Source of the DNA: a virus
Virus record (IMG/VR): IMGVR_UViG_3300037264_001498
Span: 1 to 36,366 of that record
Strand: one strand, 5' to 3'
Length of the DNA: 36,366 nt
Within the stretch, counting starts at the first letter, position 1, and the number at the start of each line of letters is the position of its first letter. A model generated the notes under the pieces. That model saw only the letters and a list, made by a program, of their open reading frames with translations. It was not told the origin of the DNA and did no database searches. Position numbers and translations under genes: made by a program. Below are positions 1 through 36,366 of this stretch, piece by piece.

Positions 1-1408
1 CCGCCTGGTTCAGCGCGGAATTCTTGCGCAGGTACTCGTACGCCACATCGTACAGCGCGTTCGCGGCATGGGTCAGATGCGGCTCCGCATTCTCTTTCGG
101 AACCACGTCCTTGAACGCCACCCACGGACCAATCGTGCCTCCGCACGTAGCAATCGCCGCAGTGCGCTCGATATAGTTGTCTGCAGTTCCCATCGTGTAC
201 CCGGCCACAGGCGTGCGTGTCGCCCGCGCCAGCGTCACCTGCCCCGATCCAATCCCCGCCCCCCGTGGGTAAATCCGCGAGATCAGGTCATACGAATCGG
301 CAGTCCGGGTCAGCGACGTGATAAAGCAGATCGCGGTATTCGCCTCCGCCGCAATCGCGTCCACGATCCTCACCGCCCGCACGTTCGCAGTCGCCGTCAT
401 CGGATCGTTCCGCAACCACACGATCTTGCGCCCGGTTCCCAGCCGGAAATGCTCACCCGACTGTTCCGCCAGGGCGATCAGGACCTCCAGGCAGTTCTCG
501 CCCTCAAACTCGTGGTACAGCAATCCCCCCGTCGAGGCGTATCCCGGCGCCGTCCCAAACGCCCATCCCGCCGGCAACTTTGCCCCCACCAATGCCAGCG
601 CGTCATCCGTCTCCTCTGCGCCCCAGATGTACACCTCGGCCAAATCCACCGTCGTCAAGTCCGCGCTCGGCCGCACCCTCTGGATATACAGGCCGCCCGT
701 CGGCTCCGGCGCCCAGTCGCGGCTCGGCGTGAATACGGCTGTCCCAGACCGCGCAAACATCGCCGTGCCCACGTGCGTGCCATCGGCAATCGTCTGTATC
801 GACCATCCGCCCACCACCCCGGAATAGAACTGCTGGATTGCCGTGCCCGCGTTGCTGTTGACGCTGCCCCCGCCCTTGAACACCCACTCGATGTCCTTGA
901 ACCGCGTGTCGTGCGCCACATACACATAGTCGCCGGGGATATCGTCCAAGGGGGTGTGTAGTGCCAGCGCAAACGAGTCGTATGTTGCCGGATTGCCGTC
1001 GTAGGTCTCCGTCAGGTCCACGTCATCGCCGGGGTGCACGATGATCACCGACTGCGGCGACCCCTTCACATACTCCCAGATGTCCAGCACCCCGACGCTC
1101 TGGTACGTCAGCTCCCGCAACAGATCCGAGCCCGACACCGCGATCATCGTCGGGTCGCCAACCCGCACATCGATGCGGTCGATGATGCCCGCTCCCAGCT
1201 CCGTCACGACTTCGTTGACGATCCCATAGCAGCGCACGATTCGCTTGGGCTGCAGCAGCACCGACTGCGGGTCCGTGGCCGGCATCTCAAACGAGAACTC
1301 GCCCGCCCGATCCAACCTCGCCGTGCTCTGCCAGGCCGTCGCGGTGCGGATCGGCCCCGATCCAAACCGGACCCCGCTCAGGTTCTCGACATCAATCCAG
1401 ATATTCAC
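1..1408 (-). CDS. Tail hub / receptor-region protein, N-terminal 469 residues (gene continues at 36366)
   Basis: This is the first part of a tail-tip protein that starts at GTG 1408, three bases after the TAG of the distal tail gene, with a GGGA-type ribosome site upstream. The frame stays open to position 1. The last codons (NSALNQA) recur in the same frame at 36344-36364, where the protein continues to a stop at 35321, giving about 809 residues in all. The N-terminus (NIWIDVENLSG, then a GSDLLREL segment near residue 115) and the place after Dit fit a baseplate hub of the ReqiPepy6 gp37 or prophage tail-endopeptidase type. I see no clear catalytic motif. The hub would close the tail tube and carry the receptor-binding parts. 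The structural role is fairly sure; the exact family is inferred. Confidence 0.8.
   Translation of the reverse strand, partial: MNIWIDVENLSGVRFGSGPIRTATAWQSTARLDRAGEFSFEMPATDPQSVLLQPKRIVRCYGIVNEVVTELGAGIIDRIDVRVGDPTMIAVSGSDLLRELTYQSVGVLDIWEYVKGSPQSVIIVHPGDDVDLTETYDGNPATYDSFALALHTPLDDIPGDYVYVAHDTRFKDIEWVFKGGGSVNSNAGTAIQQFYSGVVGGWSIQTIADGTHVGTAMFARSGTAVFTPSRDWAPEPTGGLYIQRVRPSADLTTVDLAEVYIWGAEETDDALALVGAKLPAGWAFGTAPGYASTGGLLYHEFEGENCLEVLIALAEQSGEHFRLGTGRKIVWLRNDPMTATANVRAVRIVDAIAAEANTAICFITSLTRTADSYDLISRIYPRGAGIGSGQVTLARATRTPVAGYTMGTADNYIERTAAIATCGGTIGPWVAFKDVVPKENAEPHLTHAANALYDVAYEYLRKNSALNQA
2..24. repeat. Terminal direct repeat, left copy (contig-closing overlap)
   Basis: These 23 bases are identical to 36344-36366 and include an EcoRI-type GAATTC. 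The reading frame of the tail hub gene passes through both copies in register, so the repeat is best explained as the overlap left by linearising a circular or circularly permuted genome. It is too short to be a biological terminal repeat. Confidence 0.85.
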
Positions 1409-1411
1409 CGG

Positions 1412-2194
1412 CTATTCCCACGCATCGTAGAACGTCGCCTTGAACGTGCTCGCCGTGCCGCCCCCAGCGTATGTCACCGTGATCGTGCCCGCGCCCGGTG
1501 GAATGCTCAGCCAGTGGTCGCTCTTGTGGCTCGCTGTCAGCGCGAATGCGGCATAGTCCGCCACGCCGCCATTCAGCACCGTTCGCGCCCCGCAATCCAC
1601 CACCAGCGCCGACCCCGCTCCCACGGTCCCGCCGTACTGCCACTCGCAGTCCCCGTACCCCACCTTCACCGACGTCAGCGCCGCACCCACTGCGCCCACC
1701 GTCACCACTACATCCGTCGCCGCCTGGTTGCCGCCATTGCTCACCGCCACCGCAGCTGCGGACGCCGGCAGCACCCCCGCGGTGTCATGCAGCGTTCCGT
1801 ACCACGCCGACCACACCTGGAATTCCAGCGACAGCGGCTGGTGGTACAGTCCATCCGGCCCCCGTTGCTGGCCCACGCGCAGCAGCCGCGCCCACGACCA
1901 CACCGTGCCGCCCCCGCCCGAGGCGACCAGGTACAGCGCCTGGCGCTGCCCCCGCATCCCCCGCAACTGCGCCACCGTCGCCACCAGCGTCGCCGTCGTT
2001 GGGTTCTCCGCCGTGCACTCCCACGTCACCGTATACGGATACTCCGTGTTCGCCGTGCCCGCTCCCCTGGCATCGAACGCCGCCCCGCCGGGCAGCATCG
2101 CCGTGGCCTCGAGTGTCCGCCCGGTGCCCACGTCGCCCGAGATCGCCCGATTCGGCAGCGTCACCGTTCCGAACTGAATCGGTCTGTGGCTCAT
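1412..2194 (-). CDS. Distal tail protein (Dit-like)
   Basis: This 260-residue protein lies between the tape measure and hub genes, the usual place of Dit, the ring that joins the tail tube to the baseplate. The start MSHRPIQFG at 2194 overlaps the TGA of the tape measure gene by 4 bases (ATGA). The N-terminal half has the pattern of a beta-rich belt domain with short strands. The C-terminal half (about residues 150-260) is rich in Gly, Ala, Val and Thr and ends in a strand-rich segment (TITVTYAGG...FKATFYDAWE), like the second galectin-like domain of long Dit proteins. The call rests on gene order and general sequence character; no unique motif proves it. Confidence 0.7.
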   Translation of the reverse strand: MSHRPIQFGTVTLPNRAISGDVGTGRTLEATAMLPGGAAFDARGAGTANTEYPYTVTWECTAENPTTATLVATVAQLRGMRGQRQALYLVASGGGGTVWSWARLLRVGQQRGPDGLYHQPLSLEFQVWSAWYGTLHDTAGVLPASAAAVAVSNGGNQAATDVVVTVGAVGAALTSVKVGYGDCEWQYGGTVGAGSALVVDCGARTVLNGGVADYAAFALTASHKSDHWLSIPPGAGTITVTYAGGGTASTFKATFYDAWE

Positions 2195-4803
2195 GCTTGC
2201 CCCGCTGCGCGCATCGCCTGCAGGATGCCCGTCCTGGCCGCGCGCTCGATCCCGGACGCATCACCGTTCGCATAGATGTTGACTGTGATCGTTGGCGCCG
2301 CCCCTTTACCCACCGGTGTCACCGTCACCCTCTCCGGACCCGACTCTCCCACGCCAATCTTGGTGGGGCGGTTGAAAATCCCGTCCAGACCCCCGGCGTA
2401 CCATCCCGTGACATCCTCACCCCGCGACCTCTGGTCCGTTCCGGGTGTCACATTCGGGAACGCGGCGCCGGGCGTCGCAACCGCACCTTCGATCCCCAAC
2501 AAGTCCTTCAACCACTGCGGGATGTCGTTCTTGAGGTTGTTGAACCACGTAGTCACATCGGCCCATGCCGACTTCAATCCGTCCCAGATGCTATTGCCCA
2601 CATTGTGGCCAAACTTTTGCAGCGCTTCGGTTACGTTCTTGTGCACCTGCTCCAGATCCACCCCGAGGATCGTCTTGCTGCCAAACACCAGGTTCTTGAA
2701 GTTGACAGTCAGCAAGTCCCAGGCGCCCTGCGCGATGTCTCCCCAACCCTTGCGCCACGTGTCCGTCCACTGCCCCTTGCTGATGCTTTCCAGGAGGCCG
2801 GTTAGCACCTCAATACCACCTGACCCAATCTTGGCCACGCCAGCCAGGGCCCCCGTGATATTCTTCCACAATTGCCCCGCCCACAGCGCGGCCTTGCCGC
2901 CAATATCCTCCCAGTCCAACTCTGGCTTCGCCTTTATAGTTGTGGGAATGTCACTGAGCTCCACCCCCAGCATTTGCGCCATTTGCAGGCGCTGCCATTC
3001 GGGCATCAGTGGCTCCGGGAACTGGAATATGAGGCCTAGCTTCACCACCGCATCCCACGCAACCGTCAGCGACTTACCAATATCCGCCAGTGCTACCTCC
3101 GTAGTCGTCTTCAGCCCCGGCAATTCGGCCCTGATCCCCTCGGTCAGGCCAGCGGCAAACGGCTTCGCTACGTCGTCCCGCACCTTCGGCCATTCCGTCT
3201 TGATCCAGTCCCAGGCCCCCTGCAGCGCCCCAACAATCCCGCCCTCGCGCTCGATCGGGATGTCATTCAACGACACCCCGAGCGCATCCGCCATCGACTT
3301 GCGCTCGGCATCGCTATACTTGGGCTTGCCCAGCACAACGTCCAGCCCCCCGGTAGCCAGCGGCTTCAGAATATCATCCCGCACCCCCGGCCACGTATCC
3401 GCGAACCACCCCTGGGCATCCTCGAAAGCGCCCGTCAGCCACGTCTTTGCCTTCGGCCAGTTCTGGTCCACCCACGTCTTCACTCCAGACAAGGCATCCC
3501 GAATCCCCAGAAAGTTCGTCGCGTATGCCACACCCAGCCCGGCGACGGCTGCCAACACGAGCCCGATGGGCGACAGCAGCCCGCCCAGCAGGGTCGCGAA
3601 CGTACCCAGCACCATCAGCACCGGCCCAAGTACCACCCCAATCCCGGCGAATGCCAGCCCCAGCTTGAGCGTCTTGTCATCCAGACCGCGCACCCAGTTG
3701 ATGGCCGGTCGAATGTACCGGTCGATCAACTGTCGCAGCGGAGGCATGAGCCGGTTGCCAATGGTAATTGACAATGCGGTCAGCGTGTTCTTCAGATTCG
3801 CCCACTCCGCGCTAAAGCTGCGAGTCTGAATCTCGAACGCTCGCTGCGTCGCGCCCGCTGCGACCCCCATGGTCTTCAGGTCCGCCGTGAACGGCTTCAT
3901 CTCGCCGCGGGTCAGCGCGAGCGCGCCCTTGAGGGCTCGGCTCTCGGGAAATATCGCAGCCAACGCCTCAGCGTTCCCGCCCGCCTTAGCCGTGAGGTCC
4001 GCCATGACCCCCGCCAATCCCTTAGTCTGGATCGCGGTAGCCGACAGGTTGATGCCCAGCGCATTGGCCGCCTTCTTGGCTCCGTCAGCGGGCGAAATGA
4101 ACGAGAGCAAGACTCGATTGAGCGCCGTTGCCGCTTCCGGCGCGCTGATCCCGGCCTTGGTCAGTGTCGCGAACGCCGCGCCCACTTCCTCAATCGGCAC
4201 CTTCGCGACAGCCGCGCTGCTGATCACGTCCCCCAGGTTCGTGGCCAGGTCAGCGAACGTGAGCACGCCCACATCCACGGTCTTGAACAGCACATCGCTA
4301 ACCCGCGCCGCCTCCGTCGCCGGCATCACGTATGCGTTCAGCACGCCCATGATCGCCCGCGCCGCCGTCTGCGTGTCGGAGAGTCCAGCGCTCGCCGCCT
4401 TGGTCGAGACCCCGAGCACGTTCATGGCGTCGGCCCCAAAAAAGCCGCTGGACTGGATGTCGTAGAATGCCCGGGCCAATCCCGACGCCGTGTCCGTAGT
4501 CTTCGTCAGGTCGGTGGACATCTTGACAAAGGTAGCGGACAGCAGTCCGATGTTCTCGTCCGTGTCCTTGCTGATGCTCTGGATGTTACGCATCTCGCGA
4601 TCCAGCTCCGACGTCGCCTTGACCGCCGCCCCGCCGATGCCCAGCAGTGGCACCGTCAGCCCCAGCGTAGCCTTTGCGCCGACGCTCTGCATCGTCGCGC
4701 CCGCATTCATCAGCTTGGTTTCCGTCGTCGCCAACCCCGCGTTGAGCGACGTCAGATCCGCCCCGATCTTTACGAACAGACTCGCAATCTGCTCAGCTGC
4801 CAT
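2191..4803 (-). CDS. Tail tape measure protein
   Basis: At 870 residues this is the longest uninterrupted gene in the window. It sits directly after the tail assembly chaperones, where siphoviruses place the tape measure. The N-terminus (SLFVKIGADLTSLNAGLATTE) and the following Ala/Lys/Thr-rich helical region match the TP901-type tape measure family. A block near residues 370-430 contains long hydrophobic stretches (VVLGPVLMVLGTFATLLGG), as seen in tape measures that later enter the host membrane. The start at ATG 4803 overlaps by one base the stop of the -1 frameshift product of the upstream gene. If the usual rule of roughly 0.15 nm per residue holds, the tail would be about 130 nm long. 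No peptidase or lysozyme domain is evident. Confidence 0.93.
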   Translation of the reverse strand: MAAEQIASLFVKIGADLTSLNAGLATTETKLMNAGATMQSVGAKATLGLTVPLLGIGGAAVKATSELDREMRNIQSISKDTDENIGLLSATFVKMSTDLTKTTDTASGLARAFYDIQSSGFFGADAMNVLGVSTKAASAGLSDTQTAARAIMGVLNAYVMPATEAARVSDVLFKTVDVGVLTFADLATNLGDVISSAAVAKVPIEEVGAAFATLTKAGISAPEAATALNRVLLSFISPADGAKKAANALGINLSATAIQTKGLAGVMADLTAKAGGNAEALAAIFPESRALKGALALTRGEMKPFTADLKTMGVAAGATQRAFEIQTRSFSAEWANLKNTLTALSITIGNRLMPPLRQLIDRYIRPAINWVRGLDDKTLKLGLAFAGIGVVLGPVLMVLGTFATLLGGLLSPIGLVLAAVAGLGVAYATNFLGIRDALSGVKTWVDQNWPKAKTWLTGAFEDAQGWFADTWPGVRDDILKPLATGGLDVVLGKPKYSDAERKSMADALGVSLNDIPIEREGGIVGALQGAWDWIKTEWPKVRDDVAKPFAAGLTEGIRAELPGLKTTTEVALADIGKSLTVAWDAVVKLGLIFQFPEPLMPEWQRLQMAQMLGVELSDIPTTIKAKPELDWEDIGGKAALWAGQLWKNITGALAGVAKIGSGGIEVLTGLLESISKGQWTDTWRKGWGDIAQGAWDLLTVNFKNLVFGSKTILGVDLEQVHKNVTEALQKFGHNVGNSIWDGLKSAWADVTTWFNNLKNDIPQWLKDLLGIEGAVATPGAAFPNVTPGTDQRSRGEDVTGWYAGGLDGIFNRPTKIGVGESGPERVTVTPVGKGAAPTITVNIYANGDASGIERAARTGILQAMRAAGQA

Positions 4804-5254
4804 CAGTCACTCGCGACTTTCTGCCCCCGGAATACCGCTAACCCCTCAGCCACTTCCCCCAGGTCCAAACTGTCCACATACTCCAGCGTCCAGCCCTGCA
4901 TCCGCTCCGCCAACAACCACCGCAACGCCGGCCACGGCACGTCCTGGTTGAACCTCAGCCCGACGTAGGTGGCCTTGGCGAGTTTTTTGAGCTGGTCAGC
5001 TTGGCGTTCAGATGCTGCACCGCCTCCCCCACCAGATTCAGCAAGTCCCCCAGATCCAGGGCCGGGTACGCCGCCGGGTCGCTCGGCGCGCCCTCAAACT
5101 CCCACGACTCGATCATGCGCGCGCACACCTTTACCGAGTCGTCATACCCCAGCTCAACCCCCGCCATGCCCCGCACCGTCTGCACAATGTCCCAGTTCTC
5201 TCGCGCCGGCAGGTACGCCTTGAACGTCACCTGCTTGCCTCCGATGATCGGCAT
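4803..5254 (-). CDS. Tail assembly chaperone, -1 frameshift product (lambda gpGT-like)
   Basis: Ribosomes that slip back one base at AAAAAAC (4988-4982) would leave the 99-residue frame after codon 91 and read 59 more codons (KLAKATYVGLRF... to ...GQKVASD). They stop at TGA 4805-4803, which overlaps the tape measure ATG by one base. The product would be about 150 residues. The extension frame has no start of its own with a good ribosome site and fills exactly the space before the tape measure gene. In lambda and most siphoviruses the fused form is made at a few percent and recruits tube subunits to the tape measure. Site and frames are read directly; use of the site is inferred. Confidence 0.8.
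4955..5254 (-). CDS. Tail assembly chaperone (lambda gpG-like)
   Basis: This 99-residue protein lies between the major tail protein and the tape measure genes and begins MPIIGGKQVTFKAYLPARENWDI. It has a typical small mixed fold and an acidic middle. Near its end the codons TCA AAA AAC form a canonical slippery heptamer in the right register, and the unshifted frame stops soon after at 4955 (…PPTSG). It would be the abundant, unshifted chaperone that keeps the tape measure soluble during tail assembly. The call rests on position, size and the slippery site, since these proteins show little sequence conservation. Confidence 0.8.
   Translation of the reverse strand: MPIIGGKQVTFKAYLPARENWDIVQTVRGMAGVELGYDDSVKVCARMIESWEFEGAPSDPAAYPALDLGDLLNLVGEAVQHLNAKLTSSKNSPRPPTSG
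4982..4988 (-). promoter_or_regulatory. -1 programmed frameshift site AAAAAAC
   Basis: On the minus strand the heptamer reads A AAA AAC in the register xxA AAA AAC of the chaperone gene. This matches X XXY YYZ, one of the most efficient -1 sites known. The -1 frame continues open to the tape measure start. Confidence 0.8.
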
Positions 5255-5303
5255 CTCACCCTCCTTGTGATCGGGGCGGAGCTCCCACCCCGCCCCGTCG
5301 GCT

Positions 5304-5708
5304 CTAGTACGTCGCTTCCGTCACCAGCGAGCTGAATTGAATCGTCGCCTTGACCGTGATGCCGTCGTCGAACGGCATGTCGATGTTGCGGCTTTTCAAC
5401 AGCGCTCGCGTCCACGTCCACTTCGGAGAACCGGTCGCCGTGCCCTTCGGCGCCACGATCAGCGTCCCCGCAGTCCCCGGCGCGATCCCCGCCCACACCG
5501 TGGTCGTGGCGCCGTCGTAGAACAGCTCCAGGTCGAGCGAGCCGTCCCTGAGCGTGTTGATGTAGTAGTGGAAGGTGTCGTCCGCTGCCGTCAGGTCGAT
5601 GGTGTTGCCCTCGTCCTTCACCGATACCTTGGTGAAATCCGGACTCAGGTCCACCCCGGCCAGCGTCAGGAACACATCCTTCCCCGAGATTCTGCCCGTA
5701 TTCGTCAT
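5304..5708 (-). CDS. Major tail (tube) protein
   Basis: This 134-residue protein starts at ATG 5708 (MTNTGRISGKDVFLTLAG), seven or so bases after GGGAGG. An upstream in-frame extension exists but lacks a ribosome site and overlaps the neighbouring gene. The sequence (VDLSPDFTKVSVKDEGNTIDLTAADDTFHYYI..) has the alternating strand pattern of tail tube subunits. It lies between the tail terminator and the tail chaperones, the standard order. It would polymerise into the tube around the tape measure. At 134 residues it is on the short side but within the range of tube proteins without an added Ig domain. Confidence 0.8.
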   Translation of the reverse strand: MTNTGRISGKDVFLTLAGVDLSPDFTKVSVKDEGNTIDLTAADDTFHYYINTLRDGSLDLELFYDGATTTVWAGIAPGTAGTLIVAPKGTATGSPKWTWTRALLKSRNIDMPFDDGITVKATIQFSSLVTEATY

Positions 5709-5718
5709 GGGTACCTCC

Positions 5719-6132
5719 CTATGCTTCTGCCAGTCGGATTCGATACAGCGCGCCGCGGTGCCACCACAACTGGCCCGCGGTGTCGTCCACATAGGCAACG
5801 TCAGACTCGCGAGTCGTCCAATAGTTGCCAAACCCGGTCACCGTCAGGACCGTGCCGTGGAGCAGGGTATCCACGAGTCCATCGATCACCCCTGCGTCTT
5901 TCGGCCCCACCGATGACACCGCCTTGATCTGGTACCATAGCGTGAGCGCACGTCTGGGCGAGCTGTTGTCGTCGCCCCCCGCCTGGTGGTTGAACACAAC
6001 AAAGTGTGTTCCCGCCCCCTGCGGTGCCACAGAGTCATAGATCGCCGTGCCGCCCATGTACGATACCAACGCCGACCCGGCCGCGAGAGCCGAGTACAGT
6101 GCCGTCCCAATGGCCCCGAATGTGTCAGCCAA
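5719..6132 (-). CDS. Tail terminator-like protein (DUF3168-type position)
   Basis: This 137-residue protein begins MADTFGAIGTALYSALAAG and overlaps the upstream gp10-like gene by 8 bases. It lies directly before the tail tube gene. The pattern is an N-terminal helix (a short chain that sets up a low-numbered coordinate of the virion), then HFVVFNHQAGG..., then LTLWYQIKAVS... with strands, and LYRIRLAEA at the end. This is what DUF3168 and lambda gpU-type tail completion proteins look like. Such proteins cap the growing tail and form the interface to the head. The family call comes from pattern and order and not from a diagnostic residue. Confidence 0.7.
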   Translation of the reverse strand: MADTFGAIGTALYSALAAGSALVSYMGGTAIYDSVAPQGAGTHFVVFNHQAGGDDNSSPRRALTLWYQIKAVSSVGPKDAGVIDGLVDTLLHGTVLTVTGFGNYWTTRESDVAYVDDTAGQLWWHRGALYRIRLAEA

Positions 6133-6472
6133 GGTTGAACGCCTCCGGCTTGCTGACCTTGATCGAGTTCTTCAGCGCGCCCGTCCGCACCGGCGCGTAC
6201 GCCTTCGCAATCCCCTCCGCGTCGTGCGCGATCTTGTCGATGAACGTGTCCATCGCCTCCAGGTTGGCGATCTGTCCCATCCCCTCTTTCATCGGCCCCC
6301 GCACCGCCTCCACCGCCGGCGTCATAAACGGATGCGGCGCCATGTACCTCGTCCCAAACTCCTGGTACACGCCGTACTTGACGCCATCGTGCAGTATCCG
6401 CGTCGGCTCGCCCTTGCACTTTTCCAGCAGCTCCAGCAGCCGCGCCATCTCGGTCACGATCACAACGCTCAT
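6125..6472 (-). CDS. HK97 gp10-like neck / tail completion protein, motifs in permuted order
   Basis: This 115-residue protein carries the two hallmark pieces of the HK97 gp10 family: a GT..MAPHPFMTPA segment (residues about 40-53) and an APVRTGALKNSI segment (about 92-103). In the usual proteins the APV.TGAL..SI piece comes first and the GT...PF..PA piece near the end. Here the order is reversed, as in a circular permutation. The gene overlaps its neighbours by 4 and 8 bases and sits between the head closure and tail terminator genes, as expected for a neck component that links head and tail. Confidence 0.75.
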   Translation of the reverse strand: MSVVIVTEMARLLELLEKCKGEPTRILHDGVKYGVYQEFGTRYMAPHPFMTPAVEAVRGPMKEGMGQIANLEAMDTFIDKIAHDAEGIAKAYAPVRTGALKNSIKVSKPEAFNLG

Positions 6473-6837
6473 GCCGCCCTCTGCAACTCCACCCGCGTCC
6501 CCACCAACTCCGAGTCACTTGTGTTGATCTGAACCACCTGGTACGTCAGCCCCTTGTGGATCACCCGATCCGTGAGGGCCACGGTCTGGTCATGCGCCAC
6601 CGTCAGCATCCACGTATAGCCCTCTCGCATCTGGCTCAGCGTCACGCCCTGAAAGCGCTGCGTGATCACGTGCGCCATCCGGCACGGGATCGCCGTGCCC
6701 CTGGCCGTCCACGCCTCCGTCCACCCGCCCGCGCCATCGCTCGTGCGCGCCATCGAGTCGATCTCGCACGTGTCCGGCAGATGCGCCTCCAGGTGGTCGC
6801 GCATCGCCGAGAGCTCACTCGCGGTCAAAATCGCCAT
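6469..6837 (-). CDS. Head closure / head-tail adaptor (SPP1 gp16-like)
   Basis: This 122-residue protein begins MAILTASELSAMRDHLEAHLPDTCEI and contains a WTEAWTARGTAIPCRM segment, then a strand-rich C-terminal half (YTWMLTVAHDQTVALTDRVIHKGLTYQVV). This is the common pattern of phage head-tail joining proteins, in which a short N-terminal helix is followed by a small beta barrel. In SPP1 the equivalent, gp16, plugs the portal after packaging. It overlaps the upstream connector gene by 23 bases and the downstream gene by 4. The order connector, head closure, gp10-like, tail terminator, tail tube is the classical one and supports the call. Confidence 0.8.
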   Translation of the reverse strand: MAILTASELSAMRDHLEAHLPDTCEIDSMARTSDGAGGWTEAWTARGTAIPCRMAHVITQRFQGVTLSQMREGYTWMLTVAHDQTVALTDRVIHKGLTYQVVQINTSDSELVGTRVELQRAA

Positions 6838-7411
6838 TGCGCCATGCCCTCACCGTCACCGGCTGCGCCTGTGCATCCAACATCTGGGCCATCATCTGGC
6901 AGTGCTTGAACCAGTCCGACCGGCTCAGCCGGTGCCCGTCCGCCTCGAACGAGTAGTACGCCGCCACGTTGCCCGCCTGCATCCGCCACGCATCCGCCGC
7001 CGCCGCCGCCAAGTCGTACGCGTACCCCGTCAGGTACAGCGCCGTCCCCACCTGGTCGGCGACCATCGTCACGATGCCGCGGATATAGTCAGCGGTATAG
7101 TCCGCCGTCCCACGCTGAGCGCCCGCCGAGTCCTCGATCTGGAAGCAGGCCGTGCCCGACTCCAGGTTGCGGAACCGGGAGTGATAGGTCTTGTACACCG
7201 TCGTCGTGCCCGACGTGTACGTCGTCTCCATCTCCAGCGGCTCCCGCCACACCCGCGTCTGGTGCGGGTCGATGATGTCCTGGGCCTGGAGCCCGGACCA
7301 CGTCGCCGCAGCCGCGTCGTTGACCAGCAATCGCCAGCGCGTGATCAGATCCACCATGCCCGCCCGCACCCCGCCGCTGGCTGGCGTTCCGGTCCCTGTG
7401 CCAGTGGTCAT
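6815..7411 (-). CDS. Head-tail connector-like protein
   Basis: This 198-residue protein starts at ATG 7411, overlapping the TAA of the preceding gene by one base. It is mainly helical at its ends (GGVRAGMVDLITRWRLLVNDAA; ADAWRMQAGNVAAYYSFEADGHRLSRSDWFKHCQMM), with a strand-rich centre. Two helices at the end that lead into WFKHC..M resemble the helical packing of gp6/gp15-type adaptor proteins that sit under the portal. Its place just upstream of the head closure gene supports this. The size is above that of the HK97 gp6 type (about 110), so an added central beta domain is likely. Family assignment is by context. Confidence 0.6.
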   Translation of the reverse strand: MTTGTGTGTPASGGVRAGMVDLITRWRLLVNDAAAATWSGLQAQDIIDPHQTRVWREPLEMETTYTSGTTTVYKTYHSRFRNLESGTACFQIEDSAGAQRGTADYTADYIRGIVTMVADQVGTALYLTGYAYDLAAAAADAWRMQAGNVAAYYSFEADGHRLSRSDWFKHCQMMAQMLDAQAQPVTVRAWRNGDFDRE

Positions 7412-8118
7412 TACGCCACCACCTCCGTGTCAGGGTTCGTAAAGTTCCACCCCGACTTTGCACGCCACACGTAGTACGTCCCCGCGTCCAGGTAGAACGT
7501 CACCACTCCGAGGTCGTTCGTCGTCCCACTCGCAACGATCCCCGTCCCATCGCTCGCCGTCGTCACCCATACATCCGCCTGGCCGATTGGCGTGCCGCCT
7601 ACGCTGGACGTCAGGGTGTACGTGAACGTGATCGCGCCCGACCCCAGCGTCTGCACATGGTCGATCTGGTCACTCAGCGTCTCCAGTGTGTCTGCGTCCG
7701 CGCCAACCCTGGCAATCTGCGTGGCTCCGGTGTCAGCGCTCTTGATCGGGTAGGCCGTGCTCTCGTCAAACTTGCCCGCTGTGATCGCATCGTCGGCCAG
7801 GGTCATCGCCGCGCCCGCCGCCACGTCCTGGAGGTCACTCACACGCTTGGTGTCAGACACGTCCGTTGCCACAACGCTCGCCGTGGCGATACCCCCGATG
7901 GTCGCGGTCAGGTACATCTCGACGCAATCCCCCGCCGTCAATGCGGGCAGTGTCACTGACCACTTGTACGGGTTCGAGCCAGTGATCGTGACTGCGGCAC
8001 CATTGGCAACGCCGTTGACATACAGAGCGCCAACCGGCCCCACCGTCGGCGCAATCAGTGCACCCGTGTGGTCGGTACAGGTGATTAGCCCTGCCCAGAC
8101 CTGTCCAGATTTGACCAT
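7411..8118 (-). CDS. Virion structural protein with C-terminal Ig-like / CarboxypepD_reg-like domain
   Basis: This 235-residue protein starts at ATG 8118, directly after the TAG of the small zinc-ribbon gene. Residues 1-90 form a strand-rich domain that contains YKWSVTLPALTAGD. Residues 95-160 hold a helical stretch (KSADTGATQIARVGADADTLETLSDQ). Residues 162-233 look like an Ig-like or carboxypeptidase-regulatory-like sandwich, with the pattern TPIGQADVWV....GTTNDLGVVTFYLDAGTYYVWR. Such sandwiches are common on phage surfaces, where they weakly bind glycans or cells. It lies in the late operon with the other virion proteins, so a surface or fibre role is likely. The exact location on the particle is unknown. 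Confidence 0.6.
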   Translation of the reverse strand: MVKSGQVWAGLITCTDHTGALIAPTVGPVGALYVNGVANGAAVTITGSNPYKWSVTLPALTAGDCVEMYLTATIGGIATASVVATDVSDTKRVSDLQDVAAGAAMTLADDAITAGKFDESTAYPIKSADTGATQIARVGADADTLETLSDQIDHVQTLGSGAITFTYTLTSSVGGTPIGQADVWVTTASDGTGIVASGTTNDLGVVTFYLDAGTYYVWRAKSGWNFTNPDTEVVA

Positions 8119-8217
8119 CTATGCCCCCTCGTGCGCCTCCAGGGCGCATCGCAGACACTTATCGCCGTCCCAATAGTCGTCGCTATCCACCCAGTAGCCG
8201 CAGATTGGGCACTTCAT
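8119..8217 (-). CDS. Small zinc-ribbon protein
   Basis: This 32-residue protein reads MKCPICGYW... with a second pair CLRC near residue 22. Two CxxC pairs 17 residues apart are the mark of a zinc ribbon. Its ATG overlaps the stop of the preceding gene (ATGA), and its TAG touches the ATG of the next gene, so it is tightly coupled in the late operon. The function is unknown; it may be an accessory to assembly or host interaction. Confidence 0.65.
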   Translation of the reverse strand: MKCPICGYWVDSDDYWDGDKCLRCALEAHEGA

Positions 8218-8663
8218 TTTACGATCTCCCCGACTGGCTTGTCTTCAATCGGCTGTTCTTCGACCGGCTTCACGTCTGCCTTCGGTTCGTCCACGTCCGT
8301 CCCCGCCAGACTCCATGCCGGATTCCATTTCTTCACAAGTGCCTCCAGGTTCTCACCCGTCGTCTTGTGCGTATCAATCGGCGCTTCCTTGGCGGTCGAG
8401 AGCCACGACGTGAGCGCAGGCTTGGCGACCATCGTGGCCTTCAGTTCGGGGAACCGCTCTTCGGCCTGGCTCACCTGCACGATCTGGATGGCCTTCGTAG
8501 CGGGCAGCGCGGCGATGGCGTCGAGTTGCGCCTTAGTGCCGGAAACCAAGTAAATGCCCCAGTCCTGCTGTTGTGCGCACAGGACGTAGCCGTGGTAGGG
8601 CGTTGCCTCCGCGTCGAGTTCCGGCACGCCGCCTGTGGTGTGGATTAGCGCGAAACATCTCAT
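8214..8663 (-). CDS. Late-operon protein of unknown function
   Basis: This 149-residue protein starts at ATG 8663, five bases after a strong AGGAGG. A longer in-frame form lacks such a site. The first 75 residues (MRCFALIHTTGG....GYVLCAQQQDWGIYLVSGTKAQLDAIAALP) look like a small alpha/beta fold. After a middle helical part the C-terminus is acidic and Lys/Glu/Pro-rich (DEPKADVKPVEEQPIEDKPVGE), probably disordered. It overlaps the zinc-ribbon gene by 4 bases. I do not recognise the family. Its place between the lectin-like surface proteins and the connector genes suggests a virion or assembly role. Confidence 0.75.
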   Translation of the reverse strand: MRCFALIHTTGGVPELDAEATPYHGYVLCAQQQDWGIYLVSGTKAQLDAIAALPATKAIQIVQVSQAEERFPELKATMVAKPALTSWLSTAKEAPIDTHKTTGENLEALVKKWNPAWSLAGTDVDEPKADVKPVEEQPIEDKPVGEIVK

Positions 8664-8671
8664 GCTGCCTC

Positions 8672-9751
8672 CTAAAGTTGGTTGAGGGACTCGAATTCCC
8701 CCAGCGAGCCAGTAGGCCAATCTTCAAAATTCCCGAACTTGTTGCCGCCATACGTGTTGAAGATGCTCACATAGTTCCCCGTCAGCACATTCGTAGTGCC
8801 CGACGCAATCAGCGTTACCACACCCGCGTCGGTTCTGTGGTACAGCCTCCAGGCGTTGCCCATCACATGCAGCCCCAGCCAGTCGTCCGCCGTAAAGCCT
8901 TTCGCTGCCGTGCCCAGAGCCGCATACGCGCCCGCGACACACTCGTCAATCTTGACGTTCGTACCGTCCATGTAGGCGATGATGAAATTGGCAGGCGCAG
9001 CGGGGTTGTCCAAACGTACAGCCAAGCCCCCTTGCGTTCTCGCGACGAGGGTGTTGATCTGCTGCCAGCGGAAGGTATCCGCCCGTCCAGCGTCGATGTT
9101 GGTGAACAGGGAGGAGAGGGTGAGGGTCGCGAGTGACAGATCGTCACCATAGCACGAGAAACTGGTATCGGAACCATATGCCCGCTTGATCCCCCAAGTG
9201 GGATTTGCCGAGGTGTTGCGTACCACTACTCGGTATTGTGTCCACGTTGTGCCCGGTGCGACCGGGTTGAGGTTCGTGAGGTCGCGGTGAAACGAAATGA
9301 ACTTACTAGCGGCAGCGTAGAACCATCCCGTCATCATCGCCCAAACCCCGGCTCCAACGGCTGGGGCTTGGCTAATGGCGGCATAGTTGCCAAGTGCGTC
9401 TATATCGAACCGAACAGAGTATGTTCCGCCATGTTTGACGGTGTCCTCTCGGTTTATTGAACTGGTGCCCTCTTTTCCCTCAGTCCAACTCGTCAGGTTG
9501 GTTGCGCTGTCCCAATTTTCCAGGCCACCATCCGTCAGTTTTTCTGTAGCCGTCGGCGTCCCCACTGCCTTGTTCCCGCTGACCACCCACACCCCAGCGT
9601 CGTACACCCACACCTTCCCCGACCCGCCATTGGCCTCGGCGTGACCCAAGCCGTCAGTTGACCCCAGCGCACCGTCGGCGCGGACGAACGAGTCCGAGCA
9701 AATCGGAGCATTAAGTATCAAAGACGCGGGGATTTTGATTCCCTTACCCAT
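8672..9751 (-). CDS. LamG-like virion protein with a nested carbohydrate-binding-like domain
   Basis: This 359-residue protein starts at ATG 9751, eight bases after GGAGG. Residues 18-68 (CSDSFVRADGALGSTDG... to ...WVVSGNKAVG) and about 210-346 (VDLDNP-like LAVRLDNPAAPANFIIAYM... NFEDWP) look like the two parts of one concanavalin/laminin-G sandwich. Between them, residues about 71-207 begin TDGGLENWDS and contain HGGTYSVRFD and YGDDLSLA, the pattern of a CBM4/9-type carbohydrate-binding module. This suggests a glycan-binding domain inserted into a loop of the larger sandwich. It is probably a virion surface protein that contacts host polysaccharide. The domain calls are from sequence patterns; the receptor is unknown. 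Confidence 0.65.
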   Translation of the reverse strand: MGKGIKIPASLILNAPICSDSFVRADGALGSTDGLGHAEANGGSGKVWVYDAGVWVVSGNKAVGTPTATEKLTDGGLENWDSATNLTSWTEGKEGTSSINREDTVKHGGTYSVRFDIDALGNYAAISQAPAVGAGVWAMMTGWFYAAASKFISFHRDLTNLNPVAPGTTWTQYRVVVRNTSANPTWGIKRAYGSDTSFSCYGDDLSLATLTLSSLFTNIDAGRADTFRWQQINTLVARTQGGLAVRLDNPAAPANFIIAYMDGTNVKIDECVAGAYAALGTAAKGFTADDWLGLHVMGNAWRLYHRTDAGVVTLIASGTTNVLTGNYVSIFNTYGGNKFGNFEDWPTGSLGEFESLNQL

Positions 9752-9896
9752 TTGACAAACCTCCGACCCGATGCGAGAACTCAAGGCAACGGGACAATGG
9801 ACGAATGTAGCACTTGGCGCACGCTATGGTGTCAGCGCCGTGCTTGTCGGGCTGATTGTGCGGAACCTTGCGTGGGTCAACCAACGGTGAACACAC
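9744..9896 (-). CDS. Possible small protein bridging two virion genes
   Basis: A 50-codon frame opens at GTG 9896, eight bases after GGGAG, and ends with a TAA that overlaps the next ATG by 8 bases (ATGGGTAA). It fills the 125-base space between the two LamG-like genes and has a CAKC pair near residue 26. The overlap pattern matches other couplings in this operon. The start codon is not ATG and there is no recognisable family, so it may be a chance frame. Confidence 0.35.
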   Translation of the reverse strand: MCSPLVDPRKVPHNQPDKHGADTIACAKCYIRPLSRCLEFSHRVGGLSNG

Positions 9897-10464
9897 TTGT
9901 CGCACTCCCAACGCCAACGGCGGGATACGCTGCCGCTGTACCCACTGTGGTCATAAAAAGAAGCGACCACTTGCTGAATGCACCCCCGCGTATGTACCAG
10001 AACGTGCCCGTCCCCCGCATGGTAGAGATAACCTCATAGGGCACGGCAGTATAGGCTCCAACGGCAAAGGCCGTGCCGCCATTCGCGACGATATTGAGCA
10101 CGCCAGCCGCTGCGAAGCTCAGATAGTCGGTGATTGCCCCAGACGTGTTCGCATCCCAGCCCAGATTGATGATGCCGTTCGTGTCCGATGGCGTGACGCG
10201 CCAATACAGCGTTCGCCCAGCCGTGCGTGCCTGCAACTCGTACCGCACTGCATCATTGACAGCTGCGCCCGTGGCAAAGTTCAGGACGCCGCCGATGGTG
10301 CTGATTTTCCCGTTTGAGTCCACGACCGTCCGCACGCCGGGTCCTGGCTCTGCGTTCGTACCGTTCACTGAACCGGCACCTCGCGCCGTCGTGAACTCGT
10401 CGTTTAGGAGGTACGCGACGGTCGGGATGCTCAGCCTCGCCACAGATGGTCGAATCTCAGGCAT
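9877..10464 (-). CDS. LamG-like beta-sandwich virion protein
   Basis: This 195-residue protein starts at ATG 10464, overlapping the preceding small frame by 8 bases. It begins MPEIRPSVARLSIPTV and then reads LLNDEFTTARGAGSVNGTNAEPGPG, followed by strands with VLNFATG, RTLYWRVTPSD, TGTFWYIRGGAFSKWSLLF. This is a full concanavalin-like lectin sandwich. The opening DxF..A.G...S.G matches the start of the next protein (8672-9751), so the two are probably paralogues. The end (SVFTVG) is abrupt compared with the longer neighbour. It is likely displayed on the capsid or tail. Glycan binding is possible but not shown. Confidence 0.65.
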   Translation of the reverse strand: MPEIRPSVARLSIPTVAYLLNDEFTTARGAGSVNGTNAEPGPGVRTVVDSNGKISTIGGVLNFATGAAVNDAVRYELQARTAGRTLYWRVTPSDTNGIINLGWDANTSGAITDYLSFAAAGVLNIVANGGTAFAVGAYTAVPYEVISTMRGTGTFWYIRGGAFSKWSLLFMTTVGTAAAYPAVGVGSATSVFTVG

Positions 10465-10558
10465 CGCTCACCCCCAGGCTGCCCGTCAGCGGGCGCATCA
10501 TCCCGCCCAGGGCAAAGTCGCAGAGACGCAGGATGCTCGTGGACGGACGCTGGATCAT
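10457..10558 (-). CDS. Short 33-residue peptide downstream of the modification cassette
   Basis: A frame of 33 codons starts at ATG 10558 with a very good ribosome site (GGGAGGAG ending two bases before ATG). It ends in TGA overlapping the next ATG by 8 bases. The peptide begins MIQRPSTSILRLCDFALGG, with one Cys and no hydrophobic anchor. A 12-codon frame (10593-10555) links it to the glycosyltransferase stop by ATGA overlaps on both sides. The peptide may only couple translation, or it may be a small virion part or a substrate of the enzymes upstream. No family is recognised. Confidence 0.45.
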   Translation of the reverse strand: MIQRPSTSILRLCDFALGGMMRPLTGSLGVSDA

Positions 10559-10592
10559 GGCTCCTCCCGCTCGACGTGCGCCGTGTGCAGCA

Positions 10593-11567
10593 TCAGCCCC
10601 TCACCAGCGTCCCGTAGAACGCCTCGTACTCCCTGCCCATGCGCTCCAGCGTGCACTGCTCCGCCGCCCACGCCCTGGCGTTGTGCCCATACACAGCGCG
10701 CACCCCTGCATCATCCACCAGCGCCTGCAGCGCCCGCGCCAGCGCCTCCGGCTCTCGCGGCGGCACCAACACGCCCCGTGGCGGCTCGCCCGTGAGCTGC
10801 GCCCGTGGCCCACACACGTCCGACGCGATGCAGGCGAGTCCGCATGCCATCGCCTCGGTCAGGCACAGCCCCCACGTTTCCTCGTAGCAGCTCGGAAAGA
10901 CAAAGACGTCGGATTGGCGCAGCTCGTCCCGCACCTGCTGCCTCGGCACGTGCGCCACCAGTGATGCGTTGAACCCAGTCAGCTTCAGCGCCGCCTTCAA
11001 CACGTGCATGCCCTTGGTCGGGTACTCCGGCCAGGCGCTCGTGGTCACGATGCGCACGCCCTCATGCCTATCCGGGCTGGGCGAAAAGAACTCGGTATCG
11101 ATTCCGTGCGGGATCACCGCGTCCACCCGCAGGCCGTGCCGCCTGTAGATGTCGGCGGTGTGTTCGTTGAACGCCACCACCGGCGACGCGTTCACGACCG
11201 GCAGCACCGACGCATCCGCGGGCCTGCCGTTGCAGTCCCCGTCACACCGACCCCTGACCGCCGCGCACGGCTGGTCGCCCTCCCGGAGTAGCATCCGCCC
11301 CGAGCAGAACGGCCAGTAGTCGTGCAGGCTCAGACAGTGCGGGATGCCCGCCTTTTGCGCCCACTGAAGCGGCGTCAGGTTCCAGCCCACGTGGATCGTG
11401 TGAAAGTGGATGATGTCCGGCTTGAACTGCGCATACCCGCGTATCGGGTCCAGGAACTCCAGCCTGACCTCGTGCCCGAGCCGCGTCAGCGCCTCCGCCT
11501 GGTCGCGGATCGCCGACTCCGCGCCCCCGCCCTGGCCCGGGTTGTAGTGAGCGACGAGAATCTTCAT
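10593..11567 (-). CDS. Glycosyltransferase family 4 (cassette gene 4)
   Basis: This 324-residue protein starts at ATG 11567 (MKILVAHYNPGQGGGAES), overlapping the radical SAM stop by ATGA. A longer in-frame reading upstream has no support. The N-terminal Rossmann half has FKPDIIHFHTIH and HDYWPFC with a cluster of Cys (88, 101, 108, 112), seen in some GT4 enzymes. IPHGID at 152-157 starts the C-terminal half. The GT4 signature E-x7-E is E230 to E238 (EETWGLCLTE), which contacts the nucleotide-sugar. It would transfer a sugar with retention, probably in the cytoplasm. The acceptor may be a virion protein, a glycan or a peptide. It is the last gene of the cassette before the surface proteins. 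Confidence 0.88.
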   Translation of the reverse strand: MKILVAHYNPGQGGGAESAIRDQAEALTRLGHEVRLEFLDPIRGYAQFKPDIIHFHTIHVGWNLTPLQWAQKAGIPHCLSLHDYWPFCSGRMLLREGDQPCAAVRGRCDGDCNGRPADASVLPVVNASPVVAFNEHTADIYRRHGLRVDAVIPHGIDTEFFSPSPDRHEGVRIVTTSAWPEYPTKGMHVLKAALKLTGFNASLVAHVPRQQVRDELRQSDVFVFPSCYEETWGLCLTEAMACGLACIASDVCGPRAQLTGEPPRGVLVPPREPEALARALQALVDDAGVRAVYGHNARAWAAEQCTLERMGREYEAFYGTLVRG

Positions 11568-12355
11568 GCAGGCCTCGCCTGAATCTGCCACATATCGCCC
11601 GCCTGGTGCAGTTGCGGCAGCACGTAATAGTCCACACAGTTGAGGGTGCACGGCTGCGGCTTGCGGCTCACGTCCACCGTCCCATCCAACCAGTTGCCCA
11701 GGCTCGTCTCCGCCCAGAATGGCGACCTCAGCGTCGTCAGGCACGGCCACGCCTCGCCGTCCGGCGCCACCGTCAGGTGATTCACCCCGCCCTGGCACAG
11801 CAGGCCCTGCGCGAGCTTCTGGTCTAGATTGTCCATCCGCTCATGCGGCGAGACCGCGAACGGGATCCGCCGGACGCGCATCCACTCAATCACGCCCTGG
11901 CTCTGCTCCACGTTCGTTCCCACGTCGACCACGTTCGGCCCCACCGTGTAGCCCGCCTGCATCAGCATCTGCACCGTCGTCTTCCACCGCTGCTCGTAGC
12001 CACGCCAGCGCCCGACGCACTCCGGGTGCCAGCTCACATTGATGCTCACGAGGTTGCGCAGGCTGATCTCGCAAAGTCGCTCCAACTGGTCGAACGCCAG
12101 CCCGTTCGTGCTCAGCCCAAAGCGCGTCGTCGTGCAGGCACGGATCAGCTCCGGGATCCACGGCAGCAGCATCGGCTCGCCGCCAGCAATGTCGACCGTC
12201 TGCGGCTTGTCCCTCTGGATCGCCCGTACCCAATCGTCCAGCGTTCGCTCCGTCGCGTGCACCAGCTCCGGTCGCTGCAGCACCGTCTGCCGCACCCAGC
12301 AGTAGCTACACGCGTTCTGGCACCGCCAGGTCGGATTGATCAGATAGTGGCTCAT
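11564..12355 (-). CDS. Radical SAM enzyme with SPASM-like C-terminus (cassette gene 3)
   Basis: This 263-residue protein carries the radical SAM cluster motif C12-x3-C16-x2-C19 (CQNACSYC), AGGEPML at 57-63 for SAM binding, and a C-terminal set of cysteines (C187, C205, C236, C240). The last group resembles a SPASM or twitch auxiliary cluster, common in enzymes that modify peptides or proteins. The chemistry would begin with reductive cleavage of SAM to a 5'-deoxyadenosyl radical. The start ATG 12355 lies 7 bases after the stop of the B12-type gene, and the stop overlaps the next glycosyltransferase. The radical SAM identity is firm; the substrate is unknown. A ferredoxin or flavodoxin from the host would have to supply electrons. 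Confidence 0.88.
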   Translation of the reverse strand: MSHYLINPTWRCQNACSYCWVRQTVLQRPELVHATERTLDDWVRAIQRDKPQTVDIAGGEPMLLPWIPELIRACTTTRFGLSTNGLAFDQLERLCEISLRNLVSINVSWHPECVGRWRGYEQRWKTTVQMLMQAGYTVGPNVVDVGTNVEQSQGVIEWMRVRRIPFAVSPHERMDNLDQKLAQGLLCQGGVNHLTVAPDGEAWPCLTTLRSPFWAETSLGNWLDGTVDVSRKPQPCTLNCVDYYVLPQLHQAGDMWQIQARPA

Positions 12356-12362
12356 ATGGCCG

Positions 12363-13613
12363 TCACGCTGCCACTTCCAATCGCATCTTCCACTGCCGGA
12401 TCTGGTTGCGCGTCAGCCACGGCGTCGGCGCGAATGCCTGTGCCATCTGCGGCCCGCTTTCCGGCGCGTCCACCAGCCAGCCCCCCGCCTTTGCCAGCTC
12501 CCACAGCTTCGTTCCCGGCTCCGGCGTGCACACCGTCACCTGTCGCCACTGCACGAGGCCTCCACGCGCGGCCTCTTCCAGCCGCCCTTCCGTGTACGCC
12601 AGATCCGCTTCCGTTTCCTGGTAGTTTCCCACCATCAGGAACAGCCAGTTCCCGATCCCCACTTCCTTCGCCAGCCTCAGCGTGTGCCAAATGTCCGCCT
12701 CCGTCGTCCCCTTCTGGATCGCATCCAGAACCGCTTCGCTGAACGACTCCACCCCCCACATGATCGCCCGGCACCCGGCGCGGTGCATGGCCTCGAGCAC
12801 GTCCCGCGTCAGCTTGGTCGTGCATCGTCCCTGGCACTTCCACGTCAGGTCCAGCGGCGCCACCGCCGAGCAGGCCGCGGTGAGCCACGCGTTCTGCTTG
12901 CCGCCCAGCCCCACGAGCTCATCGTCGTACACAAACACCGACTTGACGCCCATCGTCTTCAGAATGCCCATGTCCTGGGCGATGGCCTCGACCGGCCGGT
13001 AGCGGATGCGCTGGTGGCCGAACACCGGGTTCCCACAGAAGATGCACGAGTGCGGGCAGCCCCGGCTCCACATCGCAATGCCCTCCGGATGCCCGACCTT
13101 GGGCAGGTTGCCGTAGTACGACGTCGGCTTGGGCTCATGCTTCGACCACATCGGCCCCGGAATCAGCTCAATCGGCATGGGCTTGCCCGCGACGATCCCG
13201 CGCTCGCAGCCCCCAAACACCGCTGCCACGTTGCCCTCGCACTCGCCCACCACCACCGCGTCCGCGCCCAGCTCCATCACCGACTCTGGCGCCACGGTCG
13301 CGTGCGGCCCGCCCACCACGATCCGGCGGTCGAACCCAATCTGCCGCAGGCTCGCGATCACGTCCCCGACCCCGCGCCGGTTGTGCGTCGTGCACGTGAG
13401 CCCCACCGCATCCGGCCAGCGCTCCCGTTGCGTGCCGTAGGCCGCGCGCAGTCCCGCCGGCGTCGCCCCCATGGCCTCGAGATCCCACACCTCAGCCGTG
13501 TGCCCGGCCCGCTCCAGCACCGCGGCCAGAATCGGAAGGCCGAGTGCGGGGTTCATGCGATAGTGCACATTGGCGTAGTGATGAACCATCGGATTCAAGA
13601 GCTGGATCTTCAC
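12363..13613 (-). CDS. B12-binding domain radical SAM enzyme (cassette gene 2)
   Basis: This 416-residue protein starts at GTG 13613 (MKIQLLNP), which overlaps the stop of the upstream glycosyltransferase by four bases (GTGA). A much longer frame through the upstream gene is an artefact. Residues 1-140 form a cobalamin-binding Rossmann-like domain with VVGGPHATVAPE and GADAVVVGECE. The radical SAM domain follows, with C186-x3-C190-x2-C193 (CPHSCIFC), and a VESFSE segment further on. This is the class-B architecture, whose known members methylate unactivated carbons or rearrange substrates during the making of sugars, lipids and natural products. There is no DxHxxG motif, which is normal for this class. 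The substrate is not evident. Confidence 0.88.
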   Translation of the reverse strand: MKIQLLNPMVHHYANVHYRMNPALGLPILAAVLERAGHTAEVWDLEAMGATPAGLRAAYGTQRERWPDAVGLTCTTHNRRGVGDVIASLRQIGFDRRIVVGGPHATVAPESVMELGADAVVVGECEGNVAAVFGGCERGIVAGKPMPIELIPGPMWSKHEPKPTSYYGNLPKVGHPEGIAMWSRGCPHSCIFCGNPVFGHQRIRYRPVEAIAQDMGILKTMGVKSVFVYDDELVGLGGKQNAWLTAACSAVAPLDLTWKCQGRCTTKLTRDVLEAMHRAGCRAIMWGVESFSEAVLDAIQKGTTEADIWHTLRLAKEVGIGNWLFLMVGNYQETEADLAYTEGRLEEAARGGLVQWRQVTVCTPEPGTKLWELAKAGGWLVDAPESGPQMAQAFAPTPWLTRNQIRQWKMRLEVAA

Positions 13614-14785
13614 GCCGTCGCCGCCTTCAGGTCGACCATCTGCAGCTCGCCGCCCACGTGCACGTTCGCGTCGATCTCTTCCAGCACCGGCTTCCAGTAC
13701 GTCTGCGCCACGCGGTCGGCATCGTACGCCAGGGCGCCATCGCGGGCGCGCTCGCGGTTCCTGGGCCAGTCCTTCTGCATCCACGCCGCTTCGAGGGACT
13801 GCTCGATCTCCGGGATGTTCGGCACAAACTGCCATGCCGCCTGCGGCGTCCAGAACGGCTGCCCCTTGACCTTCCAGCCCGCGAACGTCAGCTCCGGCAT
13901 GGCCGTGTTGTCGCCCACGATCACCGGCGTCCCGCAGGCCTGCGCCTCGACAATCGGGATGCCAAACCCCTCGCCGTAGCTCGGGTTCAGCAGCACGTTC
14001 GCCGCGTTGTACACGTTCACCATGAACGCATCCGGATACCCGATGGTGGTATAGTACGGGTCGGCCAGCATCACCGACTTGTCCGGGACCTTGAGTTGCT
14101 GCAGGAGCTCGGGGATGTTGACGCCCTGCATCTCCGGCGTCGGCCACGTGTGCAGGTACAGCAGCGAGTCCGGATGCCGCTCGACGAACTGCTTCCACGC
14201 CCACAGCACCTCTGGGAACGCCTTTCGGCTCGGCGCGCCCTTGTTCGCAGCGACCATGATGGCAATGAACGCCGTCTCGCTCCACTTCAGCGCCTTCCGG
14301 CAGGCCTCGCGCTCCAGCGGGCGATAGACCTTGGTGTCCACGCCGTGCGGCACATAGCGCGGGTCGAACCCGGCCTCTTTCAGCTTCGCCTCTCCAAACT
14401 TGGAGTAGGCGATCGGCTGCCATGCGGGAGCCAGCGCCGCCTTGACCGGCAGCGGGCAGGGATCGTGGTCAATCGGCAGCCACGGGCACCACCTGACCCG
14501 GCTCGTGACCTCCGGGCTCAGCACCCACGCGTCCATGAGCGTGATCACGATGTCCGACTTGCTGTGCACCGCGTGGGCCGCCAGGATGTCGTTGCCCCAC
14601 GGGTTCATGCCAGACGGCAAGCACTTGGTCTTGTCGTCCAGGTTCAGCACGCCGCCTGCGAGTCCATAGAAGTTGCTCAGCGTGACCTCGTGCCCCAGCG
14701 CCTGGATGCGCGGCACGAATAGCTTGGTCTGGTTGCCGTAGCCCGTGCTGGCCCAAGGTGCGTTGCTGTGCCACAGAATCTTCAT
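13610..14785 (-). CDS. Glycosyltransferase family 4 (cassette gene 1)
   Basis: This 391-residue protein starts at ATG 14785 (MKILWHSNAPWASTGYGNQT) after a GGAGGG ribosome site. It has the GT-B fold landmarks: a glycine-rich N-terminal loop, VPHGVD at 145-150, and the E-x7-E motif E272 to E280 (GEGFGIPIVE) followed by ACGTPVIVG. The sequence NPSYGEGFGIPIVEA is typical of retaining GT4 enzymes that use nucleotide sugars. It is the first gene of a four-gene block that also holds two radical SAM enzymes and a second GT4. Its stop overlaps the next start. The two transferases are clearly different (not recent duplicates), so they may act in sequence on one acceptor. Confidence 0.9.
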   Translation of the reverse strand: MKILWHSNAPWASTGYGNQTKLFVPRIQALGHEVTLSNFYGLAGGVLNLDDKTKCLPSGMNPWGNDILAAHAVHSKSDIVITLMDAWVLSPEVTSRVRWCPWLPIDHDPCPLPVKAALAPAWQPIAYSKFGEAKLKEAGFDPRYVPHGVDTKVYRPLEREACRKALKWSETAFIAIMVAANKGAPSRKAFPEVLWAWKQFVERHPDSLLYLHTWPTPEMQGVNIPELLQQLKVPDKSVMLADPYYTTIGYPDAFMVNVYNAANVLLNPSYGEGFGIPIVEAQACGTPVIVGDNTAMPELTFAGWKVKGQPFWTPQAAWQFVPNIPEIEQSLEAAWMQKDWPRNRERARDGALAYDADRVAQTYWKPVLEEIDANVHVGGELQMVDLKAATA

Positions 14786-14815
14786 GCTCCCTCCTCTGCA
14801 TGAACAGCCTCCACG

Positions 14816-14873
14816 AGCGGCTGGCAGGGGGCGGAGGCCTCCCCTCTTCGGTTGCGCAACCTAGCCAGCCGCT
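14816..14873 (-). other. Predicted three-way-junction RNA element
   Basis: In the 98-base space before the cassette the outer arms AGCGGCTGGC and GCCAGCCGCT (10 bases, perfect) enclose two further palindromes, GGTTGCGCAACC (14850-14861) and GGAGGCCTCC (14833-14842). The transcript can fold into a three-way junction. No T run follows, so it is not an ordinary terminator. It could mark RNA processing, protect an RNA end or slow translation between the head genes and the cassette. Structure is read by hand. Confidence 0.55.
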
Positions 14874-14883
14874 TCACCATTGC

Positions 14884-15297
14884 CTACGCTCCGACGCCGT
14901 GCACGTACTCAAAGTGCACGCTGAACGGATGCGCCACCGTGCCGGTCTCGTCATAGTCCACGACCAGCCACTGCCCCGCGGTCATCGTGCCCTCGCTGAT
15001 CACCAGCGGGTACAGCGTCGCCACGGCCCAGCCCGGCGCCGTCCCGGTCGCCACGATCGCCGTCCCGAGCTGCACCGCCATCGCCGTCTCCGCCGTGCCC
15101 GACGTGCCGCCGTTGAACAGGCCCACCTGGAAGTAGTTCGCGCTGCCGGCGGCAAGGGTCACATGCGGCACCACCCACGCCCGGAGAATCTCGATCTTCG
15201 AGACCTCCGCCGGCACTCGCCAGATCGGGATCGCCGCGTCTGCCGTCGGATCGCTCAGGCAGACGGTTACGGACTTCACATTGTCATAGTTGAACAT
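14884..15297 (-). CDS. Possible capsid decoration / head protein
   Basis: This 137-residue protein lies just after the capsid gene, with the ribosome site GGGAGGTGAG before ATG 15297 (MFNYDNVKSVTVCL). It is strand-rich (IEILRAWVVPHVTLAAGS, GLFNGG, PFSVHFEYVHG) with low charge. Genes at this place often encode capsid decoration or head-completion proteins. It is followed by the three-way-junction element and the modification cassette, so it could itself be a target of the cassette. I do not recognise a specific family. Confidence 0.6.
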   Translation of the reverse strand: MFNYDNVKSVTVCLSDPTADAAIPIWRVPAEVSKIEILRAWVVPHVTLAAGSANYFQVGLFNGGTSGTAETAMAVQLGTAIVATGTAPGWAVATLYPLVISEGTMTAGQWLVVDYDETGTVAHPFSVHFEYVHGVGA

Positions 15298-15313
15298 GTT
15301 GTCTCACCTCCCC

Positions 15314-16174
15314 CTAACTCGTCGGGGTCGTGATGTCCGTGAGGATCTGGACACCGTAGGTTGGCCGCCACACGCCATGCGCGTAAAGCGCGGTCAGGTT
15401 CAGCTCCCACGCGCGCTTGCTGGCGTCGCGCTCCGGCTCCAGCCGCAAGTCGCGGCGGATGTCGAACGCGATCGCGGCGGGATTGAACACCGCCCCGTAG
15501 GCGTCGGTTCCGCTCACCTCGCAGTTCGCGCTGACGTAGATGCCATCCAACCCGCCCACGTTGCTCACCCAGAACGACCGCATCACCTCGTCCTGGAACT
15601 GTGGCGCGTTCACCACCGAGCTACCGGCGACCGAGGCCGCCTTCCCCAGGTCGTGCCACTGGTACGGATGCAGCACGCAGTAGTACGGCCGCGGGACCGA
15701 GTTCTTCCTGAGGATGCTCATGGCCGCGTACAGGTAGCCCCAGATCATGGTGGTACCCGACGCGCCCACGGTCCCGCCGGTCAGTGCGTTGAAGTTGCCC
15801 AGGATGTCCGAGTCGATCTTGGTCGCCGCGCCAGCGCCCAGCTCGGTCGCCGCATCCTGGCGCGCGTTCTGCGGGTCCGTCTCGATCCGGCGGTCGGTGA
15901 GGATCACCTGCGCCATGATCTCGCCCGGGGTCAGAGTCGCCAGCGCGTTCTTGTCCATTCGGGTCGGCAGCGCAAAGTCATCCGTCTCCGCCACGCTCAC
16001 CGGCGTGATCGTCGGGTACGTGGTGAGGGTTCGGGTCTGATCCCCGTTCCCGTCGGTAAAGACGCGCACCAGGCGCGTGGCGATGTTCTGCTCTCGCGCC
16101 ACGAACACCGCGTCCTCGTAGATGTTCGCAAAGTAGCTGTTCAGATCAGCTACCCTCGAGTCTCCCGTGGTCAT
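15314..16174 (-). CDS. Major capsid protein (HK97 fold, inferred)
   Basis: This 286-residue protein starts at ATG 16174 after AGAGGTG (MTTGDSRVADLNSYFANIYEDAVFVAREQ). It follows the scaffold gene, the usual order. The pattern is a helical N-arm, an extended segment with strands (DFALPTRMDKNALATLTPGEIMAQVILTD), a long helix, and a C-terminal part with YGVQILTD. No N-terminal cleaved delta domain is present, in keeping with a separate scaffold. Length and order match small HK97-fold capsid proteins. I cannot prove the fold from sequence alone. Confidence 0.85.
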   Translation of the reverse strand: MTTGDSRVADLNSYFANIYEDAVFVAREQNIATRLVRVFTDGNGDQTRTLTTYPTITPVSVAETDDFALPTRMDKNALATLTPGEIMAQVILTDRRIETDPQNARQDAATELGAGAATKIDSDILGNFNALTGGTVGASGTTMIWGYLYAAMSILRKNSVPRPYYCVLHPYQWHDLGKAASVAGSSVVNAPQFQDEVMRSFWVSNVGGLDGIYVSANCEVSGTDAYGAVFNPAAIAFDIRRDLRLEPERDASKRAWELNLTALYAHGVWRPTYGVQILTDITTPTS

Positions 16175-16184
16175 GTTTCACCTC

Positions 16185-16814
16185 TCATTGTTCCTTGAGC
16201 GTCGGACGGTACACGCCCCCTCCCCGGTTCGCATTCCCCAGAATCGAGGCGCCCCGCCCGAACAGTCTCTCTCTCCGGTCGGCGTCCGTCTCGCCCTGCG
16301 CGCCCCCGCGCGCCGGGTTCGTCGCGCCGACATTGCTCCTGCCCAGCAGGTACGGCTTGCCCTTGGCGATGCCGTCCAGCTCCTGGGCCACGCCCTCCAC
16401 CGCGCCGGCGTCACTGACCTTGACCTTGGCCAGGTCGATCAGCCGGTAGGCGTCGGACGGGTCCACAAAGCCGAGCTTGCTCGCCTCGGCCACCACAGCG
16501 CTCCGGATCAGCAGCTCCGTTCGCTCCTGGCTCAGTCTCGCGTTCTGTTCCTGGAGCCCTGCCGCCTTCTCCATCGCCTTCTGCAGCTCCGTCTTCTGTG
16601 CGTCTTGCGTCTCCTGCCACTTGGCCGCCGCTGTCTTGAGCGTGTCATAGTCCGCATACTTGCCCCGCTCGCGTTCGAGGCGTTCCTTGACGATGCGGTC
16701 TACATCGGCCTGGCTGAACTTGGTCGCGCCCTGGGCGTCTCCGGTTTTGTCCGGGTCGGAGCCCGTGCCCGTCTGCGCGCCTGCCGCCTGCTGAGTCTCG
16801 TCTTCCGTACTCAT
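16185..16814 (-). CDS. Capsid scaffolding protein (DUF4355-like)
   Basis: This 209-residue, highly charged protein has an acidic, disordered N-terminus (MSTEDETQQAAGAQTGTG), a long helical coiled-coil centre (DVDRIVKERLERERGKYADYDTLK... to ...LLIRSAVVAEASKLGF, about residues 37-135) and a Gly-rich tail. It lies between the MuF-like and capsid genes. FSQADVDRIVKERLERERGKY is the typical start of phage scaffold proteins of the DUF4355 type. It would guide capsid assembly and then leave the particle. The start ATG 16814 follows GAGGGG. Confidence 0.85.
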   Translation of the reverse strand: MSTEDETQQAAGAQTGTGSDPDKTGDAQGATKFSQADVDRIVKERLERERGKYADYDTLKTAAAKWQETQDAQKTELQKAMEKAAGLQEQNARLSQERTELLIRSAVVAEASKLGFVDPSDAYRLIDLAKVKVSDAGAVEGVAQELDGIAKGKPYLLGRSNVGATNPARGGAQGETDADRRERLFGRGASILGNANRGGGVYRPTLKEQ

Positions 16815-16856
16815 GTCACCCCTCCGCGTTGAACCGGGCGCGTCCCGTCGATTCGC

Positions 16857-17912
16857 CTATTGTGTCACCGGCGCCAGCAGGTCCTTCAAGCTGGCCTCCG
16901 AGAACATCCGTCCCCACTTGTCGCTGGTCGATTCCCTGCTCAACTGCGAGAACTCGAACTTGCCCGCCTTCCACGCGTCGAACTTGCCCGGCCCCATGAG
17001 CTGCCGCTGCTCGGCCTCACCCAGCCCCTTGAACCAATCCTGTCCGCTCTGGATCTCCGGCCGCGTCTCCGGCACATTCAGCCCCAGCTCCGCCATGCTC
17101 ACCGTCTCCGGCACCATCGCGCAGCGCCCGTTCGGGTGATCATCCAGCGTCTCGTCCAGCGTGTGCAGCGTCCCGTGCTGCGCCACACAGCTCATGCAGA
17201 CCCGGTTGTCCAGTTGTGCGAACCACCGCCAGCCCTTGACCACGCTGGGATTGTTGCGGTAGCTCGCCCACGTCGCCATCCGGTAGGCCCGCAGCATCTC
17301 CGTCCGAGAGATCGTCAGCGCCCGCGTCAGCGGCACTCCGAACTCTCGCCGGATCAGCGCGCCCACCTCGAGCGGGTTGTCGCCTCGCAGCAAGCCCTCG
17401 ACCAGCGCGTCCCCAATTCCCTTGGCCGCGTCCGCTCCGAACGTCTGCAAGACCCCGTTCAGCGGCGACGATTCCTGCAAGGCTCCCACCATCGCCCGGA
17501 TCGCGTCCTTGGGCATCTGGTCGAACGTCGCGAACAGTTGCCCGCGCATCGGCTCCGGGATGCCCTCCAGCGACGCCTGCACCATCGCCGTCGAGTCCGC
17601 GATGGCCTTCTCCGCCGCTGCCTGCTGCGCCCTTGCGACCTCGTCCTCCAGGATCGCCGCGTACTGTTGCATCTCCGACTGCGTGTCCGCGATCAGCCTC
17701 TGATAGCGCACGGACCGGAACAGCTCCGCCTTCGTGATCGGCTGCCCGTCCGCCATCGCCGTCCCCAGCTCCGCCATCAGCGCGTCCACTTCCCCTTGCA
17801 GCTTGCCGTAGATGCGCGTGTACGCGTCCAGGAGGCGCTGCGCCGCCGCCGCTTCCTCAGCCGCAATATCGGCCTGGAACTGTGCGATGATGGCTTGAAT
17901 GGGCTCAGGCAT
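16857..17912 (-). CDS. MuF-like minor head protein
   Basis: This 351-residue protein starts at ATG 17912 (MPEPIQAIIAQFQAD), overlapping the portal stop by 8 bases. A start 15 bases upstream would need TTG. The first 110 residues are helical. The C-terminal domain (about 190-275) has the phage Mu gpF signature: RALTISRTEMLRAYR, then WRWFAQLDNRVCMSC and HPNGRCAMVP, with C239, C242, H246, H259 and C264 as likely metal ligands. In SPP1 the equivalent (gp7) binds the portal and is carried in the capsid. Nothing follows the domain, so there is no added toxin. Confidence 0.9.
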   Translation of the reverse strand: MPEPIQAIIAQFQADIAAEEAAAAQRLLDAYTRIYGKLQGEVDALMAELGTAMADGQPITKAELFRSVRYQRLIADTQSEMQQYAAILEDEVARAQQAAAEKAIADSTAMVQASLEGIPEPMRGQLFATFDQMPKDAIRAMVGALQESSPLNGVLQTFGADAAKGIGDALVEGLLRGDNPLEVGALIRREFGVPLTRALTISRTEMLRAYRMATWASYRNNPSVVKGWRWFAQLDNRVCMSCVAQHGTLHTLDETLDDHPNGRCAMVPETVSMAELGLNVPETRPEIQSGQDWFKGLGEAEQRQLMGPGKFDAWKAGKFEFSQLSRESTSDKWGRMFSEASLKDLLAPVTQ

Positions 17913-19251
17913 TGCGTTGCGTCTCAAACTGTCGCAGTAGCAGAGCGCCGATGTTGCCCGATGCCGCTTCCTCAGCCTGGATGCGCTCGCCCTCTGTCTG
18001 TTGGTCGAGCCCGCGCCGCGCCCGCACCGTCTCCTGCGACGCCAGCTTATAGTCCAGCTCGAACTTGTCCCGCGTCATCTCGGCCTGCTCGTCCTCCGGC
18101 AGCGGGTCCTGCCAGTGCAGCGCCGTGATGCGCTCCGGCCCGTGCCCGCCCAACTCGCACAATCGCCGGTTCAGCTCCACCAGCAGATCGCCATACGTGC
18201 ATCGCTTGACGCCCGTCTTTTCCAGCAAGTCGCCATAAAGCACCTTGAGCGCAAACCCACTGAGCGCGCCCACGTTCACCTGCGCCGGGTCCATCCTCGG
18301 CACGCGCGCGCTCGCCAGGAACCCGTTCCGCAGCTCGCGCAGGAACTCCAGGCTCGATCCCAGGTCGCTCTGCATCTCCAGGTTGTGCAGCTCGCCCTTG
18401 TCGTTCTTGAGCAGCAGCACGTCGTCCGCGCCGATCTCAATGTCCGTCTTGCCGATGCCCTTGCCCCACGTCTTCGGATGCGCGTGGTAGCGCAGAACCC
18501 GGAGCACGTTCGACGCGGTAAAGTTCACCCCGTCTTGCAGCGACAGATCCTCGAGGTCGCTCAGCCCGTAGAACTCGTGCGGGTTGACCAGATTCTGGCA
18601 GTCCACGATCGGCGGCCACGGCCAGCGCCACGCCGGCTTCCACTCGTCGCCGTCCGGCTCCCAGCGCCCGCCGCCCCTGGCGATCCAATTCGTGATGCCC
18701 CAGCGCCCGCCGTCATCGCGCTCAATATCCTGGCGCCGATTCACCGCGCGCCCATCCCGGCCCATCGCCGTGAACTGAATCCGGTACCGAAACACGTCCG
18801 CAATGTCATCATCCGAGTACGCCACCCGCACATAGGCGGGATCGAGCACCACCAGCCTGGGCACGCGCGGGCTGATCCCGTCCGGCACGATCTTGACGAA
18901 CAGATGCCCGCACACGCCGCCGCTGAGCGCCATCTTGTTCATCAGCGTCATCTTGCGGTTACGTTGCCACACGTCGTCGATGTACTGCTCCGGCGGCGTG
19001 TCCGTACCCTCCTCCAGCTCAAAGTCCACGGGCTTGCCGAACAGAAACGAGGCGCCCTTGTCGACCACGATCCGCGCCAGGTTCATCACCACGTTATCGT
19101 CGGCCTGGCCCTGCTTCACCTTGAGCGGCCGCTTATGGTCGCCGTTGTAATAGCGCCAGTTCTGGTCGTACTGCGCCAGACGCTGTTGGTCGTCGTCCTG
19201 GACGCGCTGCTCGAACAGGATCGAGCTCAGGTCATTCGTGCGGTCTAGCAT
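17905..19251 (-). CDS. Portal protein (SPP1 gp6-like)
   Basis: This 448-residue protein starts at ATG 19251 (MLDRTNDLSSILFEQR) after GAGGCGGCG, 7 bases past the terminase stop. RYYNGDHKRP, then NLARIVVDKGASFLFGKPVDFE are the usual opening of SPP1-type portals; a clip and wing region follows (DVLLLKNDKGELHNLEMQSDLGSSLEFLRELRNGF), and a C-terminal helical crown. It would form the dodecamer at one capsid vertex through which DNA is pumped. The terminase-portal-MuF order is standard. Confidence 0.92.
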   Translation of the reverse strand: MLDRTNDLSSILFEQRVQDDDQQRLAQYDQNWRYYNGDHKRPLKVKQGQADDNVVMNLARIVVDKGASFLFGKPVDFELEEGTDTPPEQYIDDVWQRNRKMTLMNKMALSGGVCGHLFVKIVPDGISPRVPRLVVLDPAYVRVAYSDDDIADVFRYRIQFTAMGRDGRAVNRRQDIERDDGGRWGITNWIARGGGRWEPDGDEWKPAWRWPWPPIVDCQNLVNPHEFYGLSDLEDLSLQDGVNFTASNVLRVLRYHAHPKTWGKGIGKTDIEIGADDVLLLKNDKGELHNLEMQSDLGSSLEFLRELRNGFLASARVPRMDPAQVNVGALSGFALKVLYGDLLEKTGVKRCTYGDLLVELNRRLCELGGHGPERITALHWQDPLPEDEQAEMTRDKFELDYKLASQETVRARRGLDQQTEGERIQAEEAASGNIGALLLRQFETQRNA

Positions 19252-19258
19252 CGCCGCC

Positions 19259-20539
19259 TCACTGGTAAATGCTCTCCATCGTGTCCACCCCGTACTTGTC
19301 GACAGTTGCCCCCAATACGACGTACCTCAGCCCGTCCAATCGATGGAACGTCTTCTTGTCCTTGATCTCCTCAGTCGGTTGTCCGTCCTCGCCCATCTCG
19401 CGCGCATAGGTGCCCAGCTCGTCACGCAAATCCGCGCACGAATCAAACACGAACAGCCGCTTGGTTTTGAAAAGTTCGATCACCTTGTCGATGCCCGACT
19501 CTACGTCCGCTATGGGAGGCTCTTGTGCGGGTATCCCCTCCGCTTGCCAGTCCATACGTTGCTGCGTTTCCGACTTGGCGCCCAGGTGCCAGGTCAGCAC
19601 GTTCAGCCCTGCGGCTTTCGCCTTGGCGTCGGCTACGTGCTGTCGCGTGCTCTTGCCACCCTCGAGCGATTCCCCGTAGGCATAGAACACGTTTGCGGCT
19701 GGATCGTGCGCCAGCCAGATCGCCGCTGTGTTGACTGCGCCGGGGTCGATGCCCACGTGACGCGGCCACTCCGCGGGCAAGTCGAAGGCATGGACCTTGT
19801 GCCCGCCCTTCTCTCGGTACTCGTCCGAGTAATCGCCGTAAATCTGACCAGCGGGGCGCGTGAACTGGCCCTTGTAGAACATGGCGAACTTCCACTCGGG
19901 CAGCTTCCCCTTCATTCGCTCGAACTCCGCGCGGGGGAAGGCTGGATTGACGATGCTGGCGAACTGGATCACTTCGATGCTCTTGTCGCCGGCGCGCCAG
20001 GGGTCGTAAATCTGTTGCTTGAGCCAGCCCATGTTGTAGGGTGTCGTGCCGATCAGGACACGCCCCTCCGCCAGGGAGAGCCGGCGCTGAATCGCTTCCC
20101 ACGAGGCGAGCCGAAACTGATCCTGCCCGGCCTCGTCCAGGACAGCGGCTTTCGCCGTGGCGGATTCGAGCGACTCCGGGTGCGTCGCCGAGCCAAAGAT
20201 GATCCGCGTCTTGCCGTCCCAGAATGTGAAGGCTCGATCCGCCGCATTCCACTCGCCCAGGTTCAGCGTTGCCGGGCCGAAGAACCGAAGGAACTCCGGC
20301 AACATCTTGAGCTTTAGCAGCGGGAAGGTAGACGTGACGGCTAGATAGTCGCCGTCGCCACGTTGCCGAATCTCCCGGTGCAACCACAACGGCTCGAAGC
20401 TGGTCTTTCCGCCCTGTGTTCCAGAGATGGCAGCCACGAAGCGCGCGTTGCTGACCCACGCCTTGCGCTGGCCCGCGTGCAGGTTGTACCGCAGCCCGCC
20501 CTTGCCGTTCCGGTCGACGTACTCCCACAGTGGCCTCAT
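19259..20539 (-). CDS. terL: Terminase large subunit
   Basis: This 426-residue packaging motor has an N-terminal ATPase with Walker A SGTQGGKTS (about 39-47), Walker B AAVLDEAGQ (131-139), and a C-terminal RNase H-like nuclease beginning HVGIDPGAVNTAAIW, where D265 is the first metal-binding acid. It begins at ATG 20539, overlapping the small-subunit stop by ATGA. The motor cuts concatemers and drives DNA into the procapsid. Phages with this kind of motor may package by headful, which would fit a circularly permuted genome, but the packaging mode cannot be read here. Confidence 0.95.
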   Translation of the reverse strand: MRPLWEYVDRNGKGGLRYNLHAGQRKAWVSNARFVAAISGTQGGKTSFEPLWLHREIRQRGDGDYLAVTSTFPLLKLKMLPEFLRFFGPATLNLGEWNAADRAFTFWDGKTRIIFGSATHPESLESATAKAAVLDEAGQDQFRLASWEAIQRRLSLAEGRVLIGTTPYNMGWLKQQIYDPWRAGDKSIEVIQFASIVNPAFPRAEFERMKGKLPEWKFAMFYKGQFTRPAGQIYGDYSDEYREKGGHKVHAFDLPAEWPRHVGIDPGAVNTAAIWLAHDPAANVFYAYGESLEGGKSTRQHVADAKAKAAGLNVLTWHLGAKSETQQRMDWQAEGIPAQEPPIADVESGIDKVIELFKTKRLFVFDSCADLRDELGTYAREMGEDGQPTEEIKDKKTFHRLDGLRYVVLGATVDKYGVDTMESIYQ

Positions 20540-20847
20540 TCACCGTCCGGCTCGGAGACCCCAACCTCAATGAATTCGATAGGCTTGCCCGCGCTCGTCA
20601 CGTCCAGCTTCTGCTCCGGGGTTGGCACCATGAATTGTGCCAAGGCTTTCCAGGCCGCGATCCTATCCGCTGGCCGCTTGGCAGTATGGACGATATCCAG
20701 GATGACTTTCGCCGCCCTTGCCAGCTCGCCCGCAGGAATAGCATCATGGAGCGCCTTGGCGCAGTCCTCCTCGGTTATCCGTGAGGGCCTGCCCGGGCCG
20801 CCACCGTTCCCCTTCGCAAAGCGCCCGTTATTCTCCCGTTCTGCCAC
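20536..20847 (-). CDS. Terminase small subunit-like DNA-binding protein
   Basis: This 103-residue protein starts at GTG 20847 and overlaps the large subunit by 4 bases. It begins MAERENNGRFAKGNGGGPGRPS, the N-terminal pattern of DUF5681-like phage proteins often found just before terminases. A helical middle (ITEEDCAKALHDAIPAGELARAAKVILDIVHTA) follows. It would recognise the packaging site and regulate the motor. There is no clear helix-turn-helix, so the role comes mainly from position. Confidence 0.75.
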   Translation of the reverse strand: MAERENNGRFAKGNGGGPGRPSRITEEDCAKALHDAIPAGELARAAKVILDIVHTAKRPADRIAAWKALAQFMVPTPEQKLDVTSAGKPIEFIEVGVSEPDGE

Positions 20848-21031
20848 CGTTTTTGCCCCGTTTATTCGGCTCCGCGATTACCCGGAGCACAACCTCGTTC
20901 CTCTTGCACTCCATGAGCATCGCAGCCGCTGCAATCGCCGTCTCTGGTAGATCGAGCGTCACGCGCAGTCCGCCATCGGCGAGGGTGCCCACGCGTGCGA
21001 CTGTCGCGTAGAACTCGATGCGTTCGGCCAC
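20828..21031 (-). CDS. Conserved small phage protein before the terminase
   Basis: This 67-residue protein is read from GTG 21031 (MAERIEFYATVARVGTLADGG), five bases after GAGGG. Longer starts would enter the terminator. LADGGLRVTLDLPETAIAAAAMLMECKRNEVVLRVI is a pattern I know from phage proteins near replication and packaging genes. Its role is unknown. It ends 20 bases inside the terminase small-subunit gene. It is the first gene of the late operon after the leader terminator. Confidence 0.65.
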   Translation of the reverse strand: MAERIEFYATVARVGTLADGGLRVTLDLPETAIAAAAMLMECKRNEVVLRVIAEPNKRGKNGGRTGE

Positions 21032-21113
21032 TTGCCCTCGTTGCTCCCCTCGTGCCCCGCCCCTCACGTGCGTTTCCGCATCGGGAGCATCAATGCCTAT
21101 CCCACAACACAAC

Positions 21114-21151
21114 AAAAAGCGCGAGGGCCGGTCTTTCGACCTTCCCTCGCG
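21114..21151 (-). terminator. Intrinsic terminator in the late leader
   Basis: On the minus strand an 8-base stem (21120-21127 with 21144-21151; GCGAGGG pairing with CCCTCGC) encloses a two-base internal loop and a 4-base stem (GGTC/GACC) capped by GAAA, a GNRA tetraloop. It is followed by GC and five T (21118-21114). This is a strong Rho-independent terminator. It ends the early transcript and also any RNA begun at the promoter just upstream. Confidence 0.9.
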
Positions 21152-21199
21152 TTGTCCGCCTTGGGATGGATTTTCCCCAGGCCCTATTCGATTACGATC

Positions 21200-21228
21200 A
21201 TTGTATCACAGTTTCGGCTGAGAGTCAA
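21200..21228 (-). promoter_or_regulatory. Sigma70-type late promoter
   Basis: Minus strand: TTGACT at 21228-21223, a 17-base spacer, and TACAAT at 21205-21200. The promoter overlaps the last codons of an 80-residue gene and points to the terminase operon. RNA would start near 21193 and meet the terminator after about 80 bases. Confidence 0.8.
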
Positions 21229-21448
21229 CTGTGAAAATCAGCTCCACCCACGCCAGCCGCCCGTGCTGCCAGTGCTGTATCCAGTGGCGGCGACAGCCGG
21301 CCGGAGCGGCGTTGCGTTTGTCCCCCAGGCAGCGGGCCATGAACGTGGGTTCTCCGATGTCAAACTCGTTGCGGATGATGATCGTCTGACAGACGGGCGC
21401 GCCTGCATCGTCCAGTGTCACCGTCCCGAACGCTGGGTGCTCTGTCAT
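21206..21448 (-). CDS. Small Cys/His-rich protein before the late promoter
   Basis: This 80-residue protein starts at ATG 21448 after GGAGG, overlapping the RusA stop by ATGA. It begins MTEHPAFGTVTLDDAGAPVCQ and has C20, C40, C52 with several His near the end (CRRHWIQHWQH), so a metal site is possible. Its end holds the late promoter. That is the place where lambdoid phages carry their antiterminator, but nothing in the sequence proves such a role. No family recognised. Confidence 0.6.
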   Translation of the reverse strand: MTEHPAFGTVTLDDAGAPVCQTIIIRNEFDIGEPTFMARCLGDKRNAAPAGCRRHWIQHWQHGRLAWVELIFTVDSQPKL

Positions 21449-21912
21449 TCCACCTCCACCCCTACCGCCTCGAATGCCTCTGCGCTGTTGCGGGCGTGCC
21501 ACCGTCCCATCGCCGCGTCCCACGCGATCGGCGTATTCCCCGCTCGCAGTCTCACCGTCACGCCGTAGTCGCCCTCGCGCTTCTGCACGTACAGCTCTCT
21601 TACCCAGGCATCATTGATACCCAGCGCACGACACACGGCGTCCAGGACCGGCTTCACCACGCCGTCGATGTCGAGGATATTGAGCCGGTTCAGGGGCATT
21701 CTCAGCTCGATGGACGCGCTGAGTGGCGTGCGGCGGGCCACGCGAATGCCCTGATCCTCAGCCGCCCGTTTCACCGCGTTATCCGCCACAAGTGCCCAGG
21801 CCTTGGCATCGTCTGTCAGGAACATCCGCGCGCGCCCGGAGCCGTCCACCCCGAGCCGGTAGCGGTGGTTGGTGGAGCCGGGCCAGCCGGGGAGCGTCAC
21901 AGAGAACCTCAC
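21445..21912 (-). CDS. RusA-like Holliday junction resolvase
   Basis: This 155-residue protein starts at GTG 21912, overlapping the previous stop by GTGA. It begins MRFSVTLPGWPGSTNHRYR, the family's N-terminal pattern. The acidic centre is LDIDGVVKPVLDAV (D81, D83, D91) and then NDAWV...K, which are the RusA catalytic and binding residues. RusA enzymes cut four-way DNA junctions, so the protein would clear branches made in recombination or replication before packaging. The RecT-like annealing protein upstream (28.0 kb) fits such a role. Confidence 0.92.
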   Translation of the reverse strand: MRFSVTLPGWPGSTNHRYRLGVDGSGRARMFLTDDAKAWALVADNAVKRAAEDQGIRVARRTPLSASIELRMPLNRLNILDIDGVVKPVLDAVCRALGINDAWVRELYVQKREGDYGVTVRLRAGNTPIAWDAAMGRWHARNSAEAFEAVGVEVE

Positions 21913-22220
21913 GCCCCCACCGCCTGCCGCACGACTGCCGGATCCAGCCCCGCCACGTCGCACCAGAACTCGAGCCCGTCCGGGTCCGCCACCCAGCCCG
22001 TGAGCTCGGCCCGGATTCCTGCCGACAGCCTGCAGTGTTCCGGCTCCGTCAGCGCCCAGCGGGTGGCGACGGAGGCGGAGAGTACGCGGTGCCGCTGTGC
22101 GTGCCGCCAGTCCGTCACCGCCTCGGCAATCACAGCCAGGGCAATCGCGCGGGTCGGATCCTTGTAGTCGCCGTCCTCGTGCCTGCCAGAGGAGTAGGGT
22201 TCGCAGCGTGCTGTTGCCAT
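21909..22220 (-). CDS. Conserved phage protein of unknown function
   Basis: This 103-residue protein starts at ATG 22220 after GGGGGGAG. It contains DPTRAIALAVIAEAVTDWR near residue 23 and ends WVADPDGLEFWCDVAGLDPAVVRQAVG. The paired features (an ALAVI..AV.DW helix, then a .EFWCDVAGLDP..VR end) recur in small proteins of many phages near replication genes. Its function is not known to me; the C-terminal segment resembles a short helix-turn-helix. It begins 91 bases inside the gene upstream. Confidence 0.7.
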   Translation of the reverse strand: MATARCEPYSSGRHEDGDYKDPTRAIALAVIAEAVTDWRHAQRHRVLSASVATRWALTEPEHCRLSAGIRAELTGWVADPDGLEFWCDVAGLDPAVVRQAVGA

Positions 22221-22567
22221 GTCACTCCCCCCGCCAGGTCTTGACGTGCGGCCCTCACATTCGACTGGATATGGGGCGGTGGCGTGTTTGGATCGGGGCC
22301 GATGGTAGGCCGCCAGCCTCCGAGTCGCGCCTTCCGTGCATCCGCCAACGCCCCACCAGGGCCGAAACATGCCCTCCTGAACGCAGACAACTCCGCCTCC
22401 AGCATCCGCGCACGCGCACTATCGTTTCTCGCATCCCCCAGCGCCTGCATCAGCGTCTTGCAGCGCTCGCACTCCGACTCTCGCCCCAGTGCGGCGCAGA
22501 TGCAGCCGCAGGCCAGGCCGAGCATGGCACTCGCCGGCACAATCAGTAGCAGCCAGAGCGGGTTCAT
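22130..22567 (-). CDS. Membrane-anchored protein with Cys-rich N-terminus
   Basis: This 145-residue frame starts at ATG 22567 after GGGAGGCG. The N-terminus MNPLWLLLIVPASAMLGLACGCICAALG is one membrane segment or uncleaved signal, followed by CERCKTLM and a helical region. The last third (from about GPDPNTPPPHI) overlaps the next gene by 91 bases and looks less like real protein, so an earlier end or a sequence error is possible. No family recognised. Confidence 0.55.
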   Translation of the reverse strand: MNPLWLLLIVPASAMLGLACGCICAALGRESECERCKTLMQALGDARNDSARARMLEAELSAFRRACFGPGGALADARKARLGGWRPTIGPDPNTPPPHIQSNVRAARQDLAGGVTWQQHAANPTPLAGTRTATTRIRPARLPWL

Positions 22568-22755
22568 TTCGCCTCCCGCCAGTTGTTGCACTTTTTGCAT
22601 GTACTGGCGTCGACCGGCTTCCCCTTGCCCTTGCGCCAGCAGAGCGCCTGCACTGGCGCGCCCTTGCTCACGCGCCGCGCCTCCGAGCCATGGGTGCAGT
22701 TGGCGTGGGTGTGATCGACTGCTACGGGTTGGGGTTCGACGTGTGTGTCTTCCAT
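22564..22755 (-). CDS. Small Cys/His protein
   Basis: This 63-residue protein starts at ATG 22755, overlapping the gene before it by one base, and ends in ATGA with the next. It contains HANCTHGSEA and ends CKKCNNWREAK. The Cys and His spacing suggests a metal site. Size and coupling are like the other tiny early genes. Function unknown. Confidence 0.6.
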   Translation of the reverse strand: MEDTHVEPQPVAVDHTHANCTHGSEARRVSKGAPVQALCWRKGKGKPVDASTCKKCNNWREAK

Positions 22756-23084
22756 CAGAACGCTGCCTCCGACTCAACATCTGTTTCGCCATGCTCACCT
22801 GGCGTTGGCAGCGCCTTGCGCATCAGTCCCTGCACAGTCCACTGGCTCATCGGCTCCGGCATGCACCCCTTCGCGGCCAGTTGTGCAGTCTCCTCATCCA
22901 CGATGGTCATGCTGTAGATCGCGCCCTGGCCGAAAAGTCGTGTCATCGGCTGCACGCCCTCGCGTGCCGGCACATCCACTCGGACGAACGCGGTGCCCCC
23001 GACCGTCTGCTCCGACACTCGCCCAGCAATGCGTTGGTGCCCGAACAGCTCGACAATCGCCCACTCCTCGAAACGCTCTGTCAT
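22755..23084 (-). CDS. Conserved phage protein of unknown function
   Basis: This 109-residue protein starts at ATG 23084 (MTERFEEWAIVELFGHQRIAG) after GAGGAGGG; a longer reading from 23156 would run into the iteron region. AIVELFGHQRIAGRVSE and YSMTIVDEETAQL recur in phage proteins that I have seen near replication genes, where they often carry unreliable labels. Function is unknown. The gene is first after the candidate origin. Confidence 0.75.
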   Translation of the reverse strand: MTERFEEWAIVELFGHQRIAGRVSEQTVGGTAFVRVDVPAREGVQPMTRLFGQGAIYSMTIVDEETAQLAAKGCMPEPMSQWTVQGLMRKALPTPGEHGETDVESEAAF

Positions 23085-23144
23085 GTCTCCCTCCTCTGTA
23101 CAAACTCCAGTACGCAGAGCGGCTACGCGCCCGGCTGTATCTAT

Positions 23145-23312
23145 CCGTTTTACCAACCGCTTCCCACTCCTACGATTTCGTGCTTGATTTCAGGCCGTTT
23201 TACCCTTTACCATCCCTTAAGTTAAACTTTCCTGGTAAAACGGTAAAGCGTATTTTACCACCGTTTTACCTTAGCAGTAAAACGCCGGTAAAACGGTGGT
23301 AAAACGGTAAAG
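23145..23312. other. Candidate replication origin with iterons
   Basis: Six perfect copies of the 10-base motif CCGTTTTACC occur in both orientations: forward at 23145, 23195, 23261 and reverse (GGTAAAACGG) at 23234, 23287, 23298. Shortened copies lie at 23251 and 23276. A 15-base form GGTAAAACGGTAAAG occurs twice (23234, 23298). The block lies in an A+T-rich gap with TTAAGTTAAAC in a G+C-rich genome, directly after the RepA-like ATPase gene. No gene fits here. An origin is the best reading; operator clusters are the alternative. Confidence 0.65.
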
Positions 23313-23319
23313 GCTCGCA

Positions 23320-24690
23320 TCACTGCGTAACCCATGCCGGCGCATCCTTAGCTTCTACCGGCAGTCCATACATCCGCTCGTTTGTCTTGCTCCCGGGAAT
23401 AGGGATTGAGCGTAACTTGTTTTGAGTCACCCCGATGGAGCAGGTCTTGCGAACCGTCGATAGAAGGTCTCCGGTCGCCTCCGCTATCGCCTCTGGCTTG
23501 AGCGCTCCGTGCTCCAGCGCCTTGACGATGCGTTGCATCACTGTCAGCTTTTCCACCAAGTCCACCTCGTCTATCAATGCCCCTTGCGTAACAGTTGCCG
23601 TCTTAGTGCTGCCATTCGGAAAGTCGAGAAACTCCCAGGTGAGGGCGACAGATTCCGGAACTCGCCCATCACTCAGCTTCACATTCCGGGCCGCCACTTT
23701 TTTGACCCCGCCGGTGTCGTGCCGCACATCCTCCGTCGTGCTGAGTTCTGTGATTGTCCGCGCCACGTTGAAAATGTAGACGCTGCCGAACATGTTGTGA
23801 CGTTCCGGCCCCTCCATCCCCGTGCTCTTGCGTTTGTGGTGGGACTCCAAGGCGGGTACCCCCAGCTCTTGCACCCAGGCGTGGTGTCGGTTCGTCGTGT
23901 TAGAGTCCTCAATCGCCCCCAGAGGTGCCGATGCCATGCCCAGGGAGTCGATCATCAGAAGGCCGATCTTGAATCTGTCGATCTCGTCTTCTACCCAGCG
24001 CATATTGTCCCCGAGGCTCCCGGTAACTCGGCGCCAGTGGAATGGGATAGCCTCTCGCTCTTCTACGGGCAGGGTATCCGCACCTAGCCCGCGCATCACC
24101 GCCCACCATCGCTTGCGCTGGCGCTCCTCCTCGGCTTCCCAATCCAAGAACAGAACCGGTATCGGAGCTCGCAGTGGTTCGCCGGATCTGTCACCTATGC
24201 CCAGAGCCAGACGCAGCCCGATCCAAGTCATAAGGTACGACTTCGACGTTCCGCCCTCACCGAACAGAATGCTCACGCCGTCCGACTGGACATATGGATA
24301 GTACATCCATATCGGGGTGGTCATGTCTGGCTCTTTGGCCAGAAGCTTGATCGATGGCGTGCCTCGCCGGTACTCCCGCAAAAGGAGACGGGCGACGCCG
24401 TGCACAACATCATTCCAGTTTCCGGTCAGCTGCCCGTTGGCTTTGCTCAGTGACTCCGCGAGCTGGTCGAGGGTGCGATGCGCGTAGAGGTTGGTGCGAG
24501 TGATTAGGAGATCTCGCGGCTCGCGTGCGTCAATAGCGTCGTACCACGTCCAGAGCGCGTGTATGCCATCACGACTGCGCTCTACATCATCCACCTGGAC
24601 GAGGACCTTCGACGTGGGATGCAGGATGCGGAACCGATCACCCCGCCGAGTCCACTCAAAGGGAGTAGGCTCGTCGAATAGCTCGCTCAC
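23320..24690 (-). CDS. RepA-like RecA-fold ATPase / helicase
   Basis: This 456-residue protein starts at ATG 24690, overlapping the DnaB-N gene by ATGA. Residues about 130-330 are a RecA-like (AAA_25/RepA type) ATPase: Walker A FGEGGTSKS (143-151), Walker B IGLLMIDSLG (242-251) and SHHKRKS (283-289). The N-terminal 110 residues are an added domain with strands, and the C-terminal 70 (QRIVKALEHGALKPEAIAEATGDLLSTVRK) look like a winged helix. It would unwind DNA at the fork or load at the iterons immediately downstream. It lacks a DnaB N-terminal domain, which the gene before it supplies. Confidence 0.85.
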   Translation of the reverse strand: MSELFDEPTPFEWTRRGDRFRILHPTSKVLVQVDDVERSRDGIHALWTWYDAIDAREPRDLLITRTNLYAHRTLDQLAESLSKANGQLTGNWNDVVHGVARLLLREYRRGTPSIKLLAKEPDMTTPIWMYYPYVQSDGVSILFGEGGTSKSYLMTWIGLRLALGIGDRSGEPLRAPIPVLFLDWEAEEERQRKRWWAVMRGLGADTLPVEEREAIPFHWRRVTGSLGDNMRWVEDEIDRFKIGLLMIDSLGMASAPLGAIEDSNTTNRHHAWVQELGVPALESHHKRKSTGMEGPERHNMFGSVYIFNVARTITELSTTEDVRHDTGGVKKVAARNVKLSDGRVPESVALTWEFLDFPNGSTKTATVTQGALIDEVDLVEKLTVMQRIVKALEHGALKPEAIAEATGDLLSTVRKTCSIGVTQNKLRSIPIPGSKTNERMYGLPVEAKDAPAWVTQ

Positions 24691-25085
24691 GGCGCGTAGG
24701 CTCGTTGTGCCATGCGCCCGGCCTCGCTCAGCGCCCGGCGGCGCAAGGCGTGCTCTTTCACCACCTTGGCGTAGTAGACGCCGTGGATGTAGGTCGGCAC
24801 GGCGTTCAGTAAGCCAATCAGGTAGGGCCAGCCCCCGCAGGTCTCAAGTTGCTGACGTTGGGAGAGCTTGTCCGTGACGAGCACATAGTCTACAGCGCCA
24901 TTGTAGGTGTCCCAGGAATCGAGCATGGACTGGTAGATCATGCGGTGCGTTTCGAGAAAGAAGTGCGCCGGCGTCAGGATCCGCCGGATTTGCGGAAGGC
25001 ACTCGCTCGCGCCGATCATAATCGAGCCAAGTACCGCCAGTTCCGCATCGATGTTCATCGACGGCAATACGGCGGGGTCACTCAT
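24687..25085 (-). CDS. Free-standing DnaB N-terminal domain protein
   Basis: This 132-residue protein starts at ATG 25085 after AAGGAG. NIDAELAVLGSIMIGASEC, ILTPAHFFLETHRMIYQSM and VDYVLVTDKL are the well-known DnaB N-terminal helices that pack as a dimer collar and contact primase. The helicase domain is absent; a separate ATPase gene follows with a 4-base overlap. The protein may act as a collar, adapter or loader for that ATPase, or for the host DnaB. Promoter and leader at 25.1-25.25 kb lie upstream. Confidence 0.9.
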   Translation of the reverse strand: MSDPAVLPSMNIDAELAVLGSIMIGASECLPQIRRILTPAHFFLETHRMIYQSMLDSWDTYNGAVDYVLVTDKLSQRQQLETCGGWPYLIGLLNAVPTYIHGVYYAKVVKEHALRRRALSEAGRMAQRAYAP

Positions 25086-25105
25086 CGGCTTGCTCCTTAA
25101 ATGCG

Positions 25106-25181
25106 AAAAGCTCTACGGAATCGCCGTCGCTAGGATGGCCGAGCTTGGGGAAACAAGGCCGCGCCAGCGACTCCGTAGAGC
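25106..25181 (-). promoter_or_regulatory. Leader hairpin before the replication genes
   Basis: GCTCTACGGA (25110-25119) pairs with TCCGTAGAGC (25172-25181), continued by GTCGCT (25126-25131) with AGCGAC (25166-25171) after a six-base bulge. Four T follow on the minus strand (25109-25106). A second pair, GGGGAAACA (25147-25155) with TGTTTCCCC (25211-25219), interlocks with it, because one arm lies in the loop. It may be an attenuator. Confidence 0.6.
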
Positions 25182-25226
25182 CTTTCTCATTTCGTCACCA
25201 TCCCTTCCCCTGTTTCCCCTATGCTC

Positions 25227-25255
25227 AGTATACCCGCAAACGCCCGCGTTGTCAA
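25227..25255 (-). promoter_or_regulatory. Near-consensus sigma70-type promoter with possible operator
   Basis: Minus strand: TTGACA at 25255-25250, a spacer of 17, and TATACT at 25232-25227. The spacer holds AACGC-GG-GCGTT, an inverted repeat well placed for a repressor. It starts right after the XRE gene and points to the DnaB-N and helicase genes. Confidence 0.85.
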
Positions 25256-25273
25256 GCGGCAATCTGGCGCGCC

Positions 25274-25510
25274 TCACTTCCCCGCCCTCACTCCCCGCAC
25301 CGTTGCGCTGTCCAAGTCCCAGATGTTCTGTCCGCAATCGAGCACCCGCGAGATCGCCAGCGCCAGCGCCATGTCGCAAATACCGCCATGCTCCAGCTCC
25401 CAGATGCACCGCGGCGAGACGTTGCACCGCGCCCCGAGCCTGGCCTGGGTCATGCCGTACAGCTCCCTGGCGCGACGGAGTGCGTTGGCGGGACGGCGCC
25501 TGCCGGTCAT
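25274..25510 (-). CDS. XRE-family helix-turn-helix regulator
   Basis: This 78-residue protein starts at ATG 25510, overlapping the stop before it by ATGA. It is a nearly bare Cro/CI-type DNA-binding domain: ANALRRARELYGMTQARLGARCNVSPRCIWELEHGG (residues 8-43), where MTQARLG...VS is the helix-turn-helix, then two more helices. A promoter with an inverted repeat in its spacer lies just downstream, so it may control the replication genes. There is no sign of an integrase partner. Confidence 0.85.
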   Translation of the reverse strand: MTGRRRPANALRRARELYGMTQARLGARCNVSPRCIWELEHGGICDMALALAISRVLDCGQNIWDLDSATVRGVRAGK

Positions 25511-26238
25511 GGCTGGGACTCCAAGTACGGCAGCGCCCGGTACTGCGCCAAATCCGGCCAGTAGGCGATGAGATTATCCTTGCAGAACAGAGGCACCCCG
25601 GCCGCCGTCGCCGCCTCGATGATGTTGTCCACCCAACGGCGTTCGGGCTTGACTGCGCCTGGGCCTGTCATGGCTCCTATGATTGTCCACTCGATCCCCT
25701 TCAGGTGCTGCGGCAGCAAGTCGATTCCGTCAGTGAGGGGCTCAAAGCTGACGAACCTGTGCGCCACGTCCACGCGCCGGAGCTGGCCGATCCTGCGATA
25801 GTGCTCGACCGCGCCGGACTCGACCGACACGCCAAGCCAGAATCGCGCCGTGTCTGGAGGTGCGCCATAGTCGGGCACATCCACCCACATCCCTGGGTTG
25901 TAGAGATCGGGCCGTTTGGTCAAGAGCAGGTAGGTATGCTCTGGCGTGTTGCCAATGACGTATCCGACTCGTTCTTGCCAGTCAGGCAGCACGCCCGGGC
26001 TGAACAGGTCCCCCATGATGCACGTCAGAATGGTGGACGGCACCCGTACATTGAGCGGAGACAGTTTGGTGCGGTGCAACGTTGGCTCAAACCCGTTCTG
26101 GTACTTGGCCGGAAACCGCTGCACCATCCGCCTGGCCCAGCACCATTTGCATCCGTTCCTACAACCCGTGACCGGGGACCAATTATATGCGCCCGAACCG
26201 TCTGGATTCCGTGCCCACTCAATCCGGGTTCTATTCAC
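25507..26238 (-). CDS. Phage Gp37/Gp68-family (DUF5131) radical-SAM-like protein
   Basis: This 243-residue protein starts at GTG 26238 (MNRTRIEWARNPDGSGAYNWSP). C26-x3-C30-x2-C33 (CRNGCKWCWARR) is a radical SAM cluster motif, and the pattern TIEW...NP..GC...C..C is the start of DUF5131. Later landmarks are VIGNTPEHTYLLLTKRP, FWLGVSVES and RFVSFEPL, and GAMTGPGAVKPERRWV, all typical. Members are common in phages; their substrate is unknown. It is the third radical-SAM-type protein in this genome. Confidence 0.9.
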   Translation of the reverse strand: MNRTRIEWARNPDGSGAYNWSPVTGCRNGCKWCWARRMVQRFPAKYQNGFEPTLHRTKLSPLNVRVPSTILTCIMGDLFSPGVLPDWQERVGYVIGNTPEHTYLLLTKRPDLYNPGMWVDVPDYGAPPDTARFWLGVSVESGAVEHYRRIGQLRRVDVAHRFVSFEPLTDGIDLLPQHLKGIEWTIIGAMTGPGAVKPERRWVDNIIEAATAAGVPLFCKDNLIAYWPDLAQYRALPYLESQP

Positions 26239-26401
26239 GCTTTCTGCCTCCGCCTCGAAAGTGCCCGTCCAAGAACCTGCGGGGCCGACCCTTGGAGTCG
26301 TATCGCAGGAGGTGAGTGCCACACCCACACGCGCAAGTGATTTCGGGATTGACCTCACCAAAAGCGCGACGATCTGCGCGCTTGCGATGGTATTTCGCCA
26401 T
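26231..26401 (-). CDS. Small Cys-rich basic protein
   Basis: This 56-residue protein starts at ATG 26401 (MAKYHRKRADRRAFGEVN). It contains CACGCGTHLLRYDSKGRPRRFLDGHFRGG, in which C.CGCG and a following GH form the core of a small metal-binding family common in phages. Its function is unknown. It follows the HNH gene; the sequence around its start repeats that at the HNH start. Confidence 0.65.
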   Translation of the reverse strand: MAKYHRKRADRRAFGEVNPEITCACGCGTHLLRYDSKGRPRRFLDGHFRGGGRKRE

Positions 26402-26414
26402 GCTACGCCGCCTC
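26399..26414. repeat. 16-base direct repeat, left flank of the HNH gene
   Basis: CATGCTACGCCGCCTC occurs here and again at 26916-26931, so the HNH gene lies between two exact copies. Each copy spans a stop and the next start. See the findings. Confidence 0.85.
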
Positions 26415-26918
26415 TGCCGTCGCTGGCTGCAACGGCCCACGTTTCAGGAGAGCCAGACGGAACTGCTCGCCCGTCTTCACTCCCTTGGCGTGGTTGCAGC
26501 GATTGCATGCGGGAACTACGTTGTCCCCCTCATTGCGTCCACCCCGAGACAGTGGGATCACGTGCTCTACCTCAAGCACACCATCACAGCCACAGTAGGC
26601 GCAGCGATGTTCGTAGCGTTCAAGTATCTCTGCCCACTCTTGGCTGGTAAGGTCGTGCGAAATTGACTCCGCTTTGTGGCGGGAACGATGGTGATTAACA
26701 TAGCGGATGGTAGCCCTCGGAGTTGGCTCGGCTGGTTTGGGCGGTCTGATGAGCCAGGGTAGTGTCTCGCACGACAATCCGCATCCAGAACACTGGCTGA
26801 ACCATGTTCCATTTCGCTGTTGAACATCCATTGGAGAACCACAGTCCGGACAGACGGCCAGCCTCCGGAGAGTGGCCAGAATTGTCGCGCCAATCCTAGA
26901 AGAAGAATCGCTCATCAT
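26403..26918 (-). CDS. HNH endonuclease with N-terminal zinc ribbon
   Basis: This 171-residue protein starts at ATG 26918 (MMSDSSSRIGATIL). Residues 23-46 form a zinc ribbon (CPDC...CSGC). The HNH domain spans 103-146: C106-x2-C109, then LEVEHVIPLSRGGRNEGDNVV with E118, H119 and N133, and CNRCNHAKG. The pattern is complete, so the enzyme should be active. The gene lies between exact 16-base repeats and between two genes that otherwise join neatly, so it is probably a mobile (homing-type) insertion and not a packaging nuclease. Confidence 0.88.
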   Translation of the reverse strand: MMSDSSSRIGATILATLRRLAVCPDCGSPMDVQQRNGTWFSQCSGCGLSCETLPWLIRPPKPAEPTPRATIRYVNHHRSRHKAESISHDLTSQEWAEILERYEHRCAYCGCDGVLEVEHVIPLSRGGRNEGDNVVPACNRCNHAKGVKTGEQFRLALLKRGPLQPATAEAA

Positions 26919-26931
26919 GCTACGCCGCCTC
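26916..26931. repeat. 16-base direct repeat, right flank of the HNH gene
   Basis: This copy is identical to 26399-26414. It covers the last codons and stop of the RecT-like gene (Glu-Ala-Ala-stop) and the HNH start. The other copy covers the same residues at the HNH end. Confidence 0.85.
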
Positions 26932-28041
26932 GACCTGCATCTCGGACTGTCCCAGCGCCAGATGCCCGGCTCGCACAACCGCCGCCACGTCGCCGTTCCG
27001 TGTCGGCTCCTGAAGCCAGTGGATCACTGAGATCGCTTCGGCCTGAGTCATCGTTGTCGTGCTCTGGTGGCCGAGCAGGTACAGCAGCATCGCGTGCCGA
27101 TCCGCATCCGTCGCGACCTTGGACGCGGCCAGCGCGGCAAACAGAGCGCCGCGCTGTGGCTCGGTCATGTCAGTATCCGCACTCTTGGGTTTGGTTTGGC
27201 GAATGATGCGAATCTCGGCCAGGACGCGGCCCTTGGCGTCCTGCAACACCGGCGCTGGCGCCGCTTGCTCGGGCTCGACTCCGGTCTCCCGCGCATCGTC
27301 CGCGTCCGGCTCGATCTCCTGGGGATCCCCAACCTCGCCCGTGCCCTGATTCACAACGCGCGCGGGCTTGGTGTTCGGATCTTCCCCCCACAGGTCATTG
27401 ATCTTCTGCTCGCGCTCAGAATCAGACAGCGTATCGCAGAATTCCTGCGTCGCGTCCGCATCCACGGCCTCGGCGCCAGTGTCGCCATTGGGAGAGCACC
27501 CGGTCGCCAGCTCTGGGCAGGCGACGGTGAATCCGTGCCGCATGCAACCAGAGCGCAGCATCGCGCGTGGGAACTTGCCGTAGTTCGCTCGCACGTCCAG
27601 CCCGGCGCGCTTGGCATCTTCCATGCTGTAGCGCTCGATATGAATCAGGTGGCGCTTGCCCGCCCTGACGCTGTAGAACTCAATCACGCACACTTTTTCG
27701 TCACACTGCGCCAGCTCATAGTCATACCGCCCGCTGGCCTTGATGAGGCTGGCGAGCCCCTGCGCCGAAAGCGCCACCGTGGGCGGGTAGACCGTGCCAT
27801 CCCGTCCCTTTGCCTGGATCACGTAGACGTTGCTCAGCGAGTAGATCGGATCCCAGCCGAGCGCCTGGCCTTTGATGATCTTGACCACGGCCTGCGCCGC
27901 GTTCTTGACGTCTGCGAAGTAGCCGCTCTCTGCCAGCACCTTGCCGAGCGCCATCGCCGTGCTCAATCCCTCGGACGTGAGCGCGGGCAGCCCCGGCGCG
28001 AGCCGCAATCCCTGGGCCTGATGCTTCACTACCTGTTCCAT
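26920..28041 (-). CDS. RecT-like single-strand annealing protein
   Basis: This 373-residue protein starts at ATG 28041 (MEQVVKHQAQGLRLAPGLPA) after GAGGAGGG; a longer form lacks a site. Residues 15-210 hold the pattern of RecT-family proteins of many phages: AMALGKVLAESGYFADVKNAAQAVVKIIKGQALG..P, IQAKGRDG.., LSAQGLASLIKASGRYDYEL, EFYSVRAG, and YGKFPRAMLRSG..RHG....CPEL. A long acidic linker and a helical C-terminal part (MTEPQRGALFAALAAS) follow. It would anneal single strands in phage recombination. No exonuclease partner is evident nearby. Confidence 0.75.
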   Translation of the reverse strand: MEQVVKHQAQGLRLAPGLPALTSEGLSTAMALGKVLAESGYFADVKNAAQAVVKIIKGQALGWDPIYSLSNVYVIQAKGRDGTVYPPTVALSAQGLASLIKASGRYDYELAQCDEKVCVIEFYSVRAGKRHLIHIERYSMEDAKRAGLDVRANYGKFPRAMLRSGCMRHGFTVACPELATGCSPNGDTGAEAVDADATQEFCDTLSDSEREQKINDLWGEDPNTKPARVVNQGTGEVGDPQEIEPDADDARETGVEPEQAAPAPVLQDAKGRVLAEIRIIRQTKPKSADTDMTEPQRGALFAALAASKVATDADRHAMLLYLLGHQSTTTMTQAEAISVIHWLQEPTRNGDVAAVVRAGHLALGQSEMQVEAA

Positions 28042-28042
28042 G

Positions 28043-28204
28043 TCATCCCTCCTCAGTCTCGTCGATCGGTCCCGCAAGCCACGCTCCGCCCGTGCGCATC
28101 ACCGCCGCCGGCGCGCGCTGGTAGTGGGCCTCGAATGCCTCCATCACCTGCTCCCGTGTCATGGGGCTGCTATAGCCCATGTATCTTCCGGGCGGCAGCG
28201 TCAC
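28043..28204 (-). CDS. Small early protein
   Basis: A 53-residue frame starts at GTG 28204, overlapping the preceding TAG by one base, with GAGG eight bases upstream. It begins MTLPPGRYMGYSSPMTREQVM and is mixed in character. It ends two bases before the ribosome site and start of the RecT-like gene. Function unknown. Confidence 0.55.
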   Translation of the reverse strand: MTLPPGRYMGYSSPMTREQVMEAFEAHYQRAPAAVMRTGGAWLAGPIDETEEG

Positions 28205-28299
28205 TACGGCAGCCTCGTCCAGTCGCGGTTGATCACCTCCACCAACCAGTCCACTGCAAACAGAACCACCGCGAACCCGATCACCAGCGCTACTAGCAT
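28204..28299 (-). CDS. Single-pass membrane peptide
   Basis: A 31-residue peptide starts at ATG 28299 after GGAGGTGATC, a perfect ribosome site. MLVALVIGFAVVLFAVDWLVEV is one hydrophobic helix, followed by a polar tail. Early phage peptides of this kind can act on the host membrane or on a membrane enzyme. No family recognised. Confidence 0.6.
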   Translation of the reverse strand: MLVALVIGFAVVLFAVDWLVEVINRDWTRLP

Positions 28300-28304
28300 C
28301 TCGA

Positions 28305-28490
28305 TCACCTCCCGTCGGCATTCCGAGCCTCCGCTTCCCACTTCGCCCGAACCTCCGCCCGCGTGCTCAAATCCACCCTGATCTTCGCCGCCCAACAGTC
28401 GACGCACAGATCCGGCAATCCGCCCAGTCCAGGCTCGTGCGCGAGCACGCAGCCGCAGACGCGACATCGGGGCTTTGCGTTAGCTGCCAT
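28305..28490 (-). CDS. Small zinc-ribbon protein
   Basis: This 61-residue protein starts at ATG 28490 (MAANAKPRCRVCGCVLAHEP), inside the end of the previous gene. C9-x2-C12 and a later LCVDCW pair form a zinc ribbon. A charged helical tail follows (STRAEVRAKWEAEARNADGR). The ribosome site is weak, so translational coupling is likely. Function unknown. Confidence 0.65.
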   Translation of the reverse strand: MAANAKPRCRVCGCVLAHEPGLGGLPDLCVDCWAAKIRVDLSTRAEVRAKWEAEARNADGR

Positions 28491-28596
28491 GTTCTGCAAC
28501 AAACCGCTCGGCGGTTTCACGACTGAAGAAACTGGCCTGGTATCGCCCGCGCAGGTACACGATCCAGAGTCCGCCCTCTTTCGTGATCTGGTACAT
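28480..28596 (-). CDS. Small early protein
   Basis: A 38-residue protein starts at ATG 28596 (MYQITKEGGLWIVYLRGRYQ), one base after the previous stop. It reads as a strand-rich start and a helical end (SRETAERFVAEHGS). Its coupling to both neighbours supports translation. Function unknown. Confidence 0.55.
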   Translation of the reverse strand: MYQITKEGGLWIVYLRGRYQASFFSRETAERFVAEHGS

Positions 28597-28597
28597 C

Positions 28598-28768
28598 TCA
28601 GGCCGCCTTCAGCGACGCCAGCAGCAGCTTGCGCTCACGCTCGGTGTACACGCACCAGTCCGGGTGCCCCATGTACCGATCCCCCCACGTGCACGCGGCC
28701 TGGTGGGAGCCAAACCGCCCGAACCACTTGCCGGTCGCCTGCTCGCGAATCACGAACCGTTCTGTCAT
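28598..28768 (-). CDS. Small early protein
   Basis: A 56-residue protein starts at ATG 28768 (MTERFVIREQATGKWFGRFG), overlapping the previous stop by ATGA. The pattern F.IR...TG.W.GRFG......TWG.R...HP.....TERE resembles a small phage family whose role is not known to me. It is basic and may bind nucleic acid. Confidence 0.6.
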   Translation of the reverse strand: MTERFVIREQATGKWFGRFGSHQAACTWGDRYMGHPDWCVYTERERKLLLASLKAA

Positions 28769-28929
28769 GATGCTTTCTCCTCATGTTTGGCTGCCTGTCG
28801 CAGTCCCCGCTCGATGCGCACGATCCGCTCCCGGATGGCCCGAAGCGCGAACGCCCGCGGTGTGGTGCCTGCCGCCTTGGCTGCCCGCTCCAGGGCCTCG
28901 GTGTCGTGCGCGTCCAGGTGGATGATCAC
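28765..28929 (-). CDS. Ribbon-helix-helix-like regulator
   Basis: A 54-residue protein starts at GTG 28929 (MIIHLDAHDTEALERAAKAAG), overlapping the previous stop by GTGA. A short strand (IIHLD) and two helices with TTPRAFALRAIRERI match CopG/Arc-type ribbon-helix-helix proteins, which bind DNA as dimers. It lies early in the first operon, so a regulatory role is likely. Confidence 0.65.
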   Translation of the reverse strand: MIIHLDAHDTEALERAAKAAGTTPRAFALRAIRERIVRIERGLRQAAKHEEKAS

Positions 28930-29246
28930 GCAGCCACCTGCTCCCGCTCCGTGTACCACTCCACCTGGTCGTCGAATCCGACTCCACCATCGCCGATGCG
29001 ACTGCCGTTCTCTCCGTCCGGGCCATCCATCCAGAGGTTGAGCATCTCGCCGTCCGGCGTGGTGAAAATCTGGCGCTCGTAGTCCTGCGGGCCGCCATCC
29101 GCGTCCGACGCGACGAATTCGAGATTGTTGGCGTCTGCGACAACCAGGCAAGCGACTGCGGCATCTGGGCAGCCACTATCGAGCACGTCTGCGAGTGATT
29201 CCAGGGCTTGTGCGTTGAGTCTCTCGATCCACTGCTTGCGATTCAT
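28926..29246 (-). CDS. Acidic early protein of unknown function
   Basis: This 106-residue protein starts at ATG 29246 after GGAGG (MNRKQWIERLNAQALESLAD). A helical start leads to an acidic, Gly/Asp-rich half (ASDADGGPQDYERQIFTTPDGEMLNLWMDGPDGENGS). The strong acidity could suit a DNA-mimic or an inhibitor of a host protein, but nothing proves it. It is the first gene after the extended -10 promoter at 29275. Confidence 0.65.
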   Translation of the reverse strand: MNRKQWIERLNAQALESLADVLDSGCPDAAVACLVVADANNLEFVASDADGGPQDYERQIFTTPDGEMLNLWMDGPDGENGSRIGDGGVGFDDQVEWYTEREQVAA

Positions 29247-29274
29247 GGTAGCCTCCTTCTGTCGTTCTGGTTAC

Positions 29275-29302
29275 AGCATAGCACAGATTCGGGGGAGAAA
29301 CA
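29275..29302 (-). promoter_or_regulatory. Extended -10 promoter candidate
   Basis: Minus strand: TGCTATGCT with -10 TATGCT at 29280-29275. The best -35 is weak (TGTTTC at 29302-29297, spacer 16). It points to the acidic protein and the small-gene cluster and shares GCTATRCTGT with the promoter at 29969. Confidence 0.5.
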
Positions 29303-29312
29303 TGAGAATTGG

Positions 29313-29828
29313 TTAAGAATCAGATGAGAGAATTCTGGTTATCGACTCCCTGTCCTCCGGGAAGTTCAACGCGGCGAACTCCCCGTGAACGCGCACGGCC
29401 AGGACGTCGGAGGCGTGCGCCGCTGAAACGATATCGTCAAACGTCCCGCCATGATACTGGTGGCCCTTGCTTTTCCTCTTTGCTACCCAGGTCCCCGGTG
29501 TCATGCCGAGACCAACCCCCATATACCCGTTGGTGTTGTGACTTGGAAGTCCTCTCCGGTTACAGTTATTCTGAGCGACCGTGCACGGCCTCAGATTGGT
29601 GCGCTGATTGTCCAGCCCATCCCCGTTCTTATGGTCGGTGTGCGGGCTGTCCACTCCCGTGATGAATCGGTGCATGTACAGAATATTGCACCCCGCGTCC
29701 CGATGCGCCGCATACCAATACTTCTTGCTGACGTGCACCGCACACCACTTGCCCCGCGCCACAACCCTGTCGTACTGGTCATCGTCCACAAGCGCGACCC
29801 GGCCCTGGGTCAGCGGAATCTCTCTCAT
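29313..29828 (-). CDS. HNH-AP2 homing endonuclease
   Basis: This 171-residue protein starts at ATG 29828 (MREIPLTQGRVALVDDDQY), seven bases after GGAGG. Residues 52-88 are an HNH-3 domain (MHRFI.., HTDHKNGDGLDNQRTNLRPCT). Residues 101-157 are an AP2-like DNA-binding domain (GYMGVGL..., W.AKRKSKG, GTFDDIVSAAHASDVLAVRVHGEFAALNFP). This pair is the mark of free-standing phage homing endonucleases. It is last before the structured leader and its promoter, and its own intron is not present. Such genes are usually selfish. Confidence 0.92.
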   Translation of the reverse strand: MREIPLTQGRVALVDDDQYDRVVARGKWCAVHVSKKYWYAAHRDAGCNILYMHRFITGVDSPHTDHKNGDGLDNQRTNLRPCTVAQNNCNRRGLPSHNTNGYMGVGLGMTPGTWVAKRKSKGHQYHGGTFDDIVSAAHASDVLAVRVHGEFAALNFPEDRESITRILSSDS

Positions 29829-29843
29829 CGTGATGCCTCCAGG

Positions 29844-29962
29844 AAACACAAAACCCTGGGGTTGCTCGCCGCGTCAAGGCAGACTCTTGTTTGTGAGGAC
29901 AAGACGCTGACGTGACGGGCAACCCCAGGGCTTCGTATCGTCTGCATTCGTCCTGTCCTCAC
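29844..29962 (-). ncRNA. Possible structured leader RNA or small RNA
   Basis: RNA from the promoter at 29969 would begin near 29962. It holds CCCTGGGGTTGC (29854-29865 on the plus strand) pairing with GCAACCCCAGGG (29919-29930), followed on the minus strand by TTTTGTGTTT (29853-29844), so termination is possible after about 115 bases. Two further pairs (29954-29962 with 29893-29901; 29940-29945 with 29879-29884) interlock with the first. If it does not terminate, the RNA continues into the HNH-AP2 gene. Structure read by hand. Confidence 0.4.
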
Positions 29963-29968
29963 GCTCAC

Positions 29969-29997
29969 AGTATAGCATAGGTCAGGCGAAAAAGCAA
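29969..29997 (-). promoter_or_regulatory. Sigma70-type promoter with extended -10
   Basis: Minus strand: TTGCTT at 29997-29992, a 17-base spacer, and TATACT at 29974-29969 preceded by TGC. It follows the terminators of the lysis genes and would start the first early operon. Confidence 0.8.
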
Positions 29998-30002
29998 GGG
30001 GC

Positions 30003-30033
30003 GGCGCGCCTGGTTGCCCAGACCAAGCGCGCC
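30003..30033 (-). terminator. Strong hairpin after the lysis genes
   Basis: GGCGCGC pairs with GCGCGCC and, after a wobble pair, TGGT with ACCA, giving about 12 pairs round a 7-base loop. Five T lie 9 bases beyond (29993-29989), further than in textbook terminators. It probably stops transcripts of the late operon. Confidence 0.6.
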
Positions 30034-30048
30034 GTCTCGGGAGGGAGA

Positions 30049-30072
30049 AGCGCCGCAGGAGGAGGCGGCGCT
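30049..30072 (-). terminator. Second hairpin after the lysis genes
   Basis: AGCGCCGC and GCGGCGCT form a perfect 8-base stem with an 8-base loop, 16 bases before the next hairpin. No T run follows. It may act together with the next hairpin or protect the 3' end of the RNA. Confidence 0.45.
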
Positions 30073-30087
30073 GGCCAGGAAGTCAGG

Positions 30088-30414
30088 TTACAACCGCAGC
30101 GGATTCGATCCGATGGCCCGTCGCAGCAATTGGTAGACGGCCTGAGCAGAGCCGAATACAGTACCCCAGGACGCGGCAACCGCTGCCAGGACGCTAGTCA
30201 TGTCTACTAGGACCGTGGTCGGATCGCCCGACCAGTGCACGGTCGGAATCTTGATCGGCCCCCCGAACAGCAGCGTATCCGCCACTGCCAGAATCAGGCT
30301 GACGGCCATCGTGAGCCACAAGGCCGCGACGCCATCAACCGTCCACTTGAGCTTGCGGATCACCCATACGATGATGACCGCAAGCACGCCGATGAGTAGG
30401 GGATTGCTCGCCAT
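30088..30414 (-). CDS. Holin candidate
   Basis: This 108-residue protein starts at ATG 30414 after GGAGG (MASNPLLIGVLAVIIVWVIRKLKW). Hydrophobic stretches occur at residues 6-18, 30-45 and about 72-90, separated by basic and polar turns, which would give two or three membrane passes. It comes soon after the endolysin gene. Such small proteins open the host membrane at the end of infection. The label rests on size, membrane segments and position; the host's own holin-like proteins look similar. Confidence 0.65.
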   Translation of the reverse strand: MASNPLLIGVLAVIIVWVIRKLKWTVDGVAALWLTMAVSLILAVADTLLFGGPIKIPTVHWSGDPTTVLVDMTSVLAAVAASWGTVFGSAQAVYQLLRRAIGSNPLRL

Positions 30415-30488
30415 GTCACACCTCCGCCCCGCACCGGGGGGCAAATTCCATCCGCACGAACGTGAGCGCCACAACAAGGACACGTCAC
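30360..30488 (-). CDS. Possible small zinc-binding peptide
   Basis: A 42-codon frame opens at GTG 30488, six bases after GGAGG, and begins MTCPCCGAHVRADGICPP, like half of a zinc ribbon. It overlaps the holin start by 55 bases, and its second half looks random. A real but short product is possible; a chance frame is about as likely. Confidence 0.3.
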   Translation of the reverse strand: MTCPCCGAHVRADGICPPVRGGGVTWRAIPYSSACLRSSSYG

Positions 30489-30502
30489 TGTGCACCTCCA
30501 AA

Positions 30503-30520
30503 CTGGTCGAATTCGACCAG
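30503..30520. repeat. Perfect 18-base palindrome after the endolysin
   Basis: CTGGTCGAATTCGACCAG begins one base after the endolysin TAA. In RNA it forms a 7-base stem with a four-base loop. There is no T run. It may be an operator, an RNA-stabilising hairpin or a weak terminator. Confidence 0.5.
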
Positions 30521-30521
30521 G

Positions 30522-31829
30522 TTAGACTTCCCATGCCCTGATTACGTCCGGCCCGTACAGGTCGACCCAACCCTTGCGCCCGACTCTCTCGTCGATGTTG
30601 TACGGCGGCTTCGAGAACGTCTTCACCAGTCCAACATGCGCATGCGCTCCCGTGCTGAGCGCGCCCGTGTCGCCCACATGCCCGATCACCTGCCCCATCG
30701 CTACGTCATCGCCGGCGCGCAGGTTCGGCTCCATCAACAGGTGGTAGATGCAGAACTCGACGCCCTGCTTGGGATCGTAGATGTAGACCTCCCAGCCCCG
30801 ATCCTCTCTATGCCACACGAAATCAACCTTGCCGTCGAATGGCGCCAACACCAGCGCGCCCTTTGTGCCAGTCGTGCCGGGCCGCGCCAAGTCCGTGCCC
30901 TTGTGCCAGCCGTCCGCATAGGCGGGATCCTCATACCCAAATGGCCGCGTCACCACCCAGCCTTCGTGAGACGTGAACCACGGCCCCACAGTGAACTTTG
31001 CCACCTCAGTCCCCTCCTCTGCCATCGTCACCCGCAACGAGTCCAACAGCGCGGGCTTGTCTGCATAGTTGAACTCCGGATGATTCCCCCCCCACCACCA
31101 CGAGAACAGCGCGTACCCGCTCACCCAGGGCAGCATGAGCTGGCGACGGTGCCACTCCCGAATCTCGGACGCCGCCGCGCCCTGGTCTCGCACGTCCACC
31201 GGCCCGCACTCGCTCAGGTACATGTCGCGCCCGGTGTAAATCTGGCGCAGGAAGTACAGGTGTCGCAGGCCATAGTACGGGTCGAGTTGCTTGCCCCTGC
31301 CCCAGTACACGTGTCCGTCGATGCGATCGCACACAGCCGCCGCGCCATGCCAGAGTCGCTGTCCCCCGCCGCCAATCAGCGCGGGGTCGTCACCGCAGCC
31401 TGGACTGGCCGGGCACAGATGCAGGATCGCGTCGGGCAAGCGCTCCCTCGCGCGCTTGTTCGCGACCTCCAGCCACAGGCCCGCCGTAGACCAGTGGTCA
31501 TTGTCGTTCTGGTTGAAGCCCGGGCTCTCGACGTTGGGTTCGTTCCCGATCACGACGTCACGACTCACGCCCGGAACCAGGTCGCCCAGCAGCTCGATGC
31601 ACCTGTCTGCTACCTGGATCGGATCGTTCGTGAAGACGTTGTGGTCGCCCCAGTACGGCCGCAGTAGGATCATGGCGTTGGGCCGCGCGGCTCGAATCTG
31701 GCGCGCCTGCTCGCGGTGGTCGTTGCCGGCAACGACGACGGTGTAGTGAGCGCCGGGCATCTGGAGCATGGTCCGAGTCTGATAGTCGGGCACGTTGCCC
31801 GCGTGCCAGCCCGCGATTGCTCTACTCAC
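30522..31829 (-). CDS. Endolysin: clan GH-A-like glycosidase fused to M23 peptidase
   Basis: This 435-residue protein starts at GTG 31829 (MSRAIAGWHAGNVPDY), after GGAGGAGGG. Residues 1-260 look like a TIM-barrel glycosidase of clan GH-A: VVIGNEP with E97 as the likely acid/base, and YLSECG with E207 as the likely nucleophile. Residues 290-435 are an M23 (LytM-like) peptidase: H309 and D313 (HKGTD), H363, and HAHVG with H396 and H398, which bind the zinc. It would cut both the glycan and the peptide part of the wall. There is no signal peptide, so it would need a holin. This pair of domains is unusual. Confidence 0.88.
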   Translation of the reverse strand: MSRAIAGWHAGNVPDYQTRTMLQMPGAHYTVVVAGNDHREQARQIRAARPNAMILLRPYWGDHNVFTNDPIQVADRCIELLGDLVPGVSRDVVIGNEPNVESPGFNQNDNDHWSTAGLWLEVANKRARERLPDAILHLCPASPGCGDDPALIGGGGQRLWHGAAAVCDRIDGHVYWGRGKQLDPYYGLRHLYFLRQIYTGRDMYLSECGPVDVRDQGAAASEIREWHRRQLMLPWVSGYALFSWWWGGNHPEFNYADKPALLDSLRVTMAEEGTEVAKFTVGPWFTSHEGWVVTRPFGYEDPAYADGWHKGTDLARPGTTGTKGALVLAPFDGKVDFVWHREDRGWEVYIYDPKQGVEFCIYHLLMEPNLRAGDDVAMGQVIGHVGDTGALSTGAHAHVGLVKTFSKPPYNIDERVGRKGWVDLYGPDVIRAWEV

Positions 31830-31875
31830 CCCGCCCTCCTCCCCGCCCACAACCGGCCCGTCGCCGCCGCGCCCA

Positions 31876-32145
31876 TCAGTCTGGCTCGAATTCGGTTTCA
31901 AACTCGCCGGGCGTGAGAACATAGGAGCCGCGCTCCTCCGAGGTCACTATCCAGTTTCCGGGACAAACCCGCGCCTTGGAGTCTCCGTCCATCATGTAGC
32001 CGTGTTCTGTCATCGGCTTCCCGCACCATTCGCAGAACTGCGCGCGTCCGGATGTGGCGACGTATCTATATACGTCCTCATTGCCCATATCGGGCCATTG
32101 GTGCGCCTCAACCGTAGGTCTGACCTTATGCCGGAACTTTGCCAT
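31876..32145 (-). CDS. Small phage protein with Cys pairs
   Basis: This 89-residue protein starts at ATG 32145 after GGGAGG (MAKFRHKVRPTVEAHQWPDMG). It follows a common phage pattern: K.R....VEA.QW near the start, a CEWCG pair and VCPGNWIVT, and a C-terminal YVLTPGEFETEFEPD. The family has no known activity. It overlaps the gene before it by 20 bases. Confidence 0.7.
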   Translation of the reverse strand: MAKFRHKVRPTVEAHQWPDMGNEDVYRYVATSGRAQFCEWCGKPMTEHGYMMDGDSKARVCPGNWIVTSEERGSYVLTPGEFETEFEPD

Positions 32146-32557
32146 GTTGACTTACCCTCCTCCCAAACCCGATCCCCCGACTCGCCGCTGCGCCCAAAGG
32201 CTGCACTCGTCTGCGCATGTTGTCCCCCAGCTTCCTCCGCGTGCTCGCGCTGTACCGATGCGCCAGAGTCCCCCGCAGTTCAGGCCGGATGTAGCGCGCC
32301 AGCGTGCGCGCGCTGATGCCCAGCTTGAGACAGATGGCCGCCCTGGGCATACCCTCCCACAGCATGTCATTCGCAGCCATGGCTAGCCGTGCCCGCGCAA
32401 TCTGCGATCGGTGAGTCTCCCGTCTCTCCCGCCCCACACCCGCAGCCCGGCGCCAGTCGGCGACGGTGCACGGATGCACCTGGAGCAGCGCACCGACGAG
32501 CTCGTCGGTCTTGCCCGCACTCAGCAGGGCCAGCAGCAGGGCGTCACGCGCGGTCAC
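32126..32557 (-). CDS. Helix-turn-helix protein
   Basis: This 143-residue protein is read from GTG 32557, overlapping the previous stop by GTGA; ATG 32572 is possible too. It has two helix-turn-helix-like segments: TDELVGALLQVHPCTVADWRRAAG (about 18-41) and MPRAAICLKLGISARTLARYIRPE (about 70-93). The basic C-terminus is probably disordered. It could regulate late genes, but its place after the tail genes is not one that tells its role. Confidence 0.65.
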   Translation of the reverse strand: MTARDALLLALLSAGKTDELVGALLQVHPCTVADWRRAAGVGRERRETHRSQIARARLAMAANDMLWEGMPRAAICLKLGISARTLARYIRPELRGTLAHRYSASTRRKLGDNMRRRVQPLGAAASRGIGFGRRVSQHGKVPA

Positions 32558-32673
32558 GGCAAAACAACCCACCCCAGCGCTCGCAGAACCGCAATCGCCA
32601 TCAGCAGCGCCAGCGCCGCGCCGAACGCCAGTATGATGATCTCGCGCACGACGGCCAGAATGAATCTCACCAT
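32554..32673 (-). CDS. Small membrane peptide
   Basis: A 39-residue peptide starts at ATG 32673 (MVRFILAVVREIIILAFGAA). One long hydrophobic helix (residues 9-30) follows a short basic start. It overlaps the helix-turn-helix gene by GTGA. It could help the holin or be part of lysis control. A longer frame upstream in this phase is a shadow. Confidence 0.5.
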   Translation of the reverse strand: MVRFILAVVREIIILAFGAALALLMAIAVLRALGWVVLP

Positions 32674-32678
32674 GTCCG

Positions 32679-33791
32679 CTACAGCCCCTCTATCTCCGCC
32701 TTGGTACTCAGAAACGTATTGCTCGTTTTCACCTGGGTAATCCGAAAGCCGCAATACCCCAGCTCGCCCCATCCATCCATGTATAGCCATACAGAGGAGG
32801 CGTGGTAGGTATTGATCGAGTTCCAGCCATAGTGGCTCCCATCGCCACAGCCAAGGAAACCCGAGCACGAGGTCACGTGGTCCCCGGCGTAAAACCACAC
32901 GCGCCCGCACAGGCCCCTGCAGGACGGGTCTACGCCGCTGCACTCCCTGCGGCCATCGACATAGATCTCCTCTGCGCAGGCGCAGATCGGCCCGGGGCCT
33001 TCGCTCCAGTAGTAGAGGTAGGTGGACAATCGCGGGTTTTCTAGCCGCACCCACTCGCCCGTTTTGACCGTGATAACCTGCTCTGGCGGAACGGGAGTCC
33101 GAGTAGGTGTAGGCGAGCGTGTAGGCGTCGGCGTCCAGGGCGTGCCCCCGCCGACGATCACCGGTATCCACTCATCCCAATATTCACGTTGAGGCCCTTG
33201 GAGGGCTTTTTGCCAGAACAGATTGAACAGGATCACCTGTCCCTGCTTCCAGGTCGAGTTGATCCAGATGTCCGCAGAGATGGTTGCAGTTGATCCCACG
33301 TCCCAACAGGCGAGTCCGCACGTCGGAGGGGGGGCTGCATCCCCTGGGAACAGGTCGGTTCCTTCTGGCAACCACAGGCCGACCTGGGACGAGATAACCC
33401 CAGAGTACGTGATGATCGCCTTCAGCCGGCTGCGTGGTTTAGCGACGTTGAGAAACTGAATCTTGAGGTCTGGGATGTAGGGCGTTGGAGTCACGAACGT
33501 CTCCGTCGCGCTCGGCGTCCGGCTGGCGGTTCCAGTAGACGTAAATGTTGGTACAGGTGTAGGTGGGATTGGCGTGCCAGTAGATGTCGCTGCCAGCGTA
33601 GGTGATGCACTTGGGGTTGTATGCCATCGGCTCAGCTCCTCCACTCGTGTCGCCACTGTGACCAGCAGCGGATCGCGCACCGACGTCGGCGTCCCCCCTG
33701 GTGGAGGCGTCGAGCAGCGCGCAAGGCTCAGAATCGCAGCCGCGCCCAGGGCCAGCAACGCGCACCAGAGCAGGCGCTCGATTCGGCTCAC
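32679..33791 (-). CDS. Exported Pro/Thr-linker protein with Cys-rich C-terminus
   Basis: This 370-residue protein starts at GTG 33791 after GGGAG. The N-terminus MSRIERLLWCALLALGAAAILSLARC is a signal or membrane anchor; the Cys is not in a clean lipobox (Arg at -1). Two Pro/Thr linkers (about residues 57-105, with repeated TPT/TPS; and about 215-235, TPTPTRSPTPTRTPV) separate a beta-rich middle domain from a C-terminal domain with about twelve Cys and many aromatic residues (YYWSEGPGPICACAEEI, CRGLCGRVWFYAGDH). Such linkers are common in exported Chloroflexota proteins. It may be a surface or exclusion protein taken from a host. Family not recognised. Confidence 0.7.
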   Translation of the reverse strand: MSRIERLLWCALLALGAAAILSLARCSTPPPGGTPTSVRDPLLVTVATRVEELSRWHTTPSASPTLAATSTGTPIPPTPVPTFTSTGTASRTPSATETFVTPTPYIPDLKIQFLNVAKPRSRLKAIITYSGVISSQVGLWLPEGTDLFPGDAAPPPTCGLACWDVGSTATISADIWINSTWKQGQVILFNLFWQKALQGPQREYWDEWIPVIVGGGTPWTPTPTRSPTPTRTPVPPEQVITVKTGEWVRLENPRLSTYLYYWSEGPGPICACAEEIYVDGRRECSGVDPSCRGLCGRVWFYAGDHVTSCSGFLGCGDGSHYGWNSINTYHASSVWLYMDGWGELGYCGFRITQVKTSNTFLSTKAEIEGL

Positions 33792-33795
33792 GGTG

Positions 33796-34134
33796 CTACT
33801 CCCCTATGTGATACCCGGCAATGTCCAACCCCACAATGGCGGCGATAATCAGGATCAGGATGCCACAGATGCCATACACCACCCTCAGCGGCACCGCCTC
33901 GGTGCGCTGGTTGATCGACACGGTGACCTGGCCCACGAGTAGGTGCAGGGTCTGGGTCATCGTGCCGAGTGTGCCCTGTACCGCCTCCAGTGTCGCCATC
34001 AACCGCGACATCACGGCGGTGTTGGCCTCGATCACCTTGTGATCGCATTCGATGATGTTCATCAGCCATGCCTCGCGCTCCGCCCCCGCCATGCGGGTAC
34101 GTCGGGTTGCGGCTTGTTCCTGTGTCTCTCCCAT
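33796..34134 (-). CDS. XhlA-like membrane protein
   Basis: This 112-residue protein has a helical, partly coiled-coil N-terminal region (IIECDHKVIEANTAVMSRLMATLEAVQG) and one C-terminal membrane segment (VVYGICGILILIIAAIVGLDIAGYH). That layout is like hemolysin XhlA, which works with a holin in Gram-positive phages. It lies after the tail fibre and ahead of the lysis genes. A role in lysis is likely; proof is lacking. Confidence 0.6.
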   Translation of the reverse strand: MGETQEQAATRRTRMAGAEREAWLMNIIECDHKVIEANTAVMSRLMATLEAVQGTLGTMTQTLHLLVGQVTVSINQRTEAVPLRVVYGICGILILIIAAIVGLDIAGYHIGE

Positions 34135-34181
34135 TCCATCTTACCCTCGTCCGCGTCGCGGGAACGCCCCGCACGCGAGAT

Positions 34182-35324
34182 TCACTTGCCTTCAATCGAC
34201 AAGACCCAGCCGTCCACCAGTCCGACTACCGCGCTGGCAACCCACGTCACGCCGTCATCGACGCTGTACAATACTCTCCCATCTGCCAGCATCGTCGCAA
34301 TCACACCGTCCGTGTTCTGCGCCAGGAGCAGCGAATCCGCCCATGCAAAACCGCCCGGCCAGAACGCGGCCAGGCTGATGTCCGTCCAGTTCGCGCCGCC
34401 GTCTGTACTGCGGAGCATGTAGACCGTATCTACGCCGTCGTCCATCGTCACGAGCACCGTGCCCGCCGCCGTGACGAGGATATCGTAGGCGGTGCCGATC
34501 CCTACCCAATCATCATTGAGTGTGGTTAGGGTTGGCGTGTTCCAGGTTAGCACCTTGATGCGACTTGTGCTTGTCACAACGTACAGGTCATTTGGGCTAG
34601 TCGGATCGGCAGAGGCGTAATAGATCTTCGATGGGCTTCTGTCCGGAGCCCCAAAGTCATACAGTCCGTCCACGTCGATGCGAGTGAACGTGCCGTCGTC
34701 ATGCACCTTGAGAATCTGAGAACGCTCATGCAAATCAGTGCCGTCGTCATGTTCGATCATCACGACAAAATAGCAGTCGGCCCCATTGTGCAACGGGCAT
34801 ACAAGGGTTGTGTCTATGTACAGAGTATCCCACACCGGAAACCAATCCTCGATGTCGCCCAGGTCGTACTGCGTCCAGCCGTCTCCGCCGTCTGTGGTGA
34901 CGTATCCATGCACATGGCCATTCCCGTCTGCACCCGCTCCTATATCGTCATGGTTCATTGCAAATCCCAGTAGGCGATTGCGGTCAAATCTAAGCTGGCT
35001 CCCCATACCAGTGGCTTTCGCTGTTGTGTCGGCGATTTCGGACGTCCAGGCATCCGCCTTGTCGGTGGACTGGTAAATCTGAACGTCGACAGTCCCGCTA
35101 TCCGAGATGATGTTGAGTCGCCCCCCTGCGCCATTCGACCCTAGCGCCAGCCACCGCCCGCGCTTCCCCATTGCGTCCCAGCCAGTAAGAGCATCGGATC
35201 TGCCGCCCCCGGAAACGAGAGAGCGAACGGCATGGATCAGGCCGTCGTCGGTCGTGCTGTAGAGCACGACGAATTTCGCCCACGGGATGGACGTCGGTCG
35301 CGCTTTCGTGATCAGCTTCCTCAT
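34182..35324 (-). CDS. Propeller-like tail protein with BNR/Asp-box repeats
   Basis: This 380-residue protein starts at ATG 35324, overlapping the hub stop by ATGA. Asp-box motifs recur: TTDGGDGWTQY, RSTDGGANWTD, YSVDDGVTWVA. Between them are strand patterns as in six- or seven-bladed propellers (sialidase or YCF48 type). I see no sialidase Arg triad. It is probably a tail tip or fibre part that binds the host surface. Confidence 0.75.
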   Translation of the reverse strand: MRKLITKARPTSIPWAKFVVLYSTTDDGLIHAVRSLVSGGGRSDALTGWDAMGKRGRWLALGSNGAGGRLNIISDSGTVDVQIYQSTDKADAWTSEIADTTAKATGMGSQLRFDRNRLLGFAMNHDDIGAGADGNGHVHGYVTTDGGDGWTQYDLGDIEDWFPVWDTLYIDTTLVCPLHNGADCYFVVMIEHDDGTDLHERSQILKVHDDGTFTRIDVDGLYDFGAPDRSPSKIYYASADPTSPNDLYVVTSTSRIKVLTWNTPTLTTLNDDWVGIGTAYDILVTAAGTVLVTMDDGVDTVYMLRSTDGGANWTDISLAAFWPGGFAWADSLLLAQNTDGVIATMLADGRVLYSVDDGVTWVASAVVGLVDGWVLSIEGK

Positions 35325-36366
35325 GTCGCCACCAACCAGTACCCGATCTGATCGACTGTGTTCGCGCCGGTCACGATCTCATCCGAGTACAAGTCCCCCA
35401 CTGCGATGCTCAGGATATCTCCGCCCGTCCAGGTCACGAGGCTGCTCACGTCGCCGCTCCCGCCCGACTGCGAGTCCAGCAATGTGGCATCGCTAGGATC
35501 GTGGCGCTCAATCGTCCAATCGCCCCCGCTGTCGCGCGTGGCGACGATGGCAGGATTCGCGCCCCCACAGTAGATGTTGATCGTCACGTCGTTGTCGGTG
35601 GAGTGAACGATGATGGAGGGATAGTTGCCGGCCTCCCCGACCGGGAATGTCTGCAAGGCCACGGTATCATTGGCATCGAGCAACCATGCGCCTGACGCGA
35701 TGCTGTTCCCGCCGCCGACAATCGTCACAATGGTCGCGTCGTTGCCGGCATCATCCGTGGCGGTCACCCTGGCCCCAACAAAGTTGAGATTGGCGCGAGC
35801 GGTGAGCGGAGTGCCTTCTTCCTGGATAACGTGGCCGCCCCCGCCTGGGGTGGTCAGCTCCCAGCCATCCGCAGCCGTGTTGACGGTCACCGCCTGGCCA
35901 GCGGTCGCGCCGGCGGGGAGGGTGTGCCGGGGGCCGGTGATGACGTGCGCCAGCGGCGTCGTCTCCAGTTGCGCCGGGTCTCGGAAATGGGTATTGCCCG
36001 CCCCCGTTGAGATCAGCACCGTATTCAGCGCCGCCGGCGTCGGGCTCTGAAAGCCGCTCGTGTCGATCGTGTTCATCGGCTGGTTACGGCCCGCCATGCG
36101 GTCAATCGTCATCACACGCCGCCGCAGCTTCTCCGCCTCCGACTCTGGCCAGGCATCAATCGTGCTCAGGACCATCCGCGCCGTGCGCACGCCCTGCTCC
36201 GACACTTCCGTCGTCGCCTCGAGCACGATCAGGTCTGCGTCGATGGCCAGCCCGTTGTATCCATCCACCCACTCGCTGTACACCACCCGCACGGTGTCGC
36301 CCGGGTACACGGCCTGGTCGAGCTTGGCGACCGTGACCTCATACGCCTGGTTCAGCGCGGAATTCT
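35321..36366 (-). CDS. Tail hub / receptor-region protein, C-terminal about 341 residues (gene starts at 1408)
   Basis: This is the continuation of the tail hub gene across the sequence ends. Reading minus from 36366, codons NSALNQAYEVTVAKLDQ lead into YPGDTVRVVYSEW..., so a start at GTG 36310 is only apparent. It has helices (EAEKLRRRVMTIDRM) and then the fibre-like segment GHVIQEEGTPLTARANLNFVGARVTATDD, a common fold-back motif of phage tail tips. A strand-rich end (GNYPSIIVHSTDNDVTINIY) follows. It stops at 35321, overlapping the propeller gene. Confidence 0.85.
   Translation of the reverse strand, partial: NSALNQAYEVTVAKLDQAVYPGDTVRVVYSEWVDGYNGLAIDADLIVLEATTEVSEQGVRTARMVLSTIDAWPESEAEKLRRRVMTIDRMAGRNQPMNTIDTSGFQSPTPAALNTVLISTGAGNTHFRDPAQLETTPLAHVITGPRHTLPAGATAGQAVTVNTAADGWELTTPGGGGHVIQEEGTPLTARANLNFVGARVTATDDAGNDATIVTIVGGGNSIASGAWLLDANDTVALQTFPVGEAGNYPSIIVHSTDNDVTINIYCGGANPAIVATRDSGGDWTIERHDPSDATLLDSQSGGSGDVSSLVTWTGGDILSIAVGDLYSDEIVTGANTVDQIGYWLVAT
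36344..36366. repeat. Terminal direct repeat, right copy
   Basis: These 23 bases are identical to 2-24; the base before differs (A at 36343, C at 1). See the left copy for the reading as a circular closure. Confidence 0.85.

Follow-up and report, generated by a model that had tools for sequence, protein, structure and literature searches.

Here, we describe a cluster of about 11 short repeats (23145-23312) directly behind the gene for a RepA/DnaB-fold ATPase in a 36,366-base virus record (analysed over its whole length, and called the window below), which is very probably the site where this phage starts copying its DNA. The cluster is best explained as an initiator-coupled replication origin in which the layout "rep gene, then iteron ori" is carried by a RecA-fold helicase, a reading that we hold with high confidence. 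The phage seems to represent an undescribed group, in which a ring-helicase-type protein would carry a domain for DNA recognition and bind a site placed immediately after its own gene. The record is that of a tailed phage, with recognised portal, large and small terminase, tape measure, head/tail and M23 peptidase proteins, and its annotated genes lie on the minus strand. Unusual cargo, in the form of glycosyltransferase-like and radical-SAM genes, is found amid the structural genes (10593-12355). An exact 23-base repeat, CGCCTGGTTCAGCGCGGAATTCT, is present at both ends (2-24 and 36344-36366, one base off the left end); given this repeat, the genome may be closed or circularly permuted, although the record carries no such mark.

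In the cluster, GGTAAAACGG occurs in six perfect copies, half of them on each strand, and in five shortened ones, all within the gap 23085-23319 (Table 1), and the repeats start 8 bases past the stop codon of the ATPase gene (minus strand, ending at 23320). An earlier note on this DNA, made from the sequence alone, had listed the six perfect copies, three in each direction, and partial copies besides, all of which were found again in the same place. Its 11-base spacing is real, and what it had claimed for one pair is seen in two runs (23277/23288/23299 on the plus strand and 23253/23264 on the minus strand); an 8-bp spacing occurs in two pairs (23234/23242 and 23298/23306). Perfect copies of GGTAAAACGG are found nowhere else in the 36,366-base genome, and allowing one mismatch adds a single match (21766), with a shuffle expectation of 1.15 and no shuffle reaching 7. 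No 10-mer exceeded 2 copies in 3,000 dinucleotide shuffles of the gap (6 observed), and 2 is also the maximum for any 10-mer in every other 235-bp window of the genome.

Table 1. Features of the proposed origin and the neighbouring replication genes, in window coordinates.
Feature	Coordinates	Strand	Basis
Next gene, phrog_29525 (family without assigned function); ATG behind a good ribosome-binding sequence; bounds the gap	22755-23084	-	
Iteron 1, GGTAAAACGG	23145-23154	-	
Iteron pair oriented away from the ATPase, GGTAAAACGG (23195-23204) with short GGTAAAG (23205-23211)	23195-23211	-	
80-bp stretch of lowest stability in the genome; candidate DNA unwinding element	23201-23280		nearest-neighbour energy
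A+T-rich spacer ATCCCTTAAGTTAAACTTTCCT separating the two inverted iteron pairs; candidate site of first melting	23212-23233		
Iteron pair with 8-bp spacing, GGTAAAACGG (23234-23243) and GGTAAAG (23242-23248)	23234-23248	+	
Two iterons with 11-bp spacing, shortened GGTAAAA (23253-23259) and full GGTAAAACGG (23261-23270)	23253-23270	-	
Left arm of perfect 18-bp inverted repeat	23253-23270		
Three iterons with 11-bp spacing, shortened GTAAAACG (23277-23284), full (23287-23296) and full (23298-23307)	23277-23312	+	
Short GGTAAAG closing the plus-strand iteron run	23306-23312	+	
RepA/DnaB-fold ATPase, 456 aa, start GTG; proposed initiator-helicase	23320-24690	-	AAA_25, E 3.1e-12
C-terminal winged helix of the ATPase (residues ~384-442); proposed iteron-binding domain	23365-23541	-	model and profile
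Free-standing DnaB N-terminal (collar) domain protein, 132 aa	24687-25085	-	PF00772, E 1e-21
Promoter-like TTGACA-17-TATACT ahead of the DnaB-N/ATPase pair	25227-25255	-	consensus match only
Small HTH protein	25274-25510		

The gap was described in the earlier note as an A+T-rich interval in a G+C-rich genome, and its G+C content is indeed 48%, compared to 64% for the genome. By nearest-neighbour energy, the genome has its weakest duplex in this gap at each of four lengths (80, 100, 150 and 200 bp), and among all 30-bp windows of the genome 23217-23246 ranks second in instability. The A+T-rich segment 23212-23233 is framed by two iteron pairs in inverted orientation (23195-23211 and 23234-23248). 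GC skew, proposed earlier as a check on the origin, was calculated and is uninformative: it stays below zero over almost the whole 36,366-base stretch and nowhere turns, and no turning point is expected because nearly all genes lie on one strand.

The perfect 18-bp inverted repeat, together with RNA that folds better than shuffled sequence on both strands (z of about -5), could also be taken to mean that the inverted copies encode an RNA hairpin that acts behind the ATPase gene, either as a terminator or as a regulatory RNA. We consider this very improbable, as no U run follows, no terminator is predicted there and no Rfam match was obtained, while a hairpin would need neither the copies lying apart at 23145 and 23195 nor the 11- and 8-bp spacings. 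The strong folding is a by-product of the inverted copies, and the order and orientation of copies vary widely among the related clusters described below.

On the minus strand, a promoter-like site is followed by the gene for the DnaB N-terminal domain, the ATPase gene and then the repeats. The PF00772 match of the 132-aa protein is complete (positions 3-103 of 103) and its gene overlaps the ATPase start by 4 bases, so that the collar and the RecA domain, which form one protein in DnaB, are encoded here by two overlapping genes. Genes for a RecT-like annealing protein and an HNH endonuclease are found among those upstream, and one for a RusA-like resolvase is found downstream; neither a DNA polymerase nor a primase was recognised among the proteins searched. 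Between the promoter-like site (25227-25255) and the DnaB-N gene lies an imperfect 32-base inverted repeat (25099-25192, 84%), possibly an attenuator, terminator or operator of the replication genes. A DUF5131 protein (E 4.8e-37) is encoded at 25507-26508, directly upstream of the HTH gene.

The neighbour of the cluster had been called a RepA-like ATPase, and this assignment stands: the Pfam match is to AAA_25, the best solved relative by profile is RSF1010 RepA (1g8y, E 1.7e-6), and the structure model (folded with 52 homologs, pLDDT 90.4) compares to DnaB, RSF1010 RepA and RadA with Z of about 20, in a list that is filled by the one RecA-fold domain and beyond which other chains may exist. 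The model divides the protein into an N-terminal domain (about 110 residues), the RecA-fold core and, at the C-terminus, a winged helix. The last is predicted with high confidence, in agreement with the winged-helix part named in the earlier note; in the model it comprises helices 384-394, 399-406 and 410-422 and strands 427-430 and 439-442, and the family profile matches winged-helix chains over the C-terminal part of the ATPase. Residues K150 (the Walker A lysine), D183, E185, D248 and R311 are invariant across the 52 ATPase sequences, the conserved acidic residues being present, and from their fold, members of this subfamily would be expected to act as helicases. Homology to SaPI Rep, Cch or P4 alpha was not found with the profiles used, by which the ATPase matches AAA_25, RepA and DnaB, with neither DUF927 nor any other match in Pfam.

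Homologs of the ATPase were gathered by protein sequence only, without using the repeats; a Walker-A DNA pattern yielded one homolog, L034, which made the alignment search possible. After removal of redundancy, the viral set contained 52 scorable loci including this phage. Each locus was scored between positions -50 and +250 relative to the ATPase stop codon, using as statistic the most copies of any one 8-mer, with both orientations present, per 300-bp stretch. At least 4 mixed copies were found in 12 of 51 loci (this phage excluded) compared to 6 of 9,457 control windows taken elsewhere in the same loci (Fisher p 2.5e-24), and at least 5 copies in 8 of 52 loci (this phage among them) compared to none of the 9,457. 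Among the 3' ends of other genes in these loci, 1 of 472 had a cluster, and that one lies within the own cluster of L123. For a bacterial test, the family profile was run over 396 genomes of the phylum of G063 (Acidobacteriota) and 291 of the phylum of G062 (Chthonomonadaceae), and at least 4 mixed copies were found behind the ATPase stop codon in 8 of 20 scorable loci compared to 7 of 1,153 controls (p 9e-12), with nine copies in L141. The contrast is weaker when iterons are counted with one mismatch than with exact copies. Motifs are largely private to each locus (TCTAACAA, AACCGCAACA, GCGCAACAC, AATCGGAC, TTGGACA, GGTAACATT, CGTGACAG and others). This recurrence of largely private clusters behind the stop codons of homologous ATPase genes lends comparative support to the earlier proposal of a probable origin read by the winged helix of the ATPase.

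Of the loci that have a cluster, L061 is closest to this phage in the tree, and its cluster is arranged in the same way: TTACC-ending iterons run in one direction, followed by an A+T-rich hairpin and then by iterons running in the other. L070, which also has a cluster, carries a separate DnaB-N gene that likewise overlaps the ATPase gene by 4 bases. In L095, a partial DnaB-N match is located at the opposite contig end, and would lie directly upstream of the ATPase if the contig is circular. An unsplit form was observed in L083 (4338-6122), in which the DnaB N-terminal domain is fused to the RepA-like ATPase with its winged helix in one ORF, and CCGGGACA iterons begin at the ATPase stop codon. 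Similarity between motifs tracks similarity between winged helices weakly (Mantel r 0.21, p 0.017), including with core similarity held constant (partial p 0.04).

No clear cluster is present behind the ATPase in 32 of 52 viral homologs (about 60%), among them L062, which is close in the tree. This absence is concentrated in one supported clade, all 17 members of which are without a cluster, and the sites in these cluster-less phages may be longer, more degenerate or located elsewhere. Winged-helix presence was considered as an explanation for which loci have clusters and gave no clean split, since C-terminal domains resembling a winged helix are also present in the cluster-less clade, and in several of its members the winged helix is a similar one. 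In many proteins of this clade (L066, L087, L097, L105 and relatives), the C-terminal tail terminates in acidic residues plus EW. L040, the locus around the ATPase of L034 (G018, 25% identity), gave no iteron cluster, and its next gene starts immediately after the ATPase gene.

A second set of phages was found by the large terminase and then scanned for mixed clusters without bias. The ATPase is not common to these terminase relatives, and the scan returned three mixed clusters, all at initiator genes. In L054, 12 TAGGAACA iterons lie directly behind the gene for a DUF927 + HTH_56 (Cch-type) helicase, clearly a Cch-like phage origin; they are arranged as six in one direction and then six in the other (16172-16471). 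In L025, a AACCCTCC cluster is located in the 3' part of a Toprim primase-helicase gene. In L023, a GTCCACCA cluster lies inside a Phage_rep_O gene, with dnaB next, and serves as an internal control because the origin of phage lambda lies inside gene O. The mixed cluster of L023 spans 1686-1797; a separate 15-bp tandem repeat (3780-4150) sits in a predicted pentapeptide-like ORF with repeating ADLTGARLTG.

These comparisons also bear on whether the cluster is an operator array, through which a phage repressor (such as the HTH protein at 25274-25510, or the ATPase winged helix acting as an autoregulator) would control a promoter for 22755-23084 and the following genes. The cluster does lie upstream of a gene with a good ribosome-binding sequence, an HTH protein is encoded nearby, and a weak promoter-like match (9 of 12, TTTACT-18-TAAAAT) overlaps the repeats. 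We nonetheless judge it unlikely, as eleven sites over 168 bp are many for an operator, the promoter-like site of the DnaB-N/ATPase pair (25227-25255) is without any motif copy, and relatives that use other initiators also have the cluster at the initiator gene, in one case within a gene of the O type. Across the homologous loci, the constant neighbour is the ATPase upstream, whereas the genes after the clusters are mutually unrelated, which is evidence against an operator of a particular downstream gene. Because of the promoter-like match, a regulatory role such as autoregulation is possible besides, or instead of, an origin function; iteron plasmids show that the two functions can go together. 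Another kind of protein-DNA site of a mobile element, such as integrase arm sites at attP, a parS-like partition site or a packaging site, would likewise take the form of short repeats clustered in an A+T-rich gap, and we assign this reading the smallest probability of all, since no integrase, excisionase or ParA/ParB was recognised among the proteins scanned, the terminase genes are about 2.3 kb off and do not adjoin the gap, and recurrence of the cluster tracks the helicase-type gene.

An initiator-coupled origin would operate as follows, the steps beyond "iterons behind the gene" being drawn by analogy from known relatives (SaPI Rep, PICI origins and F13 GP46). The ATPase would bind the GGTAAAACGG iterons through its C-terminal winged helix, and oligomers on the inverted iteron sets would strain and melt the A+T-rich stretch. 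Rings of the RecA-fold helicase could then be placed on both strands, amounting to self-loading, and the separate DnaB N-terminal domain may join the ring as a collar at which the host primase DnaG would dock. The host would supply DNA synthesis as well as the primase, because no primase or DNA polymerase was recognised among the proteins searched.

The individual features of this arrangement have counterparts in several known systems. RSF1010 RepA, which belongs to a RepA/RepB/RepC replicon and shares the ring-helicase fold, is without a DNA-recognition domain, and iterons are bound by a separate RepC. Iteron-type origins at an initiator gene are known in phage, as for lambda O, a protein that lacks an ATPase and relies on P to recruit host DnaB. 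In this phage, which would likewise have an iteron origin tied to an initiator gene, the winged helix is fused to the ATPase, the cluster is intergenic and behind the gene, and no O-type protein was recognised. The P4 alpha protein is an initiator-helicase whose C-terminal winged helix binds short iterons in both orientations; it is, however, a primase-helicase of another superfamily, and its ori and crr are not directly behind its gene. P4 alpha and its ori are also mentioned in PMC6092414.

Iteron-type origins at an initiator gene are also found in satellite islands (PMC7581432; PMC6092414). The C-terminal domain of SaPI Rep recognises iterons directly downstream of its own gene (PMC7581432), and PICI origins, in which two iteron sets flank an A+T-rich region, function on a plasmid (PMC6092414). 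The SaPI/PICI rep-ori units (SaPIbov1, SaPI1, EcCICFT073) resemble the present locus in having iterons directly downstream of the initiator-helicase gene (here 23145-23312), two iteron sets around an A+T-rich region (here 23195-23211 and 23234-23248 around 23212-23233) and an element-specific motif. For the C-terminal iteron-recognising domain of SaPI/PICI Rep, the candidate counterpart here is the predicted winged helix, whose correlation with the motif is weak. Unlike in these islands, a DnaB N-terminal-domain protein is encoded upstream and no primase was recognised; SaPI Rep and its Cch relatives are other helicase families, whereas the ATPase is of the RecA-fold RepA/DnaB type. In SCCmec, the operon similarly ends in a helicase gene (Cch/Cch2) with a putative iteron origin right behind, and the C-terminal domain of Cch/Cch2 binds the direct repeats (PMC7581432), but helicase family and accessory genes differ and Cch is not homologous to the ATPase by the profiles used. 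GP46 of Lactococcus phage F13 is a RecA-fold ATPase of the RepA/AAA_25 group for which 5'-3' DNA helicase activity was demonstrated, and the available part of that source mentions neither a winged helix nor downstream iterons (PMC8965321).

Iteron plasmids (RK2, F, P1 and pSC101) have direct repeats of about 17-22 bp, a WH1-WH2 Rep and DnaA boxes at the origin. Here, the motif is 10 bp in both orientations, no plasmid Rep family is among the Pfam and PHROG matches of the genes scanned, and the exact DnaA box TTATNCACA is absent from the whole 36,366-base stretch, although divergent boxes may be present. From the fact that iteron origins are best known from plasmids, it had been argued that the phage may replicate like a plasmid at first; this does not follow, because such origins at initiator genes are known in phages and satellite islands.

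Single-sequence searches with the ATPase against viral contigs, genome contigs and annotated phages gave no match, and neither this ATPase nor three family members had a match in 50,697 annotated phage records at E 1e-5. In a plasmid collection, two of these four ATPases had no match at E 1e-5, and at most one weak partial (tblastn) match was obtained. Many members of the ATPase family match PHROG families of unknown function, and the group seems to be restricted to prophages and viruses that have not been cultured. A DNA pattern for exact tandem iterons had no match in viral contigs, and none is expected because the motifs are private. A RecA-fold helicase of the RepA/DnaB type that combines a winged helix of its own with a detached collar and with private iterons following its gene was not encountered in the open-access literature searched; the layout (SaPI/PICI) and the families of the parts are already known, and their combination appears to be new.

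Helicases of the DnaB/RepA fold that act in replication normally depend on other proteins, namely DnaA or O to find the origin and DnaC, P or DciA to open or load the ring. Here, the domains of the ATPase and the constant position of the private iterons suggest that a single RecA-fold protein, whether its collar is detached or fused, does both origin-finding and loading. SaPI Rep and P4 alpha follow this self-finding, self-loading strategy, which in the present family would have arisen on another helicase scaffold. More tentatively, and with a likelihood that we place slightly short of even, this may be an initiator-helicase family of uncultured phages in which a RepA/DnaB-fold ring ATPase gained a winged helix, finds its own origin and loads itself, and travels with the iterons behind its gene as one cassette, the collar being a separate gene here and in L070, as in a DnaB divided in two, and perhaps capturing the host primase without host DnaB or a loader. 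For annotation of such phages, the rule would be to seek the origin directly behind the ATPase stop codon. The family also offers a many-fold set of protein-motif pairs for direct tests of origin recognition and of origin swapping between phages.
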